Below the pieces are notes generated by a model that was not told the origin of the DNA, ran no database searches, and saw only the letters and a list, made by a program, of their open reading frames with translations. A program made the position numbers and the translations under genes. From positions 1,116,001 through 1,180,000 of the forward strand of contig KV419394.1 of the NCBI GenBank assembly GCA_001630475.1: a DNA stretch of 64,000 nt. Reading direction: 5' to 3'. This document shows, piece after piece, positions 1 to 64,000 of the stretch. Numbering within the stretch: position 1 is the first letter of the stretch; every line of letters begins with the position of its first letter. The DNA is from Sistotremastrum niveocremeum HHB9708. Its lineage: Eukaryota > Basidiomycota > Agaricomycetes > Sistotremastrales > Sistotremastraceae.

Positions 1-6
1 TCGATG

Positions 7-455
7 TCAAGATGTAGGATGACTTGCAAGTTTGGCCAGGATAGCATCTAACTCTGATATTTTCTCGTCCATAATTGCCAGTTTCGGGCCGACGAGTCGT
101 GTGCGAGGTTGAGTTCCGGCAGGAAGGGTACCTAGCTCATTGCTGTTGGGGGAATCAATTTAAACGATTCAGGTATGGAGTGAAGTGAGCCTCACTCGAG
201 CTCCGTCCTAGTATCAATCAGCGTCTTCGCTGCCCTCAGACCGTCATGAAGAATGAGATCGTCCCATGTTCTCGCTGCTGTCCGAAATTCGTATAGAAGA
301 GATCGCGCTTTACGATGATAGGTTGACTCTGTTACTCGTGATGGAGACGAAGGTGATGGAACGAACTGAGCTTGCTTCGAGCGGGGAGGAGGTGTGGATG
401 GACCACCAAACGATGCAAGTCTTTTGCTCATCGAAAGCCGGAAATTTCCGTTCAA
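7..455 (-). CDS. Unknown small protein, possibly cut by the window edge
   Basis: I do not recognise this gene. The first exon (about 192-455) has a Ser/Pro-rich, basic N-terminus followed by a helical segment with the motif LLYEFRTAARTWDDLI. One intron with a clean GT..CAACAG pattern joins it to a second exon containing RTRLVGPKLAIMDEKISEL and a stop at 7-9. The product is about 123 residues from the likely start at 431 (MSKRL), or 131 from 455. The end looks like a predicted coiled coil. The final codons could instead be the start of another intron, because GCAAGT or GTCATC is followed by a TTGAC-like branch site, so the true 3' end may lie outside the window. Its start codon is only 14-38 bp from that of the divergent WD40 gene, so the two must share a promoter or overlap in their leaders. 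Confidence 0.5.
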
Positions 456-468
456 CCTTCGACCTCAA

Positions 469-1962
469 ATGCAATCAGTCGATCCATCTAATTTCTTCAG
501 AACAGAGGCTGATCTAGCTTTATCTGCTGTGAGTTGTCACTGAGGTTCTGGTTGTCAAACATTGACGTTGTCGCAAGTGAAGTCGCGGAAGGAAAAGGCA
601 GAAAGAAACAAAGAGCTTGGATCTCCCATAGATCTGCCAGGAAAACCATTATCGATTGAAATCAGAGGCAACGATTTATGGACTGCTGAGAGTGGAGCTG
701 CCATACGCAGAACAAACTTGGAGGTGAAGTTGATGGCTTTATCGGCAACTGAGGCTCATCTTTTCTTAGACGGGGAAAACCTTGCAGGTCTACCATGGCC
801 ACAAAGGACCTGTGACATCAATCGCACTCTTGCCGTCGAGTCCTAATTTCTTCTCCGGATCTTGGGACGGGGTATGTCCTCTTTCGTCACGATCTCGCCC
901 ACTTGAATTCAAGGAGCAGTACAGACAATCAAAACGTGGTCATCAGAACCGAAAGCATTGAAGGCGTCAACATCTGCTCACTCAGATTTTGTCAAGTGCC
1001 TGAAAGCCATACCCTCGTTAGGGATCCTCGTCTCCGGTGGCTCGGATAAAGTCATTCGTTTTTGGTACGACACAATGAGAGTCCATTGAATGCATGCATA
1101 ACGTCGTATACAGGGACATATCCAATCTTGATTCTCCACTTGTCCAGATAGGAACCCTCTCCGAACATACACGCCCAGTCGAATGTCTCGCCTTTGATCC
1201 GGGTTCTACGACGGCATCATCCTGTACTCTCTTCACGGCGGATACCATGGGAGTCGTGAAGATCTGGACGCTGGATGTCAATATTACGGAAGGTCGCTGT
1301 CGCCCGACGCTGGTGAACCAGTTTATGGATCATCGGACAGGAATAAATGACATGTGGTATGGTTTGGGAACGTTATGGACAGGTTCGTCTTGGCTGCTTT
1401 ATGTCGCTACGTTGATCCAGAGCTTGATTTAGGGTCGACCGATTGCACCGTGATTATGAGGCAGTACCCTACTGCTAGTAATGGCGCCAATCAATTCAGA
1501 GCAATCACTCTTCCTCATACTGTGAAGTCTATTCTTCCTTTGTCTTTAACGCCATTGAATGAGCCACTCGTTGTTGTGGGATCTGCCGACACGATTGTGT
1601 CCTTTGACATATCATCTCCAGAAGATCCAGAACAACTCAGAGAATTGGACGTACACGCTCATGACGTGGTGGGATTGGGATTCTGGGTGAAGAAAGTCGA
1701 GTCCAAAACTGGGGCGGTTGCGCTAGAACCATGGATTATCAGTGCCAGTCTCGATGGCACTGTCCGTCGATGGCCTTTCAAAGGTACGTATTCACTATAC
1801 ACTCGGAGGATACTAAGGTCTGAACGGGTTTCAGAATTGATAACACCAGCACCGGCTGCCCCTCTTCCTCCAAAAGAGAAGTCGAATGGAAAACCATCCA
1901 GTGGATTGACTGAGGAGGAGGAAAGAGAGCTGAACGAATTGTTGTCTTCCGATGAAGAATGA
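469..1962 (+). CDS. WD40-repeat protein with acidic C-terminal tail
   Basis: Seven exons joined by six introns of 46-54 nt give an uninterrupted protein of 396 residues; the coding sum is exactly divisible by three. The short first exon begins MQSVDPSNFFRTEADLALSA. WD40 blades are visible as GHKGPVTSIALLPSS..FFSGSWDG, LVSGGSDKVIRFWD, LFTADTMGVVKIWTLD, VVVGSADTIVSFDI and IISASLDGTVRRW. The protein ends with a Glu/Asp-rich tail, LTEEEERELNELLSSDEE. Such a propeller usually scaffolds protein complexes; no catalytic residues are expected. The arrangement, N-terminal Arg/Lys/Glu helix, GKPLSIEIRGNDLWTAES strand, propeller and acidic tail, recalls an uncharacterised WD40 family I believe is widespread in fungi, but I cannot name a function. 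The start at 469 was chosen because the TTG at 562 is not a start and an in-frame 5' exon splices cleanly onto it. Confidence 0.85.
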
Positions 1963-2089
1963 TCATATATTTTACCTAGTCTATCGCATATATTCTGCTC
2001 CAGTGAGGCGGACTGCCTTTAGAAGTTCGAACGCGTGACAGTCACGCGCGTTTGGACCCGAAGCGCGGCGTCCCTCGTGCCCGACGAAC

Positions 2090-3916
2090 ATGCCTCGCGA
2101 AATCGTCACACTTCAGTTGGGACAATGTGGAAATCAAAGTAACTTGCTTTTCAGTCAACAACACACATAACTCGTTGTGAACATATCTTCTTATCTAGTG
2201 GGCTCCGTATTCTGGCAGCGGCTGTGCGCTGAACATGGCATCAGCAAAGATGGGATTTTGGAGGAGTGGGCGACCGATGGCGGTGACAGAAAGGACGTGT
2301 TTTTCTATCAAGCAGATGACGAACATTACATTCCAAGAGCAATCTTGGTCGATCTTGAACCTCGAGTAAGCTTACATGGGTGTCCTGACTTCGAGTCGAT
2401 GTGCTGATTGAGTGGCAGGTAATCAACAATATTCTTGCCTCTCCATATCGTGGTCTTTACAATCCCGAGAATATTTATCTATCTAAAGACGGAGGAGGTG
2501 CAGGTAATATCTGGGCTCAAGGTTTCTCGGCTGGCGAGAGGATCTACGAAGATGTCATGGAGATGGTGGACAGAGAAGCTGAGGGAAGTGATTCATTGGA
2601 GGTGAGTATTCTGACTCCTTTGTCATAATATAAGCTCATCGTCTGTCGCTCGCAAGGGCTTCATGTTATTACATTCCATCGCTGGAGGGACAGGCTCCGG
2701 TGTTGGCTCTTACTTCCTCGAACGTCTCAACGAAAGATTCCCCAAGAAGCTTATCCAAACTTATTCAGTATTCCCCGATTCTGCCCAATCTGACGTCGTT
2801 GTTCAACCATACAACTCCCTCCTCACTCTCAAGCGACTTGCCAATAACGCCGATTCAGTCGTGGTTCTGGATAACGGCGCCCTGGGTCGCATTGCAGCTG
2901 ACCGACTCCACGTACAGAATCCGAGTCTCGATCAGACAAATCAACTCGTAGGTTCTATCATGCACACGAACCATCGACATTTACGATGTGGATATGATTT
3001 TAGGTATCGACAGTTATGGCGGCTAGCACCCAGACGTTGCGATATCCTGGATATATGAACAATGACCTTGTTGGAATCGTAGCCTCTCTGATTCCTACAC
3101 CACGATGCCACTTCCTCATGACTTCATACACGCCATTTACCAGCGACAACATAGACCAGGTGTGTTTGACCTCTCTCGTCCACGAGTCGAAGTTTAACAG
3201 TGTATAGGCCAAGTCCATTCGTAAGACAACCGTACTGGATGTTATGCGAAGACTGCTGCAACCGAAAAATCGTATGGTCAATACGACGCCTAGTAAAACA
3301 GCGTGTTATATCTCGATTCTCAATATCATTCAAGGCGAAGTGGATCCCCAAGACGTGACTGAATTTCATTCAGTTCCTAACGTTCTCTGACGTCTATTCC
3401 ATAGGTTCACCAATCGTTATTGAGAATCCGTGAACGACAGTTGGCAAATTTCATTCCTTGGGGACCTGCGTCGATACAAGTTGCCCTTACTCGAAAGTCT
3501 CCCTATGTAGCAGCCAGTCATCGGGTGAGCGGACTGATGCTGGCAAATCATACGAGCATTGCTTCTGTAGGACTTCTCACTTTCGCGAAGACGTTCAGGA
3601 TGCTGACAGCTACATCAGCTTTTCAAACGCATGCTGGACCAATACGACAAACTCCGAAAAGCAAAAGCGTTTTTGGATCAGTACAAGAAAGAGAGTATGT
3701 TTGAGAACGATTTGGAAGAATTTGACTCTGCTAGGTATGATTCTCTGATAAAACGAGACGGCAGGACTAATTTGATTCCAGGGCGACCGTTGATGAACTG
3801 ATGAAGGAATACAAGGCTTGTGAAAGCCCAAACTATATTACATCAGTGAGTCTTGATGTATTTAACTTGCTTTATCTCACACAACCTTTCAGGGTTCGTC
3901 CTCGGCACCAACGTGA
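2090..3916 (+). CDS. TUB4: Gamma-tubulin
   Basis: The product matches gamma-tubulin, the GTP-binding core of the gamma-tubulin complex that nucleates microtubules at spindle pole bodies. The N-terminus is [16 protein letters not shown], the standard gamma-tubulin opening. The tubulin signature [15 protein letters not shown], the nucleotide-binding loop and the family sequences [26 protein letters not shown] and [20 protein letters not shown] are all present, in order, across exons with introns of about 50-60 nt. The first intron interrupts the codon after GNQ. The C-terminus ends in a short tail (NYITSGSSSAPT) after the last intron, with the stop at 3914-3916. About 450 residues, normal for the family. 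It is transcribed in the same direction as the upstream WD40 gene, with about 125 bp between them, and is tail-to-tail with MBF1. Confidence 0.96.
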
Positions 3917-4140
3917 TTTGATTGATTGGTTCTTTCTTCTCTTGTTCATGATCTTCTTATCTATTAACGTCGCTCGTCACTGTATGCAATGCTTTTCATG
4001 TTATCAATCAAGAAACTGCAAGGATGATTATATTCCACACGTGCAAAGCACAACAAGACAATGGATGGGGAGGACGAGACTCTAAGATGTTACAAGCAAC
4101 CTGCGTAGGAGAGGAAGACGGACAGGAGGGATCAAAGAAC

Positions 4141-4791
4141 CTATGCTTTCTTTGGTCCCTCCAGTTTCTTTCCAATATCGCTACCTAATAGCCCCGTCAG
4201 CAATTGGGGATTGCAAACATCACGTTGGCCACGTACCTCTAAGCTTAACACCGAGTGCGCGCTCAAGTTTGCCCAGGATCTGGGGATTGGGAATAGCTTT
4301 GCCAGATTCATAATCCTGAAGCACAGATTGCTTCTCGTTGATCTTTGCAGCTACATCCTTTTGAGAGAGCTGCTTTTCTTGACGAGCGGTCTGAATCGCT
4401 TTTCCTACTGAGGGAGCGATTTTGGGTGGAGGAGCGACTTCATTTTCACGGTCGAGTTTAGCTATGCGTTGGTGATCGGTGCCTGCCCAGAGGTTAGCAT
4501 GGGCTGAGTAGAATGCATATACATAGTACGGACCAACATGTGCTTTGTTCGCTCCAGCAGTGATCTTCTTATCAGTGGCAACGACAGCGCCTGATCTTCG
4601 GGCCTGAGACAACCATAAGGATAACGTTTGCAATATCTACACAAGAAGACTTACGGCTGAAAAATAACATCAGGACGGGTCAAAGAGTGAGGGTGAGGTG
4701 GCTTACCATTGAGGTCTGCAGTTCCCTTGGTGACTTTGGGAGTTCGGACACGGTGTCCAATAACGGTCTTGCTGTCCCAGTCAGTTTCCAT
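4141..4791 (-). CDS. MBF1: Multiprotein-bridging factor 1 (MBF1)
   Basis: MBF1 is a small transcriptional coactivator that bridges TBP and bZIP activators and also acts in ribosome-collision quality control. The N-terminus METDWDSKTVIG and the LNAARRSGAVVATDKK segment are the MBF1 domain. The second half is a Cro/C1-type helix-turn-helix (KAIQTARQEKQLSQKDVAAK, INEKQSVLQDYESGKAIPN, LERALGVKLRG). The last exon encodes SDIGKKLEGPKKA and the stop. Four introns give 148 residues, the usual length. Between exon 1 (ending CTCAATG) and the exon starting GCCCGAAGA lie two GT..AG introns separated by only two nucleotides, CC, at 4655-4656. Without them the frame is lost; with them the universally conserved LNAARR is restored. 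Start chosen at 4791 because it gives the family N-terminus. Confidence 0.95.
4655..4656 (-). other. Two-nucleotide microexon of MBF1
   Basis: On the minus strand the order is AATG, an intron GTAAGC...TTTCAG, then CC, then a second intron GTAAGT...TCTCAG, then GCCCGAAGA. G+CC completes an alanine codon and yields LNAARRSG, the sequence expected of MBF1. Joining the flanking exons directly as one long intron shifts the frame. Both introns are about 50 nt, like others in the window, and both have good donor and acceptor sequences. Confidence 0.85.
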
Positions 4792-5015
4792 TGTATGCAA
4801 GACGTAAAAGTTGGGGGAGAGTTGGTGATGGTCGTGTGTTAAGAGCAAGGTTGATCTGACTCCGTTTATTACTGGAGGTGGACGCTTAGTCAGCCGGTGT
4901 CTCGGGCGATGCAGCACCGCCTTTTCCAGAAGTTTTGGTCATTATCCACGCATATATACATCGAGAGACATTATAAGTCAGTACAATATGAATGTCGCTG
5001 TGTGGTCGCTTTTTT

Positions 5016-5864
5016 TTACCTGCGACGGAGCAAGAAGAATGCAGCAGCACTGCTGACCAAGACACCAGCAGCAAAGCTGGCCAGAGTGGTTGGCTCAGGC
5101 ATTGGAGGCGGCCAGAGCTTGAGCTTGATCGTCTGCCAGGCAGGTCTGGTGCCGCCAACCTCAGAGAAACTGGGGACGGCGTTCTTCTCCCAGCCCTCAT
5201 CGAGCAGCTTCTCCATCATGAGGTCGTCGAGAGCGGCGAGCTCCTCGAGCGACCACTGAGTTGAAACCTTGATCATCCATCCCATCCTTCTCTTCCCCAG
5301 CATGCCTCCAACGCCGGGGGCACGTTTGCGAAGTTTGGCTCGGAGGCGGCCAACGTTGAGGACGGTCTGCTCGACGTCGTCGGGGAGGACGTTCTCGATC
5401 CTCCTGCGAATAAGATGTGCTATTTTGGGTCCATTGCCATCTGTAGACACCAGGATCTGTAGAGGACCACGTCGAATTTGTGAACCGAAGTAGAAGTCGC
5501 AAGAGGGTGGAATGTCTGCACAATTGATAGGAATGTGTCGTGTCCTTGCCATTTCGCATATCCTTCGGCTTTCCTCGACATCATCGATGGCGGTCAGAGC
5601 CATGTCAACGCCGACGAGGTCCTCGGGGCCTTCGAACAGACGGTCGTGATAGGTTACTCTGTCATTCGTATCGACGATTTCTCGTATAGTCTTGTGCAGG
5701 TCTTCGCTGGGCGCGATAAGGGTGACGCGAGCATCTGCGCCGAGCACAATCTCGAGACGACCGGCAGCGACTTCACCACCGCCGACGATGAGGACATTTT
5801 TATCTCTGAGCTGCCAGGCAATGAGGAGTGATCCACTTGTAACGGGTTTGGTAGGCGTCGTCAT
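5016..5864 (-). CDS. MET8: Met8-like precorrin-2 dehydrogenase / sirohydrochlorin ferrochelatase with C-terminal membrane segment
   Basis: Met8 makes siroheme, the cofactor of sulfite and nitrite reductases, by NAD-dependent oxidation of precorrin-2 and iron insertion. The Rossmann motif KNVLIVGGGEVAAGR lies at about residues 22-36. The family signature CADIPPSCDFYFGSQIRRG followed by LQILVSTDGNGPKIA is clear, as is the C-terminal helical domain. The likely start is 5864 (MTTPTKPVTSG); an in-frame upstream Met at 5942 would add a sequence unlike the family. From 5864 the single-exon product is 282 residues. Unusually, the C-terminus ends in a hydrophobic helix, TTLASFAAGVLVSSAAAFFLL, followed by RRR, resembling a tail anchor; yeast Met8 is, as far as I know, soluble. 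The stop codon follows an AG|GTAAAA context, so a further 3' exon reaching about 4,886 cannot be excluded. Confidence 0.9.
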   Translation of the reverse strand: MTTPTKPVTSGSLLIAWQLRDKNVLIVGGGEVAAGRLEIVLGADARVTLIAPSEDLHKTIREIVDTNDRVTYHDRLFEGPEDLVGVDMALTAIDDVEESRRICEMARTRHIPINCADIPPSCDFYFGSQIRRGPLQILVSTDGNGPKIAHLIRRRIENVLPDDVEQTVLNVGRLRAKLRKRAPGVGGMLGKRRMGWMIKVSTQWSLEELAALDDLMMEKLLDEGWEKNAVPSFSEVGGTRPAWQTIKLKLWPPPMPEPTTLASFAAGVLVSSAAAFFLLRRR

Positions 5865-6152
5865 GTAACAGACTAAAGTGGCTATGCCAACGGCAACAAA
5901 GCGCAATTTCGGCCAACAAACAGACTTGCCTTTAACTCTCATCTCAGTCCTGCAGCGCAGACAGCTCGACGTCGACCGTCGCTTTCTTTCTATTCTCTTT
6001 CTCTCAGCCGGCCTGCAATCTTGTCGTACTCTCTGGAAGAGCTTTCCAAATTTCTAGTCGCTCTTTGTCCAGTTTATACTCGATTGATCTCCCTGCAACA
6101 GTACGATTGATCTTACCCTCTCACGACAGTGACTCAAAGCCATATAGGTATT

Positions 6153-7076
6153 ATGGTGTCACGGAGGCTCATGGGAGTGTGGGCGATCTTAGCCTTCTTC
6201 CTCGCCGCCGCGGGCGGTATTACCATTGCGTTCTCAATCATTTGGAAGGCCCCCAATCTCATGAGGAATATTGCTATTAGTTCGCAAGATTTACTTGGTG
6301 AGTACTCCTTCGTCATTACTATTCACTTGTACCAATGAGGTCCTCAGCCGGACTTGTCCTTGGAATCGCGTTCGTTGTCACCTTTGTCATTGCACTAGCA
6401 GCCATCATCCAGCCTAACCATAATGTCACCGGACTCGCTATTCTCAACTGGACGCTCCTTCTGGATGCTTTTGGAGTTGGAATCGTTGGCTCCTTCATCT
6501 GGTTCTATACCCTCACCGAAAGGAACGATTATCATCTTGTCATGAGCAAGGAGAGTGCAGCAACCTGGCAAGCAGTGCAAGACAAGGTGCGTCCTCCACC
6601 GCCGTCTTGTAAACCTCCATGTCACTGATATCACTTCGTAGCTGCAATGTTGCGGTTATTTCAACTCTACAGATCTAGGAACAATTGGTGGATTCTGTAC
6701 AGATGCAACGTTTGCGGCTAATGCGACGCCGTGCGTGGGGCCGATCACCGAATATGCTGATTACACATTGAACAACATCTTTTCGTGAGTATCTCCTGCC
6801 GAGTGAACTCCAAACATAACTGACGTATCCTCTTCTGATGTTAGTACGGTAAGCATCTGCATCACTCCGTTGACTAGTCTATTTATACCCACGGCACAGA
6901 TATATGGGTTCATGGCAGTAATCCTGGCGCTCTTCCTGGCAACGATGTGTGTTATTAAGAAGGCTCGTGATTATTGGTCTCCATTGGACCAGAGATACTG
7001 ACTGCGAACACAGAGAAACGAAGCTGAACGTTTCAGACGCATCGACGAGAAACGAGGAGGTCGAGGATTTGTTTGA
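6153..7076 (+). CDS. Tetraspanin (fungal Tsp2-like)
   Basis: Four transmembrane segments, a short first loop and a large second loop carrying the tetraspanin CCG motif (LQCCGYFNSTDL, with further Cys at GFCTD and TPCVG) identify a tetraspanin, a membrane organiser of the plasma membrane. TM1 is GVWAILAFFLAAAGGITIAF, TM2 begins AGLVLGIAFVVTFVIALAAI, TM3 is TLLLDAFGVGIVGSFIWFY and TM4 IYGFMAVILALFLATMCVI. A 4-nt exon (TACG, 6845-6848) sits just before TM4; without it the frame hits a stop. The C-terminal tail RFRRIDEKRGGRGFV resembles tails I recall from basidiomycete Tsp2 proteins and requires one more splice; its donor is ambiguous (GC donor after AAGAAG, or a weak GT a few bases earlier). 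Unspliced, the protein would end at 7001-7003. About 225 residues, five introns. Divergent from the Met8 gene. Confidence 0.88.
6845..6848 (+). other. Four-nucleotide microexon of the tetraspanin gene
   Basis: The exon ending ATCTTTTC is followed by a GTGAGT intron ending GATGTTAG, then TACG, then a second intron starting GTAAGC and ending CACAG before ATATATGGG. TC+T and ACG give Ser-Thr and keep TM4 in frame. Skipping the four bases gives an early stop. Confidence 0.8.
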
Positions 7077-7502
7077 TTATTTGCCGGTAACCATGATACA
7101 AAGTGCTAAAAGTATATTCCTTCTCATCTCCTTGCAATCTTTCTTTTTTCGTTTCCACATCCTCATTCCATCGTTGTTATTTACTCAATGACTCACTTTC
7201 CCTCTAACTTGTTGTTCTTTTCTCGCTGTCTGTCGCTCGCTTTACAAGAGATGTTGTTAACTTCCTGAGAAACATTAGAATAGATGGTGTACAGGTCTTT
7301 CCTGACAGGCATCTTAGAATTTGTATGTACTACTGAGATCCACAGGACACATTGGTGGTAATTACGAACGGACAAACAACATGCAAAACGAGAGAAAACT
7401 GCAAAAGTGATGGATGAGTCATGCAGGCATGGAATAGTAAATTACGTTGAACTGATAGCGTGGGTGTGGATGTACTGGTATATATTGTGAGGATGAATGT
7501 GA
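7077..7502. other. Intergenic, tail-to-tail 3' regions
   Basis: Between the tetraspanin stop and the nucleoporin stop. T-rich on the plus strand just after the tetraspanin. I see no coding potential, repeat or RNA gene; presumably 3' UTRs and poly(A) sites of both genes. Confidence 0.6.
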
Positions 7503-10500
7503 TCAATGCCGAGTTCCACCCCTCCGTCGAGGCAGGCCTTTGGTGGATCTACCAGCAGGTGCTGGCGGCGGCGGGGCTCCCATATTGAATATCGGCTGAT
7601 TAGGGGGTGCGCCGTTTGTAGCCGCACCGAATTGGAAGGGTGCCGACGTCGATGTGGGTGTAACAGGAAGTCCGGTGGCAGACAATGCTGGTGACGATGG
7701 TTGCGAGTTGAATGAAAACGGATTCGCAGGAGTAGGTACATTAAATGAAAACGGAGTGGTGGCTCGACTTCCGTCGCCGTTTGCGGCCGTGGCACTCAGC
7801 GGTTGCGTAGTTTGAGCAGGAGACCCGAAGGGGTTGGGCGAATGTGTTCCAAATGGAGCCTGGCTCTGCTCTGTGGTGGGGGTGGGGAATGAACCAAAAG
7901 CTGTCGATGGGGCACCGAATCCTGGGCCACTCGTCGACACACTGGGTTTTGAGGGCGCTGCACCAAATGCAAAGACAGACGGTGGTTGCGATGGGTGGAC
8001 GGGTGCTGGAGCAGATCCAAACGTGAACGGCGTTGCGGCACCTTCACTTTTGCTTTTTGCAACGTTCTGAGACCCAAATGAAGTAGAAGTAGAAGTGGAA
8101 GTAGAGGGGAGAGGTTCGCCGAATGAGAAAAGTGAAGTAGCTGGATTATTGTTGGGGGGAGCCGAAGACCCGAACGCGAAGCCGTTTCCAGAACCGAATG
8201 GCATCTGAGGCGCGGCGGGTCCAGATGAGGTGACTTTTATTTCGCGAGTTGGGCTTTCGTCCATGCTATCGGCTGGGCGAGGCTCGGGCGTTTTGGGTCG
8301 ACTTAAGGGTGCTGATAGTACCGCAGGCTGAGGAGACGGAGCTACGCTAGCGCCAAAAGTAAAAGGAGTAGAGGAAGTTCCGGGTGGGGCAGAAGGCTGA
8401 GATTGAACGGTCGTTGATCCAAAGATCGAAGTGCTCGGGGCACTCGAACTAGTTGGCGCTGAAGAAGGGAATCCGAAAGCGTTCTTTGCGGCTTCCCCAC
8501 CTGCACTGAAAGAAAACCCGGTGCTGGCTTTCGGAAGGCCACTTGGTGTTGAACTGGGACCCGCAGGTGGCCCTACAGTAGATGTAGTATCTGTGGGCTT
8601 TGGAAAAGTAGAAGGAAAGCCAAAACCAAGAGCTGAGGCTTTTGCCGTAGGAATGGAAGGCTCCGGAGTTGTTGGTGTAGGGGCAGACGATCCACCTGCC
8701 TTGTCGGATAGCCCGTTCAAACTGGAACCGAACATAGACTTGGGTGCTGACTCTTTGTCTTCCGGTTGCGCAGATGTTGTCGTAGATGCACTACTTCCTC
8801 CGAAAGAAAACGCAGCTGAGGTTGTGGGTTGAACGTTGACGCGAGGCTCGGGTGCATCGCTAGGTGGCGCCGAATTAACTGCACCACTGGCGGGCGGGAA
8901 ACCAATCCCAAGTCTCGAGGCCAAGGACGGCGCACTCGCAAGTTGTTCAGCAGCTTTACGTGGCGGCTCCGGAGTTGGAGGGATGACGCCAAGGGAAGGG
9001 ACGGACGAGTGGGATGGCAGCTGGGGCGACAAATTTGATGAAGTCGGCTTATCGGTACTGTCAGAAGACCCGGCAGATGGGCCGGAAGTGGTATTGCTAG
9101 AAAATGGAGGAGGAGGAGTGGCGGGTTTGACTGATGGGAAAGCAAATGGCAACGATGAAACCGGCGGCTCTTTTGAGTCTGTGTTGGTGCCAAATGATAG
9201 TTTGGGAGGGGGAGCAAATGACAAGACTGGGGCGGTTGAGGCAGAAGACCCGGTGGACTCGGTTGCAGAAGCTTCGTTTGCTTTCGCCTCTGTCGGGAGT
9301 ACCACAGCGGGCGCTGCAGCTGATTCCGCAGGAGAAGACTGGACAGAGATCAGCGAACAATGCGAAACGCAAGGGCATTGGACTAACTGGTTGCGACTGG
9401 GCTGGCGTACGACTGAACGAGCCAAAGCTAAAGCCATTAGGAATGTCGAACGTAGGAGCCGGAGCTTTGAGGAGCTCCTCTTTTGTCGGGAGACCCTGGA
9501 GGTGTTCTGCTTCAGGTTGCTCATCTTCGTCATCATCTTCAAAGCGAGCTGAGAATTTATTGCGGCCCGGTGCATGGGGCCGATTCACAACACGAGCAGC
9601 ACGAAGACTACTTGAGGAAGATGGATTGTTTGGATTCGTAGGTCGGCTAGGAACCTGGGCCCGCGAAGCAGATACTCGCCCACCCAGACTAGGCACTCTG
9701 AGCCCTTCGGAGGACGATGAAACACCATTGGACCCCGTTCTAGGGATGATGTCAATTTCATCGTCAGACGTGTCTTCAACAGTAGCAGCCCAGGGCGACT
9801 TTCCGGACCTCGAAGTGGACGAAGAAGCTCCCGGTCGTGCTGAATCTTTCTCCTTTCCTTTTCCTGAAGCCCCGTTCACCTTTTGGCTTTGTTCTAATGC
9901 TCTCTTATTGAGCAGTTTGCGCATACCACCCTCTCCCTCATAAGGCTTAATCAGATGTGCACTTTTCGAGCTCAGGGCACTGGAACGAGTCTTTCCAGGA
10001 CTCAGTGCCTGAGTGGATTTTATGATGCTCTTTGGAAGGGGGGGAGGGGGATACGAACGGCCAGTTCTCAAATATGTGTTGGCGGCAGGATCAGAGGCAT
10101 AGCTGGGCGGGAGCATTGGCGTTCTTAAAGCTTCTAGGGCTTGCAGTGCTCGCTCTGCAGGTGTAGAGGGAGCTGCTTTACTCGACGACTCTATGAAATA
10201 TCTTATTGATTACGCTGATGCTCGACAAGAGATAGAGACGTACGGTTCTTCTCGACCTCGTCAGGAGTCGTGATACCTAATGTGGGGTGCCATACTAGTC
10301 GTTGACGCGTGGAAGGCTAGGAGAGGGACGGATTTTGAGAAGTGAAAATCTGGTCAAAGGTCCCTACATACATCAGAGCTCATTTCTCGAAGAGGGGAAC
10401 TGGGGAGGCCGGGTCCTTCCTTGGGCCAAAGTAAAGCCGACTTCGAGGTTGAAAATTCTCTTCTCGTGGGACTGGGATTGGAGGGAGTAGGCTGTGGCGT

Positions 10501-11136
10501 CAATGAAGTCCTCATTCGGTATGGCGTTTGGGATGCACGGGGGATGGAAATGTCGCGAGAAACGGAACGTCGAGGCCAAGAATCAACAGGTGCCATAGAA
10601 ACATCACGAGAAACATCACGAGAAAAATGTCTGGCCGGGGGATCGAGTGACATGTTGCGAGAAAGACGACTTGTTCTCGATGGAGTTGCACGTGTCGGTT
10701 CGGGATCTATCATTGTCGCTGAACGAGACAACGAAGCCGGGGGCGGGGTAGGCATAGGATACCGCCTTTCAGATGCCACCGAGTGTGCGCGGAAGGGGGT
10801 GCGCTCAGGCGAATACTCAATAGGGAGAGGTGGCTGAACCAAACCTCCCGTAGCGTGATCTGGCGCATCGCGAGGTGGACTATGGATTCGCTGTCGTTTG
10901 GCATTGCGGTCATCAGGGGAAGGGGAGGTATCTCCGTTCGCGATGCCATGACTGCGTTTAACGTGAATATCGTTCTGCTCATCGTTCGCTCCCAGCCAGT
11001 TAAGCGGAGCCGCGACGATGTTTTTGATGACGCCAAAGAAAGACGACGACCGTCTCAAAGATGGAGCATTGTCCGACCCCGACAAGCTGCGCTGTGAATC
11101 CAATGGGTTGCCAGAGACACCGAGTGGCTGAGACAT
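7503..11136 (-). CDS. FG nucleoporin, Nup1/Nup60/Nup153-like
   Basis: About 1,150 residues from four exons. Residues 33-49 (FFGVIKNIVAAPLNWLG after a Ser/Arg-rich stretch) form a predicted amphipathic helix like those that anchor yeast Nup1 and Nup60 to the inner nuclear membrane. The middle is Ser/Pro/Arg-rich and contains LVWHPTLGITTPDEVEK and an acidic-then-basic stretch. From about residue 540 to the end the protein is low complexity with many FG, GFG, SFG and FxF cores (FSFGEPL, FTFGSAP, FAFGAAP, FQFGAA), the disordered karyopherin-binding repeats of nuclear pore proteins. The C-terminus is GLPRRRGGTRH. Introns near 10,340, 10,220 and 9,390 were placed by frame and GT..AG. Exon joins give one continuous frame, and the first Met (11136) precedes the helix. 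It should sit on the nuclear basket face. Repetitive composition creates long antisense open frames with no other support. Confidence 0.85.
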
Positions 11137-11282
11137 ATAATGCAGGGATAATGAGCGCCGTCGAGGGAGATCGAATTTTGCTGCCTGTAAATTTCAAACT
11201 CAGCGCCCGCGACCTTCTATGCCAAAGTCCGGTAAAGCCGACAACGCGGTAGCTTTTTTGCTTCTGGTGCCTTGGCTCTAGA

Positions 11283-12579
11283 ATGTCCAACGTCGAATTG
11301 AACACTATTTTTGATCCTCAAACATGTGTACGAAGAGGTCTTTGTCCCATCACGAAAATCCGGGGACAAGCCGACAATGTCGCTGAAAGTCACAGCATTT
11401 ATTATGGTAGGCCAATCCTTACTAGGGTTCCTTGTCAAGCTCAAGGCATTCTCGCGATCAGAACAGCATGGCCGGGGTGAAGAACAAGTCGTGTTAATCA
11501 TGGGCCTCAACAGTAGCTCTTTTTCTTGGGGACCCCAGGTTGCTTTGCTCGCCAAGGAGCATTCTGTTCTTGTCTTCGACAATCGCGGTGTCGGCAACAG
11601 TGATGCTCCCCGAGGTCCCTACACGTCGGTACACACTTGGCTTGTCAGAAATAAGTTTCTGACCTCGGTTATATAGAACGAGCGGTATGGCTGACGACAT
11701 CATCACCCTGCTTGATTATGTGGGCTGGAATAGTGGGAAGCGCGATCTTCACGTTGTAGGAATTTCGCTCGGAGGCATGGTGGCTCAAGGTGCAATAATT
11801 ACCCTGAATGCTTTCCGGCGACTGAGAATGGAGCCCAGAATTGGCCATCAAGATACCTCAACGTATTGTGTCTCTCATGCTGAGTGTGACGACCGCAGGC
11901 GGACGTCCATGGACCAATTTTCCTCCGGTATACTAGATATCAGTACAAGTTCGGTCGTTTCTCCAGGCTGATGTCTTTGTTTAGTGGAAAGGGGTTTCGA
12001 CACTAACCAGGTTCAATCAGTCCATTCTTACTCCAGACATCACGGATATCTAACTTTACCCCCCAGACTCATGACCGTCCGTAATCCAGAAGTCAAGGTT
12101 CCTATGATCCTTGATATGGTATTTCCCCAAGCTTGGTTAGATGCAAAAGCCACCGACGATCCTCAAGGTCGGACGAACCGTGAACTCCAAACTAAGGTCA
12201 AAGTTTCCTCTGTCCAATATTACACGCCTGACAGCTTCCTCAGGAATATCTTCACCGCATGAGCAAGACTCGCCCTCAGAGCATCACCGGCTCCCTCTCA
12301 CAGATGTCCGCGGCTTTGACCCATCGAGTCAGTCCCGACCAGCTACGGCGGATTAATGATTCTATCCCCAAAGTTATGATCGTTACCGGTGACGATGATA
12401 ACCTTGTTCTTCCAAGCAATTCAGACTATCTCCACTCTCACATGCCCAACGCAGAGCTCGTCAAATGGGATGGTACTGGTCATGCTCTGCATACTCAGTG
12501 GCCCGATAGATACTATCAACTTCTGCAAAGAACGTTCAGGGAAGGTCGACAACGAATGTCGTCCGAGCCCTCGAGATGA
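11283..12579 (+). CDS. Alpha/beta hydrolase
   Basis: A serine hydrolase of the alpha/beta fold with substrate unknown. Visible: the strand before the oxyanion loop (VVLIMGLNSSSFSWG), FDNRGVGNSDAPRGPY, the nucleophile elbow HVVGISLGGMVAQ (Ser of GxSxG), the acid region MIVTGDDDNLV and the catalytic histidine in DGTGHALHTQ. Introns, all about 45-60 nt, were placed from frame: the first follows SHSIYY, one at PYT|TSGMADD uses a weak GTCGGT donor, one splits VAQ|ELAIKIPQRI, two lie in the cap region around ILDMVFPQAWLDAKA, and one precedes EYLHRMSKTRP. About 335 residues. Family members of this shape are often esterases, epoxide-hydrolase-like or lipase-like. The first exon has an alternative in-frame 45-nt intron (about 11,326-11,370), so the N-terminus is the least certain part. 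No signal peptide is obvious. Confidence 0.85.
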
Positions 12580-12629
12580 CATTATTGATTACAGCTCCTA
12601 CGACGTACATAGACATACACGGTACTAGA

Positions 12630-13718
12630 TTAATTCTTCATGTCGACGATAATTGCCATACCTTTTCGATAAAGCGCGGCATTCACAGCTAACATATTCG
12701 TAGTTTCTTGTTTCACCACATGGACACCATGAGCTTCGTGAATATGGCCACAGACATGTAATTTGCAATCAGCCAAGCTCGCCATTCTTTTGGTGAGAAA
12801 TTGACATCCTGCATGCTTTCCTTTGGAAGTTAGGTCTAGGACGCGGTGTGCGGGAGTGTGAGTTATCAAGATCTCGGTATCCGTAGGAATCTTTTGGCAA
12901 ACTTCTGTGGGCGATATTAGTGTAGAGGAGCAAATTACGAGCATACGATTCTTACCTTCAGCCTGCGCGCTGCCGATGTACTGAAAAGCTCCGGAGAGGT
13001 GCATTGGCGAAGACTGTCATACTACTAAGTGAGAAAGAGATTGTATATTGAGTAATATTTGGATGAACGTACCGGAGATCCATAGACTCGCCACTCCCGA
13101 TCACGAGTAGTAACATTGCAGGATTGGTGGTCCAGGTATATTAGTCCGGCCTGAACGGCTTTCTCTCCCCTGACAAGCTCCAGTGCTGCACGGTGATCCT
13201 AGCTATCTCTGAGCACAACATGGGGGCGTCGTAGAGACAAACGAGGAACCTGTGCAGTTACCCAGCCCTCGCCGCTAGGGGATTCATCCGTACATTGAGG
13301 GTCCAGACACAACTGTTGGATATTAGCTTTGCATCACTTAAGGAAGATCATAATACTACATCGTGATTTCCACCGACGAGTCTGAGATATGATATCAGTT
13401 TTGTTCACTGCTCAAGGATGAAGAGAAGAGAACATCTTGTGCGGGTGTGGGAGACTCGCAAGCCATTCTGTAGTAGTCTGGGAGGTTCATAATCAAAGAG
13501 AGCTTCGAGTTATCAACTGAGTCCCAAACCTGGAGCTGGTGCACTTGACCCCAACTGCTTAGATCTCCAGCATGTAGTAGGATGTCTCCAGGCGGAACCG
13601 GGAATCGACCTGAATGAGTATCTGAAATGCAGACAAAACGCGTCCAATCTTGTCCCGGATGCTCTGGTGGATGCAAGGGATCGTAATCAGTGTAGGCCCT
13701 AAAAGTATCTATTGTCAT
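12630..13718 (-). CDS. Calcineurin-like metallophosphoesterase
   Basis: Metal-binding motifs of the family are present in order: FVCISDTHSG (DxH), DILLHAGDLSSWG (GDxx), ILVGGNHD (GNHD), ILITHTPAH (H) and LHVCGHIHEAHG (GHxH). The overall pattern, small cytosolic enzyme with VYGSP before the middle histidines, resembles the MPPED1/2 and related fungal phosphoesterases; the physiological substrate is not evident. About 270 residues from seven exons. An in-frame TAG occurs in genomic sequence between WVTAQ and DHRAALELV. A 51-nt GT..AG intron (GTTCCT...AGCTAG) removes it and restores a natural protein, so I regard the gene as intact. Start at 13718 (MTIDTF). It is divergent from the membrane protein gene starting 13806, leaving 87 bp between start codons. 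Confidence 0.85.
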
Positions 13719-13805
13719 AAGCCAACGAAGACAAACGCGTAGGGGGCGATGTCAATAGGCGCTCAGCGCTCAGTTCACTTGGAACGCCATTGACTTGAGA
13801 TCATC

Positions 13806-14887
13806 ATGCCTTCATTTCTGATAGGTGAGCTACTACCTCTCATGCATTCCAGCTTCTGATCTCGGTATGAAATGTAGGCAAAGTGTTGCCTGTACTCACA
13901 TTTCTTCCATTGACTTATTTGGCGACACAATTTCTCGTGGGCCATCTCATCAAAAGTGGCGTAGCTGTCCAATTACGTGGGCAATGCCCCGAAGTACTAA
14001 CTCCCAGTTCCCCGTTTCGCCTGAACTATTTCGGCATTGGACCCCTGGACAAGCAGTTGTGCATACTCGTGACATTCTTCAGTCATGCGCTCAAGTCACC
14101 TTTGGCTCGACCAACGGTCGGTCATCTGTTGTCCATTTTCCCTTCATTCATCACCTTCCCCATACTGGAATCTGTGAGAGAGGGCGCTCCTCTCTTGCTC
14201 GCATTCCCTGCAATCGTTGGCCTCCTCTATCAAACAATGGGAGGAGCCGTCATCCTCCCGATTTATTGGACACTCTTCATCATCTTTGGTGACCCGCAGG
14301 GCACATTGACAAGAACGACCAATATCAGCGCCCAGCAGGCTGAAGGTGCTGTCGTGGCAATAATAGGCGGCTTTGTGATCCCCACACTCGCCATGTATAT
14401 CACAGTCACCCCTCGCATAATCGCAGCGTGGCAGCTGTTTCCTGTGTGGATATCTCTATTTCAATTCCTGTACATGGCTTCAGCGACCACCCCCAAGTCC
14501 TCATTGTCCGGTGGGCAAATTATCCTCGGAATCCATCTGTTCAACTTCCTTGTTTCCGCCGTATCACATCTCATCGTCGTCCTTTCCCGCTTCGGCAATC
14601 TAGGAGCGTTGCATGGATTCTTCGTACCCTCTCTGAAGCCACCGCGACGCGAGAAATCGACTATCGCCACAGGGACATTGCAGTTCCTGAAATGGGATGG
14701 CATCATCATCGCTGGCTCTTCCGTTATAGCCACTTTATGGTTTGGTCGAACGCTCGAAGAGGTGTTTGGGCTTCTTGTGTGGAACGTCGTTGCTTCCGCG
14801 ATCCTAGGCCCCGCTGCCGCATTTTCTGGCGCGTTAGTCTGGAGGGAGATAGGTATCATGATAACGAATTTTGGTGGCAAGCCATGA
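13806..14887 (+). CDS. Multi-pass integral membrane protein of unknown function
   Basis: Two exons: a short one (MPSFLIG) and a long one, joined by a 53-nt intron; 342 residues. I count about eight hydrophobic segments, for example LPVLTFLPLTYLATQFLV, LLLAFPAIVGLLYQTMGGAV, IYWTLFIIFG, GAVVAIIGGFVIPTLAMYIT, AWQLFPVWISLFQFLYMA, IILGIHLFNFLVSAVSHLI, GIIIAGSSVIATLWFG and VFGLLVWNVVASAILGPAAA. There is no recognisable transporter, channel or enzyme motif. The loop after the first segment carries LRGQCPEVLTPSSPF. I cannot place it in a family; it could be an uncharacterised fungal membrane family. No signal-peptide cleavage site is evident, and the first hydrophobic segment probably acts as the signal anchor. 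Confidence 0.8.
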
Positions 14888-15144
14888 GCGCATCACGAGG
14901 GGAGATACTCACTCCGAGGAGATGCAATTCTTGTAAAATATTCAGTTTCAGCTTGCAGCTGCTGGTCAATAAAAAATGACTGTTGTTAGGAGCCTTCTGC
15001 CGCACGCAAAGAGCTCACGCACGCTCGTTCGCGTTTTTTGCTTCCACGAAACGCGCTCCGCGTTGCACGTGACTGACGCGTTCTCCCCCGTCACTTCCGT
15101 TTCCAGTTCGTCACTCGAGTCTTGTCAGCTCAGTCAGTGTACAT

Positions 15145-17595
15145 ATGCTGCTACCCCCTCCTAACCCATCTATCAAACGCGATTCCTATGGCGAAGCATA
15201 CCAATCAATCATTGCGAAGCACCGTCGATCACCAATGACCTCTGCCTCCTCAGTTGTCATCTTAGTTGCCCCCGATGTCGACGCGTTATGCGCGTCTCGT
15301 ATGTTCGCAGAGTTACTGAAGCAGGACGACGTACTTCATCGTATCATTCCTGTCTCTGGACTTGCCGATCTAGAAAGGATGAAGAACGAGCTGTTAACTT
15401 ATACGGAGGTACGCGAGTCTGCCTATAGCAGCGCGATTAGATCTGACTGGCAGGATAGCTGCATACTCTAATTCTCCTCAACATGGGATCGATCCTGGAT
15501 CTACCTTCCAATGATTGGTTTGGCTGCTTCGAAGAGAACTTGACCCTCCATGTCATCGACTCCAATCGACCTCAGAACTTGTCGAGTTTGTTTGGCAGCG
15601 AAGATCCTGAGGTGGACAAACGAATATTGATTTGGGATGATGGCGATGCGGAGAAATTGACTGAAGAAAAGAAGGCTTGGGAGTCTATTTTGGTGCGTCG
15701 AATATGATCACAAGAGTCCCATGCTATACTAAAGACCCGGTCAGTATGACCCAGAACCAGACTCCGAGTCCGACGACTCGGATGACGATCTCTTGATATC
15801 GGATGATGAGGGCGACGACGAAGAGGAGGAAGAAGACGATGATGACTCAAGTTCTCAAGTTGGTCAGAAACGGAAATCTGTCAGTGCATTGACTCCATTC
15901 ACATCGACACGACTCTCAATCCGAACAGAATTCATCTCAGGATGAACCGTCGCCGAAAAGGAGAAGAAAAGAGGAGCGTGCACAAGCGGTGCGTTTCTTC
16001 AACAAATTGTCTACGGCGTATTCCTTATTCTATCCTTTCAGAGAGCGAAGCGGAAAGAAAAGCAAGAGGCTCGCGAAGCTCGAGAACTCCACGAAAAGAT
16101 CATAAATAAGCACTACAGCGTCGGAACGTGGTACGGGCAAGCTGCATCAGGCATCGTCTACGCCCTTGCTACTGTTTTAGAACGCATAGACAATGAAATT
16201 CTCTGGTGAGCGTGCCTTCAAGTCCCAATCTTTATTCTGACAATGACTTGTTCACGTTAGGTTGGCTGTCATAAGCCTGACTTTCCAATTCACCACAGCA
16301 CGAATATCCAGGGCGACGTACGAGGGCTATCAACAACTGTACAGCGACGAGGTCGCCCGCCTCAACGCTACCTTTCCGGAAGATGCCATACCTGGAGATT
16401 TTGAGGGTATCCGTACTGGCCAGGAACTTCGGTTTACACTGCTCCGGCACTGGACGCTTTACGATGCTATGCTCCATTCATCATATGTGGCCAACAAACT
16501 CGCTATATGGAAGGAAAGAGGCCGTCGAAAGCTTTCTGGATTATTTGCGAAGATGGGTTATTCCAAATCACATACTCAGCAAAATTATCAATGGATGTCG
16601 AAAAAGGGTAGGGACGAGTTGACGGACAAGCTTGATCTATATGCACCAGAATATGGCCTCGTTGAGCTCAGCTATCCATCGTTCGTCCGACACTATGGCC
16701 ATCAAAGACATCCTATGGGAGCTGCCGATATGGTAGAAGGGATATGTGCTCTTCTGGATGTCGGAGGTCGCGTCAAGATCTTGGCCGAAGTTGCTGGTAC
16801 CCAGAACGGAGGCGAATGGTTCGGCGGTGGAAGAACTTGGGAAGTTGGGACGCGATGGCGAGATGACGACAAAGAGAACAAGCCGCCGCAACAACCTGCT
16901 GAACCAAATTCGAACGGCAACAAGGAGGACGCGAACGATGACGCAAAGGTTCCAGTTCCTTGGTGGATCAAGAATTTCTGGGCAGCGTATGATGCCCTGA
17001 ACAAGTAAGTGTCCAGACAGCTTCACAGAAGGATGATATTCATTCGCTCAAGTGTCAAAGCCGTGCATGAGGCCCTTTTCTTGTCTATGAGCATCCACAG
17101 GGCGATTATCAGAGAAGGATGCTCGATTATCGACAAACAACAGATCAAGTCCATGAACGGGCATCGGGTAGTGATAATTACTCAAGGTCCCGATTTGGAT
17201 CTTTTGGCTCAACCAGCCACTCTTTCCAAACTGGCTTTATGGTTGGTCGACTCTCATCGAGATCGAGTGCCAGGAACGACGATGGGAAGAAGCAAGAGAA
17301 AATGCTTACCCTTCGTGGTCGCGTGCCTGGATCGGAAAGCAGGGAGCTACCTTGTGGTCGGTGTGACTGCAGCATTGGAAGACGGAGACGTACGGAAAAA
17401 GTGAGCGAATTCTGGTACTCATGAAAGAATTTGGACTGACTGGACAAAAGTCTATTCGGTCTCGCTTTCCTCGACGCAAAGGAGATATGCAACGCACGTT
17501 CACGGCACGGAACATTCGACACCAGTGTCATAGAGATCAACGAGGCTGATCTGACTATGTTCCTTCAGGCTTTATGCAATCGTCCAAACGCATGA
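15145..17595 (+). CDS. CDC45: Cdc45 replication initiation factor
   Basis: Cdc45 is the DHH-superfamily-derived subunit of the CMG helicase (Cdc45-Mcm2-7-GINS) that unwinds replication origins in the nucleus. The sequence shows VVILVAPDVDALCASRMFAE, HRIIPVSGLADL, LHTLILLNMGSILDLP, LTLHVIDSNRP and RILIWDDGDAE near the N-terminus. An acidic Asp/Glu/Ser stretch follows, then a basic Lys/Arg-rich linker, the helical region with YYSVGTWYGQAASG-like sequence and LWLAVISLTFQF, and the C-terminal domain ending NLFGLAFLDAKEICNARSHGTFDTSVIEI and FLQALCNRPNA. About nine exons, about 675 residues, typical of the family. The first intron must use the acceptor after GGATAG, not the preceding CAG, to avoid a stop and give LHTLILLNMGS. 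Confidence 0.93.
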
Positions 17596-18068
17596 TGGTA
17601 CACCCAATACCATCTGTAATCTCACATTTGAATCTGTATTACGTTCAGCCTCTATTAGTGTAGTGTAACTACTATCTCACTATCTTCTTTAAATTATTAT
17701 GTATGATCGGATCTGGCAGTCTGACGAGCATCGTTCCTCCTTGTCGTCCCTGCGATTGTCGGGAAAGTGTGAAGATGCATACGAGAAACGAACGAGAGCT
17801 GAAGCTGAGCGACGGCGGCATACGTATACTAAGTACATGAAGCAACACTCATTTGAGCTCGCAGTGGCCGCAACGCCAGTGCGAATGGTAGTGTAGCTAG
17901 GACGATGTGACGCCCAACCAGTCGCGAGTCAGAGCGGTCGTGGGCACGTCGTGGTGGTCGTCGTTTGCTCAACTGGCGGTTTCGGAATCTCAAATAGGCA
18001 ACTTTTCGGCGCTCTCCAAGCTTCGCAGTCTCGTGGGCTGACCTCGACGAACACAGACATCTCTCGCA
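17596..18068. other. Intergenic between Cdc45 and SRP54
   Basis: About 470 bp. It holds a 65-codon open frame at 17,699-17,896 that I do not accept as a gene. The second half, C/T- and G-rich around 17,940-18,060, is the presumed SRP54 promoter and leader. No repeats or RNA gene seen. Confidence 0.6.
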
Positions 18069-20141
<2,073 letters not shown>

Positions 20142-20441
20142 GTCTGCACATGCAGTATATATGTCGACTTGTATTTCCTAGCATATCTGTACTTGCATGA
20201 ATTCATAATTTATTGGGCGCAAGACCTTTATTGTAATAAGGTTGTCTCGGAAGGTGACAAGACTCAAATAGATTCAGATATTTCAGGCACGCATTGCTTG
20301 TGCATCCCGCGACCATCAGCCATTTGAGATCAATTCCAGTCATCCTCACTTCATTCTAGACTAGTGTCTTATATCAGAAATACCTCCGCGCACGAATTTT
20401 ATTAGCGTCTCAATAGAGCTCGAAATGTCCCTCAATTATCT
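20142..20441. other. Intergenic, tail-to-tail 3' regions of SRP54 and Trp1
   Basis: Three hundred bases between two stop codons of converging genes. It contains AT-rich runs near 20,200-20,240 that could carry poly(A) signals. I see no gene or repeat. Confidence 0.6.
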
Positions 20442-22757
20442 CTAGCACTGCGACTCCAAACCCTTTGCAGCCGCGATAAATCGGAATATCTTCTCGATAT
20501 CTTTCCCATCACCGTCATCCTTTTCTACACCACCGCTCACGTCCACCGCCCACGGTTGGACGGTTGCGACCGCCTCCGCGACATTCTCGGGAGTCAAGCC
20601 TCCGGCAAGGATGATCGGCAGAGGTGTAGATTCTTCCCGCCGAGAGGCTTCACCGCGGTCGACAATGGTCTTCGCAAGGTCCCAATCGACGACAGTTCCA
20701 CTACCACCACTGAGGCCCTGAGGATCGCCCTTCCGAATTGAATCAAGGAGCAAGAATTTGTGTAAACCTGATCGAGTAATTTCTTGTAGTTGGACTCCTG
20801 CTCCAACGTGGAAAGCGCGAATAACGGGGACCGATATGAACTTTGACCATTCCAGCGGTTCCGATCCATGAAGCTGAACGATATCCAAGGGTACGCTGTG
20901 TACGATGTGTTGAATTTCCTCCAGGCTCTGTCCTTGGAAGACCCCAACGATCAGTGGTTTGTGGGTACCGACGGCCTTTTCGAGAGCATGCGCTTGGGTA
21001 GCGAACCAGCTCTGATTTTCGATGTTGCCAACTGGAGGCTCAAAAGGAACGGGAGTAGTCCTGAGCTCGTGTATGGCCGCGGCGATTGAGCTCGCAGTCT
21101 CCAGGTTGACAAATCGTTTGCTGCGAGGTGCAAAGACTAATCCGATCAGATCAGCACCTGCTTTAGCAGCTGCCAAGGCTTCTCCCGTCGTCTTCAAACC
21201 GCAGATTTTGACTAGCGGCGTCGGCTTTGATTGGACAACCGGAGGGGGCCCAAGACCCAGAAGCTCGCGGATGAAAGTGGCTGGATCAGATGCCCTCATC
21301 AAGGATTCGCCAACCAATACCGCCCCCACTCCTTGTTGAACATAATCTCTGACATCTTCTGCGCGTGTGATGCCACTCAGTGCACAGAGGATCACGTCAC
21401 GCTCGCGAACCATCTCGACCAGCCGAGAAGTAGTGCCCATGTCGACTTGGAAGTCGTGTAGATTGCGATTATTGACGCCAATGACTTTTGCGCCAAGATC
21501 CAATGCAGCGTGCATCTCGGCCGCATTGTTGACTTCCACCAAGGGCTCCATGCCCAAACTGAGAGAGAAGGTATATAGCGATTTAAGTCGAGGGAGAGGC
21601 AGCATTGCGACAATCAGAAGAACGGTATCGGCACCATGAAGCCTGGCTTCGCTGATCTGATATTCATCGAGAATAAAATCCTTTCGAAGAATAGCCGGGC
21701 GATTCGGTAAAGAATCCACAGCCTGTCGCGCCAGCCGCATATCTAACAACGACCCTTTGAACCACGTAGGCTCTGTAAGAACAGAGATTACGGAGGCTCC
21801 ACCGAGAGCATAGGTCAATGCTTGTTGCGCAGCATTGGCCGTGATAGAGATATCGCCCTTGGACGGCGAAGCACGCTTGATCTCTGCCATTAATGCAGGA
21901 TGTGTTCCATTCCGAAGGCGTGACACGAACGATGTAAGAGGGGGCGCGATGTTTAGGGATAGAAGAGTTTGGAGATCTGCTGGAGTAGTCCCAGGGGTCG
22001 TTCGCGCAACCTCGACGTCCTTGATGCGCTGGGTATGAATCTTCTCCAAGATAGTTGGTAGTCGACTGGCCAAAGACTCGGGTGCGTCTAATTTGAATGG
22101 AGGGAGGGAGATGTCATCGACTTTGACGTGTGGATTCTCGCCCCAAGTGGCGCCGTTGAGCGAAAGGAAGTTTTGAAGAAGAGCATCGCCTTGCTCTGAG
22201 AGGATGCTCTCGGGATGGTATTGCACCGATTCAATCGCATACGTTCGATGACGAACGCCCATGACAACGCCACTCTCCTGAGTCGTTGCCGTGATCTGCA
22301 GATCAGGAGGCAGGCTTTTGATTTCGGTGGCCAGCGAGTGGTAGCGAGTGCTGACGAAATTTTGAGGGATGCCTTGCATACACCCTCGCCCATCGTGTCT
22401 CACTTTACTCGTCTTCCCATGCATGATCTCCCCGGCGTATTCGATGTCTCCACCAAATATATCGACCATGCACTCCAGGCCCATGCAGACCCCCAGAATG
22501 GGTATTTTGCCGGCGAAATATTTGATGGCATCTCTAGAAATCCCAGAGTCTGTCTTGGGATGTCCAGGGCCCGGCGATATACACAGGCTTTTGATTTTTA
22601 GCAAGGGAAGCTGGTCTGCCGTGATGGCATTGTTGCGGATTACTGTGACATCCGCGCCCAACAGACAAAAGCTTTGGTATAGGTTCCAAGTGAACGAATC
22701 AAAGTTGTCTATGAGAAGCAGCTGGATCTCTTTTGTGAGAGCAGGAGGGAGAGACAT
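20442..22757 (-). CDS. TRP1: Trifunctional tryptophan enzyme: glutamine amidotransferase / indole-3-glycerol-phosphate synthase / phosphoribosylanthranilate isomerase
   Basis: A single 771-residue exon with the three-domain order known from filamentous fungi. Residues about 10-200 are a class I glutamine amidotransferase (LLLIDNFDSFTWNLYQ, SPGPGHPK, catalytic Cys91 in GVCMGLE, His-Pro-Glu in VQYHPES). It supplies ammonia to anthranilate synthase component I, which is not in this window. Residues about 235-505 are IGPS (LMAEIKRASPSKGDI, LRKDFILDEYQI, VIGVNNRNLHDF, GVGAVLVGESLMRA). Residues about 530-771 are PRAI (VKICGLKTTGEALAA, ADLIGLVFAPRSKRFV, IVQLHGSEP, ILAGGLTPENV, AVDVSGGVE). Together they catalyse three steps from chorismate/anthranilate to indole-glycerol phosphate in the cytosol. 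The absence of introns contrasts with most neighbours. Confidence 0.97.
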   Translation of the reverse strand: MSLPPALTKEIQLLLIDNFDSFTWNLYQSFCLLGADVTVIRNNAITADQLPLLKIKSLCISPGPGHPKTDSGISRDAIKYFAGKIPILGVCMGLECMVDIFGGDIEYAGEIMHGKTSKVRHDGRGCMQGIPQNFVSTRYHSLATEIKSLPPDLQITATTQESGVVMGVRHRTYAIESVQYHPESILSEQGDALLQNFLSLNGATWGENPHVKVDDISLPPFKLDAPESLASRLPTILEKIHTQRIKDVEVARTTPGTTPADLQTLLSLNIAPPLTSFVSRLRNGTHPALMAEIKRASPSKGDISITANAAQQALTYALGGASVISVLTEPTWFKGSLLDMRLARQAVDSLPNRPAILRKDFILDEYQISEARLHGADTVLLIVAMLPLPRLKSLYTFSLSLGMEPLVEVNNAAEMHAALDLGAKVIGVNNRNLHDFQVDMGTTSRLVEMVRERDVILCALSGITRAEDVRDYVQQGVGAVLVGESLMRASDPATFIRELLGLGPPPVVQSKPTPLVKICGLKTTGEALAAAKAGADLIGLVFAPRSKRFVNLETASSIAAAIHELRTTPVPFEPPVGNIENQSWFATQAHALEKAVGTHKPLIVGVFQGQSLEEIQHIVHSVPLDIVQLHGSEPLEWSKFISVPVIRAFHVGAGVQLQEITRSGLHKFLLLDSIRKGDPQGLSGGSGTVVDWDLAKTIVDRGEASRREESTPLPIILAGGLTPENVAEAVATVQPWAVDVSGGVEKDDGDGKDIEKIFRFIAAAKGLESQC

Positions 22758-23213
22758 TCCAGTTGAGTGACCGATGGGCTGTGAGTCGACTGGCCTGTTC
22801 CCAAGTCATCGTTTCCGGATATTCGGTTTCAAGTTCGGCTCGGTGTCGGACTTCCCAACGGCTTCTGATCTTGAAGGTGCTGTAACGACTGAAATTCACC
22901 CAGAAAAAATTCCTATGGAGGCATCAATTGGATGTAAATTTCCAGGCTTTGGAACGGCAGACTATCTTCAAACAAGGGATACATTAATATTGGAATTGTC
23001 ACATTCTTCGAAATTTGCAAATTGAAAGGATTCGTAAGGATTGGTTGCAAAGAGACTGGTTGAAATAATTGCGAAAGCCTGATCTCATCCACGAGTTACC
23101 TATGCCGTTCCGTTTTTTGAAGTGATGTAGAAGCTTGTAGGAGCCTCGAGTCTGTAAGGTACAACATGTGTTCGGAGTGATCGGCAGTCTCCTGGACCTG
23201 GATCCTATGGTTT
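22758..23213. promoter_or_regulatory. Divergent intergenic region between Trp1 and Gda1
   Basis: About 456 bp between two divergent start codons, so it must hold both promoters. An 83-codon open frame on plus (22,774-23,025) has no family features and is taken as chance. No clear TATA box or known operator could be assigned by eye. Confidence 0.5.
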
Positions 23214-25084
23214 ATGAGCCCAGACACTTCTCCTCATTCTGAGCTACGACACACCACCTCTGTCTCTACAGGTCATAGATATTCTGCATCCGCCACCCTT
23301 AGGATGCGACCTAATCAATTCAGCTTTTTCAACCGCTTTACAGGTGGCAACTCTCGCGGAGACTACAACAAGCTCGACGCATCAGCTCAAAAGAAGCTAG
23401 CCTGGAAGCGATACTCAATCGGCGCTGTTGTCATTCTTTTTCTGTTATGGGTATTTGGGCCTAGAGAAAGGCGAGAACGAGTTTTACGCCCATGGGGTGA
23501 GTCCAATCCACCAGTGCCTTGTCGTTGTCCGACTGACGACTGGGCGTTAGACGACCCTCCGAGTCATTTTGAAGACGATTACGATGGACCAAATGCTACG
23601 GACAAAACGATCGCCGGTCATATAGACATGCCTACGACCACTGCTAATAAAGCGGTGGCCACCATCGCTCCAGGAGCTGAAGTAGACCGCACCAAAACCA
23701 CCGCCTGCACTACCCCTCATGATCCTTCCCAACCTCTCGTCCAGTACGCGCTCATGATAGACGCAGGCTCCACCGGCTCTCGCATTCACATTTATAAATT
23801 CAACAATTGTCAGGCCCAAGCGACCTACGAATACGAAGTCTTCAGACAGACGCGACCTGGCTTGTCCAGCTATGCCGGCAAGCCATCTGCTGCCGCCGAA
23901 AGCTTAGATGTCCTTCTTACCGATGCCCTGGAAGTCGTTCCCGAGAGCCTGAGAAGTTGCACACCCGTCGCTGTCAAAGCTACGGCCGGTTTGCGCCTCC
24001 TGGGCGTTCAACAGGCTGCGGATATTCTAGCCGCCGTACGCGATCGCTTGCAATCCAAATATCCTTTCCCCCTCGCAGACAAGGATAGCGTCGTGATCAT
24101 GGACGGCAAGGATGAGGGAGTGTATGCTTGGATCACGGCCAATTATCTCCTCCATTCGATAGGTCCAGGCGCCACGTCAAAGACCAACACGTTTGCTGTC
24201 CTTGACCTTGGCGGCGCCTCGACGCAGATGGTCTTCGAGCCCGTTTTTGCGGACACTGGGAAATCCTTGGCTGATGGAGAGCATAAATACACACTCGACT
24301 TCGGTGGCCAGACTCACGAGCTGTATCAGCACTCGTACCTCGGCTACGGTTTAATGGCCGCTCGGGGCAGCGTTCATCGGCTGGTAGAGTTCATGGCCAC
24401 TGTTAGACTCTCGGCAAATGAAGACGCGGACGAAGTAGATGATCGCGTAGCAAATCCCTGTTTATCGCGAGGAACTACCAGGGTAATCGAGGTCAAGACG
24501 GGTGTCTCCTCGGTCCTTCGCAATGTCACGATGACCGGCGCGGACATAGGGAGCTATGAGGGCTGTCGTCGTGTCGTTGAATTAGTTTTGGCAAAAGACG
24601 CGTAAGTCCTGGTCCGTTGGCACCCCCTTCCCTACTAAACGTGAGCAGGATATGCCAACTTCACCCTTGTTCTTTCAATGGAGTCTATCAGCCATCTTTG
24701 CTTGACACTTTTCCCTTCGGCAAGGTTCTCCTTCTTTCATATTTCTATGACCGGCTTTTCCCGCTCCTTGCCAAAGATGACACCGACCCTACTCCAGTCT
24801 CGCTCCCGATTTCTCGCATCGCTGAACTTGCGCAAGATGTCTGTGCAGGACCCAAGAGCTGGGCCACCAAGTTTGGGACTAACAAACAAGCTATGGAGGA
24901 GTTGAATGATCGGCCAGAATACTGTCTTGATCTCACTTTTATGTATACTTTGCTGCGACTGGGTTATGAGTTTGAGGATGACAGAATGGTTATGCTTGGG
25001 AAGCAGATAGATTCTACAGAACTGGGATGGGCTTTGGGAGCAGGTATTGCACTTGTTGGTGCAAATCTAGAGTGTAAAGCATAA
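23214..25084 (+). CDS. GDA1: Guanosine-diphosphatase Gda1 (GDA1/CD39 family)
   Basis: A Golgi nucleoside diphosphatase that cleaves GDP to GMP so that GMP can be exchanged for GDP-mannose during glycosylation. It is a type II membrane protein of 607 residues: a cytoplasmic N-terminus, one transmembrane segment at about 67-82 (YSIGAVVILFLLWVFG), a Ser/Thr/Pro stem and the lumenal apyrase domain. Apyrase-conserved regions are visible: LMIDAGSTGSRIHIYKF (ACR1), VKATAGLRLLG (ACR2), DEGVYAWITANYLL (ACR3), VLDLGGASTQMVFEP (ACR4), and a C-terminal ELGWALGAG-like region (ACR5). One 47-nt intron splits LAKDA|ICQLHPCSFNG. The last 40 or so codons (from about 24,960) lie in the CpG-poor stretch described separately. 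Tail-to-tail with the WD40 gene. Confidence 0.95.
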
Positions 25085-25164
25085 ATTAATAATATATTAC
25101 ATCTTAGTATTCTGGTATCTCAAGTGTTGTCCACAATAAAAATGTATAAATTGGTTTCTAGTCC

Positions 25165-28007
25165 TCAGAATTTGGGGTATGCTTTTCTTCCTCTTGGATA
25201 TCTATAGTCATAGATTGCACCTCCACAGTCACCACTATGTGTTCATTTAGTTTGTCATCCAGTACAAAGGAAATTGTGATTTCACTCACACAACTAAAGG
25301 ATGATCTGCTGTATCTCCCAGGGAGAAGCTTGCAACATCATATTCAGAAGAAGATAATACCATGGAATCTTCAGGTGTCCCCAAGCTCTTACTAACATCC
25401 CACAGACGGACCATTCCTAAAATCAAATCAAATCAAATCATGGCACACATACCAACAGTGTCAATATTTCAGCTTACCGTCTGCACCACCTGTAACCAGA
25501 TTGTAATGTCCACAGCTTGCAAGAGCACTATCAGGTTGAAGCCATCTAACTCCAGTGATGCCATACAACTCCTTGTTAGCTGTTTTCTTGTCTGGGTGAT
25601 GGGATAGCCTCTTCAAGACTTTTTCATGTCTGAGGAAGCGAGTATCGTAAATGTCAATGATATCATCATTCCTTCCCAGAGCAAGAATCAGGCCATCTGG
25701 AGAATATGAGATGTCTGATATTTCTCCAAATAGTTGAGAACCAGTAAAACTTCGCACTCTGATAGAGGCAGATATTTTGTTGGATCTCTTTACATCCACA
25801 AGAGATAGCAGATGAGCTTGATCACTGACAGTCACTACTGCCAGCGTGTCTCCTGGGAAAAATGTGAAACAGATAGCTCACAAATAAACAATGAATACCT
25901 TTGGGAGCAAGACTCATTGCATCACTTGAGCCTTTGCATTCCTGCAATGACCACCTCTCTCTGCATGTGCTAACATCAAAGGCTTTGTGACATCCAGTGA
26001 TATTGTTTTCACTCTCAGTGGAAGTGAAAAGGAGACCAGATGATGCAGAATAACCAAAAATGATTTTCCCTGTGCTTTCATGATTATTGCTAGCAGAGGT
26101 TCTTAGTTTGGCTAAATTCTTGATAATGCTATTGCTGCCATCAGTTTGGATTGCATTGAGATAAACATTGCTATAAGATTGAATCAGTATATGCTTTGTG
26201 AATAAACAAGTCCGGACCTTTTCTTTGTTGCAACAGCACAAAGACTGTGATCTGGATGCCACTCAAGATCAGTTGGAGTCCACTCAGAGTCCCCTGAGAA
26301 AATAAATGAGAGAACAGGTTATTTGATGTTTATTTGAATCCATACAGGATGCTTGTTTCACTGTCTTGCATTCATTGGTGTTACAGACATGAGTCCACAG
26401 TTGAATGCTTCCATCACATCCTAACAAATCTTCAATGTGTGAATGCAAATGAAGAGAATAGCAACATACCAGTTGTTACAAATCTTCCAGCTCTAACAAT
26501 TGTGAGACATTTCAGTGAAGAGCAGAAAGCCAATTGTCCAACCTTTGGAGATCAAACTTAACACCAGTTACACTATAAAACTTAACCTGGTCTTGTGGAA
26601 TAGGTGCTTGAGGTCTTTTACTCAGAGTCTTAAATTGATTTGTATGGTGAGCTCCTTCTACTTTGCATACTGCATTTTTGTCATTCAGATTGGGTTCAGT
26701 TAGTGATAAAACACTTACACCTGTTTTTGCAAAGAACCATGAGGTTTCCATCCCCGTTATATGGATCAGGGAGGGTGTCTAAATTGACGTCAGTCACATT
26801 GAATGTGAGATACTTGAAGATATAAGTACTTCTATTTCCCTGTCTCTGGTGTCCTTCTGGTTCTGCTTGTCCACCAGATGTGGCACTTCCAATGACCACA
26901 AGATTATTCTGATGTGCAATACACATAATGCCTAAAACAACATCAGTAATAGCAATCAATGCAACACCCAGATTGATTGTACTAACTGCCTGGGGCCTCT
27001 TTATACTGAGCTTGATAACCCCATAACATTGATTTGCTTGGTTGATGCTTTGGTTTGGGACCAGCTTAACAACATATTCAGTTGAAAACCTTCTTCATAA
27101 TAAATTCAAATCCAAACCAAGATGCTAAGAGTTTGGCATTCCTTGAGACATATTGGCATACATGAATTCCATCAATCACCTACTAGATCATGCCATACAG
27201 TATGCCTCCTTACTTGCACTTGAGGCCTGCTGTAGAATTGCTGTTCGAGTGTTGTTGTAATCACTTCGAATGTGGGTTCGTCATCCAGAGGCTTGACAAC
27301 TGGGTCAGATAAAGAGAGTGTCGCTAGCTTTCCGAGATTGTAATCCGAGTAGCAATCTGACTCCAAGAATCTTTGTGACCCAGACATAGGTGCAGTCCAC
27401 TAGGTTTGGATTAGATATATACCTTGATCTCGAAAGGTGACGGGATACCGTGGTATTGTTGAGGATGCGGTAGCCCTCGTGGATGAAATCATAGTCTTCA
27501 GGCTCTGCCGGATGATAATCTTCTAAATCAATCTTAATCGGGTTTCCGCTTTGACCACCGTTGATTGATGTGCGAGCTTTTTTTGTCTAAAACGCATGAA
27601 GCCATAGCGTGTTTGCATACGAATAATAGGGCTACGTACTGGAGATGGCGAAACTGACAATATCTCAATATCTGAGTCCGACTCGTAAATAGAGTAGACG
27701 GGTTGCCGGTGGCGCTCTTTGCGTTTGACGCTGGTCAGTTCTGTAAAGCAAGGGTATGCATAAGCTAATGCAGCGACGAAAGAAAAAAAATCGCACTTTT
27801 TCTAGAGGATGTCGAGGGCACATTCGACTCTTTGTCAGAGCCACTGAGAACATAAATCGGCGGGTTTGAGATTGAGATGATATCCAAGTCATCATCCTCG
27901 ACTTTGTACGGCCGGCCTCGCGTTTGGGATCGATTCGAATTCCCACTACTTTTTGACGTTGAAGCCTTTGGCCGTCGATCCCGCGACATTCGTGGTGTGT
28001 TGGACAA
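25165..28007 (-). CDS. WD40-repeat protein with acidic, SIM-like N-terminus
   Basis: A multi-exon gene of about 700 codons that I cannot assign to a named family. The N-terminal 200 residues are low complexity and carry several hydrophobic-acidic cores resembling SUMO-interacting motifs: DLDIISISNPPIYVLSGSD, YESDSDIEILSVS and NPIKIDLEDY. The rest is a WD40 propeller: GSIMCIAHQNNLVVIGSATS, RAGRFVTTGCDGSIQLWTH, TPTDLEWHPDHSLCAVATKK, ISDISYSPDGLILALGRNDD, IIDIYDTRFL, LVTGGADGMVRLWDVS and PLVVGDCGGAIYDY before the stop at 25165. Exons from 27,205 down to the 3' end lie in a stretch nearly lacking CpG, yet a continuous frame can be built, with Arg almost always AGA/AGG and no NCG codons in most exons. 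It includes a 7-nt exon (27118-27124) and a 23-nt exon. Start is 28007, or 27992 if the second Met is used. Divergent from Spt8 with 151 bp between starts. Exon ends in the CpG-poor half are approximate. Confidence 0.75.
25421..25440. repeat. Pentanucleotide tandem repeat in an intron
   Basis: Four copies of AATCA (aatcaaatcaaatcaaatca) lie inside an intron of the WD40 gene, near its acceptor on the minus strand. A small microsatellite, probably of no functional weight. Confidence 0.8.
27118..27124 (-). other. Seven-nucleotide microexon of the WD40 gene
   Basis: Between the exon ending CCTCAAGTGCAA and the exon beginning CTGGTCCC, the only way I find to keep the downstream frame (AGPKPKHQPSKSMLWGYQAQ) is to include CATCTTG, flanked by ...CTCTTAG and GTTTGG. 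The support is frame only, with no known family sequence to check against. Confidence 0.5.
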
Positions 28008-28158
28008 CAGCCGCGGCGCGAGTTAACCAACACCGCGACACGACTCAGAGGACTTGCTTCAGATTTTGCGCGTGAGAACGAAGCGCGCTGAAACTGACAC
28101 TGCTAAGCCGCTCGAGGGTAGAGAATCAGTGGAACCCTCTGCAGAAGCTGAAGTCAAT

Positions 28159-30505
28159 ATGTCCGCTGCTGGCACAGAATCCGAAGAGGAGCTGTTTGAC
28201 GAGGAGGGCGAGAGCGATAACGAAGAAGAGGTGGATGAAGACCTTGCTGAGACCGTGGATGCAGTTGACGCTGTCGATCAAGACCAAGAAATGGACGAGG
28301 ACTCGGATGGCGACGAGGTAACAAGCTTCCTCTTGGCCCTTGCCCAATCTCACGGCCGAGGACGTTCAGGATAGTGACGACTCACAGGAAGAAGATGACG
28401 AAGATGAAGACGGTTCGTCGCAAGATGGGGACGAGGGGGACGATGACGACGAACAGTCACAAAGTCAGCAGGATACTGTCGAGAAGCCCGAAACTGTTAC
28501 AAGGGCAAGTTCGTCTTTCTTTTCCTGCCTCCGACTGCTTGAAGCCAACGTCTCGTCTAGGCCCTAAATCTTCTGGACTTCCACGATCTATTTCACCCGC
28601 GCAAGCTCGCAGGACATTGTTTCGACCCGCCGTTGCCCACCCTCGGTCCTACACGATTGATGCTATATGTGCTCTGCCACATCCAGTTGCCACTCATGCG
28701 CTCGCTGCATCCCTCTGCATGACTCACCTTTTGACTGGTTCTGACGATGGTTATATCCGAGACTATGACATTTACGCTGCATGCAATGGCAAGACATTTC
28801 TGACCGCCCCTCAACGACATCACTGTGGTTTCGTAGAAGGGATCATGAAGGCTGGTGTCATTCGTAGTTGGTGGGAAAATGCTCCTTCGAATACAAAGAC
28901 GTCAGAGGACCCCGTCGAACCAACCTATTCACCAGTCTACAGCTTGCTGCTGCACTCGGACGCCCTTTGGGGCCTTTCTGGAAGTAAAGTACGATTTCAC
29001 CCTTGGCACCCGAAACTTCAAAGCTGAATTTCCCGAGCTAGGATGGGCGAATCGGACTGTATACTGTAAGACATCAGCCAGGAACCATGTGCCACACTCT
29101 GCACGCTCATAAAGGGCCCGTTTCGGCGATGGCCCTGTTGCCCGACCAGAAAGGGTTTTTCAGTGTTGGCTGGGACGGTAATGCTTTGGTACGTGCCAAA
29201 CCAATGAGACGAGCGGCGCAGCTCAAACGCTTCGGTAGCAATGGGATCTAAACACCGGACAAATTGCACGCAGTTTCCCTTCTCAGGGTGCTCAACTGTC
29301 TGCAGTTGCTCTGAGACCAGTGTATCTTGGTGCGGACACAGGTCTTATGGCTTACGGAGCCTCAGTTGCGCCCGCCACTGCTCCCCCTAGTGATGCCTTC
29401 CGTTCACCCACAAGTTCACCAATTGAGCAGGTACCACCTGCAATTACGTCCCAACCTCGGAACCCCGAATCATCGAACGTGCCAGCCTCGACGAAGCCCA
29501 ACGATTCTGCCGATGTTCAGCATAACGTCGAGCTCAAATCCGAAGCGTCCTACGATCCTCTGTTTGATGAACCAGATCTTGAGAACGCTGAAGGCGCATT
29601 CTTTGATCGTCCCGCACGCTCGTCGTATTCCTCCCCAGAAAAGCCTGCGCCTGCGCCCCAAAAGCCGGCCCCATCAGGTCTTGCGGTTCCTGGTGAACCA
29701 GTGGCACAATTCCGGACGGGAAAGCCGGTCACAAATACCAACGCAGCAACTGGGGGTCACTATCGAAATCCTGTGTTGGATTCCTCTATGGCAGCGAAGT
29801 TCTCCCATGACGTTCTTCTTACCGCAGCCATCGACGGGCAAGTCATCCTTTGGGACCGAAGGGTGCAGTCACCATCTGGTGGCGGAGTGGGACGGTTGGA
29901 AATGGCCGACAAAACCCCTCCTTGGTGTGTCTCTGTACGTACAAGTTTGTTTGAGACGAAAAATAATAACATATTGTCAGGCTTGCTGGTCATCTGATGG
30001 GATGCACATATATGCTGGTCGAAGGAACGGGACGGTTGACGTATGGGATACTCGGCAGTTAGGAAGAGATGGCGCCCAAGCACCCCGTTTGCTGAGAACA
30101 TTGCGGAATCCACCCAGCTCGGGAGAGGTTTCTTGCGTTGCGGCCTTTCCTGATGGTAGACACATTGCTTGGTATGACAGCTCCTCAGACACGTCCTTTT
30201 TGGTATTGATATCTATCGCCAAGTGCTTCAAACGATAATATCAGACTCTGGAACACGTCAGAGTCGCCCGAGGAGTCGCGTTCGCGTACGACGCCTTTCA
30301 AAATTGTCACTGGTCATCATGGAGGGAACGTTTCACAAATGCGTGAGCCTTGTTTATCACTCAGTGGTTGCCATTCTGTAGCTCAGGTTATTGTCTAGTC
30401 ATCGATCCTGCCGCTCGTTTCATGATCTCAGCAAGCGGCAATAGGGGGTGGTTTGGGGATTCTACACGGACTGTATTGGTTCATGAGATCAAGGCGTTGT
30501 TATGA
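28159..30505 (+). CDS. SPT8: SAGA complex subunit Spt8
   Basis: Spt8 is the WD40 subunit of the SAGA coactivator that contacts TBP in the nucleus. The N-terminus is a long Asp/Glu/Ser tract (EEELFDEEGESDNEEE onward), as in other Spt8 proteins. The diagnostic block follows: YTIDAICALPHPVATHALAA, CMTHLLTGSDDGYIRDYDIY, TFLTAPQRHHCGFVEGIMKAG, then DGRIGLYTVRHQPGTMCHTL and HAHKGPVSAMALLPDQKG. After a disordered Pro/Ser insert come VLLTAAIDGQVILWDRR, GMHIYAGRRNGTVDVWDTRQ, SNDNIRLWNTSE and MLIDPAARFMISASGNRGW. Start at 28159 (MSAAGTESEEEL); the frame upstream has no ATG. About nine exons of canonical GT..AG introns; the donor after TVTRA is GTTCGT, although a GC donor lies four bases earlier. About 640 residues. 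Tail-to-tail with Vac1. Confidence 0.94.
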
Positions 30506-30668
30506 TCAGTTATATTATTTCTAAGAGAGGCTATTCCCACTGCAGGGTTATGGTGTGAAGTCAACAAAACGACAGTCAAACGAAAGCAAGCAAAGCTGAT
30601 AAATTATGACAACAAGAAGAAATTTCGTAACAAATCATGAACGATTGCCAGGGGAGCGTACCGTTTCA

Positions 30669-33007
30669 CTAATTCACTGACATTGCAGCGATCTCCTGCC
30701 GAATCTCGTTCAAATTTGCCTTGAGAGTTTTGACATCCTCAAACTTCCGGAGTTTTTGTGCCTCTTGAATGAAACCTTCCACCATCGCCTCCTGTTCCAA
30801 TAAAGGCTGCAGATTCATAGCCACTTGAGAGTCGGGATCGGGGAGACCTTCTTTAAGCTGGGCTGGATCGGGAGTCGCAGCTCGCTTAGGAGGTTTGAGA
30901 GACTACACGCATAATCAGTCGAGAGGAGGTTCAACCAAGCGAAAACTTACTCTTAACGGGATCATATTCTTATGCAAGAACATGCTCGCACGACTGACGA
31001 TAGCACTTTGCAGCCTGTCTTGCGAACTACCCTTGCCTCCCGGAGTAGGTAATGATCCTATCCGCTTGGCCAGTGCATCATATTCCGCAAACGATTCTAT
31101 GAGACGTTTTCGATTGGCAGTGGCCTCCGGATCAATCGTGTTCGCTTCAGCCTTCTCATATTCCAACAAGAGCTCTTGGAATGCAGGCAGTGATGCTTCG
31201 ATCTCTTCCTCTAAAGAAATTAGTGCCTAGGAAGATTCGTCAACAGATTACGTAATGCAAGTGGTGAGGTATACCTCGTAAAGCCGGGCAAAAAGAGGGA
31301 CCCGCTGTGTCTCTTCAATGTATTGGCGTTTCATGAGCACCTTCCGACAATCTCTGCAGATCCGAACTCCTTTCAGAAATTTGTCTTCGTCTTTTCCTTT
31401 CTGACTTGTCGACGTGGTTCGTTTTCGTACACCATAATCGATTGTCTCTGGAACTTCTTCCACACGATGCGTACTGGGGTCTGCGACGAAAAGGATTGAA
31501 CACGTCTGGGGTCGCACGTTTGGCTTGGGTGGCAGTGAGCAAATAACTCTGCCACAAGTCCGACAGTGGTGCTTGCGATTTGTTAGAGGGTGGAAGTTAG
31601 TTCTGTGAAGGTGAAATCAACAAATCAGCCAATGCATGATTGGGAATAACATACTTGCACAGGGGACAGGCCGTGACATCCTTGTCTTCTTCCCACGGTG
31701 TGATTCTCTGTTCTTCGGCTGTAAATATCACACAAATCAATTTACATCGTAACGAATTCTAACAGAGATAATACCTCTGATGTCGACAACGCCGTCTTGT
31801 GCACGGGCATCTACCACGCCTCTCCACAGGTCAGCAGCTCCTTTTCCTTTGAGGTCCGAGAAATCAAGATCGAAGAAAGAAGAAGCGCGCCGAGCAGCGG
31901 GAGGAGGTTTAGGGCGATGAGAGAAATGAAGGTCTATCAGCTGTGATTCAAAACTGTTAGGCAATTTCATGACATATTGAATGAAAATGAACCTTGTCAA
32001 GCCGTCTTTCGAGCCTTTCCATTTCGATTTTAACAGAGCTGCGGCTCGCTGCCCGAATTTCCATAAATTCATCAGTTCGATGACGATAAACACCTTTGGG
32101 CTGGAATCCCGACCGATAAGGGGCAGGTCCCCGCGGAGGGGGACTGGGTGCTGGGGGAACATTTGACTGTGGCAGGTTTTCCACAGGTCGAGGACGAGGA
32201 GAAATGCTCGGGGCGGGTGGTCGAGGGGGCGTCACATTCGGAGAAAGCAGCTCAGGCGTTCGAGGTAAGGATGAAGATCGTGGAGGGATGGGCGAAGAAA
32301 TGGTAGGCGCAAGAGCGTGAGAAGGCGGTGTTACCGTCCTTGATGTTACTTGACTTGTGGTCGAGAAAGTATGAGGAGTGGGATGAGCGAATCCTCCTCG
32401 AGTTGGTACTTCGACAGAAGAATTTGGTAAACTGTTTCGTAACATTGAAGGCTTCGGCTCCAGAGATCTAGTAGACATTACTGATGAGTTCGACAAGTCC
32501 CGTCGGTGAGCTCCCAAAGGTCGAAGCGGAGAGGGCGTCTGGGGCGTCGATGACAGATTCCTGCCAGGCACATGACGAAAGGTGGAAGTGCGTCGAGGAG
32601 ACGCAGGCTGTATTAGGGCCGTGTCTGCACGCTGTAGTGTGCTCGAAGAGGCCACTGCTATAGGCTGTTCCCCAACAGCTGATGTGCTTGGTTTTGGAGC
32701 ATCAACAGGTTTAGCGAGCGGTTGACTTGCGGGGCTGGAGCTGACGCTCGGTGCAGACAATGGCGACGCAGGACGAACGACATTGGGAACATCAAGATGT
32801 ATTTCTGAGGAGGTACGAGGTGGTTTGGTGGGAGTGCCGTTTGCCTGGCCATTCGGAACAGGGAGAGCCTCTTTGAAGCTGGCGGCTCGCGTATCTGAAA
32901 TGTTGCGGGAGTGCCGCTTGGACTGAACAGAAAATTGAACACTCAGTTCTTACAATAGACAACTAGCAGACCTTGTATGCTTGATAGGGCACGTCCGTTG
33001 CACTCAT
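30669..33007 (-). CDS. VAC1: Vac1/Pep7-like FYVE protein (rabenosyn-5 family)
   Basis: Vac1/Pep7 is an endosomal tether that binds PI3P, Rab5-type GTPases and Sec1/Munc18 proteins in Golgi-to-vacuole traffic. The first exon encodes MSATDVPYQAYK. A Ser/Pro/Arg-rich disordered region of about 260 residues follows. A FYVE-type zinc finger is then visible: CPLCK..NFHPLTNRKHHCRTCGRVIC, with the RKHHCRxCG core that binds PI3P, an insertion, and GVRICRDCRKVL. The C-terminal half is helical: LISLEEEIEASLPAFQELL, RKRLIESFAEYDALAKRI, and a last pair of helices ending LNEIRQEIAAMSVN. The C-terminal helical pair resembles the Rab-binding region of rabenosyn-5. Seven or more introns of about 50 nt; roughly 650 residues. 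Only 83 bp separate its start codon from that of the divergent AlkB-like gene. Confidence 0.88.
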
Positions 33008-33090
33008 CGTCGCAGAAGCTGACAGGGACGCGTGCCGAACGTTCGGCTGCGGATGATTATCAAGTCAGGTCCCGCTCACCTTTGTTTGCA

Positions 33091-34672
33091 ATGGACACCG
33101 ACCTCCTACTGGGTCTATTGGTCAGTCTACTCGAACCACCAATTCCCGAGAACTCTGCTCTCTTGGATGCTCTTGCTCAAGCCGATGGAGACGTCGACTC
33201 TGCTGCTCGCCTCTTACGAACTCGTCCAACGGCTCAGAAGGGAGTCAAACGAAAACGATCAGCTGGACTCGACGGGTGGCTGACATCTCCATCCAAAAAT
33301 TCCAAAGAAACGGAACACAACTCTATCGACGCAAAGCCATCGTCGTCTTCATCAGCCAGACCGCCTCAGAAGAAACCGTTGTTGATAAAAGAAACAGCTC
33401 CGAGTCGCCCATCTCAGACCTCCCATGCAAAGCCACCCTCTATCAACGATGTTCTCCGCTCTCCGACAAAGTCTGCGGATCCTCCAAAGCCACAGCGTCT
33501 GGTACCCAGAATACTCGCAACTCCTGCGCTTGTAGCTGAGCATACCTCTTGTACGTTGCATACATCAGTCCTGCCGCCTGAGCTTGCGTCACGGCTATAT
33601 TATGCGTTGCTGGACGCGTCGAATACTTGGACTAAGAACAAGTGGTGGCTCTTTGAGCGGCTGGTCGAGAGCCCCCACAAGACAACTTTCTTTACTCGCT
33701 TTCCGCCTGGATCCGACCAATACAAGGAATGGCGCGAATCGGCTAATTTCTGGCAAGTCGTGTTCAACCACTAGCGAGTTTCCCATCATCCAACTCGCTG
33801 CTCGCAAAGGTACAACGGAAATGAGGAATCGCCGGCGCATCATTTCCTTCCTGAAATGGAAGAGGCTTGTGTGCATATTGAACGAGTTGTCAACGATGAG
33901 ATCAAGAAACGACCTCCTTTTCCGCTCGAATGGATTGGGCCATCAGGCCGATTAGAGTGGCACGCCAATGTCGCAGCGGCCAATCGGTACGACGGCACAA
34001 AGGAAAGCGTCGGCTTTCATTCAGATCAGCTCACACATCTTGGGCCGTATGCAACTATTGCTTCTCTGAGTCTCGGTGAGATGTTATAATCCTTGTTGCG
34101 GGAGTCAGGCACAGATTATTGAACAATCATCAGGCGTTACGAGAAACTTTCGTCTCAGAGAAGTAGTTCCCAAAGAAGAATTACCAAATCGACAAGCTCA
34201 GACTTTCAACATTCCAGTATCCCACAACACCGTACGAATATGTATTCACATGATCATGAGCGCCTTATGCTAACGAATTTCCCAGCTAACAATCATGCAT
34301 GCGTCTACTCAAGAGAAATTCAAGCATAGCATTCCACCACAAAGTGTTCTTGATGCTTTCCGACCCGCACATCCACGACCAAACGCGGGCCCAGATGATG
34401 AGATTGAGAGCAGTAACTCTCGAATCAATGTCACTTTTCGTTTCTTCCGACCGGATTTTCGACCATCCACTCTTCCCAAGTGCAAATGTGGCTTTACATG
34501 TGCCTTGAGACCGGATATGAAAGGCCGGGGCGCGGATGGTCTGGTGCGCAAATATTGGTGGGCGTGTTTTGCGGGGGCCAGAAACGAAGGGAAAGGCTGT
34601 AATTTTTGGAAAGTGATGGATATGAAGGAGGAAAAGCGAGGGCCTTTTTATCGGCCTACTATTGGACCCTGA
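33091..34672 (+). CDS. AlkB-like 2-oxoglutarate/Fe(II) dioxygenase with CUE and GRF domains
   Basis: About 470 residues in four exons. The N-terminus (LLDALAQADGDVDSAARLLR) looks like a CUE/UBA-type ubiquitin-binding helix bundle. A basic, disordered linker follows. The AlkB core has the family YNG motif, the iron-binding HxD in VGFHSDQLTHLGP, a later His in LTIMHASTQEKFKH and the 2-oxoglutarate-binding Arg region SRINVTFRFFRP. The C-terminus is a GRF zinc finger: CKCGFTC..RPDMKGRG and YWWACFAGARNEGKGCNFW, a nucleic-acid-binding module. Together this suggests a nuclear DNA or RNA demethylase recruited by ubiquitin and single-stranded nucleic acid; substrate is inference. The intron at 33753-33809 has a GC donor (TG|GCAAGT): GT donors nearby give a poorer protein, and GC gives NFWYNGNEE. 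Start at 33091. Confidence 0.9.
33753..33809 (+). other. GC-AG intron in the AlkB-like gene
   Basis: Exon end TTTCTG is followed by GCAAGT, the typical minor GC donor, and the acceptor is GCAAAG. TG+G restores the Trp of FWYNG, the conserved aromatic-Asn-Gly entry to the AlkB core. A GT donor eight bases downstream also keeps frame but inserts Gln-Val-Val instead. Confidence 0.7.
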
Positions 34673-34843
34673 GAGGAAACCCCTTGCCGCTTGCATTTTG
34701 GTTTTGTATTACGTGCCATGTATCGTTAGCGACTTGCACTACTGTATTTTTTACTGATTTGTGGTATGCTCACAACTTGTCCACAAGCGTAAACAGTGGT
34801 CTCCAATGACGCACGTGTCAGATTTTACCGACCAACCCACTTC

Positions 34844-36829
34844 ATGGCGACCGTCGAGAACGATGAGCTGTCTCCTACATCTCCTATAGACGAGTCCGAC
34901 ACTGGCATCTTGTCAGGACCAAATCCAGAACCCGGCCTGAACGGAGCTCCAGTTCGGTGTACGTGCTCGTTGTCTTCATTTTACCATTGTTGTGCTCATG
35001 ACTATGGCTAGGGTACGATGTACGCGTCTAGCTACTCGTTGTGGCTATACATGAGTCTAACGGAATCTAACAGGCTGACCGAAAAGAGCCCTATACGCGA
35101 ATTACGCCTTTTGCAGAAAAACATGACCCTGCAGTCGAGTGCGTGCTACCCGAGAGCTCTATGCGCTGCCAGCAGTTTATGCTTTCATAGATTTTTCTTC
35201 AAACCTATTACCCTGACCGCCTTGGGCTTGGCATTGACTGCTCTGGCTTATATTGCCATGTCTAGCGATGTTTTGGAAGAAGGAAGGGATAAAAGCCGCT
35301 GGTCAGATCCAGTTTATTCTCTAAAATCTCAATTTCTCAGTAATTCTGAAGGGGTGTATATGCCGCCGTCTCTGCTTTTCTCCTCTTCACAATGCTCCAT
35401 GCTCGTGATGGACCTTTCATTCGACCTCATCCCGCATTTTGGAGAATTGTTTTGGGCATCAACCTTCTCTATGTCCTTGGAATGGTCTTCCTCCTATTCC
35501 AGGATCTTCCATCTGCACGTCAGATGATGACGTTTCTCGACCCCTCGCTTGGAGTACCTTTGGATGAACGAAGTTACGCGGAGGATTGTACCTTGACTCC
35601 GACAGTTCTCTGGGTGTGTTCCCCTCTTCACCCTATTTATATAGTATGCTGACGTTGATTAGAACGCTATCGATATCTTTTGCTTGGCCCATGCTCTTGG
35701 ATGGTTTGGAAAGGCTCTCATTTTACGCGATTATTGGTTTTGTTGGGTAAGGGCATCCACCACCTACAAGCGATGCAGAATATCAAGATGGCGATCCAGA
35801 TTCTCAGCATTGCGTTCGAGCTCGCGGAATATAGTCTACAACATCAATTGCCCAATTTCGCGGAGGTACTGCCCGTCCCTCGTTTGATGACAAAGATTGA
35901 TTTATTAACATTCTTTGAAGTGTTGGTGGGACCACGTATGTGTATCTTTTGAGCTGGAAGTTCAGCACCCGACATTTTGCAGTGGCTTTTGGACGTCCTT
36001 ATCTGTAATTGGATTGGGACATATCTAGGTATATTGATCTACAGTTATATATATACCGAAGCGCTACTAACATTCAACCCAGGCATGAAAACGTGCTCTT
36101 ACTTCGAAGTCAAGGTACGTGTCCACTTGTCTTTTCGTTCTCCACTCTCAATCTCATCGTAGCATTACACCTGGCGAACCTTCAGACAGAGTCGCGGCCT
36201 CAAGTCGAAAGGCAAACGAGTATTGGGCCAATTCTCGCCTCATGACTGGACCACGTTCCAGTGGGAAGGAACTTCTTCATTCCGGAACTACTTGGTCGTT
36301 GTTGGATTGCTTGCCGTGTTCCTGATGGCGGAACTCAATCCTTTCTATCTCAAGGTATAGATGCCCCTCGTTGATGTACATTTCCTTCAATAACGCTGTC
36401 AACAGAGCTTGCTTTGGATGGAACCTAGTCATCCTTTCGTTATCGCACGACTCGCGGGAGTCTTCCTGTGTGCACTTCCAGCGGTGCGCGAGCTATACCA
36501 ATATGTCAGCGACCCACGGTGAGTAATGGAATTACTAATATCGAGCAACGCCGTGACTCCGCCCTCAGAAAAGCTGTTCGAATGGGACAGCACGCATGGC
36601 TTCTCATTGCGACTATATGCACCGAATTGCTTTGCATCATAAAGTGGGGACAAGGGCAATTCACGGAACCATTCCCTAGCCATATACGAGTCTTTTTATC
36701 GATCGGCGCGTTCCTGCTCGTTTTATATCCTTCAGTCCGGGTACGTGGTCTGTTATTGCAGCAGAGGTCACAGAATATAACATACAGTTTCCCAGTTTGG
36801 CGTTCCGAGTGCAAGAAGATACCTTGTAA
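34844..36829 (+). CDS. Phosphatidylserine synthase, base-exchange (PTDSS1/2) type
   Basis: The enzyme swaps the head group of phosphatidylcholine or phosphatidylethanolamine for serine, in the ER. It belongs to the metazoan PSS1/PSS2 family, not to the CDP-DAG-dependent Cho1 family typical of yeasts. Family blocks are clear: RDGPFIRPHPAFWRIVLGI, NLLYVLGMVFLLFQ, IDIFCLAHALGWFGKALILR, DYWFCWILSIAFELAEYSL, QHQLPNFAECWWDHWLLD, VLICNWIGTYLGMKTC and EVKHYTWR. About eight or nine transmembrane segments, about 470 residues. The N-terminus (MATVENDELSP) is acidic and cytosolic. The gene is highly split: an 8-nt exon (35012-35019) and a 15-nt exon (35921-35935) both carry conserved residues. Start at 34844. 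Follows the AlkB-like gene in the same direction by 171 bp. Confidence 0.93.
35012..35019 (+). other. Eight-nucleotide microexon of the PS synthase gene
   Basis: GGTACGAT lies between two GT..AG introns. Joined as CGGT|GGTACGAT|GCTGAC it gives Arg-Trp-Tyr-Asp-Ala-Asp. Skipping it produces TGC-TGA, an immediate stop. Both introns are of normal length and have GTACG donors. Confidence 0.75.
35921..35935 (+). other. Fifteen-nucleotide microexon encoding CWWDH
   Basis: TGTTGGTGGGACCAC is flanked by TTTGAAG and GTATGT. It encodes Cys-Trp-Trp-Asp-His, the most conserved stretch of the base-exchange PS synthases (NF.ECWWDHW). Skipping it would keep frame but remove the motif. Confidence 0.85.
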
Positions 36830-36949
36830 AACATGGAAGAGACAAAAGGACTAAGATAAGTTAATGGGCGCGTGTCTTCTGCCTGCTTTTACGCTACTTC
36901 TTTATACAATGTATAATTCATCCATGCTGACTAGTACTATACACCTCTC

Positions 36950-37732
36950 TTACTGTCCTTGGCGTCTCTTTAGCTCCTTCTTCTGAAGAGATGCAGCGTT
37001 TTTGTTCCAGAAGAGAAACGCAGATGTACGCTTGTCAGCACCAGTCTTCTTAGACAGCAAACTTGATCCCTCAAATAGGACCTATGCCGAAAATGAAGCA
37101 TTCAATGACGCAGAAAGAAAAATAACATACCACCCAGAAGCCCCAAAGCGCAATAACGGATGAAATGAGGAACACCACAACACCCAACCCTCCTGTCTTC
37201 GATGAATCTGCATTGTATGATACAATAGCAGATATCCCGCACGATGCTGTCAGTGGATATAGCAATGGGTGTCCACGACCTTCTTGCACACGAGATATCG
37301 GTTCTCCTGAGGGTATCTACGGCTCTGATGTAAGACTAACCAGTAGTGTGATCAAGAAACTGTGACTGACAGCGATTATCAGGCAGACCGAGACGGCCAG
37401 AAGAAGGAGCCCAAGTTGTATTGAAAGGAAAGACTCGAGAGGTGTCAGTGCATCCCGATGTTCAGCAGATGACGACGATGAGAGGAATAGGAGTAGGCGA
37501 GGTGATGCAAACAGGAAAACAGCAGAAAGGAATAGTCTGTCAGAGAGAGTTAATATTCATGACGTCCTGCACGATGCCAGAGTGCTTACATTGAAGCCGA
37601 TGACATTGCCCAAACTGCGACATCGCTGGCATTGGAAACTTCTTTCGCCAACTTCTCGCCTGTGTCATGCTGAGAATCAGAGCCAGTCTGCTTAGTTTTC
37701 CCTTCTTGAGATAAGTCTTGCATCTCGTACAT
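36950..37732 (-). CDS. Small membrane protein of unknown function
   Basis: Four exons give about 208 residues beginning MYEMQDLSQEGKTKQTG. There are three hydrophobic segments: ILFLSAVFLFASPRLLLFL, SIQLGLLLLAVSVCLIIA and GLGVVVFLISSVIALWGFW; a short conserved-looking loop HPLLYPLTASCGI lies between the second and third. The C-terminus is soluble and basic, FLFWNKNAASLQKKELKRRQGQ, a form often facing the cytosol. I do not recognise a family. It could be an ER or mitochondrial membrane protein; the Lys/Arg-rich end resembles retrieval signals but is not a strict KKxx. The three introns (53, about 55 and 49 nt) have good acceptors, and each join keeps frame. It is downstream of and co-oriented with Spt6, 163 bp apart. 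Confidence 0.75.
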
Positions 37733-37895
37733 GACGTGGGTTCACATGTTGGAGCGCCGCAAAGACGGACGTTGAAACGCAAACCGCAGCCACTCGCGTA
37801 CGTAATAAAAGTCAAGAGTATTATATTCCGAAATACAGAGTACAAGCCAATAAAATTTACTTGGGCATCGTGATACAAAGTTGACCATGATAAGA

Positions 37896-40800
37896 TCACC
37901 AGCTAGGACGAGGATTTCCCCACGACGGCGTATCTGTCACCAGGGGCCGCTGGGGTGTCATGGACGGAGGGCCTGCAGGCCGTTGTGGAAGGCCATTCAG
38001 CGAGGGATTGTTCTGACCATATGCACCATACGGCGTCCCAGGATAGGTTGGTGCGGTACCGTAGGGGGCAGGGGCAGGGGCAGCTGAACCCGGCCCGGCA
38101 CTATGAGGATTTGGTGTCCTCGCAGGTTGGCGTACGGACATCCTTCCTGGAGTGCGATGCCCAGGAGTAACATATCCAGGCGTTCTGGAACCTGCATAAG
38201 GAGTCTTTCCACCCCCTCCAAGGGCAGTCGAGTTTTGTATGTGTGTATGTCTGCAGAGCCAGTGAGCCCGAATGCAGCAGCAGAGAAAAGGGGCACGAAC
38301 CGATATTTGAACGCGTCGCATAGTTCGGGGACGCTTGGTGCTCCCGTGTCGAACAATAAATATGCTTCTGGGGTCACGCGCACAGGCTATTATTTCTTGT
38401 TAGTTAGTGGTATCTAGAGAAATAAGAGATAAACGGTGGCGCACCCAAGTTTGGACCGGGGAATTTTTGTTGGCCAAGAACACGAGATTGAAATGACCAG
38501 GCTTCTTGCGATTGAGGGAGAAGCAATAGATACTCTTATTTGGATTGGCCAAAATAAAGTTTCTAAGATAGTCATCTGATAATAGGTCAGTAGGGGGCAC
38601 AGCTCGTTTGACAAGCACATACGAATTTCATCGTCTGATCCACGTCTGAACTTCTCGTGAGACATTAAGTCTTCCACTCTTCGGGCCATAGCTTGTATAT
38701 GATTCACGATAAGTTCATCCAGATCCGCAAACTCGTATTTTCCACCCTCAATAATCAGCTGCCGACCGACTGTTTGCTGCGTCAGATCGGCATTTGGTTC
38801 CACGACGTCTACGATCCACTTTAGCTGTAGCATTGATGATATTAGATATACCATACCTATATGTTGATAAAGACCATCATCGACTTTCCAAGTCACGGCA
38901 AGATGATCAGGACCCTTAGAGGATGGCCGAACCACTACATCACCTCTTTGCTGTTTACTTAAATATTGCTCAGCTTGAGATGAATTGAAATTGTGGAAAT
39001 TTGGATGCTTGATGACGCGACGAGTTTGATTATTCTCATTGCGCTTCTTGCGAAGAAGGAGCTCCTTGTCACGGTCTGCTTGATTGATGTCGTACCATTC
39101 TTCGTCAATGTGGACTCTGCGAAATGCTAAGTCGCCAGCACCGACGTCGCTTTGTCGTGAAGAGAGTTCCACGCTGAATTCGTCGTTACTCAAGTCCATC
39201 TTGAGGTGAATGATGACGCCAGCGATGGTCTGGCCCTTTTTCACAACGTCCTCGGCGGATGAGGGTTGGGGTTCTGCAAGGTACTGCGTATTGATCAGAC
39301 CCTCGACGCCTGAATCAAGTCTCGTTATGACAAAGTTGGTCTTGACACGGGTGACCAATACTGAAACAATTAGTCCAACGCGCAACGTTCGTTCAGTCTC
39401 CGAGGTCAACATTGTGAGCACTTCCCAAGCTGTTTGCAGCCGGAATTCGGGGCGCCGGTCGGCAAACGGATCGAGCAGTTCAGCGCGTATGGCGTTGAGA
39501 GTGTGACGTTTAAGATCTTGATTTGTTTCGTACATGTTGACAGCGAAGTCGTCCAGATTCAGTTCGTCCAACCTTCGGACTTTCTCAGGGGATTGCATGA
39601 TCTGCGAAACCACATATGAAGGATGTTCATCGTGGAAGTCTTCTTCGTCAAGATCGAGAGCATCGGCCGCCATTTTACGCGCCAGCTCATAATCTTCCGG
39701 GTGTATACGCGTATCATCGAGGGGATCTGCGATCTCGGATTCGTCGACGTTCCGGCCCTTGCTGGCTTCCTTCATTTCTGCAGTCTGAGGAATGCGCAGG
39801 AAACCTGCGGCATTGAGGAAAATCTTGGTAGTCATAATCCGCCCGTGCACGAACTGGTTCCTATTTATGAGGTTGCCGCCCTACGTAAAGATTAGAAATC
39901 GGTTGTCTGGAGTGCCATTGTGGGTGGTGATGTACTCACCAAAGTAGCTATTTTCTGAACGATGACTTGCGCTTTTCGAGGCCCAAGGCCGCAAACAAAA
40001 GGTAGCAGGTGTTGATAGTATGGGTCTGTGACTGCACGATTTATGTCGACGCCGACATCATTCACCGTGTTGACCAGAACACGTTCGAGAGAAAGGAGAA
40101 GCTTCTCCTCTGGGACCTGTATAAACAAATAAGAATTATCGACGAGAGCTGATTACGACTCAACGTACAAGTTGACGAACTTCGTCATCCAAGGTCAACG
40201 CGACCAAGTCGTGGCCTAGCGCCGCGTATTCGTTGAGGGGGTTTTGCGTAAACCGGGCAAGGCCAACACAGTATTTCGCCACTGGTGAGAGAGCACTAAA
40301 TTCTTCCGCAGCCCGGGCACTATTCTGATAGAGGCGTGCTACCTCGTCATAGACGTATTGGACGGGTACAGATCTTCCCCCGGGCGCGTCGAAAGGCGTT
40401 CCGTTCATAGCCAAACGTGTTTGTTCCGTCATCAGCAAAGATTTTATGTCCTTGGAGAGCTTTGTGGTGTTGATACTGAGTCCTCCAATGACGATGACAT
40501 CGGGCTCACGACGCTTTACCAAATCTTTGAATATGTCGGTGTTCTCGGTATCCGTGAGATTATCGACTTTGAGGTGTTCTCGCAAATGACCATTTTCGTC
40601 CATGTAAACAAAGGTTATGGCATCCTTGAGAGGATCACCTTTGCCCCACGATACAGCAATGACTCTTGCGAATGTCTGACCATAATAAGGTTTCCATCCA
40701 GCCATATTGACACGCTGGATAGCTTGTCAGCCTTCTGAGCTATCAGAGAATTTTAGACGCACCTGCTGGAAGCTAAGCGCACAACGTTTGGCTAGAGAGT

Positions 40801-43191
40801 CTTCCACCTCCTCCCGAAGCCATTCCCGCACCCACTTGATACCAATAGGCAATAAATATTTCTCCAATGCTTCTTTGACAACCAATGCACGTTGTTCATT
40901 CCACGCTTTTACTGTGTCACTGAAACTATCCGAAGTAAAACCCTCCATGAGAGCGCTTTGGAATTCGTGGAGGGGACCTGGTGGCAGATCGATGTGGACG
41001 GTGATCAAATGCTCAGCCTCTGCTGCAAGGATGTTGAGAAATTGTGGCGTATCCAGCATCGCCTTAACAGGTTTGGTCTTCAGGTATTTGAAGTTCTGTT
41101 AAACAAAGTAAGTCAGCATTAGATTGTCGAAACTGAGCAAACAGCCTACATGGTAGGGGTGATGCTCGTCGATTTTGTTCAAGCCCTTTTCGGTGGGAGT
41201 GATGGTCACCGTAGCATCCTCCTTGAACCTTGCTCGGATCTCTCGACGCAACAGGGGGTCTTTGCCTAATTCCGTGGAAATAAGCAGACGGGCTTGTTGT
41301 AGAAGGTATTCCGGAGCCTCGGCTTTCTCGTTGTTTGGATCAGCAAAAGCTTCGGCATGCACGAGTGGAGGAAGGTCTGGATCTTCTGGGAAGAAATCTT
41401 TAGTGCTTTTGCCAATGCTCAAGGCGTTCAAGGCAATTTCATGCGATTTCAACCCAAAATCCTGCAGAGAATAGATCAGGTTGATATGTATCACAAGTAA
41501 TAGAGACCTACATCCGCGAGCTTTGAGATGATCGTCTTTTTGATCACCTCATACCCAGAGATTCGGGAAGGAAGCTTTCGCTTTCTAGGTTCTGCCTCGA
41601 CATCATCGTAGAACTCGAGGTCGAAATTATCCTTCTTTTTCGATTTATATTTCATGCCAAGCCACTCGGTGGTGTCTGCAATAGCCTCAACAGAATCCAG
41701 TTCGGGACGGAGTTTGTCCTCGAAATACTGATCGGAGACTTGCAGGCGAGCGTACACGGCGTGAAGGGAATTCAATCTTTGATAGAACGCCTGGTATTTC
41801 TGACTGAGACTGTAGATCCGCCACAAGTCATCCCGGTCCAGAAATTCCACACGAAATCCAGGATTCTGAGGATCGAAATGGCTTATATAGTCTCGTTTGT
41901 GAACGTAAATGTAGGGCACTTCGTAGTGTTCAATGAGCAGAAATTCGATTGCGTGTCGGACAGCAGCAATGAGCTGGGGAAGCAGTTGATGAAATTGACC
42001 GTCGGGACGGAAGTAGTCCTTCTCGTGGCGTTCTGACAGTCGGAGGGTGACCCAATGAGCCGCATCGTCCAGATTCTCGGCAGAGAACGATGTATCCACT
42101 GCAGGTGTGACAGACGTCGAGAGGGTCGAGCCAATTAATTGCATGCGTTCAGGAATGTCCAACATCCGAATGACATCATCATCGTCGGTCAACATTCGAG
42201 CTCGTATTTCGGAAGGTTCAAACACCTGAGGAAATCAGACACTGTTTAAAAACTATGCGCAGAATAAATCAGCTTACGTCCGCATACTTCAGATCATGTT
42301 TTGGCAGTTCTTCATCCAGGGGTTGTTCGTCTTCCTCGAGTGCCCAATCGTAGTCAGTTCCATCACCAAACACTTCGTGGATCTCGTCCCATGCCCTTCG
42401 CGACAAAATGAGCCAATTACATCACCGGAAACAAGAGAACACGAACGTAGCGTCAATGCCAGTCAATTCAGGACGAGCTCCTAAAGCTCGATTGCGTTCC
42501 CTTTCAACTCTTTTACGCTCTCTCCTGCGCTCCTCACGCTCTTCTTCCGCTAAACCCTCATCCTCCTCCATATCATCGTCAATGAAATCGTCCATATCGA
42601 CGTCTTCATCATCCAGTCGATCCCCTGCAGCGGGTAATCTATCATCTTCGTCCCAGATATGGTCCACATCCCGTCGATGATCTGATTCGTCACCAGAGTC
42701 AAGTGCTCTGGCGGGGACTCGGCCCTTGCCAGTACTGGCAGGCCCAGGGGACTCAGAGTCGCGTGCGCGTCGAAGTCGAGTGAGTCTTTGCCTGTCAACT
42801 TTTCTGCCAGTGTTTTCTTCCAGAAGATCCAGGTCATCTTCTTCAAGAGCCTCATCCTCTTCTACATTGTCCAGTCAACAATGTACCGCGGCGATTTGTG
42901 CAACTGACTCGTACCTCGGGTTCTTCGACGCCGCTTTCGCCGTCTTTTGCGTCGTGAGCTCTCTTCGTCACTTCCTTCCTCTTCGTCTTCGTCGTCCTCA
43001 TCAACAATAAAACCTTCGCGAACCCTTCGCTCCTCCTCCTCGTCTTCCTCGGGCTCCTCAGAGCTGTCGTCGGAAAGAATTGTGGTCGGCTCGCCTGCCA
43101 TGTCTTCATCAGAGCCCTCTCTTTCGCGATCCCCATTTCCCAGTGGATTTTCTTGCACGGCGGCCCGTTGGGCACTAGGTGAAGAGGACAT
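37896..43191 (-). CDS. SPT6: Transcription elongation factor Spt6
   Basis: Spt6 is the histone chaperone that travels with RNA polymerase II. The protein, roughly 1,550-1,600 residues, has the family order: a very acidic N-terminus ([33 protein letters not shown]) containing a basic patch, then the [18 protein letters not shown] segment, the helix-rich Tex-like core ([17 protein letters not shown]), the YqgF/RNase-H-like domain ([26 protein letters not shown]), the helix-hairpin-helix ([19 protein letters not shown]), an S1 domain ([20 protein letters not shown]) and the tandem SH2 region ([39 protein letters not shown]). The C-terminus is a low-complexity Thr-Pro-Gly tail ([17 protein letters not shown]) that may be phosphorylated. 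About twelve exons. Start at 43191 ([12 protein letters not shown]). Complete in the window. Confidence 0.95.
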
Positions 43192-43602
43192 AGTCGCCTC
43201 GAAAGAGTGGTCGGACTTCGAAATCGGATGATGGAGTTAACAACCTTGACTCCGCCACTTAGTGGCGCCTCCGACTTTCTCTGTCGATCTCGAGATAAGC
43301 AAAAGGACGAATGACTCATTCGTGTTTCAAAAAAACTGGAGCAATACTGTACTAAGTAAACTGGAAATCCTCCTTCCATTTCACCTTGATGTCGGCCGAG
43401 CACACCTTCGGCGAAAAAAAAACACCGAGTCCGGTTCAAGTGATTACTATAGGCATTCATTATTATTGCGTATACTTCATGCCTGCAAAAATAGGCTGTA
43501 AAAGAGTAACGAAATCAGGATGGAGAGGAGAGTGATACTAGTAAACTAATGGAATGCAGCACTAGAAAAATGAGGCAGACAAAAAAGAGTCCGTGTCCGT
43601 GA
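43192..43602. promoter_or_regulatory. Intergenic between Spt6 and Smi1/Knr4 genes
   Basis: About 410 bp that must hold the Spt6 promoter and the Smi1 3' UTR (both genes on minus). It includes an A-rich run near 43,415. No gene, repeat or RNA structure was recognised. Confidence 0.5.
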
Positions 43603-45733
43603 TCATGAAGCCTCCTTCTTCTTCTTGCCTCCAGCTAGATTACTGAATCGTTTGAAATTCGGTACAAGTCCTTTCTTCTTTCCCGTCGACTCCGCCGATT
43701 TCACGGACGCAGCATCATCTGAATCCCGTTTGTTCAATGCAAGGGGTATAATGGATTCAGGTTCAGCGGGAGGTGGAATGGGCTGCTCATGAGCGATCGT
43801 CCCGACGATCCCGCCGCCGCCCACCAATCTAATGGTAGTACCCGAGTCTTCAAACTGCTCGGATTCATCAGCTTCCGGCCATGAACTTGAAGGTTCGGCA
43901 TCAATGGTTGTCACGTTCGAAACCTCCTTCGGAGGTTCTGGTGTAGGATCAGTGATAGGTGTAGAGTGACTGGGAGGAACCGCGGGAGGTGGTGGCGGGA
44001 CTGATTCAACATCTTTCAAGCCGCTTGTAACAGTGATATTTGAGAGATCGGAAGACAAAGCCGGTTCATGATACTCGGTCTGATGTGGTTCCTGAATCGG
44101 GGACGACGGCAATATGATCAAAGCTTCACGCTCAGCTGCTTGTGGCGCATCGACATCCGAAGCTAGAAGATCAATAGTGGGTGATCTCAGCGGGACCGTG
44201 TCCGCCGCTATAGAGCGCCCGGCCGAAAGCACGTTCTTTTGCTGAGCCCTGGGCTCATATGAGTCCAAAGAGTAGTCGGTCGGAGACGATGCAGTAGAGG
44301 TAGAAGCAGATGGTGCAGAGGTAATGTCCTGCTGGGTAGGCAGGGGTACTGGCCGAGGTGCAGGAACGCGGACGGTCGATACTGAAGTCACTCTTTCCAA
44401 TGTGACAGGAGCAGGAGAAGGTAGAATTTCCAATGACCGTGAAGACTCTGCGTCGGGTTCGACGTCGACAATGAGAGGATCTCGACGTGCGCTTGAAACG
44501 TGGACAGCTGTGATATCAGACTCGCCGACGGGGTTGGGCTATAGAAAATATTGATTCGCACGCCTTGGAAATGAGGGAGAGAAGACTTACGGTTGGTTCA
44601 CCTTCTACAGGTGGATCCGGGTCAGGAGCAAGGCCTGCCTCTCTCCATCGTTTGAAACTTTTATCAGCCCAAGCTTCCAATACCGGCCATCCGCGATATT
44701 CTCCAGTCAGTCGCAAACCTGGGGCACTGCCATCTGCCCCTCCTTCCCGCCCGCCTCCCCCAGTACCATCGTTGAAGTAACTCTCGTACCCAACGCTGTC
44801 TTCACTCTCCTCACTGTCATCCCCAGCGCCAAGCTCATAGCCCTCGCCACTTTCCAATTCATCAATAAAGTTTGCAAGCCAACGTCCCCAACCAGCTTCG
44901 GTTTCTCCTTTCCACATGACGACTTTGGTGTCGAAATCGCGTCCGAAAACGATGACCTGTCCGATAGTCCCGCTCGCATCGGGAGCCATATCGACTCCCA
45001 GATAATTTCCAGCACGGTCGGTTACCAGAGGCAGCCAACCACGCTGAGAATATTCTCGTCGTATCCAACCAGGTGGAATAGACCGCATGGATTCTTTGAG
45101 TGTAGCATTGGCACCGGTAGCAGGATCATCGTCGACTTCTCTCCAATATCTCCATTCTTCCAAGACATCTTCCAAAGGCATGAGCTGAAGGCCGAAGAAC
45201 AGACCGTCCGCCGAACCACTCAATGATTCCGTCTCTTGACCGTCTGTGATGAGATATGATTCTCGTACAGAGGAAGGCAGAGTGAAGCCAAGTGCGAGTT
45301 CGATATCTTGGAGCGTGGCAGGGAGGATGCCGTAGTTCAGAGTATCTCCCATTTCGACGTATTCCTCGGAGAGCCAGTTTCGTATACGTGTCCATGTATG
45401 TTGTAAAGATGGTTGACCACCTTGAGAGTGGTTGTGAAGAGGGAGGATGTAGGAGTTGCGCGAATCTGATCTGGTGTTGTCATAGGACGTTTGTGGAACA
45501 GTGTCATACGGGTCGCTCTTCTGAGGAGGGTAGGTATAGGAAGAGGCCGTCAACACGTCTCCACCATGGCTGCTGGAAGCGTACGTCTGGGGGGTACGAG
45601 GCGACTGGGTTTGCGGGAGAATGGGAGAGTGGGTGGGCAGGGAAAAGGCATCCCTTGTTGAGTTCATCGTTTGGTTTCTTCGAGCTGGGTTCGTTTCTCG
45701 GGGAGCAAACCAAGAAGTTATCGCTCGAAACAT
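43603..45733 (-). CDS. SMI1: Smi1/Knr4 cell-wall synthesis regulator
   Basis: Knr4/Smi1 links cell-wall stress signalling (Slt2 MAP kinase, calcineurin) to glucan synthesis and polarity sites. About 690 residues in two exons. A Ser/Thr/Pro-rich N-terminus is followed by the SMI1/KNR4 domain at about residues 110-290: TWTRIRNWLSEEYVEMGDTL, NYGILPATLQDIELALGFTL, PSSVRESYLITDGQE, GLFFGLQLMPLEDVLEEWR and RGWLPLVTDRAGNYLGVDMA. The domain ends near VIVFGRDFDTKVVMWKGE, AGWGRWLANFIDEL. The rest is disordered, acidic then Ser/Pro/Val-rich, with a basic end GKKKGLVPNFKRFSNLAGGK. One intron near 44,540-44,590. Length exceeds yeast Smi1 (about 505), mainly in the disordered tail. Start at 45733 (MFRAITSWFAP); the residues next to it match the family. 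Confidence 0.93.
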
Positions 45734-45920
45734 TTGGGTACGACGAGGGACACTGCTAGGTCGACGGTCGTTGTGAGACCATGCAAGTGTACGTCAAGGG
45801 CGGGTATCAGTGCTACACGGCGGGCGTTGAATAGGCACACTCCTCGCACACGGCCGTCACGTAAAGCCGGCATTTGGTTCCAGCAGTGTACGCGTACAAT
45901 CTACAATATATACATCTAGA

Positions 45921-48008
45921 CTACATAGTCTTCAGGTCGTCGCTTACATGGAATTCACAGCCAGTCTTTTCTTTCACAGTCTGAAGGTCAACTCCCTCTG
46001 CGAGTTCCGTCAGGGTCAGCTCCCCTTTGACCCGATCTACATCGAACACAGCCAATTCGGTTACGATTTGACTAACCGTACGCGCTCCGGTCAATGGTAG
46101 GCCGCATTCTTTGAGTATTTTGGGCTTTCCGTACTTGTCGCAATGTTCTAAAACCGCAATGACTTTCGTACGGTCGGGATTTGACACGAGATCCATTGCG
46201 CCGCCGATTCCTGAGAGATAACGTCATATGCATCTTCCTCAAGCGCCACGAACCAATACATACCTTTTACCAACTTCCCCGGAATCATGAAATTTGCGAT
46301 ATCGCCAGCCTGCGAGACTTGCATAGCCTATATGCTTTGAGATTCGAGGCAAGAGCAAGAATACGGAAAAACTCACTCCCAATATGGCAACATCAATATG
46401 TCCCCCGCGAATCATCGAGAAAGACTCGCTTGAATCTGGAGCCGAGTATTATTGTTTCGCAGCTTCATTAAAACAGTTCCTCTTACCAAATACTGATGAT
46501 CCAGGCAGCAGGGTCACTGTCTCTTTACCAGCGTTGATTATATCCCTAAGTAAGAGATTAGTTGATTGTTGAGCGCCATGCACGACGTACTTACGCGTCG
46601 AGTTTATCCTCAGTCGGATAAGGGCCCATACCCAATATACCATTCTCACTTTGCCACCATACGCGGACACCTTTTTCCAGATATTCTGGCACCAATGTAG
46701 GCATCCCGATTCCCAAATTCACATAGAAACCATCTTTGATCTCCTTCGCCGCCCGACGTGCTATGCGTTGGCGCAGCTGCTCCGCAGAGCTGGCAGACGC
46801 TTCGGAAGTAGGTGAGGGTGGCGGCGTGTTTTCTGGTACAGCTAAAGTCTTGAACTCTATCTGTTTCGGTGCCGTTGATTGCACAATCCTGTCCACATAT
46901 ATGCCAGGCAAATGAATAGCATTGGGCGATAACGATCCTGCAGGAACAATGTTCTCAGCCTGTCGAATACATACTGAGTTCGGGGACAGAGGAACACTTG
47001 TACAGTGCAAAGCTTACCTCAACGATTGTCAAACTTGCGTTTTTGGCCATGACAGAACTGAAATTATTGGCTGTGTATCTGAGAGCACGCTGAATGTCAT
47101 TGGAGGAACTGGTGTTAATCAACGTACCGGAATACACAGTTGCCAACCTCGTCAACTTTCCAAGCCTTGACGAAGGCAACGTCGCCAGCCAAAGCTGGTT
47201 CCAACACATATTTCCTTCCGCCAAATTCTCGAGACTCTTTAGGGTTTCCTTTGATAAGCACACCCTCTGAAGGTCCTCCTTTGCCATAACGGATTGGAAT
47301 AGACCCTTCTTCCACGGCAGTCGAAGCACCCGTTGGCGTGAAGAAAGCGGGAATGCCAGCAGCATGCGCTCTGAGGCGTTCTACTAGAGTTCCCTGCGGC
47401 ACAAGTTCGAGCCCGATCTCGCCTTTCAGATACAAAGACTCGAAATGCTTATTGCTATATATAAATGTCAAGGTATAGCAAGGGCGGGCAGTTGGAGAAT
47501 CATACCCTCCAATGTATGACGAAATCATTTTACTGATCTGACCAGAATGGAGCAGGAGGCCTAAGGATGAAGCTTCAGACAAGACCTATAGGGATAATAT
47601 ATATGGTTTTACCCAGACCACGCTCTCCTACACCTGCGTTATTGGAGACTGCGGTGATATCCTGCACCTCAGGCCGCCTGGCAAGGGCCTGGATTAATGT
47701 ATCTATGCGAAACTTTCAGCGTCAGAACCGAAAGTACAAGGCTCAGCCGACCTGGTGTTCCACATAGGCCGAATCCTGTCGCGAACCATGAGCATAAGGC
47801 AATATCATGTTATCCATGAAGGCACACCTCCACTGAGAATGGTATCTCCAGACTTGACATCCTTGAGCGCGTCGTCTACCGAGTCCCAGACCTTAGACTT
47901 GTTGGGTACCGGGATGTCAGTTGGCGTCGAATAGAGCCTGGTCACAGAAACAGGACGATATTTGAGGATAACAGCGCAGGTTCTGCCTGCTCTTAGTGCG
48001 AGCAACAT
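45921..48008 (-). CDS. Succinyl-CoA:3-ketoacid CoA transferase (SCOT/OXCT)
   Basis: Transfers CoA from succinyl-CoA to acetoacetate in mitochondria, allowing ketone-body or branched-chain carbon use. The N-terminus MLLALRAGRTCAVILKYRP and RLYSTP look like a mitochondrial presequence; an in-frame upstream Met at 48083 is less likely. Subunit A half: KVWDSVDDALKDVKSGDTIL, SGQISKMISSYIGG, YLKGEIGLELVPQGTLVERL, HAAGIPAFFTPTGASTAV and NCVFRY. Subunit B half: EQLRQRIARRAAKEIKDGFY, VNLGIGMPTLVPEYL, the active-site Glu in SENGILGMGPYP, MIRGGHIDVAILGAMQVSQA and GDIANFMIPGKLVKGIGGAM. Linker between halves is Pro/Ser-rich. About nine introns and 540 residues, usual for the A-B fusion. Divergent from twinfilin, with 173 bp between start codons. 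Confidence 0.94.
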
Positions 48009-48181
48009 TGTAGGCGAGGACAGGCAGCTGGAGAGGAGTCTGAGAGCCCGACAAGCATGAGAAGTGAATTGTTCATCCGTCACCTCCGCGGTGCGAGACG
48101 GATCATGCGATGATCACTTGCCCTTCGTCGATCGCGTACCGCGGACCTCCCAGATCTTCCCACGACTATCCCAGATCACCA

Positions 48182-49422
48182 ATGTCCGCCTCCTCAGGCA
48201 TTCTCGTCTCTCAGGAGCTCGCTGACCTCTTCGTTGCCAGTCTAGCGTCCGACGACACGCGTTTCATAAAGGTTTCAATCAAAAATGGTTCAATTCTTTT
48301 GATTATCGCCCTTCTCTTCTCATTGGACTTGTTCAGAATCCCTTGTTCCTGACACTACCATCTCTGTTCAAGGCCAGTTCGAAGACGACTTAGAGAAATT
48401 GCAGGATATACTGGAAGACTCAGTGCCTGCCTATATACTTGCCCGAAAGACCTCTGCAGAATGGATCGCCTTCAGCTACATCCCAGACACCGCCAGGGTT
48501 CGCGACAAGATGCTATACGCATCCACTCGTGCTTCACTTGCCAGATCTCTCGGGTCGAGCTACTTTACAGAGTCCATCTTCGCCACATCCAAAGCAGATC
48601 TTACCGCGTCCGCATATGCTGCTCATTTGGCCCATGCAGCTTCTCCGCAGCCGCTTTCAGCACGCGAGCAGGAAATGGAGGATCTGAGAGCTGCAGAGAG
48701 AGCTAGCGGGACCTCTTCGTATGCTGGGAGTGCCTCGCGCATCAATCACATTGGCACTGGTGTTGGGCTACCTTGGTCTTCCGAAGCAGAGCAGGCTCTG
48801 CAGAGTTTGACACAGCAAGACCAAAGTCACGTTGTTGTTCTGGTGAATATTCTCGATTTCCTCTCTATTTTCGTCGCTAATGCTCTGTAGGATATTGATC
48901 TGAGCGCTGAAACCGTCAAGTTTGTGGCCTCAGAGGCTGCATCCCCCGATACGTTCCACACGCTGATCCCAACATCTGCACCATGTGAGTGCGGTTGTGC
49001 GCGTCATTTCTCGCCTCTGACGAGCCAATAGCATTTGCGTTCTTCCTCTGGATCCATGAGCGACAAGGCGAAACCCGACGCGATATCTGTACGTCTTTTC
49101 GTATTTGATCCTATATCTCGCGCTCATATAACCACTTTCTCCAGTTTTTGTGTACTCCTGTCCGACCTCTTCGCCTATCAAATCTCGCATGATCTATGCA
49201 AGTGGAGCCGCATCGGTGTCTGATTCGGCAAAACAAGTTCTTGGCGATGAGCAGCCAATCCTCAACAAATTCGAGACCTCGGACCCGAAGGAATTAAACG
49301 AGCACTACATCAACGAACAGCTTGGATGGAATCAGATCAGTGGTGACCAGGCACAATCAATTGACCCACCGAAAGCGAAGCAGGCGTTCGCTAGACCCAA
49401 GGGGCCTGGACGAAGAAAATAA
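48182..49422 (+). CDS. TWF1: Twinfilin
   Basis: Twinfilin is an actin-monomer and barbed-end-binding protein with two ADF-homology domains. Domain 1: MSASSGILVSQELADLFVAS, RFIKVSIKNESLVPD, ILARKTSAEWIAFSYIPDTA, VRDKMLYASTRASLARSLG. A helical linker (SAREQEMEDLRAAERASG) leads to domain 2: GVGLPWSSEAEQALQSL, VKFVASEAASPDTFHTL, FAFFLWIHERQGETRRD, IFVYSCPTSSPIKSRMIYAS. The C-terminal tail (FARPKGPGRRK) is basic, as in twinfilins that bind capping protein and phosphoinositides. The first intron uses the donor AATG|GTTCAA to keep FIKVSIKNESL. About five introns and 335 residues. The start at 48182 was preferred over an in-frame Met at 48110 because twinfilins begin close to their first ADF-H helix. 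Confidence 0.94.
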
Positions 49423-49602
49423 AATAGTTCTGCGTCGTTCTAGGCAGCATGTCATTTCACACAATCGGAAGAGGAATGTTATCTCTGTTGCTCGTCCTAA
49501 TAACAAAAGCTACCAATACGATGAACGAGGTACAAGCACCCAGCGGTTAGAAGAACAAGCCATAACGACAGAGCACAATCATGGTACAAGCGATCGTCTC
49601 AA

Positions 49603-52001
<2,399 letters not shown>

Positions 52002-52210
52002 TTTTCTTTTTTATTGAAGTAGAAAAAGTTTTTCTGGGTGTTTTTCTTGGTCGTTACTAATTGGAGTTTTTGAAACCGGACGAGCAGACAAGAGAACTAG
52101 AACAAGGGACGTATGAGTTGCTGATGCTGAGCAAGACTGGCTGTCAGTAAAGTGAAAATACCTTTTATAAGGTTTTCTAGGTTTTTTTAAGATTGTTTTC
52201 TGTAAAATGG
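52002..52210 (-). promoter_or_regulatory. A-rich leader / proximal promoter of Pab1
   Basis: On the sense (minus) strand the bases before the Pab1 ATG contain repeated oligo(A) runs, for example AATAAAAAAGAAAA immediately upstream and CTTAAAAAAACC about 180 bases upstream. A TATAAAA box lies on the minus strand at 52163-52169. PABP messages elsewhere carry oligo(A) in the 5' UTR that binds PABP itself; whether the transcript begins upstream of these runs is not visible. Confidence 0.45.
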
Positions 52211-52475
52211 TGTGAGTCGCGGGTGGCAGAGACATGGAGCGACGTATGTACCTCAAAGCTGATGAAGGGAGGGATGAAGAATGACCTTGTTCGGCTGTGT
52301 TTTTCACGGTTGCATGTGTTGACACTTGTTTGCGCAGGTTGTCCTGGGATCAAGCAACTGGCGCTGAAGCGCATATATAGGGTGCAAAGGACAAGTACTA
52401 CAACAGAATGGTCGTAAACTAATGATGGCGCTAATGTCTAATTCGTAAAATGCAGTCATCAGAGTATGCGGCTCT
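52211..52475. other. Upstream spacer between Pab1 and SCAMP genes
   Basis: The rest of the 474 bp gap between the Pab1 start and the SCAMP stop. It must hold distal Pab1 promoter and SCAMP 3' UTR. No coding potential or repeat recognised. Confidence 0.5.
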
Positions 52476-53804
52476 TCAGCCGCGAGAGAAGTAGGATTTG
52501 GCGCCGTGAGTCGCCAACTCGGTTTTCGCCTGCTCAAAGTTTAGTACTCGGTCCAGTCATTGACAACCTTTGCCTACCTTTTGTATGGAATGGCCTTCAG
52601 CATTGTGATGTTTCCATATCTGTCGAAAGTCAACAGAGATATTTGGAAAGTAAAGCGGCCGACGCACTGAACGGAAATAGAACAAATCGCCGAGACCCTG
52701 GATAGTCCAGCCGACGGTGGCCACAGTGGCAAGGACTCCCGCGACGATGTGCCCTTGACTATACATGCCAATCATCTGAATTAAACCCGCAGATCCGGTC
52801 CTGGTAGAGAGTTGAATGTCGCGTTCAGAAAATCCTGCTTCTATGCTTACCCGGGAATACCAATGATCCTGGGAATAGATGAGTTGGAATCTTCAAGGAG
52901 CTCGTTCAGCGCACGTACATATAGATGGAGAACAGGATATGCCATCCACAGAAAAAGAAATACAGGTCTTGAGAATGATGAGCTTATAGAAAACGGTTGC
53001 GGCGCAGTCGACGCACAGTAATACAGGGATTGCTCCTAGAAATGTTGTCAGATCACGAAGGAGGTCGTTGTGAAACGGTTCACCTTCATGTATGCATTAT
53101 AGATGGGTCTATGGTGACATTGAAGAGGTATTATCAATCTTAGAGCATGAAAGCGCACCGGTACCACAGCAGAAACGAGGCAATGCCGATGACAGGGAGG
53201 TACCTGGGAACCATCAAGTCTGGATCTGTAGAGAAGCACAGACGGCTCACATTATGCTTGCACCCAAGTCCCGGCCGCCGTCCGTCGAGCCAGCAATCAA
53301 GAAAAAGATCTGGGGTGGGATGAAAGGATGCGACGAGTCGTGCGTGAAGACGTACACATGCAATCAGATTGATGATGAGTGTGCCGAGAAGCACGAGCCA
53401 GAGCTGATATAGCCTGGTGACCAGCGCTCGCGATGACTCAGGAATCTCCTCGTGAATGTTGTGGTAAATTAAGGGAAAGACTGGAGGGCCAAACATGAGG
53501 ACAAGGGGCGGTGATGGCAAGCAACGTGGACTGACAGAAAGGCCAATTGTTGGGACTGGTACGCTTCATGCTGGCCTGGCGCTGGTTGAGCTCCTGCTCG
53601 CGGGCGTTGAGCTCTGCTTCCCGACGAGCGATGGCATCGAGACGAGACTGCTGCGAGCCCTCGGTGGGCGCTGGGTACATGACTTGGGGAGACGGGTCAT
53701 CGAAGGGGTTTGTGTCGAGCGAGTGCGTTGACGCGAACGGGTTTTCCGGCGCTGCAGAGAATAAGGACGGTCGAGATGCGACGAGAACAAGACTTACCAG
53801 CCAT
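52476..53804 (-). CDS. Secretory carrier-associated membrane protein (SCAMP)
   Basis: SCAMPs are four-pass membrane proteins of the trans-Golgi and endosomal recycling path. The first exon is only MAG, joined to APENPFAS; NPF motifs (ENPFAS, TNPFDD) at the N-terminus bind EH-domain endocytic proteins. A coiled-coil region (RLDAIARREAELNAREQELN, QRQASMKR) precedes NNWPFFPLIYHNIHEEIPE, the conserved entry to the membrane core. TM segments include LYQLWLVLLGTLIINLIAC, PVIGIASFLLWYRPIYNAYM and HIVAGVLATVATVGWTIQGL. The C-terminus (HSIQKAKTELATHGAKSYFS) is cytosolic. Seven or more exons. An intron inside NNWPF|FPLIY uses GTCAGT. Start at 53804 from splice-consistent reading. Divergent from the secreted DPBB gene, 276 bp apart. 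Confidence 0.9.
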
Positions 53805-54080
53805 ATGATGTTGCGAGGAGACTCGGGAGATGCCGGCCGTTGCCTTGTGGAGCGAACATGAACAAAGCCGGATAAACCGAGGGAGTACAAAAGCTATCGG
53901 CCCCTTCATTTCGCACTCAGTCTCTTCCTCCCAACCTCTTCCTGCCCCCTCACCGCCCTCTGCCACGTCCGTGCCACGCATTCGCCGGCCCACACCACTC
54001 TTTATCTCCCAACTCACATCTGTCGCTTACTAGCTCAGCTTACTCCCCCACCCCCTCACTTCGTTCACTCTTTTATCGAT

Positions 54081-55096
54081 ATGTTCGCATCTCTTCCCCT
54101 CGTGTCTTTCCTTTTGGCCACCGTCGCCCTCCCGTTCGCTCAAGCCCTCGCCGTTCCCCGCTCCCCAGAGCCTTCCGAGCCCGCTGACTGGGGCAAGTTC
54201 AACCTCGAGGTCAGTTGTTCCTGAATCATCTTTTTTTCGCCTTGTCTGACTCCTGTCTCAGGATTATGATACTTATCATTGCCGTTACATGGCTCTCGAC
54301 TGTGAATACAAGCACAACACTGCTTTCTTCAACACCTGTTGTACCCCTTGTATGCCACTCTTTTCCTTCCCGCCGTGAGCTCTACTGATGTTTTTCGTAG
54401 TGAACGCAGGCCAAAGTCTTTCCTCCCGACCTGAGGAATGTAACCCGGACCCCACCGGCGAAAACGGAACCTGCGATTGTGACGACGGAGAAGATGAACC
54501 TTCTTCCAACCCCCCTGCAAACATCGAGAACGACCCTACCACACCCGCCCCATCGTCCACGCCTACTCCTACGACCCACTCTAGTACCAAGGCCCCCACC
54601 ACGACTGCCTCCCCTCCTTCGTCTTCGCAAAATTCTGGCGGCGTGTAAGATAATACCTCTACTCCACAATCGGTATTTGACATGAGCTATCCAGTGCCAC
54701 TTTCTTCTACCAAAACGGTGTCGCTGGCGCTTGCGGCACTGTGCACCAGGATTCTGACTTTATCGCCGCTATTGGTTAGTTGTCATGTCAAACCCTCTTT
54801 TCCCTCTCTCTAACCTCGTTTGCCCAGACCAAGACAGATATGGCAATTCTGGCAATGCTTCACCGCTGTGTGGCAAGCAAGTGAGGATTACGAATACCAA
54901 CAACCAGAAATCTGTGACTGTCACTATCGCGGACGACTGTCCCACTTGCATCAACTCCAACTCGATCGATCTGTCAGTTGGAGCTTTCACCCAAATCGCC
55001 ACCGAAGAAGAAGGCGAAGTTCCCAGTACGTCACGTCCTTGTTACTGCGGCAATCAAAGACTGATGTCCCTTGTAGTCAAGTGGCAGTTTGTCTAA
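54081..55096 (+). CDS. Secreted protein with cysteine-rich N-terminus and double-psi beta-barrel (RlpA/expansin-like) domain
   Basis: Residues 1-24 (MFASLPLVSFLLATVALPFA, then QALA) form a signal peptide. The mature N-terminus has a cysteine-rich stretch: YHCRYMALDCEYKHNTAFF, NTCCTPLNAGQ, EECNPD, CDCDDGEDE. A long Ser/Thr/Pro linker (PTTPAPSSTPTPTTHSSTK) follows, probably O-glycosylated. The C-terminal domain, about 95 residues, is a double-psi beta-barrel as in RlpA, barwin and expansins: ATFFYQNGVAGACGT, GNASPLCGKQVRITN, VTVTIADDCPTCINSNSIDL, SVGAFTQIA. Six exons. Such fungal proteins are secreted and often wall-associated; whether this one loosens plant or fungal wall polymers or is an effector is not known. 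The wall-binding domain of true expansins is absent. Start 54081; last codons IKWQFV. Confidence 0.85.
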
Positions 55097-55459
55097 ATTT
55101 CTAACCATCTTTTTTTATCTTATCTCTTTCTTATCCATCATCATTCGGATCACTGGGTTCAAGCTGGTTTGGCTTCGTGGATCTCTCTAGTCTCGTCTCA
55201 TCTGGTATCAGTGCCTCGGTCATCGCAGAGCTGCGCTCTGCTAGATACACGCTTTATTCCGTAGAGTGACCTGGTAGTCGTTCTTCTGTCTGGTCGTGTA
55301 GCATTACAATACAAGTCGCATTGATCTGCATTGTTCCTGTTCTGATTGATTGAAGGGTAACGTGATTTGGCGATCGCGAGATGCATGCCATCACAAATTC
55401 CCGCGGTGCACCAACTCGTTAAGCTACTAACCAATTGTTGAAGACACTGTAAGCACCTG
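55097..55459. other. Intergenic between secreted DPBB gene and Coq11-like gene
   Basis: About 363 bp, T-rich just after the first gene (its 3' UTR) and mixed sequence after. It must hold the promoter of the Coq11-like gene. No gene or repeat was recognised. Confidence 0.5.
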
Positions 55460-56573
55460 ATGGCACATAGACTGTTGGTCGTGGGGGGCAACGGTTTTCT
55501 AGGCACGTAGCTCTCAATGATGGTCGAATGTCTAGCTTATTCGTTTCACAGGCTCCGCCGTGTGCAAGGAAGCCGTTGGAAGAGGCTGGCATGTAACATC
55601 CATCAGTTCCTCAGGCAAGCCATATCAAACTCCAAAAGGTCATAGTCCAGCATGGACCTCCAATGCCGAATGGAAAACCGCCTCGGCGATGGATCCTACA
55701 TCTTACGAAGAGCACCTGTCCAAGAGTTCTTCCGTTGTTCATACCATTGGAACTTTATTTCCAGATGCTGGGTATAAAGCTGCGTTGCAAAGTGGAAATA
55801 TACCCGCATTGCTACGGATCTTATTTTCTGCCAACAATCAAAACCCTCTCAAAGGAGGTTCTCAAAGACCGTCGCTCTACGATACACTCAATCATGATTC
55901 TGGTCAGTTCATTTGATGAAGTATCTCTACTTCGAAAGTTGACGAGCTCTAGCTCTAACCGTTTTGGCCACTTTCCTATCGAACGCGACTAGCACTGCCT
56001 CTGGAAGCGGCAAAGATAGAACGTTCGTCTATATTTCGGCTGAAGACGTCTTTCGGCCCTTTGTCCCATCTCAATATATCGAATCAAAGCGGAAATGTGA
56101 ACGGGAAATTCGTCGAATGTGTGAATCTGCCGACTCTCCAGTCCGATCTATATTCATACGTCCTGGTACGCTTCCTGTCACCTTATGTGCTACTTCTCTT
56201 AACTAGTGTGCTGCTAGGTCTCATATATCACCCTCATTTACGACCCATACTGAGCCCCGCCGCGGCTCTCCTGTCGTTGTCTGCTACATTGCACGATCAG
56301 CCGGCTCATGTCCTCCCCACCCCTGCGGACGCCTTGAGAAAATTAGGATCACTAAGTCGATCCCTTAATGACACGCCGCCTGCGAGCCATTCTCTGGCCA
56401 ACTTGCTCGAGACACATCCTATCCACGTTGAGCAAGTCGCACAGGCTATTTGTCTGGCTATTGAAAGGCCAGATGTCGAGGGGCCTGTGAATGTGAAGGA
56501 GATGCGCAGGTTGATTGGATGGGGCACGTCGGATGGTGTTGAACAGTCTGCACAACCTCTAGGGCAGTCATGA
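55460..56573 (+). CDS. NAD(P)-binding Rossmann protein, Coq11/NDUFA9-like
   Basis: An atypical short-chain-dehydrogenase-like protein, as in the mitochondrial Coq11 (yeast YLR290C) and NDUFA9 groups, which serve coenzyme Q synthesis and complex I. The dinucleotide motif is HRLLVVGGNGFLG|SAVCKEA. Also seen: GWHVTSISSSGKP, SVVHTIGTLFPD, FVYISAEDVFRPFVPSQYIE, SKRKCEREIR and FIRPGLIYHPHL, which is the family's Tyr-Lys-type region with Arg-Pro-Gly. Residues near the C-terminus (HVEQVAQAICLAIE) match the substrate-domain helix. The first intron (55503-55551) appears to use a GC donor (CTAG|GCACGT); a GT donor four bases later breaks frame. About 310 residues from four exons. I am confident in the fold, less in which of the two roles applies. 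Confidence 0.8.
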
Positions 56574-56588
56574 TGCATGACGGGTTGA

Positions 56589-58004
56589 CTAGTTGACATA
56601 TAAATCGTCGTCGTCATCCCATGCATATTCTGCATCACCGGATGGTTTGAGAGGTTGTGGCGGCGCAGATGGTTTTTCGGGAGCGGCATCACGCTGTTCC
56701 TGAGCCTCGTGTTCTCGGACGATGTCCCACATGTCTTCATCTTCATCCTCTACCATCCTGGCCGGGGCACTGGATGCATTAGCCTGGGAGAGTCGCGTCG
56801 TTGTTTCCTCGAGGCCGTCCATCATATCAGCCCAAATTGACTCTTCTTCTTCTCTTGATATCGCAGTTGCTTGCGTTGCTTGGCGATTTGCAGACGGTGA
56901 ACCCTGTTCTGATCGCCGACTTTCTGGTTGATCTTCGGTTCTTGCTTCAGCTGGTGGTGGATTCAGCACGGGAGAGTTCACTTTGTCATATGACTTGGCG
57001 TTACCTGGTGGCTTTTCAGTCGCCTCTTCGCCGTCCTCTGGTTCATCTTCCTCATATTCATTGGCTGGTCGTCCTGCATCACGGAAGCCACTCAGTGCAA
57101 CCTAAATCATCGGTATTATTTAGAGTTCACGATGTAATTGATCAACGAACATACCGTCATTCGTTTCTTTCTGCATATTTTTTCCACTCGCTCAACCATA
57201 TCCCTAAATTGCATCTTTGGGAACATCTTGTGACCCCATAATTGATACATATATAGTAATCGATCCAAGTCTTCTCTCTAAATATGACTTAGCGATAGAT
57301 ACTTGACCTGAAAGCTTGCGAATCACCTCATGACCTTTCCCTGTTACTTGAAATTTCTTTGCTTCATTAATCAGAGCAGGGAAACCATTTCGCTCCAGCA
57401 ACCTGAAAAGATCTCAAGAAAAGGCTGTATATTCCTCTGCGATCACTTACCTGTCTTCGTCAAGTTTCGGGACCACTCGAGGTTTGACGGGCTTATCATT
57501 ATCTGACTTCCCCAGGTCGCCAACAGGCGAGCTACTTCGAACAGGTAGCGGGATCGAAGATGAGCTAGCCACAGCCTGTCGTGCACTTGCTTGCTTTCTC
57601 AGAGCCTCAAGGTCCAAGGATGGTTTAAGCGCAAAATCATCGTCTGCCTCGATGTCTGCGAATAAGGCGTCCACCTCATCTGGAATTGCGGAAGTGTCCT
57701 TGGTTGCCCCACTTTGAGGTTCCTCGCCGTTAACGTCTGGCTCGTCCTCAGAATCAGAAAGAAACAGCCTGGTATTGCTGGGTTTTGGAGCAGCTACTTT
57801 ATATCCCGGAGATTTAGACTTTGGCGCGTCAACTTCCTCCTCAGAGTCGGACAAGAAAAGTCGGCTGTTTTTCGAATGAATATGTTTAGAGGGCTCCTCT
57901 TCTTCTCCGGCAAGGCTGAGGTCGTCCGTTATAGATGAGGCTCTTGTCCGCGGAGTCGATGGCACTGCAGGCTCAGAATCTGACCAGATGTCGAGCTCGC
58001 TCAT
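56589..58004 (-). CDS. CSM3: Csm3/Swi3/Tipin replication fork protection protein
   Basis: Csm3 (Tipin in animals, Swi3 in fission yeast) pairs with Tof1/Timeless to stabilise paused replication forks and support checkpoint signalling. The N-terminus MSELDIWSDSEPAV and repeats of RLFLSDSEEE and RLFLSDSEDE form an acidic, disordered, probably phosphorylated region. The Swi3 domain follows: KPVKPRVVPKLDEDRLLERN, GFPALINEAKKFQVTGKGHE, DLDRLLYMYQLWGHKMFPK, MQFRDMVERVEKICRKKRM. The C-terminal part is acidic and holds ESIWADMMDGLEETTTRLSQ and YAWDDDDDLYVN. About 400 residues. Introns lie within and flanking the domain. Divergent from the methyltransferase gene starting 58092, 87 bp between start codons. 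Start 58004; the upstream in-frame open reading has no ATG with family features. Confidence 0.9.
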
Positions 58005-58091
58005 AGTTGGGGTGTTAGTCGCGACGTGTTCTTTACACTTGTTGACGCGTTTTCGAGACCCCTTTCGGTGACGAGCCTTGACCAGCAAAGC

Positions 58092-59120
58092 ATGCGACAA
58101 CCAGATCTTGAAGATGGCATTGAATACTGGAACACCAGGGAGGCTAGTTACGATGGTGTCCTAGGTCTGCCATTCTTTGTACATTTTGTTAAGCATTTGT
58201 TGATCTGTCGTTTTGGAGGTGGATTCGGCAACGGGGTATGATATCCCCTTACCTAGTGAAACGAACATGTGCACATCGTTTACTCAGACGTTACCAAGGG
58301 TTGATGCCCTAGGCTCTCGACAGTTCATAATGACTTGGATCCCGGAGCTTTGCACTGTTCCTTCCGCCATCCGCCCCTTGGAAACACCTGCTACTGATCC
58401 AAAGCGACGTTACCGAGCTTTGGATGTCGGTTGTGGAGTGGGACGCACAACGAAGGACGTCCTATTGCATCTCGTTGATGACGTTGTCCTCGTCGAACCT
58501 GTCCACAAATTCATCTCAGTCGCCGAAGCTGAGAGCATCCAATGGAAGGGCATTGCGGAGAAGCGAAAGAGTGCTACTTTCGTACAAGCCCCTTTGCAAC
58601 AATTCGACCCTGGCAAAGACATTGCGGAGAGTGATACATTAGGTCGGATGGGATTTATCCCTGATTCCGTCGAGCATGGCTATGACATTATTTGGTGCCA
58701 ATGGTGTCTGGGACATCTCAACCATTCGGAATTGGTGGCCTTCTTCAAGCTGGCAACGAAATCGCTTCGAGATCTCAGAAAAGGTTTTATATTTGTGAAA
58801 GAAAACCTATGCCGTGACATGGATGACGGTTCTGCTCGCGTAGTGTTTGATGAAGAAGACTCGAGTCTGACCAGGTAATATTCTCGCGTCCATGCCATCT
58901 GCTTCAAGTTTTGAAAAGCAAATTTAGGTCCAATAGCGCTTGGATAGACGTGTTCACAGAAGCTGGTCTCACAGTGCGGGAGGGTAAAATCCAACAAGGT
59001 CTCCCTGAGGGGCTATATCCCGTAAAAATGTGAGCAAGGATTTTGTCGATCTGTTCTAGACGACTGATTGAAAGATCTAGGTATGCTCTGCAAGCCGCAG
59101 ATTCATCGTTGAATTTGTAG
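58092..59120 (+). CDS. NTM1: Alpha-N-terminal protein methyltransferase (NTM1/Tae1)
   Basis: A SAM-dependent enzyme that methylates the N-terminal amine of proteins starting X-Pro-Lys, such as ribosomal proteins, after Met removal. N-terminus MRQPDLEDGIEYWNTREASY, DGVLGGFGNG; then TLPRVDALGSRQFI, the SAM motif YRALDVGCGVGRTTKDVLL, VVLVEPVHKFISVAE, YDIIWCQWCLGHLNHSELVA, FIFVKENLC and RSNSAWIDVFTEAGL. These match the family. A 17-nt exon (58219-58235) encodes the GFGNG turn; removal would change frame. About 270 residues, five exons. The last intron leaves PVKMYALQAADSSLNL and the stop. Tail-to-tail with adenylate kinase. Confidence 0.93.
58219..58235 (+). other. Seventeen-nucleotide microexon of NTM1
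   Basis: GTGGATTCGGCAACGGG, flanked by TTTTGGAG and GTATGATA, completes LGGFGNG. The next exon starts ACGTTACCAAGG. Skipping shifts frame. The Leu-Gly-Gly-Phe-Gly run is a conserved family feature. Confidence 0.8.
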
Positions 59121-59259
59121 ACTACTAATCCCTACTTACCCCAATATGTACACAATACACTAATTTGCTTTCTGTCAGCGAAATAAAATAAGTAAGCTAT
59201 TGGTTTGAGACATTGCAAAAGTCATTTTAAGTCGTCAGTCGGAGAACATCAATCAAAAT

Positions 59260-60521
59260 TCAAGGCAGGCCGCCAAGGCCAGGCCCATGGTGCAAAGCCT
59301 GGTTCCGGCTCTGCAACCCTTCCACGCCGGCTGGGAATACAGATCCCGCCTTCTGCGGAAGATATTTGAGCACAAGTGCTTCAAGTTTGGGCCAGATCTC
59401 ATCAGAGGTGTTTCCGCTCAGAGTCACAAAATCAGCAGGAGAGTTCTTGCCCGAGGTATAATATTTGATAAGTGGCGAGGTTGAACTGTAGAAGGCCTCA
59501 AGCCGGCGCGTGAACACCTCCTAAAAGGGTTTGAGCGTGCTAATCGCAGGGGAAGACAAGATGCGTACAGGCGAGTCGTCGGGTCGTTTGGTCAATGGCT
59601 CCCCGGTAACATCATCTCGACCGTCTACACGAGGAGGGTTGTAGGATAGGTTGTATATGCGCCCCGAAGGTCGATGTATCCATCGTTCTATAAGAACTAG
59701 GTGTGAATCACAAGTCGAGACGCAGTTGAAGTGTAGCTTACCAGAAATTCTTTGCAAGATGATATCATCGGGGACGTCGAGGTTAACTACAAGTGAGAGG
59801 GAGTTCCCGCCAGAACTGAACTTTGGGTAAGCGGTGAAACACACTTCTTTCGAGGGGCCGACGAACCGAAGATGAGCATCCAACAGTTGGCCTTGAGCAA
59901 CAGTGCGCGGGAAACCGTCCAAGATCCAAGGCTAGAAGAGCAAAGTCAATGACCTGCTTATCGAAACAACTGAGAGATCTTGCCTCGCTAGACATGTCAT
60001 CCAATCGCTGCGTGACGACCTGAGCCATTACTTTATCCGGAAGCAGACCTGCAATGCCAGTGAGCGAGAGAGCGTTGCGAAAGTAATATGAGACTTACCC
60101 CCTGACGCCATGATACTCTCAGCCATTCTGCCAATCTCCGTTCTGTATCGGTTGGTGAGAATGGTACCTCGCGTGGATCACGAGACACCCACTTGTCGGC
60201 GATATTCTGACGAAGGAGGTCTCCAGCGGAGACAAAGTCAATGTTGTATTTCTTGACCAAACGTGCGGAAAGGGTTCCTTTTCCAGCACCCTTGATGGAC
60301 ACATCGAGGTCAACTCGTGTCATGACATTGCTTTAGACAAAATGACTCACTGGCTTCCCAAACATTAGCATTCTCAATATCTGCGACTTGCTTTCCCCAC
60401 GAGAACCCGATCCTGACTTGGATGCACCATACGGTTTGAGAGAGAAAGGAATTGCTTTGGGACTGGGGGTCGACGACGATAAGCTGCGAACCTGCTGTTG
60501 CAGGGAGCGCACAGATATCAT
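59260..60521 (-). CDS. ADK2: Adenylate kinase, mitochondrial AK3/Adk2 type
   Basis: Phosphotransferase interconverting GTP or ATP with AMP in the mitochondrial matrix. The N-terminus (MISVRSLQQQVRSLSSST) is a typical mitochondrial presequence, rich in Arg and Ser. P-loop MLMFGKPGAGKGTLSARL, split by an intron after KP; AMP region KYNIDFVSAGDLLRQNI; MAESIMASGGLLPDKVMAQ; WILDGFPRTVAQGQLLDAHL; and the LID ERWIHRPSGRIYN without the Cys zinc site of bacterial enzymes, as in AK3. The C-terminus has EVFTRRLEAFYSSTSPLIKY, YYTSGKNSPADFVTLSG. About 300 residues or somewhat less, six exons. The in-frame TTG at 60632 is not a start. Its upstream region begins next to the TIR element (60733). Confidence 0.92.
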
Positions 60522-60732
60522 GAGAATCGGAAAGAGTGGATGAGACGAGTGTAGTCTCTTGGTGATGGGTTTAATCGCCAGGACAGAGGCCTGGCGGAAG
60601 AGCCTGCGACACTGAGGGGACTTAGGACCCAAGCAGTGGGGAGGGACTCAACCTGGGGCTCTGACTTTTGAGGAGCCCCGGCGTCGCGGCGCGGCTCCCC
60701 TGAAGCGAATCGCGTGATAGCCGTTCGACCTA
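60522..60732. promoter_or_regulatory. Presumed adenylate kinase promoter
   Basis: About 210 bp between the adenylate kinase start and the TIR element. It contains a GC-rich inverted repeat around 60,674-60,701 (GGAGCC ... GGCTCC) that could form a hairpin. No known factor site could be assigned. Confidence 0.45.
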
Positions 60733-60764
60733 CTAGGGTAGGCGAGATGGCCAAGGTTCATTTT
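60733..60764 (+). repeat. Left terminal inverted repeat
   Basis: Thirty-two bases identical to the reverse complement of 62151-62182, beginning CTAGGGTAGGCG and ending TTCATTTT. Inward extension is imperfect. Defines the left end of the element. Confidence 0.85.
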
Positions 60765-62150
60765 TAAATTCCGTGCTCCGAATTCTTTGTGTTGCCTCAG
60801 CCTATATACCGATTCTCACTGCCTTTCTTTTCGTCAATTGAGGTGTATGCCGAAGGACAGGAGGATTGTATTTGTGAACCTGGGCCATCGCTGTGAGTCT
60901 AATGGGCTCAGCACCGCTCCCAGCGCGTGCACATCTCAAGAAAATGCAAAAAATTTAGCTTCTCAGGGCTGATCCGTTCGAATATAATGTGAGGTTAAAA
61001 AATACGTAGCTATACGAGTACACCGATCATACTAGCAATGTTTTTGAAGTCCGTTGAGAGAGAAATGGCTACCTTAGTGCCAAGCCTCTTAATAAAGCTG
61101 GCCAGAGCCGCCAGACTGAACCAAAATTCGAGTCATCTGACGAGATCCATGCCATTCCACGGGCTTTTTTTGCCCCTCTTATCATTTTCAATCGCAAGAC
61201 TCGCGGTTCGTCCTGTCCGAGCCTTCTGGTATACTCGAGATTGAGGCAGTCTCGAATATTTGATTTTGACGGTGCTAAAGTCGCCTAACCGCTTCAAATT
61301 GGATGGTGACGTTGTCAGAACTGTAAGATAAAACCTCGCAGATTTTGTAAAATGGAAATTGTCATCAACTTCCGTCTTTGTGTTATATTTCTTGATACCT
61401 CATGCTCACTTTAATGAGCGAGCCTCTGACCGCCTCACAAAAAGTCCCCCGACTTAGCCGAAGCCGTGATGATGAGAAGCCGGCCCGAACCGCGCCGCAG
61501 CACCTGCCGCGCTCTGCTGTCGTTCTGTCCTCTCGATGCTTGCACTCAGTCTCTAGCAACTGGTGTCTAGGACGTCCAGCCATCGTCGTCAGTTCGTGGA
61601 CAAGGTGCGAGATATTTGAATGGATGAATCAGAGCTCTCACTGATCAGTCTGCTAGTGACGTAGGGAACCAGCCTCTTGGACGGCTGCTTGGAGCTTATT
61701 TTCGGGGACACAACGGGTCGTGGGCGAGAATGAGAAACTCCAGAAGAAGGGAACAGAAGAGTGGGATGGGATTGAGGCCCTCAAGACGCAGGGTCGGGAG
61801 GGCACACGCACTTTTCTTCTGTTGTTGCTCCCCTGCCGGTGTGTTTCTTTTGTGAGCTGGCTGATCTGTCTCTCTCCATCATTCCACATGCGTCATCAGA
61901 TCATCGTCAGCTCTGTAGGACACCTAACCATTGCAGTCGTCATCCATAGAGGGATCTTCAATACTATTAATTAACACTACATGTCCTGTATTGCCAGGGA
62001 GTGCGAATATTTACATGTCTTGATGAGCTGGACACGACTCTACCAAGCTACTAATTACCATGCAGATACAATCAGACACCCCAGCATGCTCTCGCGGAGT
62101 CCTTCGCAGCTGGATGTTTTGCAATCCGTTGCTCGGAATTTGAAAAATTG

Positions 62151-62182
62151 AAAATGAACCTTGGCCATCTCGCCTACCCTAG
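62151..62182 (-). repeat. Right terminal inverted repeat
   Basis: Reverse complement of 60733-60764 with no mismatch in 32 bases. Followed by TTCGAC, also found just left of the element. Confidence 0.85.
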
Positions 62183-62282
62183 TTCGACTTCGCAAGCCAT
62201 GTCATGGTCTTATTCATCCAAGTCATAAATCCACTAGTACAACTATCTACTAATATGATGTCAGTATACACTAGATACACAA

Positions 62283-63461
62283 TCAGAATCCTGAACGTAT
62301 CATCAGCATCCCATGTTACGAAAGCAAACTTCAAAGCAACTCACCGTATTTATTGCCGGCTTCTTTGCGATTACGGCGGCCTTGAGCAATTCTTTCTTCT
62401 AGCACTTCGCGATTTTCAAATGCTTCCGTCAACAGCGCAGATAACTGATGACGAGTTCGAGCCCTCGATCCAATTTTGGGTGCCTGATTGACGTGAGCAT
62501 ATCAATGAAACCTGAAAGAGTGGACACCCACAGCAATGTTCATGTTTGGCTTGACAGGTTGGCCTTCGATATTCTTCGTCAACGCCTTCTTCTCTTCTCT
62601 TAGCTTCGCGGCTTCATCCATCTGATCCTTTGCATTGACTTCTGACGCATCTCTGTCCGCTTGCTCGAAGCCCTTCTCAGACACAAATTGCGGGTTGGCC
62701 AACTCCCATTCTTGCCTCTTCTTGTCCCAGAAGTCACGATAATATTGAGGATCATACTGAGCCCACTGGCCAGAGGGTAATTGATAATAACCGGGATATG
62801 CATCTTCCGCAGTGGGCTCAGGTGGCTCATAGGCTTTGACCGCCGGAGCCGAAGATATTGAAATGGATGAAAGTGAAGAAGAGCTGGGTTCCAACGATGC
62901 GCGGGGTGGTTTCTTCGAAGTGTCGAATGAGAACAAGTCAGGGCCGGGAGCGACTGATTGGGCAGCCGTTGTCTCAGATCTTTTCTTCATGACCGACTGG
63001 GGAACGAGGGAGATAGATGTGGATTCATCGGTCTCCTGATCCTCGGTGGTTGGCTCTGTAGGTCGACTATGAAATACAAGGCCAGGACCTGAGCCGCCAC
63101 CCAAGACTCTTTCTTGTTTGGGAGCATCGACTTTCTGTTTCTTCGGAGGGGGAAGCATTCCCAGTAATGAGCTCTTCCCAGCCGGCTCTAGCTTTCGCTT
63201 TATCGTGGGTTTGGGTTCGTCGTCGTCGTCCTTAGGAGCAGCTGGCTTATCAATCGCGATGATAATTTTCTTCTTTTTGGGAGGTACGCGCTGTGCATTT
63301 GATTGCGATGCATTAGATTTTAGAGGAGGGAGAGAAAAGGTTGATTGGGAGCTGCGAGTCCCAGTGAGGTCCGTTCCCGTAGGTGCTGCAGCTGGTGCAA
63401 CCTGGGGTTCGTCGTTTTGGTCATCTTCACTGTCACTGCCGTAGTTTTCAAGTCCAAGCAT
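62283..63461 (-). CDS. PRCC-like protein (mitotic checkpoint / splicing-associated family)
   Basis: The PRCC family is nuclear; in animals it binds MAD2B and the spliceosome. The N-terminus MLGLENYGSDSEDDQND is the usual opening. The middle is Pro/Lys/Ser-rich with basic stretches (PPKKKKIIIAIDK, GMLPPPKKQKVDAPKQE), then YPGYYQLPSGQWAQYDPQYY and DFWDKKRQEWELANPQF, which resemble OCRE-type Tyr-rich repeats of splicing factors. The C-terminal PRCC helix is ARTRHQLSALLTEAFENRE, VLEERIAQGRRNRKEAGNKY and ends GF. About 357 residues, three exons. The stop lies 101 bp from the right end of the TIR element, so the element is probably in the 3' UTR or just past it. Confidence 0.85.
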
Positions 63462-63803
63462 TGTGATAAAGAGCGGTCCTTGTTACCTTGAGTTAGCTTG
63501 GGGTCCTCACGGGTATGTTTGGCGAACAGACCTAGACGGTGGGCCTTGGTCGAGAGGAAATTTGGACTTTCCTTTTTGGGAACACAACGCTTTCGCTCAA
63601 CTGTGGCACACGAACTCGCGGTTCTGGAGACTCGTTTCATTGTGCGACGCGTTAATTCTAATTCATAAACGCAATCAGTATCAGACCCACCTCTCGCACC
63701 AAAAAACAAGCTTGCCGTCACCTCCTCGAAGGCTCGAAGACGACAAGGACGCCCTTCGCGTTTGTTTCAAAAACACTGAATCCAGCCCTCTCCAATCTAC
63801 AAG
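63462..63803. promoter_or_regulatory. Divergent promoter region between PRCC-like and terminal gene
   Basis: About 340 bp between two divergent start codons. No TATA box or repeats are obvious. Open frames across it on both strands lack family features and are read as chance. Confidence 0.45.
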
Positions 63804-64000
63804 ATGTTCACATCGACTAGTGCTCCTCATGTGGGTCGCGTCGAACAGCGTCGTGTGTCCTCAAAGACTGGGTTGAGAGCCAACTTGAGTTCTTCGACCA
63901 CACAGTCTGAAGACGGCGATGTATCCATGGAAGTAGACAATCAGCTACGATCAATGGACACGTCCGGGATCTCTGACAGGGACGAGGATGACTCTATTGC
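63804..64000 (+). CDS. Unidentified protein, N-terminal part only
   Basis: The reading frame starts at 63804 (MFTSTSAPHVGRVEQRRVSS) and is open to the end of the window. The 65 residues visible are Ser/Thr/Asp-rich and probably disordered (SEDGDVSMEVDNQLRSMDT), with no domain. I do not recognise it. The start context (AAGATG) is reasonable and the position, divergent from PRCC, fits the tight head-to-head layout seen elsewhere in the window. Confidence 0.5.
   Translation, partial: MFTSTSAPHVGRVEQRRVSSKTGLRANLSSSTTQSEDGDVSMEVDNQLRSMDTSGISDRDEDDSI

Follow-up and report, generated by a model that had tools for sequence, protein, structure and literature searches.

CpG depletion over the body of a WD40 gene in a crust fungus: a probable scar of long-kept methylation, with a counterpart at the DNMT1-type gene

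Introduction

Since methylation in fungi is considered to lie mainly on transposons, a CpG scar on a host gene comes as a surprise. In the crust fungus Sistotremastrum (Sertulicium) niveocremeum HHB9708 (assembly of 34.7 Mb), a tract with hardly any CpG covers most of a WD40 gene in the 64-kb window, the whole stretch of DNA that was analysed. How did an intact gene come to lose its CpG, and is it alone in the genome? We consider CpG-methylation decay of some kind to be very likely. More specifically, the sequence suggests that the tract is probably a scar left by mutation where a working host gene has carried CpG methylation for a very long time on its body and 3' end, the 5' end being unmethylated.

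Results

Size, composition and edges of the tract

A sequence-only reading had counted nine CpG in about 2.28 kb, and a count by machine gave exactly nine between the CpG at 24956 and that at 27246 (first bases at 25407, 25478, 25639, 25646, 25753, 25845, 26213, 26755 and 26788). The features are listed in Table 1. The top-scoring CpG-poor segment (24833–27243) reached a score of 110; the runner-up in the window scored 6.5, and the maximum across 300 shuffles was 13.2. CpG observed/expected (O/E) is 0.11 within this segment and 0.95 in the remainder of the window. The four full 500-bp bins of the tract lie at 0.06–0.18 and its right-edge bin at 0.50, while no other bin of the window goes below 0.65; nothing comparable was found in the rest of the window. 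The edges are abrupt and cut through genes.

The enrichment of TG and CA, also claimed from the letters alone, was borne out (1.51 and 1.47 inside the segment versus 1.08 and 1.11 outside), and TA is flat (0.64 versus 0.63). The sum of CG, TG and CA per 100 bp is 18.2 in the tract and 19.6 in the flanks, while CG alone falls from 5.9 in the flanks to 0.4. A DNA search of the whole assembly with the tract returned only the self match, in agreement with the assumed single-copy status. Internal repeats, considered as a trigger, amount in 24500–28000 to just short imperfect matches of 16–22 nt, and no structured RNA reached the gathering threshold in 22000–30000.

Table 1. Features at the CpG-depleted locus (positions within the 64-kb window).
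Feature	Position	Strand	Remarks
CpG-depleted tract	24957..27245	none	9 CpG; limits are the CpG at 24956 and the CpG at 27246
Gda1/CD39 nucleoside phosphatase gene	23181..25084	+	exon 1 stop-to-stop frame from 23181; second exon to 25084
Last 128 bp of Gda1 coding sequence, stop included	24957..25084	+	CpG-free
15-exon WD40 gene	25165..27989	-	stop codon 25165-25167; proposed ATG 27989
5' part of WD40 gene	27246..27989	-	CpG-normal; exons and introns 1-3 O/E 1.08-1.61
WD40 body and 3' end, intron 4 to exon 15	25165..27179	-	almost without CpG

The tract follows an intact gene

The WD40 gene is intact. Its 15 exons splice to the continuous frame that had been predicted, free of internal stops; the model draws on the S. 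suecicum protein P0001 for exons 4–15 and on splice signals alone for exons 1–3. Solved structures gave merely distant WD40 matches for the protein. The first c. 740 bp of the gene are CpG-normal, exon 4 (27399–27180) spans the tract edge, and the body beyond retains one CpG in exon 7, five in exon 13, one in exon 14, one each in introns 6 and 11, and otherwise none. The depletion continues c. 210 bp past the WD40 stop into the convergent Gda1 gene, which is CpG-normal apart from its 3' end. The proposed single-gene island thus stands as far as a single-copy host gene is concerned; the layout itself is gene-body-like, with the 5' end spared and the body depleted as far as the convergent neighbour, and not that of a free-standing island.

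Exons, introns, the intergenic gap and the Gda1 3' end are all depleted, so that the loss acts at the DNA level as a change of CpG to TpG/CpA, as the sequence-only reading had held. That selection or biased mutation removed CpG for reasons independent of methylation, for example at the level of transcript or chromatin, is very improbable: introns and the gap are as poor in CpG as the exons, and in all of these alike it is specifically CpG that is lost, with extra TpG and CpA making up for most of it.

Arginine in the tract is encoded by 21 AGR and only 3 CGN codons, versus 2 AGR and 11 CGN in the 5' part, as had been noted for AGA/AGG. Two of the three remaining CGN codons specify the two arginines that are invariant across an eight-sequence alignment. 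The protein is near-identical in S. suecicum; therefore, with arginine mostly AGA/AGG, the loss seems to have been an old and slow process under selection, and not the product of repeat-induced point mutation (RIP). The long standing ascribed to the depletion is accordingly probable, with the age of the mark judged from S. suecicum proteins.

A second gene with the same layout

A search for the methylation machinery located a DNMT1-type gene on contig C15 whose tract (C15:398562–402972, with 22 CpG) has the same layout as the WD40 locus. O/E is 1.10 in the flank, 0.81 in exon 1 and 0.10 in the body. The depletion passes the DNMT stop by c. 370–690 bp and ends inside a convergent neighbour, the right edge being gradual. 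The gene is single-copy by DNA search and the sole DNMT1-type gene found in the genome; its orthologue P0133 has 14 matches there, every one of them on this gene. P0133 has RFD, BAH and C5 methylase domains and matches PF00145 (7.4e-34), PF12047 (2.8e-6) and PF01426 (5.6e-7; at 29.9 bits slightly below the cut-off of 30.8 bits). SRA and Pre-SET matches are also present in the genome, and heterochromatin and RNAi genes (Argonaute, RdRP) were located. A TET/JBP search gave no match here or anywhere else, so that its negative carries no weight.

Arginine codons (CGN/AGR) number 14/57 in the tracts versus 44/12 outside (p = 2.7e-11), at unchanged arginine frequency. Compared with S. suecicum, the DNMT protein differs at 20 of 750 positions inside the tract and at 9 of 186 outside. 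Proteins that are equally close in and out of the tract speak against introgression or gene conversion out of a CpG-poor lineage, as does the common layout relative to gene starts at two unlinked loci; abrupt edges running through genes would fit such an origin, which we nevertheless find hardly credible.

The depletion is rare in the sequence sampled

A blind sample of 233 kb contained no other gene with a CpG-emptied body; in all, about 0.3 Mb of the genome was read. The layout is known from two genes, which are unlinked, and one of the two served to define it. We probed two sets of sequences, 90 bp each. All six probes from other WD40 genes, picked from the 150 WD40 matches listed, are CpG-normal (3–8 CpG each), which rules out WD40 genes as a depleted class. 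Nine of the ten reverse transcriptase (RT) probes, taken from the 30 RT matches listed for the genome, are CpG-normal with 3–13 CpG, and retroelements were ruled out as a depleted class as well; the tenth (L039) has one CpG. Both results show that methylation decay is no general feature, not even of retroelements. There is one Gypsy family that lacks CpG altogether. The supposed rarity was correct for the rest of the window, which does not resemble the tract; within the whole genome the tract is not unique, its composition recurring in the DNMT1-type gene and the Gypsy family.

These data bear on two further explanations. The segment may formerly have been duplicated and, as a repeat, have undergone either a burst of CpG mutation or methylation (RIP or MIP-like), its other copy being lost later. 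Tract edges within genes are expected for the ends of a duplicated piece, a CpG-free Gypsy family exists in the same genome, and CpG-type mutation is possible on basidiomycete transposons according to the portions available of PMC4352252. Nevertheless, both segments are single-copy today, with self matches only, the frames are intact, and arginine kept its frequency, being recoded to AGR and not to Cys, His, Gln, Trp or stops. Moreover, TA is not raised, CA is up instead of down, most RT probes retain CpG, and both genes share the 5'-spared layout; we judge this origin decidedly improbable.

Methylation or heterochromatin might also have spread from a transposon that is nearby or since lost, transposon-adjacent methylation being the common fungal pattern in excerpts of PMC13297926 and PMC5974365. 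We think this unlikely: none of the 30 RT matches listed for the genome lies inside the window, the tract tracks a gene and does not fade with distance, and the gap between WD40 and Gda1 (25085–25164) is, at 80 bp, too small for an element.

Discussion

The gene-body reading and a possible mechanism

A gene-body-type CpG mark on a few host genes, that of DNMT1 among them, is in our opinion the probable explanation. A CpG-specific signature extends through exons as well as introns of two conserved genes that are single-copy, and the 5' end is spared in both; unlike a strict gene-body mark, both tracts overrun the gene 3' ends into convergent neighbours. It is from composition and the S. suecicum proteins that methylation, past or present, and long-term heritability are inferred.

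Generation after generation, methylated cytosines would have been deaminated to thymine under selection that preserved the protein, which would be why arginine remained mostly AGA/AGG and CpG mostly at immovable codons. More tentatively, the mark may cover the transcribed unit and terminator, and the gene, perhaps one active at limited stages, may form an island of facultative heterochromatin; H3K9 methylation might come first, an SRA protein and DNMT1 then copying the CpG marks. The function that we would favour, with strong reservation, is feedback, the activity of DNMT1 placing the mark on the DNMT1 gene itself and on a few more. The full hypothesis, which we regard as doubtful, makes the sole DNMT1 the writer of a heritable CpG mark that it places on its own gene body and on very few other host genes including WD40, copied since before the S. 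suecicum split: an epigenetic feedback or stage switch legible as CpG-emptied bodies.

If the gene-body reading is true, a fungus can hold a gene-specific mark long enough for codons to be rewritten, in two intact genes of which one encodes the maintenance methyltransferase, and such genes could be found by a cheap, sequence-only route. DNMT1 self-regulation would become directly testable in a small genome. This contrasts with the prevailing view, in the excerpts cited below, of gene-body methylation as lost or negligible in fungi and scarcely shared between Pleurotus species. Search listings from the open-access PMC literature contained nothing on this locus or on a CpG-emptied DNMT1 gene.

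Comparison with known systems

Where gene bodies are methylated in animals and plants, it is specifically CpG that is lost from the exons and introns of conserved genes, and the 5' end is spared. The WD40 locus resembles such gene bodies in these respects and differs in that S. niveocremeum is a fungus, that very few genes are affected and that the depletion overruns into the convergent neighbour. The DNMT5-type methylation of Cryptococcus is upheld by maintenance alone over evolutionary time, on repeats and centromeres. The idea of such maintenance is common to both systems, whereas in S. niveocremeum host genes would be marked and a DNMT1-RFD enzyme is present.

Masc2/DNMT1-type decay of basidiomycete transposons, as described in parts of PMC4352252 and PMC7862722, combines a CpG to TpG/CpA signature with a DNMT1-RFD enzyme, and S. 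niveocremeum has both. That decay sits on transposon copies, whereas here the signature lies on two single-copy genes and most probed retroelements are CpG-normal. Reviews call gene-body methylation in fungi largely lost or generally negligible (PMC13297926, in extract). From what is accessible of PMC6627472, two Pleurotus species have 365 and 163 genes with CG-methylated bodies and only one methylated orthologue pair in common; in the rust Puccinia striiformis, gene-body CG methylation is linked to the lower-expressed allele (PMC12129025, in extract). As in these fungi, basidiomycete genes would carry a CG mark in the body, to judge in S. niveocremeum from composition. In those extracts the Pleurotus and rust marks are measured and present-day, whereas the CpG loss described here implies persistence sufficient to rewrite codons.

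Composition and extent of the CpG-depleted tract

The assembly comprises 34.7 Mb in 111 contigs, and the window corresponds to C1:1116001–1180000; the current name of the species is Sertulicium niveocremeum. Between the flanking CpG at 24956 and 27246 there are nine CpG, and the count of nine in the sequence-only reading thus proved exact when repeated by machine. The CpG observed/expected ratio (O/E) is 0.11 in the tract and 0.95 in the rest of the window. TG and CA, described earlier as common, reach an O/E of about 1.5; TA is unchanged. The sum of CG, TG and CA per 100 bp is 18.2 in the tract versus 19.6 in the flanks, while CG alone drops from 5.9 to 0.4, so that TpG or CpA can account for most of the missing CpG. 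The GC content falls from 49.9% to 39.8%. In a scoring of CpG-poor segments the tract reached 110, compared with a maximum of 13.2 in 300 shuffles and 6.5 for the next best segment; the remainder of the window is indeed unlike it. A whole-genome DNA search for a second copy matched the tract alone.

As had been reported, the tract covers the Gda1 3' end, the intergenic gap, introns and most exons of the WD40 gene. The 5' exons and introns 1–3 of the latter are CpG-normal (O/E 1.08–1.61), and exon 4, which spans the tract edge, has 0.51. In the rest of the gene, intron 4 through exon 15, the only CpG left are in exon 7 (one), exon 13 (five), exon 14 (one), intron 6 (one) and intron 11 (one). 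The tract overshoots the WD40 stop codon by about 210 bp, taking in the intergenic gap of 80 bp and the final 128 bp of the coding sequence of the convergent Gda1 gene.

Features and their CpG content
Feature	Location	Strand	Remarks
WD40 gene	window 27989–25165	−	15 exons
DNMT1-type gene, exon 1	C15:397966–398550		O/E 0.81
DNMT1-type gene, body tract	C15:398562–402972 (loci L031/L023/L024)		22 CpG, O/E 0.11
Methylase-like gene (PF00145) of another type	C10:144458–147883 (locus L022)		CpG-normal, O/E 1.07
Ty3/Gypsy-type element	locus L008:1–5800, end of C1		1303-aa frame and gag-like frame

The WD40 gene model translates without internal stops, which bears out the continuous frame claimed for it. 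Exons 4–15 are supported by the S. suecicum HHB10207 protein P0001; exons 1–3, absent from the deposited protein, are predicted from splice signals. Identity across the full query was 86% according to the search tool; the gaps are an intron retained as coding in the query and parts missing from the deposited S. suecicum model, where exon 10 is absent and exon 13 incomplete. Without gaps and splice overhang, the aligned stretches are 98.6–100% identical, with two residue differences visible. Other homologues (Rickenella, Pholiota, Infundibulicybe, Obba, Trametes, Hymenopellis) show 26–35% identity. The Pfam hits are to WD40 repeats and to general models of propeller proteins, most of them far under the cut-offs. 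No HHB9708 protein for this gene was among the 12 homologues listed; gene finders may have been misled by the odd composition of the locus.

A DNMT1-type gene is a second case

A search of the genome for C5 methylases (PF00145), made irrespective of CpG content, identified two places, on C10 and C15. The C15 gene has an S. suecicum orthologue, P0133 (1148 aa; 97% identity, the best local alignment covering 62% of a rough query), with RFD, BAH (slightly under cut-off) and methylase domains. In the genome P0133 has 14 matches, every one of them on this single gene, and a DNA search with 3 kb of it gave self-matches only. The O/E is 1.10 in the upstream flank, 0.81 in exon 1, 0.10 in the body, 0.19 after the stop codon and 1.05 in the flank beyond. 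Depletion sets in approximately at the end of exon 1 and ends, more gradually than at the edges of the window tract, within a convergent neighbour gene that encodes a Crb2-type Tudor domain and whose 3' exons were provisionally assigned from reading frames.

Arginine codons and age of the loss

Where the WD40 gene lies within the tract, Arg is encoded by three CGN and 21 AGR codons, in agreement with the AGA/AGG usage noted before, versus 11 and two in the 5' part. Pooled over WD40, Gda1 and DNMT, CGN/AGR is 14/57 in the tracts versus 44/12 outside (p = 2.7e-11), DNMT codons being counted where 8-residue words are common with the orthologue and divergent stretches excluded. The Arg frequency (4.9% in the WD40 tract, 5.2% in the DNMT tract) is near that outside (5.8–6.6%). 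An eight-sequence alignment has two invariant Arg (motifs YDTR and VRLW), and both belong to the three Arg still encoded by CGN in the WD40 tract. Retention of Arg with recoding to AGR is as expected from slow CpG loss under protein selection; a mutational burst should have produced Cys, His, Gln, Trp and stops instead.

The DNMT bodies of the two species differ at 20 of 750 aligned residues, four differences being compatible with CpG decay in HHB9708; in the CpG-normal 5' part, one of nine differences (186 residues) is of this kind. The S. niveocremeum and S. suecicum proteins reveal no excess of recent CpG-type replacements in the body versus the 5' part. From this, the near-identical WD40 protein and the AGR-coded Arg we infer, at the protein level, that most of the CpG loss is probably older than the species split.

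Rarity of depletion and retroelements

Beyond the window, 24 loci chosen by place (233,068 bases without N) contained one 500-bp bin of 466 with an O/E under 0.3, in locus L018, and no gene-scale tract. This count leaves out L008, a 25th place-chosen locus, and L024 and L025, fetched for the DNMT gene. Since there is so little depletion elsewhere, we judge it unlikely, for this one case, that a depleted DNMT1 gene after two methylase loci examined is due to chance.

L018:6343–6798 (C9) is a short AT-rich, CpG-poor stretch with one CpG, followed by a run of N (7068–10000). Its ends resemble terminal inverted repeats by eye, and it is possibly a MITE.

The Gypsy-type element in L008 has no CpG in 5460 bp and encodes Arg in its 1303-aa frame by 77 AGR and no CGN codons, yet is apparently intact despite losing all CpG. 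Related pieces on C27, C32 and C63 are likewise depleted. Among ten other reverse transcriptase probes, nine contain 3–13 CpG in 90 bp and the tenth contains a single CpG. Retroelements in general are thus not depleted of CpG in this genome, a result that argues against both an efficient repeat-induced process and a general decay of methylated transposons.

Possible mechanism

According to the literature, basidiomycetes rely mainly on DNMT1 with RFD plus DNMT5, with CG preferred (among PMC13297926, PMC7862722, PMC4352252, PMC8889193, PMC5974365, PMC9083364), and Masc2-type enzymes accompany CpG-type transposon decay (PMC4352252, PMC7862722). Further accounts describe 365 and 163 methylated gene bodies in two Pleurotus species, with one orthologue pair in common and a tendency to lower expression and closer transposons (PMC6627472), and body methylation accompanying the lower-expressed allele in Puccinia striiformis (PMC12129025). 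Our literature search found no report on the WD40 locus or on a CpG-emptied DNMT1 gene.

We favour CpG methylation across the transcribed body and terminator region, with marks that would be copied by DNMT1 together with an SRA-type partner. Matches to SRA, Pre-SET, Piwi and RdRP in the genome represent candidate machinery. The boldest reading would be that DNMT1 marks its own gene. Stage-limited genes may carry a facultative heterochromatin island, which would account for the covered 3' end and the run-over into the convergent neighbour. Facultative heterochromatin islands are found at meiotic genes of fission yeast.
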